64,000 nt of DNA from Miscanthus floridulus (lineage: Eukaryota; Streptophyta; Magnoliopsida; Poales; Poaceae). A model generated the notes under the pieces. That model did not search any database. It had not been told where the DNA came from and saw only the letters and a list, made by a program, of their open reading frames with translations. The translations under genes were made by a program, and so were the position numbers. Below, in pieces: positions 1-64,000 of the stretch (position 1 is the first letter of the stretch; each line of letters starts with the position of its first letter). The stretch covers positions 100,962,166 through 101,026,165 of the forward strand of contig NC_089587.1 in NCBI RefSeq assembly GCF_019320115.1, written 5' to 3'.

Positions 1-2165
1 GCATCTAGCCCTTTAGTGGGTTTTGGATGATTAAATGGCAACGTGATTAAAGGACTAACCCGTTTGCTTAGTGTGGACAGGTAAAAGGTTATCTCACAGG
101 TACTTAATGAAAGCCAAAATGATGTGTTGTTGTATAAACAATCTAGTTCAAGCACAAGACAACAATGCAAATGGAATTTATGCTAAGGCTTAATTATTGT
201 GGGATTTCCATGTACTATGTGAAAGCAAGCTCGTGATTATTAGTTAATGAGACATGAGGGATTGCATATGGGTTGGTCTCATATTTGAAGCTTGCTAGAT
301 TGAAATGAAAATGATAACAATACATGAATGGATGATTCAACACAAGATGTGACTTGATGGCTTGAAATGGTGAAGATAGCAAGGAAAGGCTTCAAGGTAC
401 TAAGCAAGGGTGAAGGGCAAGCGACGGCTTGGCGGCCGAAGAACCTAGCTAGGGTGAAGAAGAAAGTACTTGCATTTAGTTGAGGTACTAATCAAGCCAA
501 GATAGTCATATTGATGTGAAGGATCAAATCTATAATGAAGTATTTGATGGAAGTGACTTGATACATTTGGGATTATTCAAACTTGATGAATGGAATCAAG
601 TCACATGCTCAAGATGGCTAAGCTCAAGTGAAAAGATCAATATCAACATGGTAGCACCCTTACTTGATAAAGATTAAAAGGGATGGCATCAATTCAAAAG
701 AGAACAACTCAAGTGGTACAAATTCATATTTTTGTTTATCTTGAGTTTAATAGGTATGCCGTACTATTAAGAGGGATGCATCATGTTGATAGATAATGTT
801 TCATAAGTGCTCAAGCCAACCCATGTGAGTTTTGAGTATTTGAGCGACAAAAGTGCTAACTGATTTCTTGCTGGTCTGGCAATACCGGACATGTCCGGTA
901 TTCATACCGGACATGTCCGGTATTTGTCCAGCAGCCAAAAAACTATTGTTCTCGGGTTGGTTCATTGGGAGTTCTGACGTAGGTCGGGAGTTCCGACGGT
1001 CGGGAGTCCCGGCATGGGTCGGGAGTTTCGACGTCTCGCACTTCAACTGACTTAGAGGGTTCACTGTCCTGGTCATACCGGACGTGTCCGGTATGGATGA
1101 CCAGAGGCCAACGGCTAGTTTTCAAAAGTCGGGAGTTCCGATGGTCGGGAGTTCCGACGTGCGTCGGGAGTTCTGACATCTCACTAACCTTAACTTAGTT
1201 ACATGTTTTTCAAATATGCTGAGGGTCAGGAGTTCCGACGTGAGTCGAGAGTTCCGACAGTCGGGAGTCCCGGCATTCATCGGGAGTTCCGACACCTCAC
1301 AACTTCACTGTAACTTAGTTACCGTTGGCGCAGTGTGAGTCATACCGAACGTGTCCGGTATGCATACCGGACATGTCCGGTATTGCAACGGCTATAAAAC
1401 GGCTAGTTTTTCAAGGGGGCTATAAATACCCCCAAGCCTCCACCTTTGGAAGCTGCTGATTCTGCTGAGATAGACACACGTTTTTGAGCCTTGCCAACTC
1501 TCCTAAACCCTCTCTTAGTGAGTGTGTGATCCAAATTGCAAAATCAATTTGTGGGTTGAGAAAGAATTTGAAAAAGAGAGCAAGCCACCACTTGAGCACT
1601 TGTGCATATTATCAATCTTGTGATTCACATTTGTTACTCTTGGACTCTTCGGTCCTAGACGGCTAGGCGTCGCTGGAGAGCAACCGAGAGATTGTGGTTG
1701 CCTCGGAAAGTTTGTAACGGTTGATTCCGCCGCCTCAGAATCATTTAGTGGAAGGAGGAAAAGGAGTTGGAAAAGACTCGGGCTAGAGTGACCTTCGTGG
1801 TACCCTCTAGGGCTGACCTTTGCTGAGTCGCCCGTAGCCCCCTCAACGGAGAGTAGGACTCGAACGAGTCTGAACTTTGGTAAAACAAATATCGTGTCTT
1901 AATTCGCATTTCATTTGATATTTGTGTTGCTCTAGCTGTGCTGCAGGTTCTCTGTGTATATTGTCATCTCCATTAGGTGCCTGCAGTTTGGTTTGAAGAT
2001 AGAAATTGAAAGGAGCAAGTTCGGGGCTGATCTGTAGAAATCGTGTATACCAGACACGTCCGGTATTCATACCGGACACGTCCGGTATTTCCTGCCTGCA
2101 CTGAAAATATTTATTCTCTGTTCTAACTTGGTGTTGTAGGGTTGTAGCTTCTAGATATATTCTTT
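1..2165 (+). mobile_element. SIRE/Maximus-like Copia LTR, first copy (truncated)
   Basis: The stretch opens with LTR-like text (a 'gatgattaaatggcaac' segment and a 'ccgtactattaagaggg' segment) whose counterparts occur in the minus-strand SIRE-like LTRs near 62.5 and 63.3 kb. From about 925 to 2165 it matches 4230-5476 almost base for base, including the TATA box and the leader after it. After 2165 the two copies diverge, so the normal LTR 3' end is missing here. The true left end is at or beyond the window edge. Assignment to the SIRE/Maximus group rests on LTR style, not on pol, which is absent. Confidence 0.7.
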
Positions 2166-2260
2166 ATACCAGACATGTCCGGTTTGAATCAAGGAACCCT
2201 GGTTAGGGTTGCTGGTTGCCCATACCGGACGTGTCCGGTATGCTACCGGACGTGTCCGGT
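882..2260. repeat. Cluster of 20-bp CCGGAC palindromes in LTR
   Basis: About ten near-identical copies of the perfect palindrome ataccggacatgtccggtat, or variants with cgtg/cacg centres, lie at about 883, 904, 1075, 1344, 1364, 2047, 2070, 2166, 2221 and 2240. Between them is a second imperfect palindrome, gtcgggagttccgac, repeated many times at 970-1290. Some copies lie upstream of the TATA box and some downstream. Repeated short palindromes in a U3 region could be protein-binding sites; that is inference. Confidence 0.8.
1421..1428 (+). promoter_or_regulatory. LTR TATA box (tataaata), copy 1
   Basis: A tataaata in the context gggggctataaatacccccaa is preserved in both LTR copies (1421 and 4751). 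It sits just downstream of the palindrome array, as expected for the U3/R border of a plus-oriented LTR. A weaker tataaaac lies at 1393. Confidence 0.6.
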
Positions 2261-2450
2261 ATGACCCAGCAGAGCAGGCTCTCTGCTTCCTTTGATTCAA
2301 ATGCTATCCTAGAATTGTATATTAGGCACAGTTTCTTCTGTATCTATGTTTTGCAAACCTTGTGACAATGGTGTGTCGAGGTGATTGTAAAACCTTGTAA
2401 AACCATGTATCTAAAAATCTTTGGAAATCTTTGGATATAGGACAGCAGCC

Positions 2451-4228
2451 ATGAGTGGACGACAGGAGCCGAGGTCCAAGCACAGGCATGATCCAGCACT
2501 TGAGAAGTACAAGAAGGCGAGACAGGATATGCATCCTGGATTTCAGCCGACCAGTAGGAGGTCCACCCGGGCTGCCTCTAGTGCAGTAGTTCAGTATGCA
2601 GAGGGGTCCGGGAGCTCTTCTTCTGACATAGACACTGATGAGTTCAGAGTGGAGTCTAGAGATGAAAGAAAGAGGAAGAGCACTGACAGAGGATCAGATG
2701 ATGACAGCTCAGATGAGGAGCAGGAGATTGAGGAGGAGGAGTCAGTTCCTCCAGTTCAGCACCAGCCTGGTCAGGGGATGCATTATGGTCTTCTTGAGAC
2801 ATGTCTGCCCAATGTGCCCTCCTATGTTCCTAGAGTTGACTACAGGGGAAAGGGTATGACTAGGAAGGCTAGAGATGAGTGAAGGGTTGATCCGAGGAGC
2901 TTACCTAAGGTTTAGTACGATCACCACTTCTAGACAGCCTTTCACCTGGACTTCTACTCCAGTGTGATTCTCACCAGGAACCCTGTGATTGCCAGGTCTC
3001 AGTGGATTGACTGGCAGTACATCAGAGAGTTGTAGAAGGCCTCAGTTGATCATGCCATTGCTATTTGCCAGCGCACTGGGGTTTATGAGATCATGGAGTT
3101 CCAGCATGACTGGAACACAGAGGTAGTAGCTCAGTTCTATGCTACTCTGTTTGTTGAGGAGGATGAGCGGCGGATGCACTGGATGCTTGAGGGCCAGTGG
3201 TACAGTGTTGACTATGATGTTTTTGCCGCCCAGCTTGGCTTCTCAGAGGATGATCTCCAGAGGGACAGGATCCACACCGAGTAGGTGTTACCCCCTAAGC
3301 AGCTCGCATATATGTATCCTCCTAGTGGTGAGAGAGGAGCTGTGGGGAAGGTTCTAGGTCTTCACCCTACCTACAGATACCTAGACAGGATGTTCAGGAA
3401 GACTATTGACTGTAAGGGTGGAGACAAGGGCAACATTGCAGATTATTCCAGGAACCTACTCCACAGGATGGCACCTGATGCTTGGCCCTTCAGCGTGTTT
3501 GACTTTATTTGGTTCGAGATCAGGAGTGTTGGAGAGAGGCCCCTCAAGGGCTGTGGTTTTGCTCCTTATATCATACATATGATTGAGCAGGTGACAGGGC
3601 ACACATTCGAGTATGATAAGATTCATAAGGCCCTGAAGATTATTGCAGATCTGCCTGAGACAGGGTTACCTCCAGTAGGACCAGGAGGAGCAGCCGCAGC
3701 ACTAGAGGCAGATGCACCTAGGAGTGGTGCACCAGCAGGAGCTTCACCTTCACCATGTGCTCCTTCACGTTCTACTTCATGCCGTGGCAGTTCTCCCTCG
3801 CCTATCCACAGGCTTTTCAGCTCCATATTTGGGATGTGCCGTGACATCCAGACTAGGCAGCAGAAGGAGAGGGAGGCTAGGAGGAAGGACACTCGAACCT
3901 TGAAGCAAATTGCTTCTAATCTTGAGCTTGATCCTCCTAGGTCTCCTCTATTAGATGAGGCAGCCAGTGAGCCTGAGACTGAGGAGCAGCAGCAGGCTAG
4001 ATATGATAGAGAGTATGTTGAGTTCATACAGCGACAGCAGCAGCAGCAGGCACCTGAGCACCCTGACACTCTACCACTTCAGGCTCGTGTGCCTACTCAC
4101 TCTCAGCCACATCCCAGCACTGCAGACGTCTATGCTACAGATTGGTGGAGTGACCTGACAGGTGGTGGTGGTTTCTACGGGTCTGGTGGCTATGACCCAT
4201 TTGGTGCGGGTGGTTCTCGTCCAGCCGG
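2451..4228 (+). pseudogene. Decayed non-pol ORF carried between LTR repeats
   Basis: One reading frame runs from the ATG at 2451 to the LTR junction near 4228, broken only by nonsense codons (TGA at 2880-2882, then TAGs at about 2911, 2932, 3034 and 3282-3284) and no frameshift. The N-terminal 150 residues are basic then acidic (a run of S/D/E around residues 60-100). The middle (about 3090-3660) has the pattern of a protein type common in grass repeats: a 'FYATL' segment, an 'R.LLHRMAP' segment and a 'GFAPYIIHMIE' segment. The C-terminal part is low complexity (Gln runs, Gly-rich). The family has no function I can name. No reverse transcriptase or integrase is present, so the unit looks non-autonomous. 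The open frame continues into the LTR copy to 4358, which is chimeric and not meaningful. Confidence 0.55.
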
Positions 4229-5629
4229 TGTTTGTCCAGCAGCCATAAAACTATTGTTCTCGGGTTGGTTCATTGGGAGTTCTGACGTAGGTCGGGAGTT
4301 CCGACGGTCGGGAGTCCCGGCATGGGTCGGGAGTTTCGACGTCTCGCACTTCAACTGACTTAGAGGGTTCACTGTCCTGGTCATACCGGACGTGTCCGGT
4401 ATTCATACCGGACGTGTCCGGTATGGATGACCAGAGGCCAACGGCTAGTTTTCAAAAGTCGGGAGTTCCGATGGTCGGGAGTTCCGACGTGCGTCGGGAG
4501 TTCCGACATCTCACTAACCTTAACTTAGTTACATGTTTTTCAAATATGCTGAGGGTCGGGAGTTCTGACGTGAGTCGAGAGTTCCGACAGTCGGGAGTCC
4601 CGGCATTCATCGGGAGTTCCGACACCTCACAACTTCACTGTAACTTAGTTACCGTTGGCGCAGTGTGAGTCATACCGGACGTGTCTGGTATGCATACCAG
4701 ACATGTCCGGTATTGCAACGGCTATAAAACGGCTAGTTTTTCAAGGGGGCTATAAATACCCCCAAGCCTCCACCTTTGGAAGCTGCTGATTCTGCTAAGA
4801 TAGACACACGTTTTTGAGCCTTGTCAACTCTCCTAAACCCTCTCTTAGTGAGTGTGTGATCCAAATTGCAAAATCAATTTGTGGGTTGAGAAAGAATTTG
4901 AAAAAGAGAGCAAGCCACCACTTGAGCACTTATGCATATTGTCAATCTCGTGATTCGCATTTGTTACTCTTGGACTCTTTGGTCCTAGATGGCTAGGCGT
5001 CGCCGGAGAGCAACCGAGAGATTGTGGTTGCCTCGGAAAGTTTGTAACGGTCGATTCTGCCACCTCGGAATCATTTAGTGGAAGGAGGAAAAGGAGTTGG
5101 AAAAGACTCCGGCTAGAGTGACCTTCGTGGTACCCTCTAGGGCTGACCTTCGCTGGGTCGCCCACAGCCCCCTCAACGGAGAGTAGGACTCGAATGAGTC
5201 CGAACTTCGGTAAAACAAATATCGTGTCTTAATTCGCATTTCATTTGATATTTGTGTTGCTCTAGCTGTGCTGTCGGTTCTCTGTGTATATTGTCATCTC
5301 CATTAGGTGCCTGCAGTTTGGTTTGAAGATAGAAATCGAAAGGAGCAAGTTCGGGGCTGATCTGCAGAAATCGTGTATACCGGACATGTCCGGTATTTCC
5401 TGCCTGCACTGAAAATATTTATTCTCTGTTCTAACTTGGTGTTGCAGGGTTGTAGCTTCTAGATATATTCTTTATACCTTGTTTACTTTGCAGCTAACTT
5501 GTGAGGGGTGGTAGTACTCTTAATTTGGAGTTTCCATTTTGGAAACTCCCCTTTCTAATTGTTTCCGTATTTAAAGGTGTTAATTTTCAGAAACGCCTAT
5601 TCACCCCCCCTCTAGGCGGCATCCTTTCA
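4229..5629 (+). mobile_element. SIRE/Maximus-like LTR, second copy (3' portion)
   Basis: Starting at a sharp junction near 4228, the sequence repeats the 925-2165 segment with few differences. It then continues with a true LTR 3' end: 'cctattcacccccc...tctaggcggcatcctttca', ending in CA at 5629. The same end sequence, in reverse complement, borders the SIRE-like LTR at 61,071. The 5' part of this LTR is missing. Together with 1-2165 it frames a roughly 2-kb internal insert. Confidence 0.7.
4751..4758 (+). promoter_or_regulatory. LTR TATA box, copy 2
   Basis: This is the same tataaata context as at 1421, offset by 3,330 bp. It would promote transcription rightwards into 5.5 kb if active. Confidence 0.55.
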
Positions 5630-5639
5630 ATGTTCAAAT

Positions 5640-6390
5640 GGAATCTGGTCCCATCACTCACGATAGCGTTGGCATTCTATTGTTCCTTAACCCGTCTTCC
5701 AATAGATTCCCCCTCAATGGGGATTCTATGGGCTCGGCTAGAGGCTGGATTGAACTAGAAGGTTGAGATGACCCTATCCGCCTCTATATAGGTTGGGCAA
5801 AGGTCGTTGAGGCTCATCTGCATTTTCTCTCCTAGCTCTTGTTCAATGCAAGGCGGCCTCAGGCACTTCATGGGCCAGCCTTCGAACCTCGATCTCTCGA
5901 TCTAGGATCGGGTGACTCAAGCCCCTGAGACCATTGGGGTCTGATAGGGGTTGACCGTGTTTCATGTGTCACCCTATCCTCAGTTTCCACAATCGGAGGG
6001 GCTGAGCTAACAACACTTGCCTCGACGGCTCGAGTGTCGCGCTCAATGAGCTCGCTAATGAGCACGTTCGTATGGAATCTAGGTCCGTCATCTGCTGACG
6101 GGGTCGGCATAGCCCTCATATGGTATTCCACTACTTCTTAACCCACCTCCCAGTAGATGCCTAAGCCATTCGATAGGCTCAGGTGGCTCGTTGGCCTCTC
6201 CTCGATGCAGATTCTATGGGTTTGGCTTGAGGTTAGAATCGAACGAGAAAGGTCGAGATGCCCCTGTCCACTTCTGAGCAGGGTCAGGCAAGGCTGCTGG
6301 GGCTCATCTCAGTTTTTCTCCCCTGGCTCTGTTTGACATGAGGTGCCCTCGAGCCCTTCATGGGTTAGCCTTCGAACCTTAGTCAGTTGT
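5640..6390. repeat. Diverged tandem duplication in 3' tail of Tat element
   Basis: The segments about 5640-5890 and 6070-6385 share a run of matching landmarks in the same order: 'tggaatct.ggtcc', 'ggcat.', 'ccttaacccgtcttcc', 'gattctatgggctcggct', 'gaggttgagatg', 'ggctcatct', 'cttcatgggccagccttcgaacct'. The period is roughly 430 bp. A weaker third echo ('ggggtcggcgtaacc') begins near 6590. Tandem repeats in the 3' untranslated part are a known feature of Tat-lineage elements. Confidence 0.6.
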
Positions 6391-7598
6391 CGCTCATATC
6401 GAATGAGGCAACTATCGCTTCATGACGCAATGCGAAGCATTGAGATGCGGCAATTGCATATGCAACGCTTGAATATATGGAATGAATGTACAATATAATG
6501 GAAACAAAAGCAAGGGTAAGTGATGTTACCTTGGTGGCATGAGCGACGAGAAGCTCTTACTAGACATGTCCGTGTGGGGTTCGGGTTCAACATCTGTGAT
6601 GGGGTCGGCGTAACCTACACGAGCATCACGATTTTTTGTTTCTATCTCTCGACAACGATCCGAGCCGTTTGATTGATTTGGGTGACCTAACAACTTCTCC
6701 TTGAAAGAGATTCCATAGGTAGACCCCTCCAAACCCTTCCCAAGAAGGCGGATGCTAAAGCTTGGGGTGCGGGGACGAAGAATTTGATCACGTCGGTGAA
6801 CAAAAATGCCATAGCCGCTGGGGTGTAGGGTCTAGCGGTAAGACCCGCTTTATTCAAAGTTTAAACCCACACACCGTGCTTCCGGTTTTAAAACGTAAGG
6901 AGGGGTCAGGCGAAGAGAATGTCTAAATGAGTAGACACTCTTGGTAGCTCCCGAGCGATGTCCGTGCCCCTACCATTGCTGGGGTCAGAGGATCGGTAGT
7001 AAAATTGACACATAAAGTAAATAAGGGTGCTTATCTTTCGGTGGCCGTTCATTCAGCATTCGCCTAGGCCGTCTGATCGACCCAGGGGGGCATTGGTATC
7101 CCCTTGATGGAGGTTCCGACATTGGGTCCTTCTAGGTCCTGCCTAGGGAAGCGGAGAGCCGCCTACGTGCGCCCGTGCCTTGTTTCTCGCACCGGCGTGC
7201 GGTAGTGGTGGGTCATTCCTAGGCCACGTCTCTTTTGACCAGGCGCCATCTCGTTGAGCAACGTGTGTCCTGTTGGTCAAGACATGTCCCCTTGAATTCC
7301 CATCAGCATCGAATTCACATCTGCATTGAATGGGGGAAGGGAGAGGGTTTCTCGCCCCAACCCTTCGCCTTTCTCCAACTGCTATGTCTCCTCTTTAAAT
7401 AGGGGAAGGGAGGGGGTTCTTGTCCCATTCCTCCACCTATTCTTGAGCTACTGTCTCTCCTCCTTTTTCCTTTTTGCTGAGTGCGTTCGCAAGTCACAAC
7501 GGTTCCTAAGTAAGAGAGGGTAATGTGAGGGAGAGAAGAACTCATAGATCTGTTCATGAATTTGGAGTGCGATGTTGAGCTGGAGTTCATCCAACGCA

Positions 7599-8045
7599 GA
7601 TGAGATGCTGCTGGCTGCCTTCACCAAGAAGGGGCCGCTTCTGCCGAAGGAGGAGGCGCACTGGAGGGTGCTGCGCGTCGCCGACTTTGTCGCTGTCTAT
7701 GAGGCCTTCATCGAGATGGAGCCGTACGGGGACCTCTTTCGGTGAATCTTCTTCGGGCGAGCCTTGTCAGTGGGGAAGCCACTTAGGACTACGTTGATGG
7801 GGGGCTTCGCCCTTGCAGCCGCTCAGATCGGCCAGTTCATGAAGTTTGATGAGATGTTAGAGACATCCATCAGCCATGGCGGCCATTCTTCGATGGGCAG
7901 CGCCCCCTATCCAGGTGTCGTTGTCAGGGTTGTGGCTGATCATGATGACGTAGTCCCTGGACATCCTAGTGAAGACACCACGGTCATCGATGTGGTGCTC
8001 GATGTTGCAGATGATGGCGCCCTCAAGGATCCCATGGAGCAGTAG
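7599..8045 (+). pseudogene. Antisense extra ORF, putative gypsy-type transposon domain
   Basis: On the strand opposite to gag-pol, one frame from about 7599 to the stop at 8043-8045 reads 'LRVADFVAVYEAFIEMEP' followed, after one TGA at 7743-7745, by 'IFFGRALSVGKP'. This order matches the conserved core of the grass proteins grouped as 'putative gypsy type transposon' (Transposase_28 in Pfam, from memory). The rest is weakly conserved and ends in an acidic tail. Antisense accessory ORFs between pol and the 3' LTR are known from Tat elements such as Grande. Only the short core supports the assignment. Confidence 0.5.
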
Positions 8046-8659
8046 GACGTTGCCGATGGAGAGCGTGGCGCGGTGGCCATAGTAATTTTAGAGTAGAATT
8101 GGTCAGAAAATGTAATCATTTAAGTTGTGGGGAAGCCCCCATGTGAATAGTCTTTTGTATTCATGAATACATCAGTCCCTTTTTGTGATGAAATCACTTT
8201 GTAAGCGATGAATTTGTGCAAAAATGAACAAGTTCTTAAATTTTGTTACGGCAAACAACTTTTCAGCTCTTCTCCCTATTTTTGTTAAAGAGGTTCAGTG
8301 CCTTCTGACCCTTCCCATAGTTAAGGTCGCAAAGAGCTCGGAGTGCGAGTGAGCCAATCCTAATCATGTGGTGAGCAAGGAGACCGTAGCCGCTGGGGCG
8401 TGGGTTTCCCACAATCCTACTAGTTATACTCAGAGTTTGTTCCTAAAATCCTAACCCTTAGGACTTATCATGAGAAAAGAGGGAAAACATAGAGAATGTT
8501 TGTAAGATAAACATACTCATACCAGCCCCCGAGTGAGGTCTGACCCCTCATACTTGCAGGGGTCGGATGTCACGAAAGATCAGGGATTTTGATGACAAAA
8601 CTGATAAGAGAAAGTATGCGTTTATTTAGGGGTAAAAACAACATAGCTACTTAATGTTC

Positions 8660-9796
8660 TAGGCATTGATGAAGACCTTGTCGTCGATGGTTTTCAGCTT
8701 GTAGGTGTCTGATTGGAGTACTTCTGTGACGACATATGGCCCCTCCTAGGGTAGGGAGAGCTTGTGGCGGTCCTTGTTGCTCTGCACGAGATAGTGAACC
8801 AGGTCCCCGACATTGAAGGCTCGGTCCCACACCCATCGGCTGTGGTATCGTTGCAGCACCTGCTGGTACTTAGTCGAGCGGAGGAGGGTGATGTCACGAG
8901 CTTCGTCTAGCTAGTCCATGGCATCTCCGTGGGATGCCTCGACTCCCTGTTCGTCATATGCTTTGATCCTTGGTGCTCCATAGTCAAGGTCGGTTGGGAG
9001 GATGGCCTTGGAACCATAGACGATGAAGAAAGGCGTGTAACCAGTGGCTCAGCTGAGAGTTGTCCTTAGGCTCCAAAGTACTGTGGGGAGCTCGGTGACC
9101 CACCGTGCACTAAATTTGTTCAACCGGTTGAAGATCCTAGACTTGAGGCCCTATAGGACCATGCCATTTGCACGCTCAACCTGACCATTCGTTTGGGGGT
9201 GCATGATAGTGGCCCAATCGACCCGGATGTGGTATTCATCATAGAATCAAAGGAACTTTTTTCTGGTGAACTACGTACCATTGTCTGTGATGATGGAGTT
9301 TAGGACTCCAAAGCGATGGACAATGTCGAGAAAGAACAGTATGGCTTGCTCGGACTTGATTGTGGAGATCGGCTGGGCTTTGATCCATTTTATGAACTTG
9401 TCTATGGTGACAAGTAAGTGGGTGTATCCTCCGAGCGCCTTCTTAAGAGGCCCAACCAGATCGAGCCCCCATACCATGAAGGGCCACGTGATGGGGATCA
9501 TCTGGAGTGCCTAGGCCAGGAGGTGAGTTTGCCGAGCATAGTACTAAAACCCTTCGTAGGTGCGCATGATCTACTCGGTGTCGGCTACTGTAGTGGGCTA
9601 GTAGAAGCCTTATCGGAATGTGTTTCCAACCAAGGTTCTTGGCACGGTGTGGTGACCATAGACCCCACCGTGGATATCGCTCAGCAAATGCTTCCCCTAT
9701 TCGATGGGGATGCAGAGCAGTAGGATCTCGGTGTGGCTTCATTTGTAGAGTTCGCCTTCTACAAGAACGAAGGACTTGGCATGACGTGTGAGTCAT
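8660..9796 (-). pseudogene. Tat-element integrase (decayed)
   Basis: The minus frame read from 9796 down to about 8660 contains the integrase of the Tat relic. A zinc-binding linker ends in 'ARQTHLLA'. The catalytic core has the first Asp in 'WGLDLVGP', the second in 'IITDNGT' (near 9271-9285) and the Glu in 'GQVERANG' (near 9170-9195). A C-terminal segment 'VWDRAFNVGDLVHYLVQ' leads to 'GPYVVTEVLQSDTYKL'. Several in-frame TAG codons interrupt it, for example directly after DNGT. It would insert element cDNA, but it cannot be made as a full protein. Confidence 0.8.
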
Positions 9797-10692
9797 CGAG
9801 CTTCCGTCTTGTCTGTCAATAGCGTGTCACAATGGAGGTAGTCGAGGTAGAGTGTTCTCCAGTTGACTAGAGGGTCGGGCTCTGTTGCTGGATCCTCTTC
9901 AAGCTCCATGACCTCGGGGCCAGATGGAGCCGTCGGTTGGTTAGCCCCCAAGGCTGGATCGAATGGACCATCATTGGCCTACTTCGACCCTTCATAGCAC
10001 ACCGAGGGCTTGTGTTAGTCACTGGTGAAGACACCTGTTGGCATCGGCTCTCGGCTGGATGCCAACTTTGCAAGTGCATCGATAGCCTCATTGAGGCGCC
10101 TTGGGATGTGATTGAGTTCGAGGCCATCGAATTTATCCTCTAGCCGTTAGACTTCTTGGTAGTATGTAGCCATCTTGGCGTCATGATAGCTTGACTCCTT
10201 CATCACTTGGTTGACGACTAGCTGGGAGTTGCCTCGGATGTTGAGGCGTCAAATGCCCAACTCGATGGCAATGCGTAGGCAGTTGATGAGTGCTTCATAC
10301 TCAGCCACATTATTGGATGAGGGGAAATGGAGATGAACCATGTACCTCATGCGTACCCCATGGGGCGATCCGAAGACCAGCCCCACACCGACGCCCTTCT
10401 TCATTAGGGATCCATCGAAGTACATCGTCCAATACTCTTGATCGATGACCTCTAGTGGTGTTTGGACCTCGGTCCATTCCACGATGAAGTCAGCCAGCAC
10501 CTGGGACTTGATCGCCGTTCGAGAGGCATACGTGATGCCCTGATCCATCAACTCGAGTGCCCACTTTGTGGTTCTACCCATGGCGTCCTGGCTTTGTACG
10601 ACCTCGCCGAGAGGGAACAACCTCATGACCATCATTGGATGTGACTCAAAGTAGTGGCGTAGCTTCCTCTTGGTGATGAGGACGGCATACAA
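9797..10692 (-). pseudogene. Tat-element RNase H and linker (decayed)
   Basis: The minus frame from 10692 to 10249 encodes an RNase H domain with 'MYFDGSLMKKGVGVGLVF' (first catalytic Asp) and 'NNVAEYEALINCLRIAIELGI' (catalytic Glu). Downstream, with stops, come 'GNSQLVVNQV' and 'LNEAIDALAKLAS', completing the D-E-D-D pattern. This second, archaeal-type RNase H after the RT is typical of Tat elements. The following 450 bp form the spacer to integrase and hold several TAG stops. Confidence 0.75.
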
Positions 10693-10989
10693 GAGCTTCT
10701 AGATTTAGGAGTAGTGGGTCTTAGAGTCGGATAGTACCTTGCTGATGAAGTACATAGGGCGCTACACCTTGAGGGCGTGCCCCTCTTCCTCCCATTCCAC
10801 AACTAGGGCGATGCTGACCACTTGCATGGTGGCCGCTATGTATAGCAGAAGGGATTCTCCATCGGTTGGAGTTACCAAGATCAAGGCCTTTGTCAGAAGC
10901 AGTTTGACCATGTCAAGTGCCTCCTAGGCCTCGGATGTCCATTCGAAGCAGTCGGCTTTCTTCAGGAGTTGATAAAGGGGGAGACTTTG

Positions 10990-11818
10990 TTCACCGAGGC
11001 GCGAGATGAATCAGATGAGTGCGGCAAGGCACCCTGTAACTTGTTGAACCCCCTTTATGTTCTGAATTGGGCCATCCTAGTGATAGCTGAGATCTTCTCT
11101 GGGTTGGCCTCGATGCCACGTTCAGAGACAATGAAACCAAGTAGCATACCCCTCGGGACCGCGAAAACACACTTCTCGGGATTGAGTTTGATGCCATTCG
11201 CTCAGAGTTTTACAAAGGCTCGCTCAAGATCAGCAATGAGGTGGTCAGCCTATTTGAACTTAACCATGATGTCATCGACGTAGGCCTCAACAATCGGCCC
11301 GATGAGGTCCCCGAAACACTTGAGCATACAACGCTGGTACGAAGCCCCAGTGTTCTTTAGACCAAACGACATTGAGACATAGTAGAATGATTCGAAGGGG
11401 GTGATGAAAGATGTTGCGAGTTGGTCAGACTCTTTCATCACAATTTGATGGTAGGCAGAGTACGCATCAAGGAAGCAGAGAGTTTCGCACCCCGAGGTAG
11501 AGTCAACTATTTGGTTTATGCATGGCAAAGGAAATGGATCCTTTGGGCATGCCTTGTTGAGACCCGTATAGTCAACACACATCCTCACTTCCTGCTCTTC
11601 TTTTATACAAGAACGGGATTGGCTAACCACTCTGGGTGGTATACTTCCTTAATGAACCCAGCTGCCGAAAGTTTCGCTATCTCTTCACCGATGGCCTTGC
11701 GTTTCCCCTCGTTGAAGTGATGTAGGCGTTGCTTCACTGGCTTGGAGCCCAGGTGGATCTTCAAGGTATGCTCGGTGACCTCCCTAGGAATGCCTGACAT
11801 ATCCGAGGGTTTCCACAC
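10990..11818 (-). pseudogene. Tat-element reverse transcriptase (frameshifted)
   Basis: The RT starts in one minus frame (11818-11603, 'PVKQRLHHFNEGKRKAIGEEI.KL..AGFIKEVYHPEWLANPVLV'). It shifts frame near 11,600 and continues in a second frame (11630-11250) with 'VRMCVDYTGLNKACPKDPFPLP', 'FLDAYSAYHQI' and the catalytic 'YVDDIMVK' at about 11,277-11,288. A stop follows, and the thumb region ('GIKLNPEKCVFAVPRGMLLGF', 'ISAI') extends to about 11,000. At least one frameshift and several stops make it non-functional. Confidence 0.82.
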
Positions 11819-11863
11819 AAAGATGTCTTTGTTACCGCGGAGGAAGTCGATGAGCGCGCTTTT

Positions 11864-12540
11864 CTATTCAGAGGAAAGCGTGGTACTAATGCGCACCGTT
11901 TTACCCTCGGTGCTCCCAGGGTCTACGAGGACTTCTTTAGAGCCCTCTGCTGACTCAAATGACTCGGTCGACTTCTTGGTGTCAGGCGCTTCTTTGGTGA
12001 CCTCCTTCCTGAGGGCGGCGAGCTCCCCAGAGGCGACGATCGCTGCGGCGTGACCATAGCACTCGACCTCGCACTCATAGGCACGCTGGAAGGAGGTGCC
12101 GATGGTGATGACCCCATGGGGGCCCGACATTTTTAGCTTGAGGTATGTATAGTTGGGGACGGCCATGAACTTCGCGTAGCATGGATGTCCCAGGATGGCA
12201 TGGAAGGTTCTAGGGAACCCAACCACCTCGAAGGTGAGGGTTTCAGTCCTATAATTAAACTAATCCTCAAAGGTAACGGGCAGATCCATTTGCCCAAGTG
12301 GCATGGCCTACTTCCTAGGCACGATGTCGTGGAAAGGTGCTCAGGTTGGACGGAGGCGCGTTCGATCGATGCCCATCACATCAAGCGTCTTGGCATACAT
12401 GATGTTGAGGTCACTGTCTCCATCCATCAGTACTTTTGTGAGCTGCTTCAGGCCAATGATCGGGTCGACCACGAGCAGATATCTTCCTGGGTGTGGTATG
12501 CTATCTGGATGGTCGGTCTAATCGAAGGTTATGGTAGACT
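11864..12540 (-). pseudogene. Tat-element protease region (decayed)
   Basis: The minus frame shows 'VLMDGDSDLNIMYAKTLDVMGI', the retropepsin active-site area with DGDS where DGGS is usual for this lineage. It is followed by 'LTFEVVGFPRTFHAILGHPCYAKFMAVPNYTYLKLKM'. That second block is the usual protease-to-RT connector in RIRE2-like elements. TAG stops interrupt the N-terminal half; the C-terminal 120 residues are open. Confidence 0.7.
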
Positions 12541-14780
12541 CTGACGATTGGAGGAAGGGAGGTGTGGCTAGTTTGGCCATGTAGACCTCGCGACGTGCGA
12601 CCTTCTGATGATGTTTGGAGTCAAAGGCTGTTGATCCTCCAAAGATCATAAGGCAACTATCCGGCGTCGGAAAGCCATCGTCCTTCTCCTCGGCGTCATC
12701 TGCGGTGGGGGCAGGGCCCTTTCCGTGCTCCCCTTTGTTGGAGCCTCTGGACAAGAACCGCCGTATGAGGATGCGGTCCTTGAGCAGATGCTTAACCGAG
12801 AAGGCATGGTTTGGGCACAGCCCCTCGAGTAATTTTTTGAAGTGGTTCGGAGTGCCCTCTGTGGGCTTCCGACCACCCTTGCGGTCAGCAGCGGCCACAA
12901 GCGAGTCCTCACACCTTTGCTTCTTATTCTTCCTTTTGGTGGAACGATTAGAGGTGCCTTCGCCGGTGCCCTCGTCCAGCCTTGCCTTGCCCTCGAGACG
13001 ATCGAAGATCGCTCCGACCGCTTCTTCTCTTGAGGCATGGCTAGTGGCGATGTCTAGGAGTTCATTGGTGGTTCATGGGCCCTTGCATCCTAGCTTATGA
13101 ACCAAAGACTCGCAGGTAGTCCTAGATAGGAAGGCTCCTATAACGTCGGCATCGACGACATTAGGGAGCTCATTGCACTGCCAGGAGAAGCATTGGATGT
13201 ACCCATGGAGGGTCTCACCAGCCTTCTAGCGGCAGTTCTTGAGGTTGTATGTGCCCTGGAAGTTCCCCACAAAGATCTCCTTCAGATCCGCCCAACTTTG
13301 GATCGCGTTGGATGGTAGGTGTTCCAACCACGCTCATGCTAAATTAGCTAAGAATAGTGGAAGGTTGCGGATAATGAAGTCGTCATTATCTACACCACCA
13401 GCTTGGCAGGCAAGCCGATAGTCTTCGAGCCATAATCCAGGGTTTGTTTCCCCAAAGTACTTTAGGATATTGGTTGGTGGCCGGTACCTTGGCGGGAAGG
13501 CAGCGTTGAGGATGTGCCGGGCGAAGGCCTGAAGGCCTGGCAGGCTAGGGCTCGGGCTCCGGTCCTCGCCGCTTTCATAGTGTTCGCCACAACGAGGATG
13601 ATAGCCGTGGTGGGCTCCTTCTCTTAGATCGCTGTAGGCACGTCTGCGGGCGTCGAGGGTGCTACGTGCGTCGTGGTTGTGGCTGAGACGCTGATGTACC
13701 GGGACCGCGGCGCACTGCCTGTCACCTTGTGGTGCCTAGTGGACTAACGTGTCCCTGGCGGGGCACGCCGAGGGCGTGCACTGGCTAGTGTCAAGCTCGC
13801 GTTGCTAAGACAACGAGCTCTCTGCCTGCTGCTTCACCGCACACTCGAGCAGCATGCAAATCTCACGGTGGCCCTAATGATCCTCGGGCGTTGCGGCCTA
13901 TGGAAGGACAAAAAGCAAGGCTGTTGCGGCAGTAATGTTCTAGCTCGCCCGGGCGAAGCAAGGAAAGGCTTCATCATCGGCGATGACCCTTCGTTTTACA
14001 TCGCGGGCCATGGCACGTGCGCGCCCACTGTCTCTGCGGTGTTCAATCTCTCGATCAAGCTCCACGCACTCCTGCACAAGCTGGAGTTGTGCTTCCTTGA
14101 TCTCCCACTATCGGGCTTTCAGTTGCTCTACCCCCATGTGAGGTGGGGTTGCTGTCTCCCCTTTGATTTTGTTGCTGAGGTTGCCCACCGGGGTAGCCTC
14201 CTCCGCGAGGATGCTTTCGACGTGTTCCTCGGGGGTACCTGTCATGAAGCATTCTCGGAAGGGGTGATGGCTCCCCCCTGCTGGAGTCAAAGCCAGAGGA
14301 TGACCCTGGCTCCTCTGTGAGGAGGTTGTGGAGTGATTCCGTGATGTGTTCGATCACCCCCATGAACTCGTTGTTCGTGGGTGGTAGGACCATGTGTCGT
14401 GCCACAAAGTGGCTTACGGTCACCGTAGCATTGTGGAGATCGAATGGAAGCGCTGTCAGGGCACTTCGTATGTGGTGTTCCGGAGAGAGGGACACTCCTT
14501 CAGAAAACCATGCCATATCATTGGCATCAGAAGGGGTGAGGCGGCGCTGGTCCTCCCTAGAATGCTGGGGTCCAAGGGAGACACTGAGATGGCGCTCAAG
14601 CCTCTCGTGGTTGAGGCCGATGTAGGGGAGAGACTGGATGGCCGCATGAGCCAATGCCAACTCTCCTCCCACCATGATGATGAAATCTAGGTTCCTAAAG
14701 CGCATGTGTGCGCCTAGGACCCAGCTGATACCGTGGCTAGCTATCCGTGGCCTGATGTTTAACGTCGGAACGCGCAAAGG
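12518..14780 (-). pseudogene. Tat-element gag (decayed)
   Basis: Minus-strand gag is recoverable in pieces. The N-terminal region is at 14,780-14,055 (Arg/Gly-rich around 14,150-14,200). The capsid-like core at about 13,100-13,560 reads 'AFPPRYRPPTNILKYFGETNPGLWLEDYRLACQAGG', 'DDFIIRNLPLFLANLA' and 'SWADLKEIFVGNFQGTY'. The C-terminal part at 12,898-12,518 reads 'HFKKLLEGLCPNHAF', which normally leads into the zinc-knuckle area. Multiple TAG stops interrupt it. It packages element RNA in active relatives. Confidence 0.75.
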
Positions 14781-14784
14781 TCCC

Positions 14785-14800
14785 CTACCTGACACGCCAT
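14785..14800 (-). other. Primer-binding site of Tat element
   Basis: On the minus strand the sequence next to the LTR end reads tggcgtgtcaggtagggg. This is very close to the tggcgcgccaggtagggg primer-binding site common to RIRE2-like Tat elements. It fixes the LTR boundary at about 14,802. Confidence 0.7.
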
Positions 14801-14801
14801 T

Positions 14802-16100
14802 TGTCGATGTTTTGAGTAAACACTAACTAGTAAATTTATATTTGTTGTGCATTAGGCCCGGATGGTGTGCTAAAGGACACAAGGTTTATATTTGTTCGGG
14901 CAAAATGTCCCTACATCTAGTTTTGCTGCTGCTCATGTTATTAGCACTGAAAAAGGTTCGTAGTAGGGGGTACAAACGGTCGAGAGAGGGCATGTCCCAA
15001 GTCTCTGATAGAAAGATCGAAAGGGCGCTGAGAGCTTGGTTGCTACTCAGCTGTATGTGTGATATGTGTCGAATTGATCCGTCCCCCTTAGTGGGTGCCC
15101 TGCCCTCCCTTTTATAGACCAAGGGGGAGCAGGGATTATAGATGGGAGAAAGAGGAAAAACCAGAGGTAGAGAATGCCCTTCGTAGGTGCTGGGCTTCCT
15201 TTTCCCTTAGGCTTGCCTTGCTGACATGGCAGACGGTGCTAGGGATAGCATGTTCGCTGATGCTGATAGGGCCGTGCTCTGGCTTTGTTCAGCAAGTGGT
15301 CACGTCCCATCCTACTCCAGCGGACGGTGCGGCGTGCCCGGGTGCCGAGCCATGACCCTACGAGGAGCAGACGAGGTAGTGACCATACGTTCGTCACTGT
15401 AGGTGATGTGAGTTCCCTCCGAGATCGTAGTGGTTGTCATATGCTTGTGTCAGGATCCACGTCTGAGGGCTGATGGCGGCGCCCACAACACTATAAGATA
15501 AAAACTCGGCGCCTACAACACTGTTCGGGCTCTGTCATGGCTGGAAGGGCTCAAAGCGCCTGTCCTGTTGTATCCTGATGGTACTTTTACTGCAGGCGTG
15601 CAGGGCATGGTCCTCGGTACTACGGTTGACTCGAGTGTCCTATCCTACCATGTGCTTATCATTATGAAGGAGTAGGGTGCAGTCGTCGGGCGAGGCGGAG
15701 CCTGTCCCAGGACATCGAGCGAGACGGAGCCAGCCCTTGGGCGTCGAGTGAGGCGGAGCCTGCCCTCAGACGTCGAGCGAGGCGGTGTCCAACCCTCAGG
15801 GTTCGAGCGAGGTGGAGCCAGTCCTCGGTCGTCGTGCAAGGCGGCGCCAGCTCTTGGACGTCGGGTGGGGCGGAGCCTGCCCTCAAACGTCGGGCGAGGC
15901 GGAGCCAGCCCTCAGACGTCAGGCGAGGCGGCGCCAGCCCTCGGTCGTCGGGCGAGGTGGAGCTAGCCCTTGGATGTCGGGCGAGACGGAGCCAGCCCTT
16001 GGGGGTCGGGCGAGGCAGAGCCAACCCTTAGGGGTCGGGCGAGGCGAAGCCAACCCTTAGGGGCCGGGCAAGGCGCAGCCAACCTTCGGTCGTATGGGCA
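14802..16100 (-). mobile_element. 5' LTR of Tat element (right boundary uncertain)
   Basis: The LTR 3' end on the minus strand is ...actcaaaacatcgaca at 14,802, beside the primer-binding site. A TATA box (tataaaag, minus, 15,109-15,116) lies about 300 bp inside. Further right is GC-rich sequence with the 29-bp repeat array. I could not find the paired LTR or a TG start, so the right edge is approximate. Confidence 0.5.
15686..16092. repeat. 29-bp minisatellite, about 14 copies
   Basis: Fourteen consecutive units of 29-30 bp follow the pattern tcgggcgaggcggagccagccctcggacg, with scattered substitutions. The right-hand units are closest to one another. Because 29 is not a multiple of three and the units lack stop codons, all three frames on both strands stay open. 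The apparent proteins here are artefacts of the repeat. Confidence 0.9.
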
Positions 16101-16267
16101 AGAAGTGTAGTTGCGCTCTTGTCTGTTCGGAAGCATCAGTATTTGATAGTTATTAGTTCCACCTCTTTGGGTACCCCAGTATTCGGTCCTCGATAGGAAG
16201 GAACGTGTGTGCGCGGTCGCCGGGGACATGGCTGCCTGGACACGCCCGTCGAGGGTGCAACCTACTG

Positions 16268-16425
16268 GGAATGCAGTCCCGAGGGCGTGGTGCCGGGGGC
16301 GCGGTGCCGAGGACGTGGACGGCAGGGGTGCGGTGCCGAGAATGCAGACGGATGGGGTACAGTGCTGAGAACACTGCCGTCGTTAGGGGCGCGGTGCCGA
16401 GAATGCGGACGCCGGATTGAGGAAA
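16268..16425. repeat. Short GC-rich tandem repeat (ggtgccgagaatgcggacg type)
   Basis: Four to five degenerate units of about 29-31 bp share the core gcggtgccgagaatgc. They lie just right of the 29-bp array but have a different sequence. Confidence 0.6.
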
Positions 16426-16667
16426 AGAATCCCTTTTTCTCTAGAAATTGAGAAAACAATCCCCTTTCTTTAATTTTTTCCTCAATTGAGAAAAATCATG
16501 GTGGCCAGTAGTGGCACCGAGAGAGCATGACGGGGATGAAACAGAGAAGAGGGAAAAATAAAGAAGAAATGGGATTTTTTAACATGTGGATTCCACGTGA
16601 TAAAAGAGGTACGTTTTTTTAATTTTGTTCCGGTACATTAGCCCTCACCTGCAATTTGGAATTATGG

Positions 16668-16865
16668 GGCTGATTGGTTGGCTAGTAAAGTTTGTCATAC
16701 GCAAGATTTGACAAGAAAAAATTGTCAAAACTTGAACAAAAATATTTGGCATAAATTTGGCATGCCAATTGCGAGATATTGGCTTGGTACCAAACCAAAT
16801 AATTGCTAAAATCTTGACTTGTGTAAGTTTTGGCAACCAAATTTTGGCATCAACCAATCCTTTTA
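16668..16865. mobile_element. Candidate MITE / foldback element
   Basis: An AT-rich segment of about 200 bp is bounded by inverted gattggttg ... caaccaatc. The motif 'ttggca' and its complement recur inside, so it could fold into a long hairpin. It has no coding capacity. The superfamily is not assignable. Confidence 0.45.
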
Positions 16866-17526
16866 AGCAAATATAGGGGATAAAATTTTCTCAATCTCGT
16901 GGAGATGCTCAGGCCCTAAATATAAGTGAGGAAATGAAATAAAGTATGCCATATCATTGACATTGTTTTTGATAACCCTTAAACAAAAGCAGGAAAGGAA
17001 AAAGGTTCATGGGAGCATGGTTCTAAGATTTACGACATGAGTGCGTGATGTAGGCGAAATCGAAAGGAGCAGACCACTACCCCTGGTTTGCTGCACACGC
17101 ACGGGCGGTGAGAGGTGGGAGTGGCCAGTACTGGAGACAGACACGCACGCACCATGGAGAAAGGACGACTCAACTATCAAGTTATCTCTACAACGGTAGG
17201 ACCACGAAGAAGAGACGGCGACGTTTTAATTGCATAACTTTTTCTAAAAGAATACTTGGATCACAAAATTATATGTATAGCTTAAAATCATTTGACCATG
17301 AACTATTAATGCATTCTAATTTACCATTCTCACGACTGATGGGCCACGTAGGACGGTAGTGAGCCTGCAAAAGGAAATGGTTTTAAAAATAAAATTTGAG
17401 CATGAACCAACATCTCTATCTATTTTATAGGTGAGTATAGGCGAGGTAGTCAAAAAGACTTTTCCCTAATTTTTTGTTGCATTTTCTGTTTTTGCAGTCT
17501 TTTTTTAGGAACCAGCTTTTATTTCA
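16866..17526. other. Non-coding spacer
   Basis: I see no gene, clear repeat boundary or RNA here. The segment holds AT-rich runs and a short GC-rich part near 17,090-17,160. Its short open frames have no recognisable protein features. Confidence 0.4.
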
Positions 17527-17566
17527 CACTAGCAAAAATACCAGTGCGTTGCAACGGGACACATAG

Positions 17567-18795
17567 TGTCGGGTTCATAAACCCAGGGTCCCTCGCGGAC
17601 CGGCTTCCCAACAAAGGCTCGGCCCAAGCAGACAACGCGTAACTTATGGGCCGGCCAAAGTATCTGAACAACAGGCCAGAAGGGCGATCCAATCACCGAC
17701 CGAAAGGTCTGGCCGAGGAGGAGCGACGCCCGTTTTCCGACTCCGGCCCTCCTTTCTGACCGGAGGGCTCACTTTGGTCTCCAGCACATCTCCGGACAGC
17801 CTCTCGGACCGGAAGGCCTGGCCAAAGCACTACTTCCGACTCTGACCCTATGTCTCTGACTGGGGTACGCAAAAACTCTGCTCACTGCTCTTCTCCGACT
17901 GGCACAATCAGAGCCGACTGGGACCAACCTATCGGGACGCCCGCTCGGAAAGGACCAGGGAACAAACGGAGAAAGTAAGGCAAGACGCACAAGTCAAACC
18001 ATGATACCAGGGACCGTACTCTGTACACCTGCAGAAAACAGTACTCTGCAACCTCCCTGACACAAATAGTATTGTAGGCGCCGACATTTTTCCTACAGTA
18101 TTGTGGACGCCATTAACTCCCATACGATAAGGTTCCCTCACATGCCTCTGGGCATCGACAGTGTTGTGGGCGCCAGCATTTATCGTACTGAGTGAACATG
18201 GTGAAACTCCTCACATGCCTCTAGGCATCAACAGTATACCAGGTACCGACATCTGCCATACCCGAACAAAACGACGCAATCTCCCACGTGCATCCGACAT
18301 CCAACAGTGTTGTGGGCGTCTACCATCATCCTGTACCCGCTGGTGTGGGCAACAAGACTTAGAAGCATACGTACTCTCTCTCTCACTTATAAAGCCGCCA
18401 TCTCTTTCATCTATAAAAGGGGATACGCTCTCTCCCAACATTCAAGTGATTCCAGATTCATTAGACCGATCAAGTTCACTAGTTCACAACCACAGAACCG
18501 GCAGGTTCGAACCTCAAGCACACGCTTGAACACTTAGCTCATAGCGGTCCTATCGCTCTCGGCCCTTTCGACCGGACCTCTTGTACTCCCCATCTTTCTC
18601 CTTCTCGTTTGTAACCCCACTGCAAACTTCGAGCACCTGGGCTCAGGAATAAAGTCACCGACCGACTCAAACTAGACGTAGGGCACGTTGCTTGAAACAG
18701 TATAAACTCTGTGTTATTGAGTGTTAGGCCACCTCCGATCACAACGTACGGTAAAACTACAAATATTTACTTGTTGGTCACTTTCTGCACCGACA
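17567..18795 (+). mobile_element. Solo LTR, 1,229 bp, with 5-bp target duplication
   Basis: The segment starts TGTCGG and ends CCGACA, a perfect terminal inversion typical of Ty3/gypsy LTRs of RIRE2/Tat type. It is flanked by catag (17,562-17,566) and tatag (18,796-18,800), a 5-bp target duplication with one mismatch. It contains TATA boxes in plus orientation (18,388 and 18,412) and an aataaa at about 18,649. No internal region or second LTR is present, so it is a product of LTR-LTR recombination. Confidence 0.85.
18412..18420 (+). promoter_or_regulatory. TATA box in solo LTR
   Basis: A tataaaagg preceded by ctttcatc lies about 380 bp before the LTR end. It shows the plus orientation of the LTR. 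Confidence 0.55.
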
Positions 18796-20437
18796 TATAG
18801 TTTATTGTATGATTCTCGGACATCACTATCTATGTTTATCAAATTGATTAATTGAGCTTAATCCAACCTTAAGTGAATCAAATAAATTTTAAGACTCACC
18901 ACCCTCGGATTGCATGTTTGGTTGGTGGAGATGCACGGAGAAGAGAGGCGAGTCTGTCCACTCAAATTACGAAAACTATACATATTGTCTAGCCGCTGAA
19001 CAATTCCTTCGTAATTAGAGAACAAATAATTCAAGCTTGTGTGGTTATTCATTTTTTATAAATCAAATAAATCAATATGTGGAAACGTTATCAAGAGAGA
19101 AAGATATTAGAAAACTGGTAAAAAAATATAAACAAACTAATTTAGTCATGCACCAAAATATTTGAATTTTAATTATTTGGTACTTGTATTTTTTTGGGTT
19201 TTTAATTAAAAATGATGTATATGTGCAAGCGAAAAGATACACTAAAGCATTGTTGTTGCCTGAAGCACAGCATATCTGCAATCTGCTCACAAAGATCAAA
19301 CATTAAATTTTTTTGGAAATATTTTTTTACTAAAAACTGATTTGTATTGTCATCTAAAGTAATTATGAAATTAGTAGTACTTTTTGTGAAAACGAAATAC
19401 TTAGAACATTATTTTGATGTATTTTTAATCTGGTGAGGGTCTATTTGTAGTTCACTGTAGATAGCAGAGGTAGCTGGCTAGTTCTACTAGACTCAGAGAA
19501 TAACTTAGAATGTGCCTATAGAATAAAGGTAGGGGCTAGATTCATAAATGGGCAAGCACTATGCTACGCACTCAGTCCACGAGCCGTGGACTAGCGGGGG
19601 GATGAGGGTGCGGTCCACCTCGAAGGGTTACGGATTCTTTTAATCGTGGCCATAGATCTTAGGATAGACGGCTAAGGATGCCTTTATTTATATCTATATT
19701 TAGATGATTTATCTTGATTTATTTTTTAAAAGAAATGGACTTATTTAGACGTGATATAAGCATGATGTCATCAAGCTAATAAGGACAATTGGAGTGAGGC
19801 ACACACGGGGCTGCTTGCTTCTTCGCAGCGCGCATGCAATGGGCGGGGGCGTTCGCTTGCGCGTGCCTACGAGCGGGTCGGATTTCTCGCACGAAGAGAG
19901 GCGGACGTGCCCAACGTGAATACGGGAGAGAAGAAAAAGATAAAAAAGAGAAAAAAAATATACGGATACACCAGACAAAAAAAAAAACAGAATCTAGAGA
20001 TTAAAGTTGGACGAAAAAAATTTATGGCAAGGGATTTTGCCTCTTTATTATTAAGGTATAGATATAGATAGATATGATAGACTAATTATATTGGCTTCCT
20101 TACAGAGACACCCTTGAGAAAAGCAGAAAATGTATTCAAGTCCTTGCAAGATCTACCGGTTGTCTTCGTCGTTGGCAATCGGATGATGAACCACACGACG
20201 GACCACCGTTGCACGGAGAAGCAGAGGAACACGTCGAGTTTGAAGCTTGAAGCTGACACCCTTCTCGACGAAGAAACTTCATAGTTCTTGAACGACACAA
20301 CAAACAACATATCAAACTCGACATGCACAACGTTGAACGAACAAGCCTTACATCACCGATGATAATAGAATCTGACGCCTCAAGAAGTGCAGCCATCTTT
20401 GACCCATCCGACGAGAAAATGAATCAAAAGTAGATAA

Positions 20438-20572
20438 GCCTGTTCGTTTGGCTGGGCTTGTTTGTTGCTGGATCGTGAAGAAGTACTGCTGGCTGGTTTG
20501 GTGTGAGAGAAAAATACTGTTCCGACTAAAAATTTACGATCGTTTACGAGGGAATAATCCCAGCCGAACAGC
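20438..20572. mobile_element. hAT-like MITE, 135 bp
   Basis: Terminal inverted repeats gcctgttcgtttggctgg / ccagccgaacagc bound the internal motif 'ggctggtttggtgtgagagaaaaatactgtt'-like sequence. That motif is characteristic of a very abundant grass MITE. A related copy lies at 24,569, and a fragment with 'gagagaaaaatacta' lies at 20,706. Confidence 0.75.
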
Positions 20573-20579
20573 TGATAAC

Positions 20580-21060
20580 CTCCAAAGCAGAAGCAACAAC
20601 ACCAAACATGCTAAAGCAGATGTCATCCGAGATTGTCTCGAAGGAGGAGAAGACTTCGCTTGATTGTTTTTGTGGCTTATAAGTTGATTGATGTTGTTTT
20701 ATTATGAGAGAAAAATACTATATCATAACTGATAAACATACAAGTAGATGCCACGTATTAATTAATCTACACAGTAGCCCACCTCTTGTGCGACGTCGGA
20801 ATGACGCCGGAGGAGCAGGGGCCGGCCAGCTCAACGACAGCTCGAGAATCGCCTTGTGCTTACTGTAGTGTGGGGCCGGCCCAACTGAGTCCAGTGCCGG
20901 GCTGGGCCTCAATCATTAGGTCTGGCACCACCCTCCCGGAGGTGCTGTTGGATCCATGGAGATGACGAGAAGGTACTGTAGTGTGGTAGCTAAGCCTATG
21001 CGAAGAGAGGAGTAAAAAAAAAAAAGAAAACGAAAAAGAAAAGAAAAAGAAAAAAACACG
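20580..21060 (+). other. Upstream region of the pfkB kinase gene
   Basis: No gene is visible. The stretch has a MITE fragment (about 20,650-20,730), a GC-rich part with TGGGCC-type motifs at 20,870-20,905, and an A/G-rich tract (21,013-21,058) immediately before the first ATG. No TATA box stands out. Confidence 0.4.
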
Positions 21061-21270
21061 ACTGACGATCGAGATACCATGGCCGTTGCATCGTCATCGA
21101 CTCATCTATCTATCGAAATCGAATTCCATCATCACCAACCGCAACCCATCCACCCACCCCTGCATCCACCGATTCCACCCTCTCTCGATTTTTGTATTCC
21201 TGCTGGTAAGATTAATTCAATCAACAAACGACGACGACAACAAGTCAGCAGCAACAGAAAACAGCCAAAA

Positions 21271-24238
21271 ATGGTGGCTTTCTTGTTGCCACTGCAGCTG
21301 CCAGCTCCTCCTCTCCACACTCGTCCTCTTCCCCATCACCGCCCGCCAGTCGCCATCGCCATGGCCTCTGCCTCCACCGCGGACAGCCCCAATCCCATCG
21401 TGGTACGTGCTCCATCCCTTCCTTTCACAAGTTCTGATTCGATTCTCCTCCTCCTTCCTTGCTTATCCGTTCACTGCTCACCTCCCCGCCGTCAATTTTG
21501 TTGTCTGCAGCTGGGCTGCGGCGCCGCGTCCGTAGACTATCTGGCCACGGTCGCCTCCTTCCCCAACCCCGACGACAAGATCCGCAGCCTCGCCCTCAAG
21601 GTGCAGGGAGGGGGCAACACGGGCAACGCCCTCACTGCAGCTGCACGCCTCGGCCTCCGCCCCAGGATCATTTCCAAGGTCACTAGTGTACTCTTCTTCC
21701 TTCCCTATATAGTACTAGATCTCTTTCCTCTCAACAGCTAAGTCGGTCAACGGCCTTGCTTCCAATCCAGGTATCTAACGATGCTCAAGGAAGAAACATC
21801 CTCAAGGAGCTGCAAGATGACGGCATCGACACATCCTACATGCTCGTATGCATCATGTCACTATGCAGAATTGCTTACAGAGTTACCGGCACTCAATACT
21901 ACTATAAGAATGCGACGCTTCCTTTTTCCAGGTTGCTGAGGATGGGAATTCTCCCTTCACCTACATTATTGTTGATAACCAAACGTGAGTTCTGAAGGAC
22001 AAACTCAGTGGCGTTTTTCTTCAATAGCTGATGCATATTCTTTTTTTTTTAACTGCTTACCCAGGGTACTCCCCTTTCGCCTCTCAGGAAAACTCGTACG
22101 TGTATACACACTCCTGGTTATCCCCCGCTGTTGCCAGAGGAGCTCACAAAGGAAAACTTGTCTGCCGCTTTAGATGGTGCAGACATGGTCTATTTTGATG
22201 TGCGGTTGCATGAGACTGCTTTAATCGTTGCAGAAGAGGTAATATTTTTTCCTGCCACATCATCTCATTCTACAGCAAATAAATCCCTACAGTTGTTATA
22301 GCCATTTCAGATGCGGCTCCAAATAGCTTAGTTATAGTTCTGTCCACTTTCACATCTGTGACTTCCGCAGTATTGTGTCATACAAAAAGAATCTGGTTAT
22401 TTTCTCCTTTTCTCTGTGCTGCACTGCTACTGAGACTGATCTTTGTTTATGGGACAATCCAGTGCAGGCAAGTCAAAGAAAAATCCCTATTTTAATCGAT
22501 GCCGAAAAAAAGAGGGAGGGATTGGATGAGCTTCTTAATTTTGCATCCTATGTTGTATGTTCTGCAAAGTTTCCTCAGGTTTGTTCTATTACAAAAGAGC
22601 ATAACTACTAAATTCTACGCAATACACTTCCAATGGCTGTTGTCAAGTTTTATAGCAATTTGTTATTCTTGACCAAATTCTCCATATTATAAATGGAGAT
22701 GCTTAAATTTACCCTGGCTTAGGCAATAATTTACTCTCTTTATTTACTTCTTTCCGTGACATTAGGCCCAGTATAATTTATTCGGAATGCAAACCTGCTT
22801 GATCTCTGCTTTACAGTAGTCTCTAGTCTATCTGTTTGTTATGTAACTTGCACCGTCTTGAGTATATTCTATATTGGTATGTACTATGTAAGGCTTTGTC
22901 ATTAACTTAGAGGAGCAGTTACATCGTAGGTTAAGCTTTGCGTGGTTATATGCAATTGGATTACCACAATTGTTGATTGAGAACCAAATTTCCATCGTGC
23001 TGATGTTTTGAACTGATGGCATGTGTTAAGCAGGTTTAATTTGTTGGTATCTTGTGGGTTTTATTCTTTCCACCTAATGTAATTTTGTAGGCCTGGACAG
23101 GAGCCTCATCAACACCAGTTGGTTTGGTTTCCATGCTTTCAAGATTACCGAAGATCAAATTTGTTATTGTAACTCTAGGGGAGAAAGGTTGCTTAATGCT
23201 TGAAAGAAGCACAATAGGTATGTTTACTCTATCTTTGCATGTCAGTGTTAGCCAAGCATTTACGATAATACAAGGCTACCTGCCATTATGCATTCTACCG
23301 GCAATGGGTTCAGTGCTGTTTCTCCCTGCATACCTTGCAGATGCTTCTGAGGCAGACAAAATAGACATAGAGGTACTGTTGGAATCTCTAGAGAAGAAAG
23401 TTGATGAGAGTTCTACGACACCAAATTGCATTACTTCCAAGGTATGATACATGGGATGGTCATCCTTTCCCATAGGTCTATTCCTTTATCATCTTATTAA
23501 AGCCTTGAATACAGGGTCGGAGCTGCAGTACACTAATATATATAAAGAAAGCCTAAAACACTGCAAAGCTGAAGTTGTTTGGTTTATAACAAAATGTTAA
23601 TCTGAAATAAGTGGCAGCACACGCATAGAAATTTTTGTTTGTAGACTAACACATTGCCTGGAGGCAAAGCAGCTGTCTGTTTTAAATTCACGACTGATTA
23701 TTTTGAACAATTTTGAATAGTAAGTTACGTAACGAATTTGTTTCTGCTGCTGTCCTTGTTTTTCAGGCTAATTTGAGAATAAGTGCAGATGAAGTAGGGT
23801 CCATAAGTGGCAGGTTACTGCTAGGCACAGCCGAAGTTATACCACCCGATGAGCTCATCGATACAACTGGTGCAGGAGATGCATTCATTGGAGCAGTTCT
23901 ATATGGTGAGATGGTTGCAATTGCTAACTGCTTTGACAGTTTTGAAGTCTATCACATGGACTGATCGTCTTATTTTGGGGGGATAGGTTTGTGCACTGGC
24001 ATGCCACCAGAGAGGATGCTGCCTTTTGCATCGCAAGTGGTAAGGCACTTCAATTTTTTTTTAGTGTTTCTATCTAGTAGATGAAAATATTTGAAGAAAG
24101 AAAATGTGGCAATAAATCACACATAGCATTCCGTGGTTGCTGTATACGCAAAATTTGCAGGCTGGCTGCGGTTGCAGAGGTTTGGGGGCTCGGAGCAGCC
24201 TTCCTCGTCGCACAGACCAACGTCTGGTGGGCTATTGA
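21271..24238 (+). CDS. pfkB-family (ribokinase-like) carbohydrate/nucleoside kinase, 11 exons
   Basis: Coding exons are 21271-21402, 21511-21678, 21771-21845, 21932-21984, 22088-22238, 22468-22578, 23091-23217, 23341-23441, 23767-23905, 23987-24039 and 24161-24238. All introns are GT-AG and the joined frame is open, giving 395 residues. The N-terminus (first 45 residues, hydrophobic then Pro/His/Ser-rich) could be a plastid transit peptide. The core starts 'GCGAASVDYLA'. The first pfkB signature includes GGGNTGNA (77-84), and the second is DTTGAGDAF (338-346) with Asp344 as catalytic base. Close plant relatives are annotated only as pfkB-like kinases; the substrate is unknown. Two other in-frame ATGs, 21079 and 21361, are possible starts. 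I chose 21271 because the sequence before it is low-complexity His/Pro-rich. Confidence 0.88.
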
Positions 24239-24418
24239 TCAAAATTCAGGGTGGCCACAGAGAGAGACTACTGCAGATGAAGACTAACTACTGTTTGCGA
24301 AGTTATTATCATTGTAGGAAGATATGTGTATTGGTACATTTGTGGCAAAGCCCTGATTTGATCTATAACACAATATATGCTCATATGTTTGGTGACTGAA
24401 ACCGGTACAATGTGAGTA

Positions 24419-24420
<2 letters not shown>

Positions 24421-24458
<38 letters not shown>
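24421..24458. repeat. Poly-C tract of 38
   Basis: Thirty-eight C residues are followed by a T run, 180 bp after the kinase stop codon. This may be the real 3' flank or a sequencing/assembly length artefact. It makes the apparent minus-strand polyglycine frame meaningless. Confidence 0.9.
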
Positions 24459-24459
<1 letters not shown>

Positions 24460-24568
24460 TTTTTTTTGCAAGTCCTCAATGATTATTTTCACTTATGACT
24501 GATTTGAAGTAACTAGATATGATAGATGTGAATATTTGAACCTTGCTGGCATTTTCACCAACCCTTCA

Positions 24569-24702
24569 GCTTGTTCGTTTTGGCTGAATTGGCTTATAAG
24601 CCATGGCTGAAAGTACTGCTGACTAGTTTGGTGTGAGAGAAAAACATTGTTCAAGCCGTGGATTATAAGCCAGATACGAGCGAATAAGCCGAAACGAACA
24701 GG
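24569..24702. mobile_element. hAT-like MITE, 134 bp
   Basis: Ends cttgttcgttttggct and agccgaaacgaacagg are inverted. The interior reads ggcttataagccatggctgaaagtactgctgactagtttggtgtgagag in pieces shared with the copy at 20,438. It lies in the 3' flank of the kinase gene. Confidence 0.75.
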
Positions 24703-24721
24703 TCCGACGATTGTTTGTGGA

Positions 24722-24812
24722 TGGATGGGACATTATAAAAGATTTGTAGTCTATAGATTATTTCATGCTTGAGTGGATGGAGAGGACATTATAAAAGATT
24801 TGTAGTCTGTAA
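24722..24812. repeat. 56-bp direct duplication
   Basis: The string gacattataaaagatttgtagtct occurs at 24,729 and again at 24,785, with similar flanks (gatggatggga / gagtggatggagag). It follows directly after the MITE. Confidence 0.65.
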
Positions 24813-24879
24813 ACATGCTCATACGTTGAATTGTTGATGCAGCAAGAAGCAACTGTGGGGCAAGGTTGGTGAAAATGCC

Positions 24880-25200
24880 TTAAACCGTGTTTGGATGTAG
24901 AATTGTAGATAAATATTTAGCATCTGAATTTAGAATTGGTATTGGCAAACTCTAAATGCAGCTGTTTGGATGGTTAAGAATTCAGAATTGGAATTTGACC
25001 CCCAATACCAAGCAATATTCAGAATAGGATTCCAAAAGCCAATGTAATAGTCATCCAAATAACAAAGTTTGAATCGTGGGCAATTTCAATACCAAGGCTG
25101 ATTCAATTCCGTGTCTGATTCAATTCCGTGTCGCTGAATACACTAATTTTGATGCAACAGTGAGCATTTCATTTCATCATCCAAAGAAGAGCTTTTGAAT
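24880..25200. other. AT-rich intergenic, possible foldback remnant
   Basis: 'gtttggatg' near 24,890 and 'catccaaata' near 25,053 are inverted, and a second 'gtttggatgg' lies inside. A 17-bp unit (tgattcaattccgtgtc) is tandemly doubled at about 25,100-25,135. There is no gene. The sequence from here to 25,810 probably includes the 3' untranslated region of TOM9-2. Confidence 0.35.
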
Positions 25201-25810
25201 GAAAAAGGAATCAATTCTGCAGGATGGCATGCCAGCTTCATCAATCAGAACTCAGAAAGCAGAAACGCAGCTTCCCTAAGTCGTGAGGCCAAAAAAAGCA
25301 ATGCCGTCGAGGAGCTTCGCATAGGGCACCTAGGAGCACAATTGGACATGACATACATATCAATAACAAATGTACACCCAACGCAAATTGCTTTGCTTGC
25401 TTCATCATCCAGATCCAGACCGAATAACAGCAAGAAGCAGATTTATTCATTAAAATCGCTAACACAGGCAGGTATAACAAGAGCAAGCCGCAGCGTGCAA
25501 ACACAGGCGGAGGATCGCATTGCGTGGCAGCAGCAGCAGCGACCGAGCACAACTTATCTCACCAATCCGTTTCAATCAATGGAAAGGGAACTAAACTAGT
25601 GTTGCATCGAGAACGAACATGAACCAAACAGGTTCTCTCTTCTTTAATTACGACCGACCGACAACAGGTCGACTCGATAACTCCCTCCCTCGCTCCCTCC
25701 CTCTGAAACTTCTCTCAACTTGAATCATGAACTTGATTGTAGCAAACACCTAGAGAGAGGGAGGGAGGGACAGAGAGAGGAACAAAAGGGTCGATCCACG
25801 GAGGATCTAT

Positions 25811-26095
25811 CTACTTGGCTGCCGGCGACGGCGGCCCGCCGAGGAGCGTCTGCTGCTGCAGCTCGAGGTCGTTGAGCTGCTGCTCCCGGTCCATCTCGAT
25901 GATGAGCGGCACCACGAGCACCAGGAAGGTCGTCCCCGCGATCCACGCCGCCTTCCCCGTGCTCCGCAGCAGCTTCTTCGCCATGGTCGCCGCCTCGCGC
26001 CCGTGCGCCGCCACCTGCGACCGCGAGATGGCGGCCAGGATGCCGTCCCCGCCGTCGCCTCCGCCGCGCTTGCTGAGAGCCGAAGACGGCGGCAT
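25811..26095 (-). CDS. TOM9-2: TOM9-2, mitochondrial import receptor subunit (plant Tom22)
   Basis: This single-exon minus-strand gene encodes 94 residues, the usual length for plant TOM9. The central block 'KKLLRSTGKAAWIAGTTFLVLVVPLIIEMDRE' (seen in two parts, about 42-73) is near-identical to Arabidopsis TOM9-2. It holds the single membrane span (about 52-67) with short flanking charges. The N-terminus faces the cytosol and is Gly/Asp-rich; the C-terminal tail ends 'LLGGPPSPAAK'. TOM9 is the reduced plant form of Tom22 and organises the TOM pore for import of nuclear-encoded proteins. It is transcribed away from the SUVR gene, with about 1.1 kb between the two ATGs. Confidence 0.95.
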   Translation of the reverse strand: MPPSSALSKRGGGDGGDGILAAISRSQVAAHGREAATMAKKLLRSTGKAAWIAGTTFLVLVVPLIIEMDREQQLNDLELQQQTLLGGPPSPAAK

Positions 26096-26223
26096 CCTTC
26101 CTAGTCCTAGAGAGAGACCTAGGGTTTAGTGGGTGGCACGGAATGAAGGAACTCGGCGTCGGGGGCTCGGGCTGGGATTCCTACTTGTATTGTATGCTTG
26201 CGACCCAACGACCCCATCGGATA

Positions 26224-26301
26224 TGGGCTTTCGTGGCTGGGTTGAGCTTTATTGGGCCTTTTAGCCCAGTTCAGGAGGACGGATGGTTAATGGGCCGGCC
26301 C
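26224..26301 (-). promoter_or_regulatory. Cluster of five site II (TGGGCY) elements upstream of TOM9-2
   Basis: TGGGCT at 26224, TGGGCC at 26253, reverse TGGGCT at 26263, TGGGCC at 26291 and reverse TGGGCC at 26296 all lie 130-206 bp before the TOM9-2 ATG. Site II elements are recognised by TCP factors and are typical of plant nuclear genes for mitochondrial and ribosomal proteins. The cluster could also serve the divergent SUVR gene. Confidence 0.6.
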
Positions 26302-26841
26302 AAATCACGATGTGATGGCGACCCCAGCCTCGATGCGGGGGAGGGGGATCGACGCACCTTTTCTCCTCGTCGTCGCCTCGCCATCCCCTTTCATCACTCG
26401 CCCCCTTGACGCTTGTTGGTTTGGGGACCTGGGAAGAAGAGAGAAACCCCAGCAAACGCCAGAGGGAGAGAGAAAACCCCAGCCCTCCTCGTCTCCTCCG
26501 CCTCTCCTCCTCTTCGTCTTCCTAGGACTAGGAGGCAGAGACAATCAATCTGCGAGATCGGCGAGCGAATCACGCATGCAGCTGTAGGATGGAGTGGGGA
26601 TTGAATGCCTCCCCCTCCTGATTGCAGTTATAATCCTTCCCATTCCCCCGCCCGTTCCTCGTCCACCCCAGTCCGTTGAAGTACAGGTGTGCCTCTCTTC
26701 CTTCTTATTCTTCTCCTCCGTCACTATTCATTCATCTTCTCTTCGCGCGAATCGAATGTGGTTGATCCCCTGCCGATTGGCTTGTTCTAGCGCTTCAGGT
26801 CACCTTTTATTTCGAGTGCGATCTAATCTTTCGGCTGCTTC

Positions 26842-26958
26842 TCGGAAACCCTAAGCTACCATTCAGTTCACGCATTGGGCCCGGAAAACCTAAGCCACCA
26901 TTCAGTTCACGCATTGGGCCCGGAAAACCTAAGCCACCATTTAGTCCATGCATTGGGG
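26842..26958. repeat. 39-bp tandem repeat, three copies
   Basis: The unit contains cattcagttcacgcattggg followed by cccggaaaacctaagccac. It occurs at 26,861, 26,900 and (diverged) 26,939. It lies 245-360 bp upstream of the SUVR start, probably in its 5' leader or an intron there. Confidence 0.85.
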
Positions 26959-27202
26959 GTTTTGTGTCTTCCTTCGAGGCAAAAAAATCATGCCGTCGTC
27001 TTGCATCAGCTACTGCCAACAACAACTAGTACTAGTACTGTAGTTGTATTCCAATGCCATGTGTTTTGTGCAACTAGACTAGTTTATTTTGCCCAGTTAA
27101 GTGGCTAGCCATTTTCTTGCCCATGGTGCCCACCACAGGCTGCAGTCTGACTGGGAGCAACCGCCATCATCCCTGTTCATCATCTCTGCCATCAACACCA
27201 AC

Positions 27203-30200
27203 ATGGGCGGCAAAAACACGGAAAGGGCCAGGAAGGCGTTGGACGCCATGAAGGAGCTCGGTATCTCTAGGAAGCAGGCCACCCCAGTACTCAAGGAACT
27301 CCTTGCCACCTTCGACAACAACTGGGAGCCCATTGAGGATGAGCACTACCGTGCCCTCGCAGATGCCATCTTCGCTAGGCAAGACAACAAACAAACCTCT
27401 CTCTCCCAACAGGTTATCATTCTCCTATCTACCTCGCTTGTCAACAGTTCATACCTTCCTTTCTTCTCCATTAACTCCATACTGCTGTAAATTATTGATC
27501 TTTGTATCAGGGCGCCCAAGCAGCCCATGCGGACTCGGAGCCAAATGGATCAACAAGGGATGATCTACAACAATATGTTTATGCTAGTCATGATGACACA
27601 GGTGAAGATGATAATGAAACACCCCTGGTCAAGAGGCCCAGGATGGGCACGGCTAATTTCAGGCCAGAGCCGCTGCCATTTGAGCCTGGACCACAGCAAT
27701 CCGCTGTTTCAACCCAAGGTGCTCTGCCTGCTTCACCACAAGCCAGTCGTCGGCAAACTAGGTCCTTGACTGTAGTGCCACACGCTGCTGGCCATGAATA
27801 TCCTTTAGCTGTCGACAATGCTCTCATCGTGAAAGAACCCAAACCAGAACCCCAAATTGATATAGCAGAAGTCAGTGTTGGTGACCCTTTAACGGATCGA
27901 GATTTTCTGGCTGGTCCTGAGGCCATACGGCTCAATGGTGGATCTTCAGGTAAAGTTTGTCTTCTCAATGTTCTATAACGACTAGATGCGTCCATGCCTG
28001 TATTTGTCATTCTTTTAGCTTCAGCTGAATGTGCATTTTGTACATATGTTTATGTGCTTCATTTATAAATCAAACTGAATGCTACAGTAGGACCTCACAA
28101 GTTGTACACTGTTGCTTTTATACAACAGCTATGTCCATGTTTTTATTTATCATTCTTTTTTTTTAGTTTCGGCAGAATTGTGCATTTTATACATGTGTTT
28201 ATGTGATGTATGTATAAATCAAACTGAAAGTTACATTAGACCTCCTATTGCACACTCTAAATGTTATAAACATGTTGTGTAAGAGCCATTTTGATCAATT
28301 CCCAAAGCACACAAAAATCCTATATTTTCTAAAACTTCTATTTGGTGCAAAACTATGATAACTGAACATTGCAAAACAAACTTCAGGTTCTGGTGCAAGA
28401 GGCAGCATAGTCAACCAAGCTCAAAGTCTTGGCAGGAGCCTGCAACCAGCCCCAGTGTGCAAGAATCGGGTAGGGTCTACAGTTCAAAATACTAAGGAGA
28501 CATCTTTTGTGGAAGTTGACGTTGCTTCTTCTGCCAATGGTGAGGTGAAGATGTCATTGAAATGCAGCTTGGATTCTTCAAATTTCACCATTAGTATGGA
28601 GGAGGTTTTCAAAATGGTGGAGGAGAAGTGCCTTCACTCATACAAGGTGCTACCTCCAGAATTTTCTATTGGCAAGCTGATGAGTGAGGTATGCCAATCT
28701 TATGTGCAGTTGGGCACCATGCATTCTGAGGTTAATAGGAATGATGGCAGCTTGCATAATGAAGTAGTTGCTCCTTTTGTGAAGCCAATCGCTTGTGAGG
28801 CTGCTGTGGGCATAAATGATAATGCGGCTGGTGGATCATCGGTGCCTGAATCCTCAGAACATTGTTTGCAAAATTCACTTGTTACTTGGGATCCTGAGTT
28901 GGCTCATTCTAAGCAAAAGACAACCCATGATATTACTGATATATCCAAAGGGGAAGAGCGGGTAAGAGTACCTGTAGTAAATGAATTTGGCAGCGAGACC
29001 TGCCCTCCATCCTTTTATTATGTTTCAAGAAATCTTGTGTTTCAAAATGCTTGTGTCAACATCTCTATTGCTCGGATTGGTGATGAAGATTGTTGTGCGG
29101 ATTGTTTTGGCAACTGTTTGTCTGCATCAGTTCCATGTGCTTGTTCAAGAGTAACAGGCGGTGAGTTCCCCTATACACCTGAGGGCCTGCTTAAGTCAGC
29201 ATTCCTTGACGAATGCACCTCAGTTAATCATTTCCCACAAGAGCAGCATAGGTTCTACTGTACAGTTTGCCCTCTTGAAAGATCTAAGAATGAAGCCTCA
29301 CCTGGTCCATGTAAAGGTCATCTTGTCAGAAAATTCATTAAAGAATGCTGGAGTAAATGTGGATGTGGCATGCAGTGTGGAAACCGTGTGACGCAGCGTG
29401 GTATAGTATGCAAATTGCAGGTATGTTAAGAGATTTGCAATGCAATGTTCCTTTCTAAATGGTAGGCCTCGGCTGCTTATTAATGTGCAATATTTGCTGG
29501 TTCTGGTCTTCTCTAAAGGATGGCCATTGCATTTAAATGCCTTCATTTATGTGCTGCTATATGCTTATCATGTGTATTGCTTAGTTCTTCCCAAACACAA
29601 AAATTTACCATGTGTCTTTGCTCCATTCTTGAATTTTATCTAGTTGATGGTTCTTGTTTGTTCTCGCGATCCGGGCTTCAGTTCCATAAACAACTGTTCC
29701 TTTATGTAGCATTATTACATGGTATAGGTATTCTTTACACGCGAGGGTAAAGGCTGGGGAGTACGCACAGTGGAGGATCTCCCAAAAGGTGCCTTTGTCT
29801 GTGAATATGTTGGAGAGGTACTAACAAGTGCTGAATTGCATGAAAGAGCAATTGAAAATGCAAGAAATGGTAAGCATATGCATCAAGTACTCCTGGATGC
29901 TGCTTGGGGTTCAAGTGTATTGAAGGATGAAGAGGCTCTTAGCCTTGATGGTTCATTTTATGGGAACGTCGGACGATTTATTAACCACCGGTATGTTGGA
30001 TACTTGCTCATTTTTTGTTGTAAATATTGTGCCATAATTTGTGTATTTCCCTTCTGCTTTCCACTACGTTTTTTGTAACAGTCATGCTATGACTAGATGC
30101 TATGATGCAAATTTAGTTCAGATTCCTGTTGAAGTTGAGACGCCTGATCATCATTATTACCATGTAAGTGATCTGCGATCTTAATGGATTTGCGAAAAGA

Positions 30201-30615
30201 GCAAGTGCACTACATGCTAATGGTTTAATAATTGATGTTGCACAGCTGGCATTTTTCACGAACAAGAAAGTGGAGGCATTTGAAGAGTTAACATGGGTAA
30301 GTGTCATATATTTTTTGTTTTGTTTTTGGGCCCTCTGTTAGCATACATGTACGGTGCTGATTTCACAAGATAAATGTTTGGAATTGTGATTTCAGGATTA
30401 TGGCATTGATTTTGATGATGTGGAAGGGCCCAGTAAACCATTCCGATGCATGTGCGGGAGTAGATATTGCCGTGATCCCAAGAATCCAAGTATGTTGCCA
30501 TTTTCAGTGCTTAAAAGAAGCATTTCATTCGGATGTAATAAATGTGGAATCATGTATGTATGATGGTTTGTTTTTGGCAGGGAGGATGGGTAGAGCAGCT
30601 GCAAAGCTAAAGTAG
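27203..30615 (+). CDS. SUVR-type histone-lysine methyltransferase (WIYLD, pre-SET, SET, post-SET)
   Basis: Coding exons are 27203-27412, 27511-27949, 28387-29420, 29728-29990, 30097-30163, 30246-30296, 30396-30489 and 30581-30615, all in frame, giving 730 residues. Residues about 5-60 form a WIYLD domain ('RKALDAMKELGISRKQATPVLK'), the plant ubiquitin-binding module of SUVR proteins. A Lys/Arg patch 'VKRPRMG' could be a nuclear signal. The Cys-rich pre-SET spans about 449-550, and SET starts near 566 with 'GKGWGVRT'. NHRC is at 647-650, 'ELTWDYGIDF' at 685-694 and post-SET CMCGSRYC at 706-713. SUVR proteins methylate H3K9 or act in RNA-directed DNA methylation; which member this is (SUVR1/2/4-like) cannot be settled here. 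An upstream in-frame ATG at 27101 exists, but the WIYLD family favours 27203. The exon-5 acceptor has an in-frame alternative at 30082. Confidence 0.92.
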
Positions 30616-31461
30616 TGGGGAGCCTGGACTTGGTTGGAGATGTGCACATCAACTTTTGCTGGGAGATTTGGTTTCGTATTTGATGGTGCAGCATCATCAC
30701 CTCAGCTAGTATTAGTGTAGATATGGGAATGAGGGCGGATGTTTTGGACCCTTGCCGGAGGCTGAGTAACGCGAACGCGAACTAGTAACCTATGCCATAT
30801 ATTGGCATCTAAATTAGCCTGGGATTGAGTAGGCCTAGAAAGAACGCCTAATAATACTTGATTATGTCCATGTCATCTTGTTACAGGGCAGCAAGTTCAG
30901 TTACATACCATGACGTGGCATCTATGCCATGTTGGGTTATATGCTTGTGCTGAATGATTTTGTTGAAGCTGAGTAGCATAGGCCCTTGGAGCCTGGGGGG
31001 TGGACAAGTTGTTGCCACTTGGCTGTGCAATGCCAGACCGACACGTGCTGAGGTAGGGTCTGACGTGTTAGCAGGGCTGATGCCGTTGGTTACTGCCCAG
31101 AAACTCCTCATCTGCTGGAGTCGTTGCTGAGAGGGAGGCCACCAGACATTTCAAAGCCTCTCTCGGCTGGTGGGAATTGGAGATCGATTTCTTGGCGGAA
31201 AGACCAGCCAGCCAGCCACAAGCAGTGTCGCCACTTCGTCCGGTGTGGTGTGGCTTCTTCCTCACCACAAGGCTCCCCTCCCCTTCCATCTCTTCTTCCA
31301 TCCCTTAGCTCGTAGTCGGACCACCACCCACCACCCACCACCAGATCACTCCTCCAAGCTTCAGCTCCGCTCTTCTCTTTTCTCTCGTATACGTTCTCGT
31401 TGCTGTTCGCCGCGGTAAGCTTAGCCCCAGCCTCTAGCAAGAGTGAGCGAGGGCAGAGGGC

Positions 31462-31912
31462 ATGGCGGCGGCTGTGTCCTTCTCCCGGGTGCGAGCTCTC
31501 CCGACGTGGTCCAGCTCCGTGTACGGCGACGACCACCACTCCTACACCTCCGTGCTGGCGATGTCGGTGTCGGCGCGGCCCCGGCCCGGCGCGCGGCCGC
31601 TTCGGTCGCCGGCGCGGATGATGGGCAACGTGAACGAGGGCAAGGGGCTGTTCGCGCCGCTCGTGGTGGTGGTGCGCAACATCGTCGGCCGCAAACGCTT
31701 CAACCAGCTCAGGGGGAAGGCAATCGCGCTGCACTCGCAGGTCGGTCGCTCTCTTGGGTTCCTGTTCCTGCTCTCCGTCACTTGTCATCTCATCTCCCCC
31801 TCTTCAGGTCATCAATGAGTTCTGCAAGGCCATCGGCGCCGACTCCAAGCAGCGGCAGGGCCTCATCCGCCTCGCCAAGAAGAACGGAGAGAAGCTCGGA
31901 TTCCTTGCCTGA
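31462..31912 (+). CDS. PGR5: PGR5, chloroplast cyclic electron flow protein
   Basis: Two exons, 31462-31740 and 31808-31912, join in frame across a 67-bp GT-AG intron to give 127 residues, close to Arabidopsis PGR5 (133). The N-terminal 53 residues (Ser/Arg-rich) are a plastid transit peptide. The mature part runs 'MMGNVNEGKGLFAPLVVVVRN', 'GRKRFNQLRGKAIALHSQ', then 'VINEFCKAIGADSKQRQGLIRLAKKNGEKLGFLA'-type sequence and is nearly invariant in plants. PGR5 works with PGRL1 at the thylakoid in antimycin-sensitive cyclic electron flow around photosystem I. The SUVR stop lies only 847 bp upstream. A Copia element begins 181 bp after the stop, so the 3' untranslated region may be cut or extended by the transposon. 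Confidence 0.97.
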
Positions 31913-32093
31913 TCTATCTGATTCACGCCCACGATGACGATGCTACATATATATACTTAATAATATAAGTACTCCATCATCGAGTAGTGACGGACAATGA
32001 TAATCGATACCTTGTTCGTTGTTCCAAATCCTCTATTAAGTGGTAGCTAGGACATGTCATTGGTGTGATGATGCTTCAATTCAGCTTCCAATG
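31913..32093 (+). other. PGR5 3' flank up to transposon junction
   Basis: This is 181 bp of AT-rich sequence with atatatatacttaataatataag. No clear aataaa is present. It ends in caatg, the left target duplication of the Copia element. Host sequence presumably resumes at 55,765. Confidence 0.5.
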
Positions 32094-32329
32094 TGTTGAA
32101 AGTGAATGAAAAATGAACAAGATTTTGAAACAATCATCGCTTTCATGGATCTCTTAGATATATATATACAAGTGAAGGGTCACGCTGTACGGACATCGTA
32201 CGGACGTCGTACGGACGTGACTGTTCGGAAAAGTTAACTGCTAATCTAATCTCTAATCCTAACTGCTTGCTTGGACGGATGAGATCATCTGTAGAATAGG
32301 TGTCTGTTGGTAGGCACCGTTTTGTAACA
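32094..32329 (-). repeat. 3' LTR of the Copia element
   Basis: It begins TGTTAC and ends TCAACA on the minus strand. It matches 55,524-55,759 with 12 substitutions, ten of them transitions and most at CpG sites. Confidence 0.9.
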
Positions 32330-32513
32330 CTCCCTCTTGATCGAATCTTCTTTGAGATCAATGTAGCTGTATGTTTGAATTCCTCGAAAAACTCTATGGA
32401 AAAAATCTAAGGAATATGTATGTATAGATATGCTATAAAAACTCCTTTAAACCTTATAGGAAAATAAGGAGAAAGTAGCATATATGAGTGTGATTTAAAT
32501 AAATCATTATGTC
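32330..32513 (-). other. Copia 3' tail left of the gypsy insertion
   Basis: It contains the polypurine tract and AT-rich sequence with aaactcctttaaaccttataggaaaataaggag. This resembles the repeated 'aaaaccc.agtgg.aaaaa' units at 48,010-48,300 on the other side of the gypsy element, showing the two parts belong together. Confidence 0.6.
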
Positions 32514-35500
32514 TGTAACAGAACCAACCAAATCATAAGAACGTAAGTACAAAAACAATCACCGAAGTGATCAAATTCCTGTACTTAAGCTCCCAAAATC
32601 CCGGTAGTCCAGAAATCACGAAGGATTTCAACCAACTCTCGACATACAAACCAAAACCGTAGTGATTCAACACAACACATTATTCGTTACAATATTTCAC
32701 AAGTAGCATTCGGATTACATCCATCAGAGTTCAAATAAAATATTACAAACCAAGTTCAAATTTGCAGAAGCAACATAGTTTAGTACATAACTTTATAGTT
32801 TCAAATACATTGCTAGATCTCAGTCATGTCCCACAAAAGCATCTTCAGGTACGAGAACTATGAGAGACCGCGTCCAATGGTCTAGTCTTCATCCCAGCCG
32901 GGAGAAGGCAATACTTGCAGCAACTAAAGTAGAACTGGTCATCTGCAATAGGTGGGAGATAAACCCTGAGTACGAGAAGGTACTCAGCTAGACTTACCCG
33001 TCAAAACCAGAAATAAAAGACACCAAGGGTCATGCAAGGCTTATGAGGTGGGCTAGCTGGACACAGTTGCATAAAAGAGCTGATGAATATAGTAACCAAT
33101 TTAAACTTCGCATCAAGTTATCATCATTTACCTGTCCACTAGATTTATACCTGTACTAGAGCACTCACTTATTAGGAGCAAACAATATTAACCATAGCAG
33201 GTATAATAAGGCTGTCATCATCATATCATCATTTCCGAACCATTATGTTATTTAGTGTATCTACTTTGGAGATAAGCCCGTCAAGTTCTCACTAACCGGG
33301 AGAGACGACGACTTGAATCGAATTACAACTCAGCTGAGGGGGTATTCCTAACTCTCACCCTGGCATACTTTGCAAGGGTAGCCGTGGGTCACCTTTGGGA
33401 CAACTCAGGAATAAAATTCGCGGGTTCGATCAGCGCCAGCGCTCTCAGGGATTACCCTTCTGCCAGTACAATCAGGACTTTTAAATCACCTGCCCTTGGA
33501 CTCACGCCTACAGCTCCCTTCCGAGGCGTACTTTATACTTATCGACTCCCGGCCTGAGGTGAGCTACTCGGCTTCGTGGTCGGTCTTCAGACACGGCCAC
33601 CTAAGAGAGAGGCATACATTCAACATGAACAGGAAAGGCTCCAAGATTCAGTCCTTAAGCGACACAGACGGAGTCACTACAAACCGGTAAGCCTCCATCC
33701 GGTCTTCATTTCAAATTAAGACAGGTTTTTTTGCACGATAGCAAATATAGCCAACCGTGCCATATGTATCCCTATATCTCGTAGGTGACAGGAAATCACC
33801 CGACTTCTACCGCGTTTAAGCAGGGCTAAGCACTACACAAACCTGAGCTACATAGGATTCAGGGTATCAATATCTGGACAAGGATTGGATAACCAATACA
33901 GCAAGTGTTTGCATCCAACACCTAAACTTAATGCAACAATATATATATGTAACAATTAATACTTTAACTGCATTTTAGAAATTAGGAGGCTTAATATGCT
34001 CCGGGGCTTGCCTTTCACAAAGTTGCACGGACGGTGATCCGGGCACTCAACGGCGACCTTGTCTGGCACCTCTCCCGTGGGCTGCACCTCCTGAATCTCC
34101 GGTGTTGGCTGCTGCTGCTCCCCGCTCGGTTCCTTGAATTCCAGCAGTGTCGCACCTTCCGGTACACCTATTGCATGCCGATGCACAAGATAAATATCAT
34201 GGATGCATAAGGAATGACATGATGCTCATGATGAATGGATCATAGTAAGTGTTTAACGAAACATCACTGGACACTCGTTTACCGATTAAGAATAGCTCTA
34301 TTCAAATCACTTTAAAACATGTATCTAACTTAACTTGAAGAACAAGATCAACTTACCTAACTTGAATAACCTATGATAAAGATGCTCATCTTCAGTTAAA
34401 GGCCTAACACCTAGGAACATTACCACAAGCTTAGGAAATACTAAAGGCATACTTAAATCAAAGTTAAGGTTTTACATGCAACGAGTAGTTCCTTAATTCA
34501 ATCATAACCAGAGTTCTATAAATTCAAATGACTTGCAAGAGGACATTATGGAAAGCTTATAAAATTCTCTACAATTCATTTATAAACATCAAAGCATGAT
34601 TCTTATGTTAACCAAATCGAATTCAAGTAAACCTAGAATCTGTCCAGAAATGACACGTTTACTAAATTAATTATTTAGTGATGATGCAAAAACATAATTG
34701 GATCAAACCAAGTTTACCAACTTGTTGCACATACTAGAGGAACATCAGAAAGTATAGTGCCAACTTCTAAATAATTTATTTAATGCCCTTTTCTAATTTA
34801 TTTAATTAATTAGGTGATTAAAGCAATATATAGTAAAACTATTCAGAAAAATCTACAAAAATTACAGTAACTATCTCATGCTTCACATAGACTACCATAA
34901 AAATTTCAAAGTCATTGGGCAAGCAGAACTTGCTATATCCAAAATAACATGTGGCGTGTCTATTCTAGCATAATTAGGAAATCCTAATGAAAAGTGGTCA
35001 AGCAACAGATTTAACATTTTTCCTAGCATCATTCTAGCATAAGAATAGCACTCACCAAATTTTACCTTTACTGGATCTATAGAAAAATTATGAAAATTCA
35101 CACAAGATCCATCCATGCAAACAAGAGAATTTCCTAACTCCTACATACAGTGTCCAAAATGTATGAAAATTTAACTACAAGCTATTCATGATATGAGAAG
35201 TACACCATAAAAATTTCATGTCATTTGGAGCTACATAGAAAAAGATATAATTACCCCTATTTCCTTCATGATTAAAAGAGATAATTAGCAACTCCATTTT
35301 TCATAACAGAACATGGCATAAATTATATTTTTAATATAAACTAGACATTATCATGAACTCAACAAAATTGGAACCATATCATTTGAATCTACCAACCAGG
35401 AGATACATATTTTTGTAATATATACACAAATCTGTGAAAAGAATAAAACAAAACGAATTTGAAACCCTAACTCTACTGCTAGGCCGGCCCGAAGGACACG

Positions 35501-37176
35501 GCGGCCCGTGAAGCACACGCTGGCGCAGCCCAGACTTGGCGTGGCCCAGAACTCGCTCTCGCCTCCGCTTCAGCGACTGACAAAGGGACCCCGCACATCA
35601 GCGAGACAGACCGGGGAGGGAAAGAGGACGACGACGTAGCTCGTTGACGGCGACAGCTCTAGCGAGGTCATCGGTGCTACGGTGTTCGCCTCACCCATGC
35701 GCATCTAACGGTGCCATCTATTGAAGCTATTGCCATGGCTACAGGGGGTGGCGACGATCATGGTGGTGCACGGCCACGGCTTGGCCGGCTCCGACGAGGT
35801 GACGGCGTCGCGGCCCTAGTGGGTGACCCTACGAGCATCAGTAGCATTCACAGTACCTAGCGCAAGGGAGAGAGGGGATGGGAAGGCCACGGTGGTAGTT
35901 GGCCGTGTGGAGCACCAACTCTGATGAGGTCCTGCCATGGCGGCGGTGGAAGAAATGGCGAATACGCCCTTACCAAGCCTCAAATGACCTGACTGAAAGG
36001 TGGAGGTGGTAGAGGAGATCACGGTGAAGCTAGGGGCAAGATGGTCGACACGTTTTTGTAGTGGCAAGCACGCAAGGTGACGGCGATGCTCGATCAGAAA
36101 TGGAGGAGCTGCTGCGACATGCCACTGCGCGTGGTGGAGGCGAAAGAGATGCAAATGGAGCAGACGACTCGGTCGGGCAGGCACTGGCCTTCATCTGGAG
36201 CTTGGACGCGTGATGTGGAGACGTTGGCAGAGCATGCACGCCACGTGGCGATCAGCTTCTGAGCCGGTCGGCCACGGTGAGCTCTGGTAGTTTTCTGAAA
36301 CGTTGATTCAGTGTTCTACGACGACAAGTGACAGCGTGAATTCGACGATCCGTAACTCCCAAACGGTGGCGATTTGGTTCATGGTATAGTTAACAAAATT
36401 GAAGACCTAAGTGAGTACAACAACTTCGTCAATTGGAGCTCGATTTGGTTCGGCCTAGTTAGGGAGATACAAGCCTCCGAACATTGGTACACGAAACTGT
36501 AAATCAACTCTGGGACTTAGAATTTTCTAAGTGTGAATTCAGCATGGAAATATGACTTGTGGGCCTTGTTTGAACATGTTCTAGCCATTTTCATGAGTTT
36601 ATCATAAAACAACTTTTGTTCCTTGATAAATTGGCTACAACTTTGGTAAAGGGTGCACAGCCATGCAAGGTCTCTAAGTTGGTCTTTTGAATCAGTCAAA
36701 TAGTGGCACTCTAAGGGTCATTCAAAGTCAAACCTCCACTTGAGGGCATTTTTGTCATTTTGATCCACATGAACAATGTCCCAACAATTACCCTAAGTGT
36801 AGTTAAGGTGTATTAGACCATAATCAACCACTTTACACAAGTGCTATACCAATTTCTAATGATCACATGTGATGAAGCAACAAAATAATCAATTCACTCA
36901 AATGTTGCAATTCCATGTTTCACATGTTTCATTACTTTTGTTGCAATTTTAACTTGCCACATTCCTACCATGTTGCCATGTTTCAAGGTATAAGAAACTC
37001 ATGTTGCATTCATATGTTGCACTACTACCATTCACAAGCAAATCAAGTATGAAATAAACAGAATTGCGAATGTTGCATATGTATGTTTCAGTGACAATGG
37101 CATGATGAGATAAATGATGCATATGTTTATGAAATGAAATGCACTTTTGTGGAAGCCAAACACCTAGGGTGTTACA
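32514..37176 (-). repeat. 3' LTR of gypsy element, 4,663 bp
   Basis: It pairs with 43,339-48,001. In the first 120 aligned bases I count 5 differences, 4 of them transitions. It includes a GC-rich part (about 35,460-36,290) with short open frames that are also present, with changes, in the other LTR; none looks like a known protein. Confidence 0.93.
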
Positions 37177-37190
37177 ACCTTCCCCCCTAG
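37177..37190 (-). other. Polypurine tract of gypsy element
   Basis: The minus strand reads ctaggggggaaggtt directly before the LTR start tgtaacaccc. This is the plus-strand primer position. Confidence 0.7.
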
Positions 37191-37791
37191 AAAAATCTCA
37201 TCCCGAGATTTGGAAAGCGTACCATTTAATATAGAAAGCCGGATAATTCTCCTTTAGATAATCTTCACGCTCCCATGTTGCATCCCGATCACTATGATTA
37301 CTCCAAACTATCTTGTATAACTTAACTACTCACCTACGAGTCACTCTTTCTTGAGTATCCAGAACCTGCACGGGCTTCTCCTTGTAAGAAAGATCATATT
37401 TCAATTCGATTGTCCTCGTTGCTATTCTTTCCTCGGGAATACGAAGACACTTCTTCAGCTGAGACACATGGAATACCGGGAATATAGCTCCCATTTCACA
37501 TGGTAGATCGAGTTTATAGGCTACTCTTCCACTTTTCTCGATAATGCGGTAAGGTCCAACATATCGAGGCTCAAGTTTTCTTTTGATTCCAAAATGTTTT
37601 ACTCCTTTCATAGGGGATACCTTTAGATAAACATGATCACCTACTTCAAACTCAATAGGTTTTCTTCTCTTGTCAGCATAGCTCTTTTGTCTAGCCTGAG
37701 CGGCAGTCATATTCTTCTGTATAGTTCGGACTTGCTCTTCGGCTTCTTTTATAAAATTAATACCATAGAATCTTTTTTCTCTGGGTTCCAC
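37190..37791 (-). pseudogene. Integrase C-terminus with chromodomain-like end (one nonsense codon)
   Basis: The frame carries 'QKSYADKRRKPIEFEVGDHVYLKVSPMKGV', 'LEPRYVGPYRIIEKSGRVAYKL' and 'IFPVFHVSQLKKCL' (the GPY/F module), then 'VQVLDTQERVTRR' and a TGA at about 37,330. Beyond the stop the same frame continues 'VVKLYKIVWSNHSDRDATWERE' to about 37,190, the group II chromodomain-like tail of Tekay chromoviruses. Such tails help target integration to heterochromatin marks in related elements. It lies directly downstream of the integrase core with one stop between. Confidence 0.8.
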
Positions 37792-38613
37792 CTAGTTCAA
37801 AGGAGTTCTACACTTGCGGCCATAAAGTGCTTCGAAAGGAGCCATTTTGATACTCTCTTGATAACTGTTGTTATAAGAGAATTCAGCGAGAGGCAACCAT
37901 TCCTCCCAAGAGCCTTTGCAAGAGATAAGATAAGCTCTAAGCATGTCTTCAAGAATTTGATTAACACGCTCAGTTTGTCCTGATGTTTGCGGATGATAGG
38001 CAGAATTGTGGATTAGATGAGTGCCAAGGTTCTGATGTAAGCACTCCCAAAAGCGAGCCGTGAATTGTGGTCCTCTATCTAAAACAATGGATTTGGGTAC
38101 ACCATGGAGACGTACCACTTGTTGAAAGTAAATCTTAGCATAATTGTGAGGTTGATAGGTAGACTTGACCGGAATAAAGTGAGCGGATTTGGTTAGACGA
38201 TCTACGATAACCCAGATGGAATCACAACCCTTGTTGGTAGTGGGTAATCCAACAATGAAATCCATAACAATTTCTTCCCACTTCCAGCCAGGAATAGAGA
38301 GTGGCTGCAATAATCTAGGCCTCATGTGAATAGCCTTGACTCTACAATAGTTATCACACCTTGCCACATAGGCTGCGATTTCTTTCTTCATCTTGGTCCA
38401 CCAATAATACAGCTTGAGATCTTGATACATTTTACTACTACCAGGATGGATGGACAATTTAGAAGAATGGGCTTTAGCCATAATTTGATTTCTATGTTCT
38501 TTGTCTTTGGGTACTACAAGCCTATCATTAAACCAGAGAATTCCTTTGTCATCGACCCTAAAGTGCTTGGTCTCTTGCTCTTCCATCTTCCGCTTGATAT
38601 GAAACACGCCCAC
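37792..38613 (-). pseudogene. Integrase core of Tekay-like element
   Basis: It is open for 273 residues. The zinc-binding H-H-C-C region ends 'ARCDNYCRVKAIH'. The catalytic core has Asp in 'EEIVMDFIVGLP', Asp in 'VLDRGPQF' and Glu in 'SGQTERVNQILEDMLRAY', spaced as the D,D(35)E triad. It closes with 'FSYNNSYQESIKMAPFEALYGRKCRTPLN'. A TAG at 37,789-37,791 separates it from the C-terminal module. Confidence 0.85.
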
Positions 38614-38639
38614 ATCAGTCTTCTAGAGTTTGATAATTT

Positions 38640-39024
38640 GACTTCTAAGAGAGCAATCTACAGTGATATTGTGGAGTACTATAGGATGAAAGAGGTGTGC
38701 CAGATGAAAGTCTTCACTCACTAAGGAATTGCAATGGGCCTTTCTGCTTAAGGCATTAGCAACCACATTTGCCTTACCAGGATGGTAGTGCACTTGAAGG
38801 TTGTAGTCTTTGATTAATTCTAACCATCATCGTTGACGCATGTTCAACTCGGGTTGAGTAAAGATGTACTTGAGACTTTTATGGTCCGTATAGATGTTGC
38901 ACACATTACCTAGCAAGTAATGTCTCCAAATTTTTAGGGCATGTACAACCGCGGCTAGCTCTAAGTCATGGGTAGGATAATTGACTTCATGTTTTCGAAG
39001 CTAGCGCGAAGCATAAGCAATGAC
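38640..39024 (-). pseudogene. RNase H of Tekay-like element (several stops)
   Basis: The minus strand in pieces reads 'VIAYASR', '[32 protein letters not shown]' and '[23 protein letters not shown]', then 'DYNLQVHYHPGKANVVANALSRKAH'. This is the standard chromovirus RNase H. Stop codons lie after MQEG, ASR and RQRW. Confidence 0.75.
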
Positions 39025-39681
39025 TCAGCCCTCCTGCATAAGAACACACCTCAAACCGGTGCCATATGCATCATAATAGACATTAAAAGGCTTCTCGATG
39101 TCAGGTTGTGCCAATACAGGAGCAGAGGTTAGTAAGGTCCGCAAAGTGTGGAAAGCCTCTTCACACTTCGGAGTCCACACAAACTTCTCATCCTTTTGAA
39201 GTAGTCGAGTCATGGGCTTGGCAATTTTTGAGAAATCTAGGATAAAGCGACGATAGTAGCTAGCCAAACCTAGGAAACTTTGGACTTCTATGACCGTAGT
39301 AGGTGCCTTCCACTCAAGGACTTCTTGCACCTTAGTAGGGTCAACCAAAATTCCATCACCAGATAACACATGACCTAGAAAAGGTATCTTGTTCAACCAG
39401 AATTTGCACTTGCTGAACTTAGCATAAAGCTGGTTGTCACGTAATCGAGTTAACACAATTCTCAGATGTTCGGCATGTTCTTCTTCATTCTGAGAATATA
39501 CAAGGATATCATCAATGAACACGACGACAAACTTGTCCAATTCCGGCATGAATACTGAATTCATCAGGTACATAAAGTGTGCCAGAGCATTTATCAACCC
39601 AAAGGACATGACAAGGTATTCGAACAAGCCATATCGAGTAGAGAAAGCTATCTTAGGTATATCTTCAGGACAAATTTTGAT
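39025..39681 (-). pseudogene. Reverse transcriptase palm/thumb of Tekay-like element
   Basis: The frame continues directly from the upstream piece after one TAG at 39,682-39,684, which falls inside the conserved 'RSGYH.I' motif. It has '[22 protein letters not shown]', the catalytic [10 protein letters not shown] (about 39,500-39,519), '[11 protein letters not shown]' and '[12 protein letters not shown]'. The catalytic aspartates are intact. Confidence 0.85.
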
Positions 39682-40536
39682 CTAATGGTAGCCAGACCTC
39701 AAATCGATCTTGGAGGATACCTTAGCTTTGGAGAGCTGATCAAACAGAATATCGATGCGAGGAAGAGGGTATTTGTTCTTGATGGTAACAGCATTAAGGG
39801 GGCGATAATCTACGCACATGCGCAAAGACTTGTCCTTCTTCTTCACAAAAATAGCTGGACAACCCCAAGGAGAAGAACTAGGCCGAATCAAACCTTTCTT
39901 TAATAGCTCATTTAACTGACTCTTCAGCTCAGCCAACTCATTGGGCGGCATTCTATAGGGCCTTCGAAAAATAGGAGCCGTACTCAGAATGAGTTCTATC
40001 TCGAATTCTACTTCACGGTCCAGAGGTAATCCAGGCAAGTCATTAGGGAAGACATCTGGAAACTCACAGACAACCGATATATCTTCAATGGCTTTGGCTA
40101 GGGTAGCATTGGCTGTATTATGGGTAGCGATATCATGAGGTAACTGCACTAGAAAACCCTTCTTATCCACAGGATCCCTCAACATTACCACACGGGTTGA
40201 TGTATAGATCAACACTCCATTCCTGCTCATCCACTTCATCCCTAGGATTACATTGATTCCTACCCTCGGTAGAACTACAAGATTCATAAGGAACTCTTGA
40301 TCCCCAATCTCAATCTTTACATCCTTAACTACTTGGTTAGTCATGATATTATTTCTAGCAGCACTAATACAATAACCACCCTTGTCAATTGTAATCACAT
40401 TCATCTTATGCTTAGATGCAAAAGTAGAACTCACAAAGGAATGCGAAGCATCCAAATCAAAGAGCACAACTGCAGGGTGATCATTAACAAGGAACTTACC
40501 AGCGGTGACCACTTCACCAGCAGGAATTTCCTCCAT
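39682..40536 (-). pseudogene. Protease and N-terminal RT of Tekay-like element
   Basis: It is open for 284 residues. The retropepsin region has '[18 protein letters not shown]', where the usual D-S/T-G catalytic triplet reads D-L-D, so the protease active site is lost. The protease C-terminal motif '[10 protein letters not shown]' is intact. The RT N-terminus follows: '[20 protein letters not shown]', '[17 protein letters not shown]', '[25 protein letters not shown]' (in two parts). It ends at a TAG within 'LRSGYH'. Confidence 0.85.
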
Positions 40537-40549
40537 AGTAGTGTAGTGA

Positions 40550-41780
40550 ACACGCCCCTGACAGACGTTTCCCTGAGCATTCTGCTTGGAAGGATAGGGA
40601 CACTTATTAGCCCAGTGACTAGGCTAGTTACAATTCCAGCACGGCCTGTTAGCTGGTGGGACATTGGAGCTACCCTACCTAGAGGTATTCTTTGGCAAGG
40701 AAATTATATACCCCTTGCGGAAACTAGTTTTGGCTTGATTCTTCTTCTGAGGTGGGCGGTACCGGACATTAGCATTGGGTGGACAATATTGGGTTTTGGA
40801 TACCACTGGTGCTTTAGACTAAAAAGCACCTGCCTCAAAGTTTCTTTTACGGTTCTTGGAAGTAGCATATATTTTATCATTATTCTCCTGAGTCAGGGTG
40901 TCACTGATAAACTCATTGAAGGTGACACACTTGCAGTTGCCCATAGACTTCATCAGTTTAGGGGAAAGTCCTCTCTTGAAACTAGCTATCCTTTTGGCGT
41001 CAGTATCAACAAACTCAGGAGCATACCTCGCCAGGTTGTTAAATGCCTGGAGGTATTCATTAAGACTCTTGTTGCCTTGAGTTAGCTTCATGAACTCGGT
41101 ATGCTTAATGGCCATGAGACCAGGAGAGATAAAATGTCCCCAAAAAGCTATCTAGAACTGGTCCCAAACTATCTTGACATTTGCAGGGAAGGTGGTCCTA
41201 TGATGGGTCCACCAGATGTCTGCAGGGCCTTGGAGCTGGTGTCCTACATACGAGGCCTTCATACCTTCTGTCAAACGGAGCAATCCAAACCTTTGCTCTA
41301 TCGTACTCAACCATTCATCAGCTTGTAATGGTTCTTCTGCCTCTCTAAAGATAGGAGGCTTTATGTCCATGAAGTCCTTAAAGCTGCTATACTGGTTCGG
41401 CTTGGGTCCCTGGCGGACATGTCGGTCATCACGGTTAGCCAATTGGTGCATAGCCTCAGCTAGCATGCACTGACTTTCGATGACTGTCTGCATTAGCTCA
41501 GCTGGTGTGGGCGGTGGAGGAGGTGGTTGTTCCTCATCTCCAAGGCTATGACCACGACGAAGATTATAAGCCATCTGTAAAATGTATAGCCAATGAGCAC
41601 TGACAATGTGGAAATTTTGTAGATGAATTGTATAATTATGCCAAACTGACTCCAATGGAGAAAATGAATTTATACTATCAATAGAGGCACAATCATCCAT
41701 CACAATCACACAACTCATCAAGCGCATCGATTGACACATTAATGCGATGAACTTAACCAACAATGAGATCGATAGACCAC
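40550..41780 (-). pseudogene. Gag of Tekay-like element (stops)
   Basis: The N-terminal part (41,763-41,152) includes 'EEQPPPPPPTPAELMQTVIESQ', 'DDRHVRQGPKPNQYSSFKDFMDIKPPIF', 'ADEWLSTIEQRF' and 'YVGHQLQGPADIWW'. After a TAG comes 'LTQGNKSLNEYLQAFNNLARYAP' and 'IASFKRGLSPKLMKSM' (41,115-40,819). A degraded zinc knuckle ('[26 protein letters not shown]') lies around 40,550-40,640. Gag forms the particle and binds element RNA. Confidence 0.8.
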
Positions 41781-41986
41781 ACAGACAGAAATTATCAAAG
41801 GCTCACATACGTGGAGCGTAACACGTTTGATAGGTTACATCCAAGCCATAGAGGTTCCAACTGACATCAAAGATAACTTAAGGTTCGATATTACATCCCA
41901 ACGATTAACTTATTACAAGCTACCCGTTCATGCATGAGGATCAACAAAAGACTAGCTCTAGCGCATTAGCTAAGTAGTAAGCTAAA

Positions 41987-42583
41987 CTACGCATCGTCCT
42001 CGAAGTCAGTGTCGAAGATCTCTCCTCCATCTTCATCACTAGCAGGTTCTAACTCCTCATCTTCCTCCTCATCAGGTGGAATGTCTTCAGGTCCATTAAT
42101 CTCAGTGTCATCATCATCCGCAGCCGTGATGACACCAGAGCCCATCTCATCCTCATTGTCATTCTCATCATCAGGGGGTAGGAGAGGGTGAAGCTGACTG
42201 TGTAATAGGTGAACCTCCTCATGGAGATGATCATTGTACTCTTTGGCAGCTACCAACTGCTGCTCCAGTTCTACCTGTCGCGCTCTCAACACATTCTCCT
42301 TGTGCCAGGCTTCATTCCATTGGTTCAGCACGTGAATCAACATACATTCACAGTTGCGGTGAGCAACTATCAACCTCTAAACCTCTAGGGTCTCTTGATC
42401 CCATTCCTATGTGACTTGCTCCAAATGGTGCTGAGCTACACTCCTCTCAGCAGTCACCCGAGCTAGCTCTGTCCTCAGCCTTTCCGCCTTAGTAGGCTCC
42501 GGACGGGGCTCACAAGGAGCTAACCGATGACGAGGTGCCCTGCCTCTGATGGACTTGCGAGCAGTGCATTTCATGCACGCCAT
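41987..42583 (-). pseudogene. Leader ORF with histone H3 tail-like N-terminus, coiled coil and acidic tail
   Basis: One minus-strand frame runs from the ATG at 42,581-42,583 to the stop at 41,987-41,989 (198 codons), broken only by TAG at codons 59 and 69. It begins MACMKCTARKSIRGRAPRH. Numbered as in mature H3, A1, K4, T6, A7, R8, K9, S10, G13, A15, P16, R17, L20 and A21 match, and K14 is Arg. The mismatches at positions 2, 3, 11 and 12 are each a single C-to-T or G-to-A change from a codon for the H3 residue. Residues about 30-130 are rich in Glu, Gln, Leu and Ala with heptad-like spacing, a likely coiled coil. Residues 138-198 are about half Asp/Glu. It sits between the primer-binding site and gag, where some chromoviruses carry no gene. 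I know no named family; function is unknown, and histone mimicry is inference. Confidence 0.65.
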
Positions 42584-43324
42584 CTGTAGCAAAAAGTTGC
42601 AACGTAAGGGGAGAATCATTTAAGGGATACGAAATTTAATTAGTCAAGACCATCAATTTTAAAGGAGGGAGTAATGCAAAAATGCTATGTATGTTTGAAC
42701 ATGATGCATGCATGATTCGTACGTCCTCACAAACCTAGAAAAGTTTAAAGGCTAGCAAAATATATGGTGGCATACATACGTTCTCTCGTATACGGTAGCT
42801 AATCGATCTACAACGATACATTGTTAGTGTACCTGCAGAAAATTTCATTTTAGCCCAATAATTTTCCAAAAAGGCATGTAAAGTAAGCAGTAAACTAAAT
42901 ACTTTCATACATACATCCCCCGATGTATATACTCTAGTATCACAACTACCCGACAAAGATACCCACACTTAAGTACTCTCATAGATACATGACCGAACAT
43001 GTAAGTATGCGAGCAACCACAACTACTCTCCCCTAGACCGACGGTTGGACGGTCATACTCTCACAACTCCCACTTACCAGAGCATAGAGGTATTTTGATC
43101 CATACATTACCACCCAAGCGGATAGCATCCATACAATAGCACGCCGTATGGACAACGAAACAGAAACAAGCAGGAACCCCCAAGTTAGTACTTTAATAAG
43201 CCACCTAAGAGTCCTTATTTGGGCATAAGGGATATGACCACTAGCAACACTTAGTATTTAATTTAGAATTTTCACAAATACTTTTGTTTTAAATACATAA
43301 ATGACATGTTTAGTGTCGAATCTT

Positions 43325-43336
43325 GCTCTAATACCA
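43325..43336 (-). other. Primer-binding site of gypsy element
   Basis: The minus strand reads tggtattagagc, one base from the tggtatcagagc site complementary to initiator methionine tRNA. It lies two bases beyond the LTR end at 43,339. Confidence 0.8.
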
Positions 43337-43338
43337 GC

Positions 43339-46300
43339 TATAACAGAACCGACCAAATCATAAGAACATAAGTACAAAAACAATCATCGAAGTGATCAAA
43401 TTCCTGTACTTAAGCTCCCATAATCCCGGTAGTCCGGAAATCACGAAGGATTTCAACCAACTCTCGACATACAAACCAAGACCATAGTGATTCAACACAA
43501 CACATCATTCGTTACAACATTTCATAAGTAGCATTCAGATTACATCCATCAGAGTTCAAATAAAATATTACAAACCAAGTTCAAATTTGCAGAAGCAACA
43601 TAGTTTAGTACATAATTTCATAGTTTCAAATACATTGCTAGATCTCAGTCATGTCTCACAAAAGCATCTTCAGGTACGAGAACTATGAGAGACCGCGCCC
43701 AACGGTCTAGTCTTCATCCCTAGCCGGGAGAAGGCAATACTTGCAGCAACCAAAGTAGAATTGATCATCTGCAATAGGTGGGAGATAAACCCTGAGTACG
43801 AGAAGGTACTCAGCTAGACTTACCCATCAAAACCAGAAATAAAAGACACCAAGGGTCATGCAAGGCTTATGAGGTGGGCTAGCTGGACACAGTTGCATAA
43901 AAGAGCTTATGAATATAGTAACCAATTTAAACTTTGCATCAAGTTATCATCATTTACCTGTCCACTAGATTTGCACCTGTACTAGAGCACTCACCTATTA
44001 GGAGCAAACAATATTAACCATAGCAGGTATAATAAGGCTGTCATCATCATATCATCATTTTCGAACCATTATGTTATTTAGTGTATCTACTTTGGAGATA
44101 AGCCCGTCAAGTTCTCACTAACCAGGAGAGACGGTGACTCGAATCGAATTACAACTCAGCTGAGGGGGTATTCCTAACTCTCACCTTGGCATACTTTGCA
44201 AGGGTAGCCATGGGTCACCTTTGGGACAACTCAGGAACCAAATTCGTGGGTTCGATCAGCACCAGCGCTCTCAGGGATTACCCTTCTGCCAGGACGATCA
44301 GGACTTTTAAATCACCTGCCCTTGGACTCACGCCTACAGCTCCCTTCTGAGGCGTACTTTATACTTATCGACTCCCGGCCTAAGGTGAGCTACTCGGCTT
44401 TGTGGTCGGTCTTTAGACACGGCCAACTAAGAGAGAGGCATGCATTCAATATGAACAGGAAAGGCTCCAAGATTTAGTCCTTAAGCGACACAGACGGAGT
44501 CACTACAAACCGGTAAGCCTCCATCCGGTCTTCATTTCAAATTAAGACAGGTTCTTTTCCACGATAGCAAATATAGCCAACCGTGCCATATGTATCCCTA
44601 TATCTCGTAGGTGACAGGAAATCACCCAACTTCTACCGCGTTTAAGCAGGGCTAAGCACTACACGAACCAGAGCTACATAGGATTCAGGGTATCAATATC
44701 TGGACAAGGATTGGATAACCAATGCAGCAAGTGTTTGCATCCAACACCTAAACTTAATGCAACAATATATATATGTAACAATTAATACTTTAACTGCATT
44801 TTAGAAATTAGGAGGCTTAATATGCTCTGGGGCTTGCCTTTCACAAAGTTGCACGGACGGTGATCCGGGCACTCAACGGCGACCTCGTCTGGCACCTCTC
44901 CCGTGGGCTGCACCTCCTGAATCTCTGATGTTGGCTGCTGCTGCTCCCCGCTCGGTTCCTCGAATTCCAGCAGTGTTGCACCTTCCGGTACACTTATTGC
45001 ATGCCGATGCCCAAGATAAATATCATGGATGCATAAGGAATGACATGATGCTCATGATGAATGGATCATAGTAAGTGTTTAACGAAACATCACTGGACTC
45101 TCGTTTACCGATTAAGAATAGCTCTATTCAAATCACTTTAAAACATGTATCTTACTTAACTTGAAGAACAAGATCAACTTACCTAACTTGAATAACCTAA
45201 GATAAAGATGCTCATCTTCAGTTAAAGGCCTAACACCTAGGAACATTACCACAAGCTTAGGAAATACTAAAGGCATACTTAAATCAAAGTTAAGGTTTTA
45301 CATGCAACGAGTAGTTCCTTAATTCAATCATAACCAGAGTTCTATAAATTCAAATGACTTGCAAGAGGACATTATGGAAAGCTTATGAAATTCTCTACAA
45401 TTCATTTATAAACATCAAAGCATGATTCTTATGTTAACCAAATCGAATTCAAGTAAATCTAAAATCTATCCAGAAATGACAGGTTTACTAAATTAATTAT
45501 TTAGTGATGATGCAAAAGCATAATTGGATCAAACCAAGTTTACCAACTTATTGCACATACTAGAGGAACATCAAAAAGTATAGTGCTAACTTCTAAATAA
45601 TTTATTTAATGCCCTTTTCTAATTTATTTAGTTAATTAGGTGATTAAAGCAATATATAGTAAAACTATTCAGAAAAATATACAAAAATTACAGTAACTAT
45701 CTCATGCTTCACATAGACTACCATAAAAATTTCAAAGCCATTGGGCAAGCAGAACTTGCTGTATCCAAAATAACATGTGGCATGTCTATTCTAGCATAAT
45801 TAGGAAATCCTAATGAAAAGTGGTCAAGCAACAGATTTAACATTTTTCCTAGCATCATTATAGCATAAGAATAGCACTCACCAAATTTTACCTTTACTAG
45901 ATCTATAGAAAAATTATGAAAATTCACACAAGATCCATCCATGCAAACAAGAGAATTTCCTAACTCCTACATACAGTGTCCAAAATGTATGAAAATTTAA
46001 CTACAAGCTATTCATGATATGAGAAGTACACCATAAAAATTTCATGTCATTTGGAGCTACATAGAAAAAGATATAATTACCCCTATTTCCTTCATGATTA
46101 AAAGAGATAATTAGCAACTCCATTTTTCATAACAGAACATGGCATAAATTATATTTTTAATATAAACTAGACATTATCATGAACTCAATAAAATTGGAAC
46201 CACATCATTTGAATCTACCAACCAGGAGATACATATTTTTGAATATATACACAAGTCTGTGAAAAGAATAAAACAAAACGAATTTGAAACCCTAACTCTA

Positions 46301-48001
46301 CTGCTGGGCCGGCCCGAAGGACACGACAGCCCACGAAGCACACGCTGGCGCAACCCAGACTCAGGGTGGCCTAGAACTCGCTCCCGCCTCCACTTCAGCG
46401 ACTGACAAAGGGACCCCGCACGTCAGCGAGACAGACAGGGGAGGGAAAGAGAACGATGGCGTAGCTTGTCGACTGTGATAGCTCCGGCGAGGTCATCGGT
46501 GCTACGGTGTTTGCCTCACCCATGTGCATCTAACAGTGCCATCTATTGAAGCTATTGCCATGGCTACAGGGGTGGCAACGATCATGGTGGCGCACGGCCA
46601 CAGCTTGGCCGGCTCCGGTAAGGTGATGGCGTCGCGGCCCTAGTGGGTGACCCTACGAGCATTAGTAGCATTCACAGTACCTAGTGCAAGGGAGAGAGGG
46701 GATGGGAAGGCCGTGGTGGTAGTTGGCCTCGTGGAGCGCCAACTCCGGCGAGGTCCCACCATGGCGGCGGTGGAAGAAATGGCAAATACGCCCTTACCAA
46801 GCCTCAAATGACCCGATTGAAAGGTGGAGGTGGTAGAAGAGATCATGGCGAAGCTAGGGGCAAGATGGCCGACGCATTTTTGCAGTGGCGAGCATGCAAG
46901 GCGACGGTGATGCTCGGTCAGAAATGGAGGAGCTGCTGCGGCGTGCCGCTGCGTGCGGTGGAGGCGAAAGAGATGCAAATGGAGCAGACGACTCGGTCAG
47001 GCAGGCGCTGGCCTTCATCTGGAGCTTGGATGCGCAACGTGGAGACATTGGCAGAGCATGCATGCCACGCGGCAATTAGCTTCTGAGCCAGTCGGCCACG
47101 GCGAGCTCTGGCAGTTTTCTGAAACGTTGATTCAGTGTTCTACGATGACGACTGATAACACGAATTCGACGATCCGTAACTCCCAAACGGTGATGATTTG
47201 GTTCATGGTATAGTTAACAAAATTGAAGACCTAAGTGAGTACAACAACTTCGTCAATTGGAGCTCGAGTTGGTTCAGCCTGGTTAGGGAGATACAAGCCT
47301 CCAAACATTGGTACACGAAACTTTAAATCAACTCTGGGACTTAGAAAATTTCTAAGTGTGAATTCAGCATGGAAATATGACTTGTGGGCCTTGTTTGAAC
47401 ATGTTCTAGCCATTTTCATGAGTTGATCATAAAACAACTTTTGTTCCTTGATAAATTGGCTACAACTTTGGTAAAGGGTGCATAGCCATGCAAGGTCTCT
47501 AAGTTGGTCTTTTGAATCAGTCAAATAGTGGCACTCTAAGGGTCATTCAAAGTCAAACCTCCACTTGAGGGCATTTTTGTCATTTTGATCCACATGAACA
47601 ATGTCCCAACAATTACCCTAAGTGTAGTTAAGGTGTATTAGACCATAATCAACCACTTTACACAAGTGCTATACCAATTTCTAATGATCACATGTGATGA
47701 AGCAATAAAACAATCAATTCACTCAAATGTTGCAATTCCATGTTTCACATGTTTCATTACTTTTGTTGCAATTTTAACTTGCCACATTCCTACCATGTGG
47801 CCATGTTTCAAGGTATAAGAAACTCATGTTGCATTCACATGTTGCACTACTACCATTCACAAGCAAATCAAGTATGAAACAAACAGAATTGCGAATGTTG
47901 CATATGTATGTTTCAATGACAATGGCATGATGAGATAAATGATGCATATGTTTATGAAATGAAATGCACTTTTGTGGAAGCCAAACACCTAGGGTGTTAC
48001 A
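43339..48001 (-). repeat. 5' LTR of gypsy element, 4,663 bp
   Basis: It is the same length as the left LTR and collinear with it throughout. The short open frames at 45,718-45,942, 46,640-46,978 and 47,231-47,524 are counterparts of those at 34,892, 35,816 and 36,517. They show the LTR pairing, not genes. Confidence 0.93.
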
Positions 48002-48430
48002 ATTGGTATCCCATTAAAAACCCTAGTGGAGAAAAAAAATAGGAGATACGACATATAGATTACTTCCCAAAAACCATTTTAGGAAAAATATGAGAAGCAA
48101 TATAAAGTGATATGTCGCTAAAACTCCCGTAAAAACCCAGTGGAAAAATTAGGAGAAAATATGACGACATATCATTGGTATTGCCTCTTGGATAACTCAC
48201 ATAAAAAACCTTTTCAGGGGGAAACCATGTATGAGTTGTGAGGGCAATATGTGTCTTTGATATTTTCCACAAAAGCCCCAGTGGGGAAAATAGAAAATAT
48301 AACACATGCTTATGTTAATATTACCTCATTAAAAACTTTAACAAGAAACCTTATAAGTAAAACTTGTGAAAGAAAAGAGTATAATATGATGCTGGTACAG
48401 GTCAACATCTAGGAGATGTCTCTCTCTGAT
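48002..48430 (-). repeat. Copia 3' non-coding tail with repeated 'aaaaccc-agtgg-aaaa' units
   Basis: Several irregular units with taaaaaccctagtgg / taaaaacccagtgg / aaaagccccagtggg occur at 48,015, 48,130 and 48,270, spaced by gacatatag-like sequence. They lie between the RNase H end and the polypurine tract and are common in Copia 3' regions. Confidence 0.55.
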
Positions 48431-48439
48431 TCTGGCAAA

Positions 48440-48829
48440 TCTCGAAGTCGTCGCATACCAATTCCATGTACCAATTTTTGAAACACAGAAGTTGATAAAG
48501 ACTTAGTAAATAGGTCAGCGAGATTATCACATGACTTGATTTGCAAAGATGTTTATTTCCCTGTTTTCTTGTAATTCATGGGGATAAAACAGTTTAGGAA
48601 CAATATGCTTAGTGATATTGCTCTTTATGTAACCTGATTGTATCTGTGTAATACAAGCAGAATTATCTTCATAGATAATTGTAGGTGATTCAATTGAACC
48701 AATACCACATGACTGTTGTATGTGGTTAATCATTCTATGAAGCCATACACATTCTCGTGATGCCTCGTATAGAGAAATAATTTTAGAATGATTAGTAGAG
48801 GTCGCTGTTAGAGTCTGCTTAGAAGACTT
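48440..48829 (-). pseudogene. RNase H of Copia element (frameshifted)
   Basis: The minus strand shows 'YEASRECVWLHRMINHIQQS', 'PTIIYEDNSACITQIQSGYIKS' and 'TKHIVPKLFYPHELQ'. Near 48,540 the frame shifts to 'LADLFTKSLSTSVFQKLVHGIGMRRLRDL'. The catalytic region of the Ty1-type RNase H (YEDN, the ADLFTKSL end) is recognisable. Confidence 0.75.
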
Positions 48830-50440
48830 CTATGAAATAGTTGTACCTCCATGTAGGAATACAAATCCTGTTTGGGATTTTCTGTTATGAGGATCAGATA
48901 AGTAACCTGCACTAGTATAACGAATCATACTGGGATCATGATTTTTCTTGAAGAATAAACCAAGATCCTTTGTGCCATTAAGATATCTGAGGATACACTT
49001 CGCTCCCATCCAATGACGGCGAGTTGGGTCCACACTATGCCTAACTAGTAAGTTTACTACAAATGCGATATCAAGCCTGGTGCAATTTGCAAGATACATA
49101 AGTATGTCAATGACACTAAGATATGGGATCTCTGGTCCCAACATCTTTTCTCTAATATCCCATGGTCTAAATGGATTTTTCCCTATTTCTAAGGAACGAA
49201 CAACCATCGAGGTTTTATTAGGGTATGATTTATTCATATTGAATTTCTCTAATATTTTCTGGATATAGGTTGATTGCTGCACTAAAATCCTTGAAGGATG
49301 GTGCTCAAGTTGTGAGCCTAGGCAATATTTGGTCTTACCCAAATCCTTCATCTCGAATTCCCTCTTTAGATGTTTGCGTGCTTCATCTATATCCTTTGGG
49401 CTGCCAATGATATTTAAATCATCAACATACACGGATATAATACAAAATCCCATTCGAGATTTCTTAATGAAAACACATGGACAATCATCATTGTTAGAGT
49501 ATCCTTTCTTTAGAAGGAATTTCCTTAGTCGGTTGTACCACATTCATCCCGACTGCTTCAAGCCATATAATGACTTTTGTAGTTTTACACAATACATGTT
49601 GCAATTTGTGTTTGGATTTAGAATTTGGATTCCATCGGGAACCTTCATGTATATGTCCGAATCAAGTGACCCATATAGATATGCTGTCACCATATCCATC
49701 AACTACATAGATAGATGATTTTGAACTGCTAATGATATTAAGTATCAGAAAGTAATTCCACTCATTACTGGAGAATATGTTTCATTATAATCAATGCCGG
49801 GTCTCTGCATGAACCCTTGTGCTAGTAGTCTCGCTTTATATCTCACCACCTCATTGTTCTCATTCCATTTCTAGATGAAAACCCATTTAAAGCCTATAGG
49901 AAAGACTTCAGAAGGTGTAGGTATTGCAGATGTGAATACCCCTCTTCTAATGAGTGAAGCTATCTCAGCTTGAATTGCTTCTTTCCATTGAGCCCAGTCC
50001 GAGCGCTTTTTGCACTCTGCCATGGTCTTAGGATCTGGATCATTGAGAAAGATTTCTGCAATTGCTGCGGAGAAGTACATGTCGACAACAGTAGTCTTAC
50101 GATAGTATGATTCTCCAGAATCTATGTAATTAATGGAAATTTCTTTCACCCCATTATTTGACTCAACATTTCCCAAAACTATGGAGTTAGGGTGTTTCAA
50201 TATCCCAGGATCAGAATTTGGATGCACTGTTAATCCGGGTTGTGGATTTGGTCCTGATGTTGGATTTTTATCCACTATTGGGTGTCTACCAACTTGAGGT
50301 TGGCTTGGATTTACTAATTTGGAGGATTTAGCCCTCGATATCCTCGGACGCTTACTTGTAGCATTATCCTTAGGAGCGGTCGTACTTCTCCCCCTCTTCT
50401 TTGGAAGTGGGAGTTGAATGGTTTTTATTGGTACCTCCAC
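48830..50440 (-). pseudogene. Reverse transcriptase of Copia element
   Basis: The N-terminal linker and RT start at 50,440-49,871 ('PKTMAECKKRSDWAQWKEAIQAEIASL', 'GFKWVFI'). After stops near 49,870 and 49,545 a long frame (49,543-48,830) gives 'MWYNRLRKFLLKKGY', the catalytic 'ISVYVDDLNIIG', 'FEMKDLGKTKYCLGSQLEH' and 'YLANCTRLDIAFVVNLLVR'. This is a Ty1/Copia RT with the YVDD box intact. Confidence 0.85.
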
Positions 50441-50513
50441 TCTTTCGGGTGCATTGCGAGCAGGATAAGAGGATTTAGTGACACCCTTATAATTAGTAAA
50501 TGCTTCTGGCAGG

Positions 50514-51463
50514 TTATTTGCAAATATGTTGCAAGTTTATGATTTTTTGAACTTGTTGTTCAGTCTCTAGAGTACGTGGATCTGAGGGGAGAATGCCTTG
50601 GGCATTCCAGATGATTTCCTGGCATTCATTTTGGTACTTGAAATCTCCCCCTAATGCTGGGAAATGGTCCTCATTAAATATGCAGTTAGCATATCGGGCC
50701 ATGAATAAGTCCCCTGTAAGAGGCTCGAGGTAGTTGATAATTGATGGAGATTGATATTCCACATAGATACCAAGTTTCCTATGTGGGCCCATAGAAGTAC
50801 GCTTAGGCAGTGAGATCGGTACGTATACAGCGCAACCGAATTTGCACAGATGAGAAATATTTGGCATATTCCCATGTACTAATTGCAATGGGGTGACTAC
50901 ATAATATGCAGTTGGTCGCAATTGAATCAAGTCAGCAGCATGTAAGACTGCATGACCCCAACATGAAGTTGGTAGGTTGTAATTTTGTAATAACGGTCTT
51001 GCAATGAGTTTAATTCTCTTAATAAGAGATTCTACTAAACCATTTTGTGTATGGACATATGGGATAGAGTGCTAAACTTGAATTCCCAAAGCCATACAAT
51101 AATCGTTGAAAGCCTTTGAGGAAAATTCAGCAGCATTGTCCATTCGAATTGATTGAATTTGATGTTTAGGATGATGTGCTCTAAGTCTAATAACTTGAGC
51201 AATAATTTTTGCAAATGCATGGTTACGTGTGGACAAAAGACACACATGAGACCATCGAGTAGATGCATCTATTAGAACCATGAAGTACCTGAATAGTCTA
51301 GACATTGGTTGTATGGGGCCACAAATATCTCCTTGAATGCGTTCAAGAAATTTTAGTGTCTCATTTTGGATCTTAACGGGCGATGGCCATACGATCAATT
51401 TCCCTGTAGCGCATAAGTGCACATAAAATCTGAAGATTTTAGGAATTTAGCAGTATTTAACTC
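50514..51463 (-). pseudogene. Integrase of Copia element
   Basis: The catalytic core shows Asp in 'IQGDICGPIQP', Asp in 'IRMDNAAEF' and Glu in 'NGLVESLIKRIKLI', with a TAG between the second and third. The C-terminal part (50,930-50,514) contains 'LHGN'-like 'LVHGNMPNISHLCKFGCAVYVP' and 'YEP.TG'-like 'YLEPLTGDLFMARYANCIFNE'. Confidence 0.82.
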
Positions 51464-51949
51464 ATGACCTTTAGAATTGCTCATAATTTTTCACATCATC
51501 CCTATACCAGGATGGCCAAGGCATTCATGCCAAATTTTGAATGCGTCAACATTATGAAAAATTACCTTGTACGCAACATGCGGTACGTGTTTGATGTATG
51601 TGTAGTACAATCCAAATGGAAAAGAGGGAATTTTCTTAACAATTCGTTTGCCATATCCGCTATTTTTAGTAACAAGGAGAATTTCCTCATTATTGTCATC
51701 ACGGGTTTCTATATGGAAACCATTTTGATAGATATCTCTATAACTTAACGAGATACGCTTTGAATCGGGATACAATAATGCATCCTCAATTGTAATTTGG
51801 GTACCCATGGGGAGTACAATAGTGGCATGACTATAGCCAACTATTGTAGCATCGTGCCCGACGATTGTCAAAACATTTCCTTGTCTTTTTGTAAGAGTTT
51901 GGAAATACTTTGTTTCTCTAAGTATAGAATTAGTGGTACCACTGTCCAC
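51464..51949 (-). pseudogene. Protease and GAG-pre-integrase of Copia element
   Basis: The retropepsin motif 'MDSGTTNSIL' starts at 51,949, followed by 'ATIVLPMGTQITIEDALLYPDSKRISLSYRDI'. The pre-integrase zinc motif region reads 'KIWHECLGHPGIGMM'. In Copia elements the protease precedes integrase, as here. Confidence 0.8.
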
Positions 51950-52204
51950 TAGGCATAATTCCTCCTCTATCAGATTGACCCCGTAGAAACTATATATAAA
52001 TAAAGAATTTGATATAAAACTCTTTGATGATATATAGAATACATACTTTATTTATTGAATATCAAATGTTTACATTACATTTATTGGATATTCAAACCAA
52101 ATAGTGATGACATTATTAAATATTTACAACATATAGGACATAAATTATTTTAATTATTGTAATCACTAGGACATAAAGACATGAGAATCTAAGAGATTGG
52201 GAGC

Positions 52205-53280
52205 CTATTCAAAGTCTCCAAATATGTCGTTGGATGCATATTCCACGATCATATTCCTCATATTAGCAAGATCCTCGCCTCCTCGTATGTTGTTGCTGCT
52301 TGGTTCCATTAGAACTTGTTGCGAACAACCAGCCTCATTCCTGGTGGTGTCAGGTCGAATGTTGAAGTGGGCTTTATACTTCTGTCCTGGTGCGGCACGT
52401 CCATGACCCATAGACTTTAAGTAGAGATCAATAAGATGACTTGGGGTATGGCATTTCTTTGTAGTATGGCTATAACAACCACACTTCTGACACACAGGTT
52501 TGTCATTCCTATGTTTGGAAATGTTCTTACCATTGTTGGAAACATGAGTTTGAGATTTCTTATTGCGTCTGTGTTGTTTTTTTTACCTTTCTTGGAATTT
52601 CCTTGAGGATGGGTCTTAGAAAGTCCACCATCAAATTTGGGTTTATTCTAAGTGTAAGCATGTACTTCAGGCAATGGAGCAGACCCTATGGGGCGCTGCT
52701 GATTATTCCAAACCATAAGTTCAGAATGTTTTTCGGCCTCAAGTAAAGTTTGTATAAGCTCAGAATAAACCTGGAAACGCCTTTCACGGTATTGTTGTCA
52801 AAGAATCCTTTCAGAGGGAAGCATAGTAGATAGAGTCTTTTCTATTTTATCCGCATCTGTAGGTTCTTTCTCGTAGAATTGCAACTTTGAGCAAATCCTA
52901 TGAACAGCATGGTTGTAATCACTCATAGTTTTGAAATCCTGTAAGCGAAGTTGCGTCCACTCATAGTTGGCCATAGGCAGGACAAGTGCCTTTTGTTGTT
53001 CGTAGCATTGCTTAAGAGAATTCCATAGATTTTGTGGGTTCTCTTCCAACAAGTATTCAACCTTAAGATCAGGATGAATATGGCTCCTAATGAGATATAG
53101 GGCCGTGTATACATTTTGATCATCAAGAGGTGCAACACCATCTTCGGGTGGTAACATAGCTCGATAAAGTCCATGGGACGCAAGACTAACCTTTACGTCC
53201 ACAACCCATGTGGGATAATTATGGCCATCTAGAGCAAGCAAATCAAACTCTTTGACGGTAATTGATCCTACACGAGGCAA
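52205..53280 (-). pseudogene. Gag of Copia element with CCHC knuckle
   Basis: The N-terminal gag (53,280-52,798) reads 'ITVKEFDLLALDGHNYPTW', 'LYLIRSHIHPDLKVEYLLEENPQNLWNSL' and 'YNHAVHRICSKLQFYEKE', the UBN2-type gag of plant Copia elements. After frameshifts the zinc knuckle CQKCGCYSHTTKKC appears at about 52,451-52,492, followed by a short tail. The leader to the right (53,281-55,523) is unusually long. Confidence 0.8.
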
Positions 53281-53394
53281 ACCATCAAAACATTTTAAGT
53301 TATTAAAATGCTGTGGTGTATTGTAATGGGATGCAAGATAGATACAAGATAAATCTTGTATTATTAATGGTGTAAAGATCTCATGTGCATAATA

Positions 53395-53810
53395 AAATAA
53401 TGGAGGTAGTCACTATAAAAGTGTAGACCTCAAATTGGGCATAGTCTGTATTAACAGTAGATGCCAAGTAATTATGCAAGTTGTATAAACACGTCTTAAG
53501 GTAGTCATCAAGAATGATGTAGACCTTAGTCAATTCGCAAACGAATTGGGTACGCACGTTGAGGATAGTCACTAAGTTATGGACTTAGTGTAGATCCCAC
53601 AGTAACAACTATGGTGCTACCTTGTGTATGGCCAATAGAAATGTGAATTAATGGTAGTCATCTTTGTGAAAAGAGGTAGACCAAATGTTCTCATTTGTGA
53701 TGTTGGGTATGCACATTGAGGATAGTCACTAAGTGTTTACTTAGTGTAGATCCCACAGTAGCAACAGTGGTGCTACCTTGTGTATGGCCAACAAACAAAG
53801 GAACATGCAC
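53395..53810. repeat. Alternating direct repeats in Copia leader, about 157-bp period
   Basis: The string gaggatagtcactaag...tagtgtagatcccacagta.caac..tggtgctaccttgtgtatggcca occurs at 53,561 and again at 53,718. Between them lies a related unit (ggtagtcat....gtagacc) at 53,499 and 53,653, and an earlier one at 53,403. The A and B units therefore alternate. Confidence 0.75.
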
Positions 53811-54109
53811 GTTATACAATTGATGAGAAAATATACATAAAATGTCGCATCCATTATTTAAGCGCGTAGTGCTTTAAAGTCAAAAAGCATAAAAGGGGCT
53901 TAAATAAAATGATCGATTACAAAAGTGATTAATGAATAAATAATTTGCAAGATCATGGTAGTAATAAAAAGGATATTATTTATTGGATTTGCCATACATA
54001 CAGGGACAAATACTTTGAATAATATCATAAATGGATATTTTACAATGATAAAATATCACAAGTACAACTATAGTTAAAGTCAGCGACTAAACATAATTGT
54101 ACTTAATTT

Positions 54110-55523
54110 TACAGCATATAATTATAAGAGACTAACTTAGTCATTGACGAATTAATGCTGAAAATAAATAAAAAGAAGATAAAGAGCCAGCTAAGCCATT
54201 GAAATGGGATTGAACCAATTTCCAATTTTGGGCCCAGGTTGGCCCAATCGGGCAGGCACAAGGAAGGGGAGGGAGGCCAGGGCACCGGCCTTGGGTCGGC
54301 CCATCCCACGCGCGCAGCGCATAAAAGAGGGGGGATCGGGTGGCAGTTAGGGTTGAAACCCTAATCGCTCGCCGTCGCTGCCGATTTTGGATGCCGCCAC
54401 CGCAAAACCACCTCGCCGTCGCCCTCTACTGTGCCACCGCTGCAGGTCTTCAGTTTGAGGAGGAGTCCCCGTCCTCCGGGGAGTAGAAGCTACTACCGCC
54501 GCTAGCCATGTTGAGCACCTCCGCCGATGGGAGACCAAGCAGGGCCGGGTTCCAAGTCCCCCGACAGATCCCCGAGCGCCTGTCCACGACAGCCAACTTG
54601 CGCCCGAGGAGGCAATGAATCGTGGGGGGGGGGGGGCGTGGTGGCTATGCTCTTAGTGTGTGCTGGAGGCGGAGCTGAGGGTCCAGCGCTGTCAAGGAAA
54701 AAGTACGGCGAGACACCCGATCTCGCCGTGCTGTTGAAGATGTCGTCGATGCCGAGGCTGGTGACCACATCCTCCTCTTCCTCAATCTTCACAGCGTCAA
54801 GCGTGGGAGCAGCCCGCGTGTTTAGAAACCATGGATCGAGCAGGGGGATGCCGTTGCCTATCGCCACTGGAGTCGGAGAGGCTGGTGTGGGCGTCGATAG
54901 CGGTATGAGTACTCAAGCGTGTGCGGGATCGAGGTGAACTCCTTGTAAAAGTCGCACTAGAAGCGAGGCGGTGATGGTGCCAACGACATCGGCTCCATGG
55001 GGACGTATGCGGTAATGGGCTCGGCAACCACTTCATCAACGGGTGGTGTCGGGGCTTCCACAACTGGTGGCACTAGGGCTTCAACCGCTGGAGGCGTAGC
55101 ATTGCTGGGCCCAGCACCGTCCAAGCCAAGGCGAGGAGATGGTGGCTGGCTCTATAGACAAAGGTCGTGCAGAGGAGAAGCATGGTGGCCACGAACAGGA
55201 GTCCATCGGTGGTGAGGGACTGCATTAGAATGAAAGCCACGAACAGCGGTGTCGAAGAGGTGGCTGAAAGGACCATGGGTAATGTTGCGGCGAACACGAG
55301 GCCTAAGGCGCTTGAAGACGCTGCGGCGTTGTCCATGGTGGCCATGGTGGCGGATTGGGCCACGACGAACTCCACCGATGCGGTGAAGGGTGAAGAACAG
55401 TTGATGAACAACATGTGACGGTAAGTCAATCTTCATCATGCTTACCGGTGATGGTTCAGAGGCCTTAGTTGCCTTTGCGTCGTCGTTCTCTTTCGCTTGT
55501 CCAGTAGAGCAGTGCTGACAATG
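54110..55523 (-). other. GC-rich segment of unknown origin in the Copia 5' leader
   Basis: The segment lies between gag and the 5' LTR. Its composition is unlike the AT-rich leader on its left. On the plus strand it has TGGGCC motifs (54,230-54,300), cataaaaga near 54,321 and a ttagggttgaaaccctaa palindrome near 54,344. On the minus strand there are overlapping open frames: 55,429-55,073 has hydrophobic stretches, and 54,867-54,502 starts 'MAIGNGIPLLDPWFLNTRAAPTLD'. None is a retroviral or recognised protein. The patch looks like host promoter/exon sequence captured by the element, but a homologue is needed to show that. Confidence 0.45.
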
Positions 55524-55759
55524 TGTTGAAAGTGAATGAAAAATGAACAAGATTTTGGAACAATCATCGCTTTCATTGATCTCTTAGATATATATATACA
55601 AGTAAAGGGTCACGCTGTACGGACATCGTACAGACACCGTACAGACATGACTGTTTGGGAAAGTTAACTGCTAATCTAATCTCTAATCCTAACTGCATGC
55701 TTGGACAGATGAGATCATCTGTAGAATAGGTGTCTGTTGGTAGGCACCGTTTTGTAACA
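55524..55759 (-). repeat. 5' LTR of the Copia element
   Basis: It is the partner of 32,094-32,329. A tRNA-methionine primer-binding site next to it on the left is not clear; the minus strand reads cattgtcagcactgc where attggtatcagagc would be expected. Confidence 0.88.
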
Positions 55760-55764
55760 CGATG

Positions 55765-57350
55765 TTTGGTTGTCGATCAGCTAGCTGCTTGCTTGCTTGC
55801 TTCATTCCTATAGAAATCACTGTTCCATGTTGGACATTGCATTCTTGCCAATTGGATGATGCACTATGCATCTTACTAAGCAGATTCACTAGGCAACAAC
55901 ATTCAGAACCACAACCACTAAAGATGATGCATCCTTCCTGTCAATAATGCATATAGTATTACGTACACACGACTATGAATACAAATCTTAGGAGGATTAA
56001 TTCGATTGATGATCAGTTATACAAATCTTAGCTCGTGCATTGTTGTCACCTCCGCCCTCAGCCTGCTCTGAGTTCGGGATGGTGGTCTGGTCGAATATTC
56101 GTCCTCTCTTCTCCATCGCCCATTTTTGAATATCCGGGCTTCTAATTCTATGATGACAACAAAGCTGTAGGAGGAGGCATTCTAGACGATGTCATCTTCA
56201 TCATCATCCTCCATGCTATGAACTCATAGCTAGACTTGGCACTTGGTAGCCCCTCTCTCATCCTCATCCTCTTAGTTACTTCTTCGTCATTGCTATTCCT
56301 TGACAATCTATTGAAAATTAATCTTAGTCTTAATTTAACCTATACATGATCACTAACTCTACTCAATGCGGAAATTAAATCTTGTAGGTGACGTGGGTCT
56401 TCAGTCTTCACTAGATTGGAGCTTAATCCTTTTAGATGGTGGAGATCACGAAGTGGATCTGCAATGCAGAACTAGGACATGGATATTGCACTTCAGAGAC
56501 CCTCCAATGCCTATGGGTGTCTAGGTGACTCATTCTAAGCAAGCACTTTGGGTCCAGGGTCGATTCCGAAAAGGACTTAGAACTGTCACCAATCAAGGCA
56601 GGGACTTACCTAACTAGAACATTGGGCACCCTGCAATGGCATGAAGAACACAATGCTTTATAAGCTAACACTAGTATGTACAATCATTCTCGGTTTCTCA
56701 ATATCATCATAGAGTCAGCACAGATTAGGATTGGTGTATCTATAAGAGGGTTGTTTTTTGTCACTTGGGGGTAGCACCATTGTCTATGCACACATCTGCA
56801 TTTTTGTTCACTTGATAGCTGTTGGTTATAGTAGCAAGCTCTTTGTTCAACGGATAAGTCTGTTCCTTTCTAGCTATTGCATATTGTACATCAATTGTCA
56901 AATAAACAACAACAATAATGAAGCAATGTAAGAGGAACTACTTACATTGGTTAAAGTTGACATCTTCAGTATGTGAACCGCTAATTGTCTCTCCTGATAT
57001 CTTCACACATATTGACAAACAGAGCATCCACATGAATATAAATATTGGAAGGAGAGGGTTAAACAATCACAAAACTTCTTAATCAAAAGACTCTTGTCGA
57101 GTCTAATCTGAAGTTGTCTGACATTCTAGAGCGACAATTGAAGCACAAAAAAGTTCCTTAGTAGAGAAATTTCTATTTCACTTTAACTGAATTTGCTCTT
57201 GCAAAATTATTGGCATGGGCAACCACCATAAATAGCCTCCATGTAATGCTACTTTAATTTAGTAGACCATGAAGGAAACTCACATGATCAGAGTCATCAT
57301 TTATCCTCTGATGTGCTTTAGGGTGTGTTTCTCCCTTTCAGTTCTTGATT
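55765..57350. other. Intergenic DNA without recognisable gene
   Basis: The first 200 bp probably continue the PGR5 downstream region interrupted at 32,093. The rest contains only short open frames and no recognisable domain, RNA gene or clear repeat. Confidence 0.4.
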
Positions 57351-57615
57351 GAAGACCTCAAGCGCTCTAGATAGCTAAGATATAAGGGCAACACGACCCT
57401 ATCACTCAAAGCTCTCAAGCTTTAAGGCATAACACTCACAAGGGTACACTATAGTATCTATCCTAACCTTGGATGTGATCTTGAATGTCTTGAGAGGGTG
57501 GATCCCTAGATCAAGTGTAACAACACTTGTTCTAACTTGTGACAGCCTTGGGGCACTCAACACACTCAAACAAGTGAGGCAACTCCATATTTATAACCCC
57601 ATCCACCTCAACTAC
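57351..57615 (-). mobile_element. Older SIRE-like LTR, left fragment (host of nested insertion)
   Basis: The minus strand has a TATA box (tataaata, 57,588-57,595) followed by leader-like sequence. It connects across the nested element to 62,832-63,326 through the shared actac target site. The left limit is approximate. Confidence 0.5.
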
Positions 57616-58360
57616 TAAAAGGTCCTAATGGCTAGAGGAAGATGAGTAGCCTATTAAAAATTTCTACAATAACATTTAACAAACCGGTTAGACAATTATG
57701 AGGCGAAGCAAGTGTTGCGCTAGCCTACTAAAAATGCAAGCCACCTACCACAATTTTAGTTTATATAGTTTCTATCCACACAATGGCTATATCACTATAC
57801 TAAGTTAGTATGCTCTCAAATGCTAACTAAAGAGCCATACTAACCAAACTAACAAGCTCTCATAACTAGCTACACTAAAGAGCTTGACAACTAGTTTACG
57901 GTAATATAAAGAGAGTGAGCAAGATGGTTATACCGCCATGTCGAGGAAGGAGCCAATCAATCACAAAAATGAATACTAATGAAGATCAATCATCTCGAAA
58001 TTAAATGATGACACAAAGATTTTTTATCGAGGTTCACTTGCTTGCCGACAAGCTAGTCCTCGTTGTGGAGATTCACTCACTTGGAGGTTCACACGCTAAT
58101 TGGCATCACATGCCAAACCCTCAATAGGATGCCGCACAACCAATACAAGATGAGGATCACACAGGCCATGAGAAATCCACTAGAGTACCTTTTGGCTCTC
58201 TGCCGGGGAAAGGTCAAGAACCCCTCACAATCACCACGATCAGAGCCGAAGACAATCACCAACCTTCGCTCGACGATCCTTGCTGCTCCAAGCCGTCTAG
58301 GTGGCGGCAACCACCAAGAGTAACAAGCGAATCCCATAGTGAAACACAAACACCAAGTGC
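57616..58360 (-). repeat. Truncated 3' LTR of SIRE-like element
   Basis: 745 bp align with 61,071-61,817 and include the same LTR end (taaaaggtcctaatgg versus tgaaaggtcctaatgg). The junction to pol is at ...caccaagtgc|tcatcatgc. The matching LTR text continues ...caccaagtgcctctag at 61,817. Confidence 0.85.
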
Positions 58361-58920
58361 TCATCATGCTTTTCTTAGGATGGGTGTTTCTAACTTGTTT
58401 GCCGGCTTGACAAGAGCTATAAAGCTTATCCTTCTTAAACACAACATCTTTCAAGCCTCTAACCAAGTCATGCTTAACCAATCTATTCAATTGTTTCATT
58501 CTAACATGACCAAGCCTTCTATGCCATAATCAACCTATGCTAGACTTAGTGAATAAATATGTAGATAATTTAGCTTCACTAGCATTGAAATCAACTAAGT
58601 ATAGATTCTCATATCTAAAGCCTTTGAAGATCAAATTAGAGCCATCTACACTTATGATCTCTACATCATCTACCCCAAATATGCATTTGAATCCAAGATC
58701 ATATAATTGAGCCACGGATAGCAAATTGAAATTCAAGCTCTCTACTAGCAACACATTGGAAATGCTCATATCATTGGATATTGCAATCTTACCAAGCCCT
58801 TTGACCTTGCCTTTGCCATTGTCACCAAATATGATACTATCACCAAATGTGATACTATCATAACCATCATTGCCATTGGTATTGATTGAGTTGAACATTC
58901 TTGCATTACTAGTCATGTGT
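58361..58920 (-). pseudogene. Copia protease remnant and GAG-pre-integrase, truncated
   Basis: The minus strand reads 'MTSNARMFNSINTNGNDGYDSI', 'GLGKIAISNDMSISNVLLVESLNFNLLSVAQL' and 'YLVDFNASEAKLSTYLFTKSSIG', then the pre-integrase 'LNRLVKHDLVRGLKDVVFKKDKLYSSCQAGKQV'. It is cut by the LTR junction at 58,360. An 18-bp in-frame tandem duplication (58,831-58,866) repeats a '.FGDSI' segment. Confidence 0.75.
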
Positions 58921-59079
58921 TGAGTGCACCCACTATCAAGAACACAATGCCTTCCTCCGGCTTTGTAATTGACCTACAAAAAAAGATCAATTCTTTTTAG
59001 GTACCCAAACTTGCTTGTGTCCTTGAAGGTTAGTTACTAAGCTCTTTGGTACCTAAATGACCTTCTTCTTTGAGCCCAT

Positions 59080-60942
59080 TTATGGTTTACCAATGAACTT
59101 AGCCTTTATACCATTTACACCCTTTGTAAGTATATACAAAGAATCAAGGTTAATGGAGGATGCATTAGCTTGTGGCTTCTTTTTCATGCATTTTTGCTCT
59201 ATATGACCAACTTGCTTGCAACTAGTGCAAAACCGACTATTGTTTTTCATAAAACTAGTCTTGTGAGGAGTAAAGGCCGCCCTGCCTTTCTTGGAGATAT
59301 AGCCCAATCCCTCTTTGTAGAGAGAAGCTCTTTGGCTACCCAAGCATATAAGCAAGCGGTCCTCACCACCATAGGCCTTAGCCAAGGTGTGAGTGAGCTT
59401 ATTGACCTCCTTCTTGAGGTTCTCATTCTCAACCATTAGTGAGGCATCACAAGTGAAACCATCACTACTAGATGAGGTAAAAGTAGAAGTACTACAAGAA
59501 GGGTTAGCGAGAGCAACAATGATAGACATAGATAATGATTCATCAATTATATCACAAGTTAAGCCTACATCATAAGTCTCAACACGCTTCTTTTTATTTT
59601 GTTCATTAAGCAAAGAGGAATGAGCTTTTTCAAGCTTCTTATGAGCCTTGCTAAGCTTCTCATAGGCTTAATCTAGCCTCTCATGAGATGCATTAAGCTC
59701 ATCAAAGGCTTGCTTAAGGGCTTTTAGTTCCTTACGCAAGCTTTTACATTCCCTTCTCTTAATGCTAAAGTGTTCTTTAGCATCTTCTAGCATGTCAAAT
59801 AGTTTATCCTTAGTAGGTTCATCATCATCACTATCACTATCATTTTCATGTTCTTCATCACTTTCATCATCACAAATTTGTATCTTAGTGGCCTTAGCCA
59901 TAAAGCATGATGAAGTATCATAGAGGGAATGCTTCTCATTGATAGCAATGCTTGCAAGTGCCTTCTTCTTGGTGGTCTTGTCATTATCACTCTCATCATC
60001 ATCACTTGAGGAAGCATCACTATCCCAAGTGACCACATATGAACCACCCTTCTTCTTCTTGAAGGTCATCTTGTCCTTCTTCTCTTTCTTTTCCTTCTTG
60101 TCATCATCTTTGTCACTATTGTATGGACATTGAGCAACTAGATGATCTTTGCTTCTACAATTGAAGCACCTTCTTAACTCATCCTTGTTCTTGGATGAAG
60201 ATTTATTCCTTCTAGCACGATAGCCTTTCTTCATCATAAACTTACCAAATCTCTTGACAAAGAGAGGCATCTTCTCATCATCATCATCCCATGAGCCATC
60301 ATCTTCACTTGATGTATCTTGCTTTGTCTTGCCCTTGGATGATGTGGCCTTGAATGCCACACTCTTCTTCTTCTCATCCCTCTTCTCATCTTTCTTCTCC
60401 TTCTTTTCTTCCTTCTCATCATCATCTCTATATGTATCATCAGTCATTATATCTCTCAACACTTGGTTTGGTGTCATGGTGTCTAAACCACTCCTCACTA
60501 GAATAGTGACCAATGTGCCAAGTCTTGAAGGTAAGCATTTCAAGAACTTGTGGGAGAAGTCCTTATCCTTCACCTCTTCTCCAAGTGCTTTGAGATCATT
60601 AATAAGTACTTGAAGCCTATGGAATATGTCCAGCACACTCTCATCCTCCATCTTAAAGCTTGCAAGCTTCTCTTTGAGAATGTATGCCTTTGCACCCTTC
60701 ACGGCTTGAGTGCCCTCAAATGATTTCTCTAATTTCTTCCACGCCTCATGAGCTCTCTCAATGTTCTTGATTTGCTCAAAAGTTCTCTCATCCAAAGCAT
60801 CATGGATGGCACTAAGAGCAATGTCATTATTTTGGAGTAGCATTTCTTCGACGGCGGTGGGAGCCTCTTCATCTTCAATCTCAATCTTTGTCTCTACCAC
60901 CTTCCAAATCTTTCTATTGATTGACTTGATATATGTTGTCAT
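59080..60942 (-). pseudogene. Gag of SIRE-like Copia with two zinc knuckles
   Basis: One minus frame runs from 60,942 to 59,080 with a single TAA at 59,668-59,670. It contains 'NNDIALSAIHDALDERTFEQI' and 'EGTQAVKGAKAYILKEKLASFKMEDESVLDIFHRLQVLI' (UBN2-type gag, in two parts), and 'LKCLPSRLGTLVTILVRSGLDTMTPNQVL'. A long Lys/Glu-rich stretch follows. The first zinc knuckle is CFNCRSKDHLVAQC, followed by acidic repeats and a coiled coil ('SIKRRECKSLRKELKALKQAFDELNASHERL' region). The second knuckle, CTSCKQVGHIEQKC, lies near 59,210. Large size and two knuckles are typical of SIRE/Maximus gag. Confidence 0.85.
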
Positions 60943-61055
60943 CTTAGCCTTCTAATAGGGATAGTTGGAGCCATCAAATTGGGGTGGCTTCTTAGTGTTG
61001 TTGATTTAAGACATTTTATACCGAAGGTTGTTAAGCCTCAAATCACGGTGAGCTC

Positions 61056-61069
61056 GGCTCTGATACCAC
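61056..61069 (-). other. Primer-binding site of SIRE-like element
   Basis: The minus strand reads agtggtatcagagcc beside the LTR end, complementary to initiator methionine tRNA. Confidence 0.85.
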
Positions 61070-61070
61070 T

Positions 61071-62831
61071 TGAAAGGTCCTAATGGCTAGAGGGGGGGGG
61101 TGAATAGCCTATTAAAAATTTTAACAACAACACTTAACAAACAAGTTAGATAATTATAAGGCGAAGCAAGTGTTGCGCTAGCCTACTAAAAATGCAAGCT
61201 ACCTACCACAATTCTACTTTATATAGTTTCTATCCACACAATGGCTATATCACTATACTAAGTTAGTGCGCTCTCAAATGCTAACTAAAGAGCCACACTA
61301 ACCAAACTAACAAGCTCTTACAACTAGCTACACTAAATAGCTTGACAACTAGTTTGCGGTAATATAAAGAGAGTGAGCAAGATGGTTATACTGCCGTATC
61401 GAGGAAGGAGCCAATCAATCACAAGAATGAATACCAATGAAGACCAATCACCTCAGAATCAAATGATGACACAAAGATTTTTACCGAGGTTCACTTGCTT
61501 ATAGGCAAGCTAGTCCTTGTTGTGGCGATTCACTCACTTAGAGGTTCACGCGCTAATTGGCATCATACGCCAAACCCTCAATAGGGTGCCGCAGAACCAA
61601 CACAAGATGAGGATCACACAAGCCACGAGAAATCCACTAGAGTACCTTTTGGCTCTCCACCGGGGAAAGGTCAAGAACCCCTCATAATCACCACGGTCGG
61701 AGCCAGAGATAATCATCAACCTCCGCTCAACGATCCTTGCTGCTCCAAGCCATCTAGGTGGCGGCAACCACCAAGAGTAACAAGCGAATCCCATAGCAAA
61801 ACACGAACACCAAGTGCCTCTAGATACAAACACTCAAGCAATGCACTTGGATTCTCTCTCAATCTCACAAAGATGATGAATAAATGATGGAGATGAGTGT
61901 GAGGGCTTTGGCTAAGCTCACAAGGTTGCTATGTCAATACAAATGGCCAAGAGAGTGAGCTAGAGCTAGCCATGGGGATTAAATAGAGAGCCCCCATGAA
62001 TAAAGCCATTGTACCCCTTCACTGGGCACAACACGGGGTGACCGGATGCTCCGGTCAGATCGACCGAACGCAGGACCCCAACATCCGGTCGTTTCCAGTA
62101 AGCATCCAAAGACAAAATTTCATGATCGGACGTATCCGGTCACCCTTGATCGGACTCATCCAGCGTCCGGTCAGTCACCCTCTTCACTGTGTGCTGCCAT
62201 GTCTATAGGACCGGATGCACCCCATCAGCGTCTGGTCAGTAAGTGACCCAGCGTCCGGTCAAAGACCGACACCAGCGTCTTCACTGCTTCCACTGACCGG
62301 ACGCAGGACCCCAGCGTCCGGTCACTGCGTGACCAGCGTGACTAACTTCTTTTTAACTCTATCTTCTTCACCCTTGCTTAAATGTGCCAACCACCAAGTG
62401 TATCACCTTGTGCACATGTGCTAGCATATTTTCACAAACATTTTCAAGGGTGTTAGCACTCCACTAGATCCTAAATGCATATGCAATGTGTTAGAGTATC
62501 TAGTGGCACTTTGATAACCGCATTTCGATACGAGTTTCACCCCTCTTAATAGTACGGCTATCGATCCTAAATGTGATCACACTCACTAAGTGTCTAGATC
62601 ACCAAAATAAAATGGCTCCTACCACTTATACCTTTGCCTTGAGCCTTTTATTTTTCTCTTTCTTCTTTTCAAGTCCAAGCACTTGATCATTACCATGGCA
62701 TCACTATCATCATGTCATGATCTTCATTTGCTTCACCACTTGGAATGTGCTACCTATCTCATAATCACTTTGATAAACTGGGTTAGCACTTAGAGTTTCA
62801 TCAATTCATCAAAACTAAACTAGAGCTTTCA
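61071..62831 (-). repeat. Complete 5' LTR of SIRE-like element, 1,761 bp
   Basis: On the minus strand it starts TGAAAGCTCTAG and ends ...ACCTTTCA. Around 62,035-62,335 it has an array of inverted ccggac/gtccgg motifs (for example gaccggatgctccggtc and gaccggacgcaggaccccagcgtccggtc). These are related in style to the palindromes of the first LTR in the window. Confidence 0.88.
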
Positions 62832-63326
62832 ACTACCCTTTTGTTGTCCAGCATATCATTTCACGAGATATTTGACCATTGGTCTCAAATTGGCATGGCT
62901 TTGGTCTTCACCAGATGATCCATCGGATTGCTGTGCTACACCGTATCATCCCGTGGCCTTGATCTTTTAGGTCTTCAACTGTTCTGGCTCTTTGATGTGT
63001 ACCGGATGATCCATTGGGTGATTTTCTTCTTCACCATACCATCTAGTGGACACAATTTTCCTAGTCGGCTTACAAGACTCCACCGTATGATTCGATGAGC
63101 CTAATGGCCCCGATCAAGTGATCCAGTGCATATTTCGTCGAGGAACCTTTTGTCGTTTCTTCTCCGTTTCAATTTGGATCTTGATCAAACTTGAACCTTG
63201 CATCCCTAGGACATATGACAACATGTCTAACACATTTTTAGCGCACATGTTAGTCCTAAATTTGTGTTGCCATCTAAATCACCAAAACTAAAAGCTATGA
63301 TCATGGGCGCATGATCATTACCACCA
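62832..63326 (-). mobile_element. Older SIRE-like LTR, right fragment
   Basis: It contains repeated 'accggatgatccattgg'-type motifs (62,915-63,130). Near 63,280 on the minus strand it has 'ggtgatttagatggcaacac', the start style of SIRE LTRs also seen at the left edge of the window. It probably continues at 57,615 leftwards. The right end is estimated at the CA near 63,326. Confidence 0.5.
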
Positions 63327-63489
63327 TGGTAGACTGGTGGTTGACTTGTTATGTTATGGGCTTATGGTTTTGCACTCTTATACTTTATCATCTTATGAAC
63401 CTTATGGTATGAGTTAAAACTATTTATTTGTTTGTAGTGTTGTCATGCTAGGTTGTTAGGTTAGTATGTGAAGTCATGTTTTGTTTGTT

Positions 63490-63669
63490 CTATGTGTTGA
63501 CGTTCATATTGTCTTTTTTATTCGACCATTGTCGACACGTTTCCGCTCGAATTGATCTGTTTTCGGTGATTCTCATTTTCGTTTCCTTTTTGGCGTTCCT
63601 GATTTCGATTTCGTTTATGTAATAAAATGTAAAAGTGAAAACGGGAGATGGCATTCGATTTCATCCCTA
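63490..63669 (-). mobile_element. Possible terminus of an Ac-like hAT element
   Basis: The minus strand begins tagggatgaaatcg at 63,669 and continues with 'cgttttcac', 'aaacgaaatcgaaatc' and 'ggaaacgaaaatgagaatcaccgaaaac'. This CG-rich subterminal pattern resembles Ac/Ds 5' ends. No second end, transposase or 8-bp duplication was found. Confidence 0.35.
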
Positions 63670-64000
63670 GAACTCATTAATACCACATTTGTTTTATGCC
63701 CCACAACAAAACTTTCGTGAAATTTCATAGAATTAGTGGGAGGTCAATCCTTTATTCCAAAGGAATTTGTCAAGAAATTTTCTATATATTTCACTATTCT
63801 AAATTAATTTTACGTTAGTTTTGGTGAAGAATTTAATGAAAGTAACTTGATATGATAGATGTTAGTGTGTTTTTCAATAAATAAAATCAATTAAAACTAA
63901 AAAAGTTTGGGTTATGACAAAAGCCAAAGTGAAATGTAATTTGGAACGGTGGTATAGCATTAAAATCCTTCATCATGACGTGGCCCAGCGCATTACTAAA
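63670..64000. other. AT-rich flank to window end
   Basis: I see no gene or repeat boundary in this stretch. Confidence 0.4.

Follow-up and report, generated by a model that had tools for sequence, protein, structure and literature searches.

Additional open reading frames in the 5' part of Tekay elements are known from both sunflower and grasses (PMC11728184, partial text). They have been described in RIRE3, RIRE8, Retrosat2, ZMsat2, Sorsat2, Brasat2 and group 2 of the sunflower Tekay elements, where they lie between the 5' LTR and gag-pol of elements with long LTRs (PMC3485330 and PMC11728184, partial texts), and it is by this position and description that we liken the locus reported here to them. 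The ORF0 of RIRE3, RIRE8 and Retrosat2 is described without a clear function, Gao et al. having suggested metabolic enzymes (PMC3485330, partial text), and a likeness to double-stranded-RNA-binding proteins has been proposed for the sunflower extra ORF (PMC11728184, partial text). In the available portions of these sources, the word "histone" has no occurrence in the main texts of PMC3485330 and PMC11728184 and is absent from the extra-ORF mini-review PMC7264820.

The window analysed here, by which we mean the whole stretch of 64 kb, carries on its minus strand a decayed LTR retrotransposon, and all features of this element given below lie on that strand. Its 5' LTR (43338..48002) pairs with the 3' LTR (32513..37177) at 95.9% identity over 4,667 columns, and the K2P distance between the two is 0.0414, with 162 transitions and 24 transversions. 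At a rate of 1.3e-8 per site and year this divergence would correspond to about 1.6 million years. A primer-binding-site-like sequence, TGGTATTAGAGC (43325..43336), which we take to be of the tRNA-Met type, and a polypurine tract, AGGGGGGAAGG (37178..37188), the latter found in a three-frame reading of the window, flank the coding part. The gag-pol region (37200..41574) was delimited by Pfam matches and three-frame reading; it contains several in-frame stops and matches Retrotrans_gag, RVP_2 protease, RVT_1, RNase H, integrase H2C2 and rve, the rve match scoring under its curated cut-off. The probable gag start codon (41572..41574) has TACAG directly 5' of it, and at the other end of gag-pol a chromodomain-like integrase tail with a TWE motif and one stop can be recognised by eye (37230..37385, approximate limits). 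Features of the Tekay type are therefore present, namely LTRs, a tRNA-Met-like primer-binding site, a polypurine tract and the order gag-PR-RT-RH-INT, although other chromoviruses have these too. The 3' LTR begins with TGTAACACCC one base in, as compared with TGTCACACCC in RIRE8/Retrosat2 (PMC3485330, partial text). The chromodomain motifs reported for Tekay, (K/R)-X-(L/T)-R-X-(k/r) and EEXTWEXE (PMC3350952, partial text), are both matched in part by eye, with a stop inside the first. By its gene and LTR features, its LTR start and these partly matching motifs, the element is a chromovirus that probably fits the Tekay clade, and the term "chromovirus" used for it by the first-pass annotation is supported by the LTRs, primer-binding site, polypurine tract, gag-pol domain order and chromodomain-like end. 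No obvious target-site duplication is seen by eye at 32507-32513 and 48002-48010, despite an LTR pair that is 95.9% identical. Elsewhere in the window there are two direct repeats, one of about 1.27 kb (917-2170 / 4225-5478, 93.8% identical), which may be LTRs belonging to another short element, and one of about 0.75 kb (57618-58360 / 61073-61817, 91% identical), perhaps a further LTR pair.

Between the 5' LTR and gag lies an additional sense ORF (41987..42583, 198 codons plus stop), in the position that characterises the ORF0 or 5' aORF class of RIRE3, RIRE8 and Retrosat2. This ORF0 begins MACMKCTARKSIRGRAPRHRLA and carries two in-frame stops, at residues 59 and 69. A search of about 5.8 billion proteins with ORF0 returned 206 relatives at E<=0.001, the best of the 120 listed covering the full query at 83% identity, and a profile of ORF0 N-terminal pieces gave 495 matches, 120 of them listed. 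The listed matches of both searches were combined into a set of 219 proteins. With a whole N-terminus defined as at least 18/37 matches to an ORF0 start, it is visible in 117 of the 219, the profile search having favoured N-terminal pieces; from the ORF0 search alone the count is 29/120. When the other 102 were aligned, 7 were found to begin inside the tail and to match onward, and 95 to begin at residue 32 or later. No differing N-terminus occurs among the 219 relatives, of which those 95 are uninformative on the tail. A query with the N-terminal 48 residues retrieved 17 proteins at E<=10 among 91 candidates, all of them already in the set, so that no further ORF0 with an H3-like start was found within the database and length range of that search. 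Pattern scans for the relatives' DNA gave 56 and 43 stretches in viral_contigs and 112 in genome_contigs, none of which was confirmed.

Directly after its initiator Met, ORF0 resembles the tail of histone H3 (Met plus 21 residues, 42518..42583). The first-pass annotation had reported 13 of 21 in-register identities for the window copy, and our reading of the same codons confirms this count. Shuffling the H3 tail 200,000 times never gave 13 identities, the maximum being 9, for an ORF that was itself picked by a reader scanning many ORFs. Over the 117 rows the majority residue equals that of H3 at 18 of 21 positions; single rows have 10-18 identities with a median of 15, and 18 of them have 13 or fewer, like the window copy. 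H3 residues are kept, in rows out of 117, as follows: A1 113, R2 86, T3 105, K4 105, T6 106, A7 109, R8 90, K9 115, S10 114, T11 58, G12 91, G13 114, A15 88, P16 110, R17 65, Q19 63, L20 114 and A21 110. Three are absent or nearly so, Q5 and K18 in all rows and K14 in all but 2. Position 5 is very variable, never being Q, and position 11 is divided between T (58) and A (55). Past A21 the likeness ends, except for R26 (90/117). Searches of the PDB sequences lead to the same histone: in whole-protein phmmer runs the ORF0 relative P0012 gave 132 matches up to E 1 (top E 3.2e-4) and the relative P0104 gave 129 (top E 2.3e-3), an ORF0 profile gave 133 (top E 2.8e-4) and a fourth search gave 80, and in each case the best 60 were all of the H3 family. 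The E-values are modest because 21 residues hold few bits. The annotation had expected other copies to lie closer to H3 than this one, and had named the absence of the H3-like start from intact copies in other genomes as the finding that would count against it. At the protein level that start is present in all 117 relatives showing the whole N-terminus, and R2, T3, T11 and G12 recur there at the counts given above. With a median of 15 identities most relatives do lie closer to H3 than the window copy, as expected, and the codons of the window copy are those that the annotation had assumed. A chance resemblance in one decayed copy, which the large number of ORFs seen by a reader could suggest and nothing else does, was accordingly rejected, since 117 related rows with a majority of 18/21 and H3 as the top PDB match of whole ORF0 relatives leave it practically no probability. 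As far as sequences can tell, this accessory protein of a retrotransposon carries what is a real, family-wide and nearly complete H3-tail mimic, with a putative function to which we return below.

Whether the tail is more than a relic was approached through its decay and its conservation. Across 17 clear tail sites the rows deviate from the majority 237 times, and in 210 of these cases a single C>T or G>A change is enough; were all single-base changes equal, about 65 of 237 would be expected, under a uniform codon assumption. The view of the first-pass annotation that C-to-T and G-to-A decay has eroded the tail is thus borne out, and since the deviations are mostly of this type, its inference that the living parents were nearer to H3 holds. 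The same bias limits what the lysines can say: lysine codons are hardly hit by C>T and G>A decay and arginine codons easily, therefore K9 in 115/117 proves little and we have withdrawn it as proof of selection, and the retention of K4 and K9 in decayed rows is not in itself evidence for selection. An earlier selection test of ours (internal to terminal changes 0.24 at H3-matching sites vs 0.55 elsewhere, Fisher p 1.5e-6) was also set aside as biased, because its tree used the same columns with which it was compared. We replaced it by a leave-block-out count on the protein tree, in which each 21-column block is excluded from its own tree. The internal share of changes is 0.20 in the tail and 0.18-0.38 in eight overlapping blocks of the remaining ORF0. 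By this protein-level count the tail appears to be constrained like the rest of ORF0, and not more.

This equality bears on two readings that ask little of the H3 likeness. One is neutral capture, in which the start of an H3 gene was taken up and has been carried along functionless; the sharp start at Met and the end near residue 21 agree with it, as does a tail no more conserved than the remainder of ORF0. However, when the rows are split by positions 4, 5 and 11 into four overlapping groups, the majority tails have 16, 18, 17 and 16 of 21 residues identical to H3, and it is difficult to see why all four should hold 16-18 while single copies decay, which makes neutral capture very improbable in our judgement. 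The other is that a captured or convergent H3-like start has become a basic region that aids nuclear import or binds nucleic acids, its H3 likeness being a leftover. The first 30 residues of P0012 include 10 K/R, the changes K14R and K23R preserve the charge, and a tail conservation merely equal to that of the rest of ORF0 is what such a region would lead one to expect. A basic patch, however, has no need of the uncharged T3, T6, A7, S10, G12, G13, P16, L20 and A21, which are kept in 91-114 of the 117 rows; the uncharged A15, Q19 and T11 are kept less, in 88, 63 and 58. We regard this reading as unlikely.

In residues 1-27 of the 117 rows lysines occur at K9 (115) and K4 (105) and elsewhere only 8 times, and K14, K18, K23 and K27 of H3 are lost, position 14 being R in 109 rows, 18 being H in 113, 23 being R, H or C in 115 and 27 being P in 105. 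In 12 rows, which form one group, position 4 is R, so that K9 is the sole lysine of that group's majority tail. Judged from the 117 rows, ORF0 retains an H3 tail with K9 as its principal modifiable lysine. The free A1-R2-T3-K4 end could instead occupy LSD1-like demethylases, COMPASS-type writers or PHD fingers, much as SNAG domains occupy LSD1, and the conservation of A1, T3 and K4 (113, 105 and 105 of 117) together with a match that stops at residue 21 is compatible with this. The 12 rows with R4 argue that K4 is dispensable, and we consider a mimic directed at K4 improbable.

Published contacts of plant H3K9me2 readers allow the tail to be compared with what such proteins use. AGDP1 contacts A1, R2, K4, A7, R8 and K9me2, with no specific contact to T3, Q5, T6 and S10 (PMC6208443, partial text), and ADCP1 contacts R2, K4 and K9me2, with no direct contact to A7, R8 and S10 (PMC6318295, partial text). 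The set A1, R2, K4 or R4, A7, R8 and K9 is intact in 61 of the 117 copies, 54 of them with K4, and position 5, which AGDP1 does not contact specifically, is the one that is never Q in ORF0. The tail would fit AGDP1 and ADCP1 in part. In CMT3/ZMET2, H3 residues 1-10 are bound by the BAH domain and residues 14-23 run along the methyltransferase domain; activation requires K18, and H3(1-17)K9me2 gives no appreciable stimulation (PMC9256654, partial text). Among the residues relevant to CMT3, K18 and T22 are found in none of the 117 rows, L20 in 114 and R17 in 65, with H at position 17 in 39. The absence of K18 from all 117, with L20 and partly R17 kept, suggests a decoy that would fill K9me2 pockets without switching CMT3 on.

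Our best explanation, to which we give somewhat less than an even chance, is that ORF0 presents a K9-methylated H3-tail decoy to host H3K9 writers and readers and so weakens local silencing. A more specific form of it, in which a dead-end H3 tail devoid of K14, K18 and K23 fills the H3K9me2 pockets of CMT3, withholds the K18 signal and jams the H3K9me2/CHG-methylation loop, is doubtful. Several observations count against the decoy. R17 and T22, both CMT3 contacts, are respectively H in 39 rows and T in none; residues that readers are reported not to contact are kept as well (A7, R8 and S10 for ADCP1, PMC6318295; T3, T6 and S10 for AGDP1, PMC6208443; partial texts); and the tail's internal share of changes, being like that of other ORF0 blocks, shows no special constraint on it. 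Furthermore, H3 is very abundant, and a decoy must therefore act locally or multivalently.

The same 117-row tail and lysine pattern would equally serve a tether, in which K9-methylated tails bind heterochromatin readers and thereby keep, or return, element RNA, particles or integration complexes at heterochromatin. We know of no physical link of ORF0 to integrase or Gag. ORF0 is separate from gag-pol, and a tether leaves the loss of K18 without explanation; on the other side, ADCP1 is multivalent for H3K9me2 (PMC6318295, partial text), and the targeting of heterochromatin by group II chromodomains lacks an explanation (PMC3350952 and PMC12786077, partial texts). On balance this reading is rather unlikely. 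A narrower proposal of the first-pass annotation, that the chromodomain of the element's own integrase recognises the methylated ORF0 tail, finds in the chromodomain-like integrase tail the partner that it needs. Tekay chromodomains, however, belong to group II, which is missing the first aromatic-cage residue, Y24, and usually the third, Y48 (PMC3350952, partial text); sunflower Tekay chromodomains have a single aromatic (PMC11728184, partial text), and by eye W alone is kept in the chromodomain of the window's element. With its cage so reduced, binding to its own integrase tail is not supported and we hold it to be highly unlikely.

The predicted architecture of ORF0 is compatible with a displayed tail. 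An AlphaFold2 model of relative P0012 (39 sequences in the alignment; mean pLDDT 78.5, pTM 0.39) leaves residues 1-31 unstructured, forms a single helix of 103 residues over 32-134 and leaves 135-192 unstructured. The helix, with pLDDT of about 98 in its core, corresponds to 42182..42490 of the window. It keeps a single heptad phase in 6/6 windows, and 41 of 1000 shuffles are as hydrophobic at the a/d positions; by this check, for which the first-pass annotation had called, the helix is likely, though not certain, to form a coiled coil. The remainder (41990..42181) is acidic and predicted from low pLDDT to be disordered: residues 136-192 of P0012 (57 residues) contain 26 D/E and 0 K/R. The alignment places a D/E-rich conserved motif, SDEDGGEIFDTDSEDDA (41990-42060), at its end, and this motif is well conserved in many of the aligned ORF0 relatives; it could form another functional site, such as one that binds basic histones. 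No histone fold was found, the AlphaFold2 model of P0012 consisting of a long helix and disorder, and the 14 Pfam families that any of 39 ORF0 members matched at E<=0.1 (best E 0.0059) including no histone family. In a Pfam search with three ORF0 relatives nothing scored above the curated cut-off.

Display of the tail also depends on where translation begins. Twelve codons before the tail's ATG the window has another ATG in the same frame, and the corresponding residues are included in 52 of the 117 rows. If this upstream ATG is used, the tail is not at a free N-terminus. The bases directly before the tail's ATG, CTTTTTGCTACAG, resemble a splice acceptor, and if an acceptor is used there the upstream ATG would be removed and the tail would be the true N-terminus. 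The ATG of gag is preceded by ATTTTACAG, and both start codons stand directly after TACAG, itself preceded by a T-rich stretch (42584-42597 for ORF0 and 41575-41589 for gag), with TACAGATGGC in common. This shared TACAGATGGC context could represent two alternative splice acceptors or a common start context, and hence a route to two ORFs from one RNA.

Taken together, the decoy that we favour would operate as follows. ORF0 would be a nuclear accessory protein displaying the H3-tail mimic. Its initiator Met, as in H3, would be removed, leaving residues 1-21 as a free and disordered tail that retains the residues on which H3K9 enzymes and readers rely (A1, R2, K4, A7, R8 and K9) and drops the acetylatable K14, K18 and K23. 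The helical stalk, by multimerising, would present several such tails side by side, and either histones or the tail might be held by the acidic C-terminal part. K9 of the tail would then be methylated and would occupy SUVH enzymes, CMT3, ADCP1/AGDP1 and SHH1, weakening silencing around the element while it is expressed. The element may thus imitate the histone H3 tail on which the silencing marks of jumping genes are written, and the strategy it may reveal is one in which a transposon counters H3K9/CHG silencing by supplying a copy of the substrate that bears the mark. Such a mimic would give the unexplained ORF0 of these elements a testable role, and the ORF0 relatives would offer a natural series of H3-tail variants, informative on which residues matter.

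A handful of viruses are known to mimic histones, for the most part with very short motifs, and ARKS/ARKT-type motifs of this kind occur in G9a, influenza NS1 and SARS-CoV-2 ORF8, although the last case is reportedly disputed. Among the open-licence papers listed by our searches none describes a retrotransposon ORF that mimics H3, and prior art elsewhere is possible. Like ORF0, those proteins bear an H3-like motif in a non-histone protein and are proposed to engage the H3 machinery. In contrast to their short motifs, the plant retrotransposon family described here bears nearly the whole H3 tail at the correct end of the protein, its group majorities agreeing with H3, in register from the N-terminus, at 16-18 of 21 residues, and carries it on a predicted helical stalk. 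SNAG-domain proteins and EZHIP use H3-tail mimicry to occupy a histone-modifying enzyme, as we propose for ORF0; they differ in being host proteins, in the enzymes concerned and in their lower identity to H3. For the VANDAL anti-silencing proteins we know of no H3 likeness. They are element-encoded accessory proteins that counter silencing, as ORF0 is proposed to do, but their protection is described as sequence-specific (PMC11728184, partial text). The proposed action of ORF0 may also be set beside other elements that have drawn on the epigenetic machinery of their hosts. Retrotransposons are said to have captured DNA methyltransferases, and here the difference is one of kind, such a captured protein being an enzyme whereas ORF0 would be a mimic of the histone substrate.
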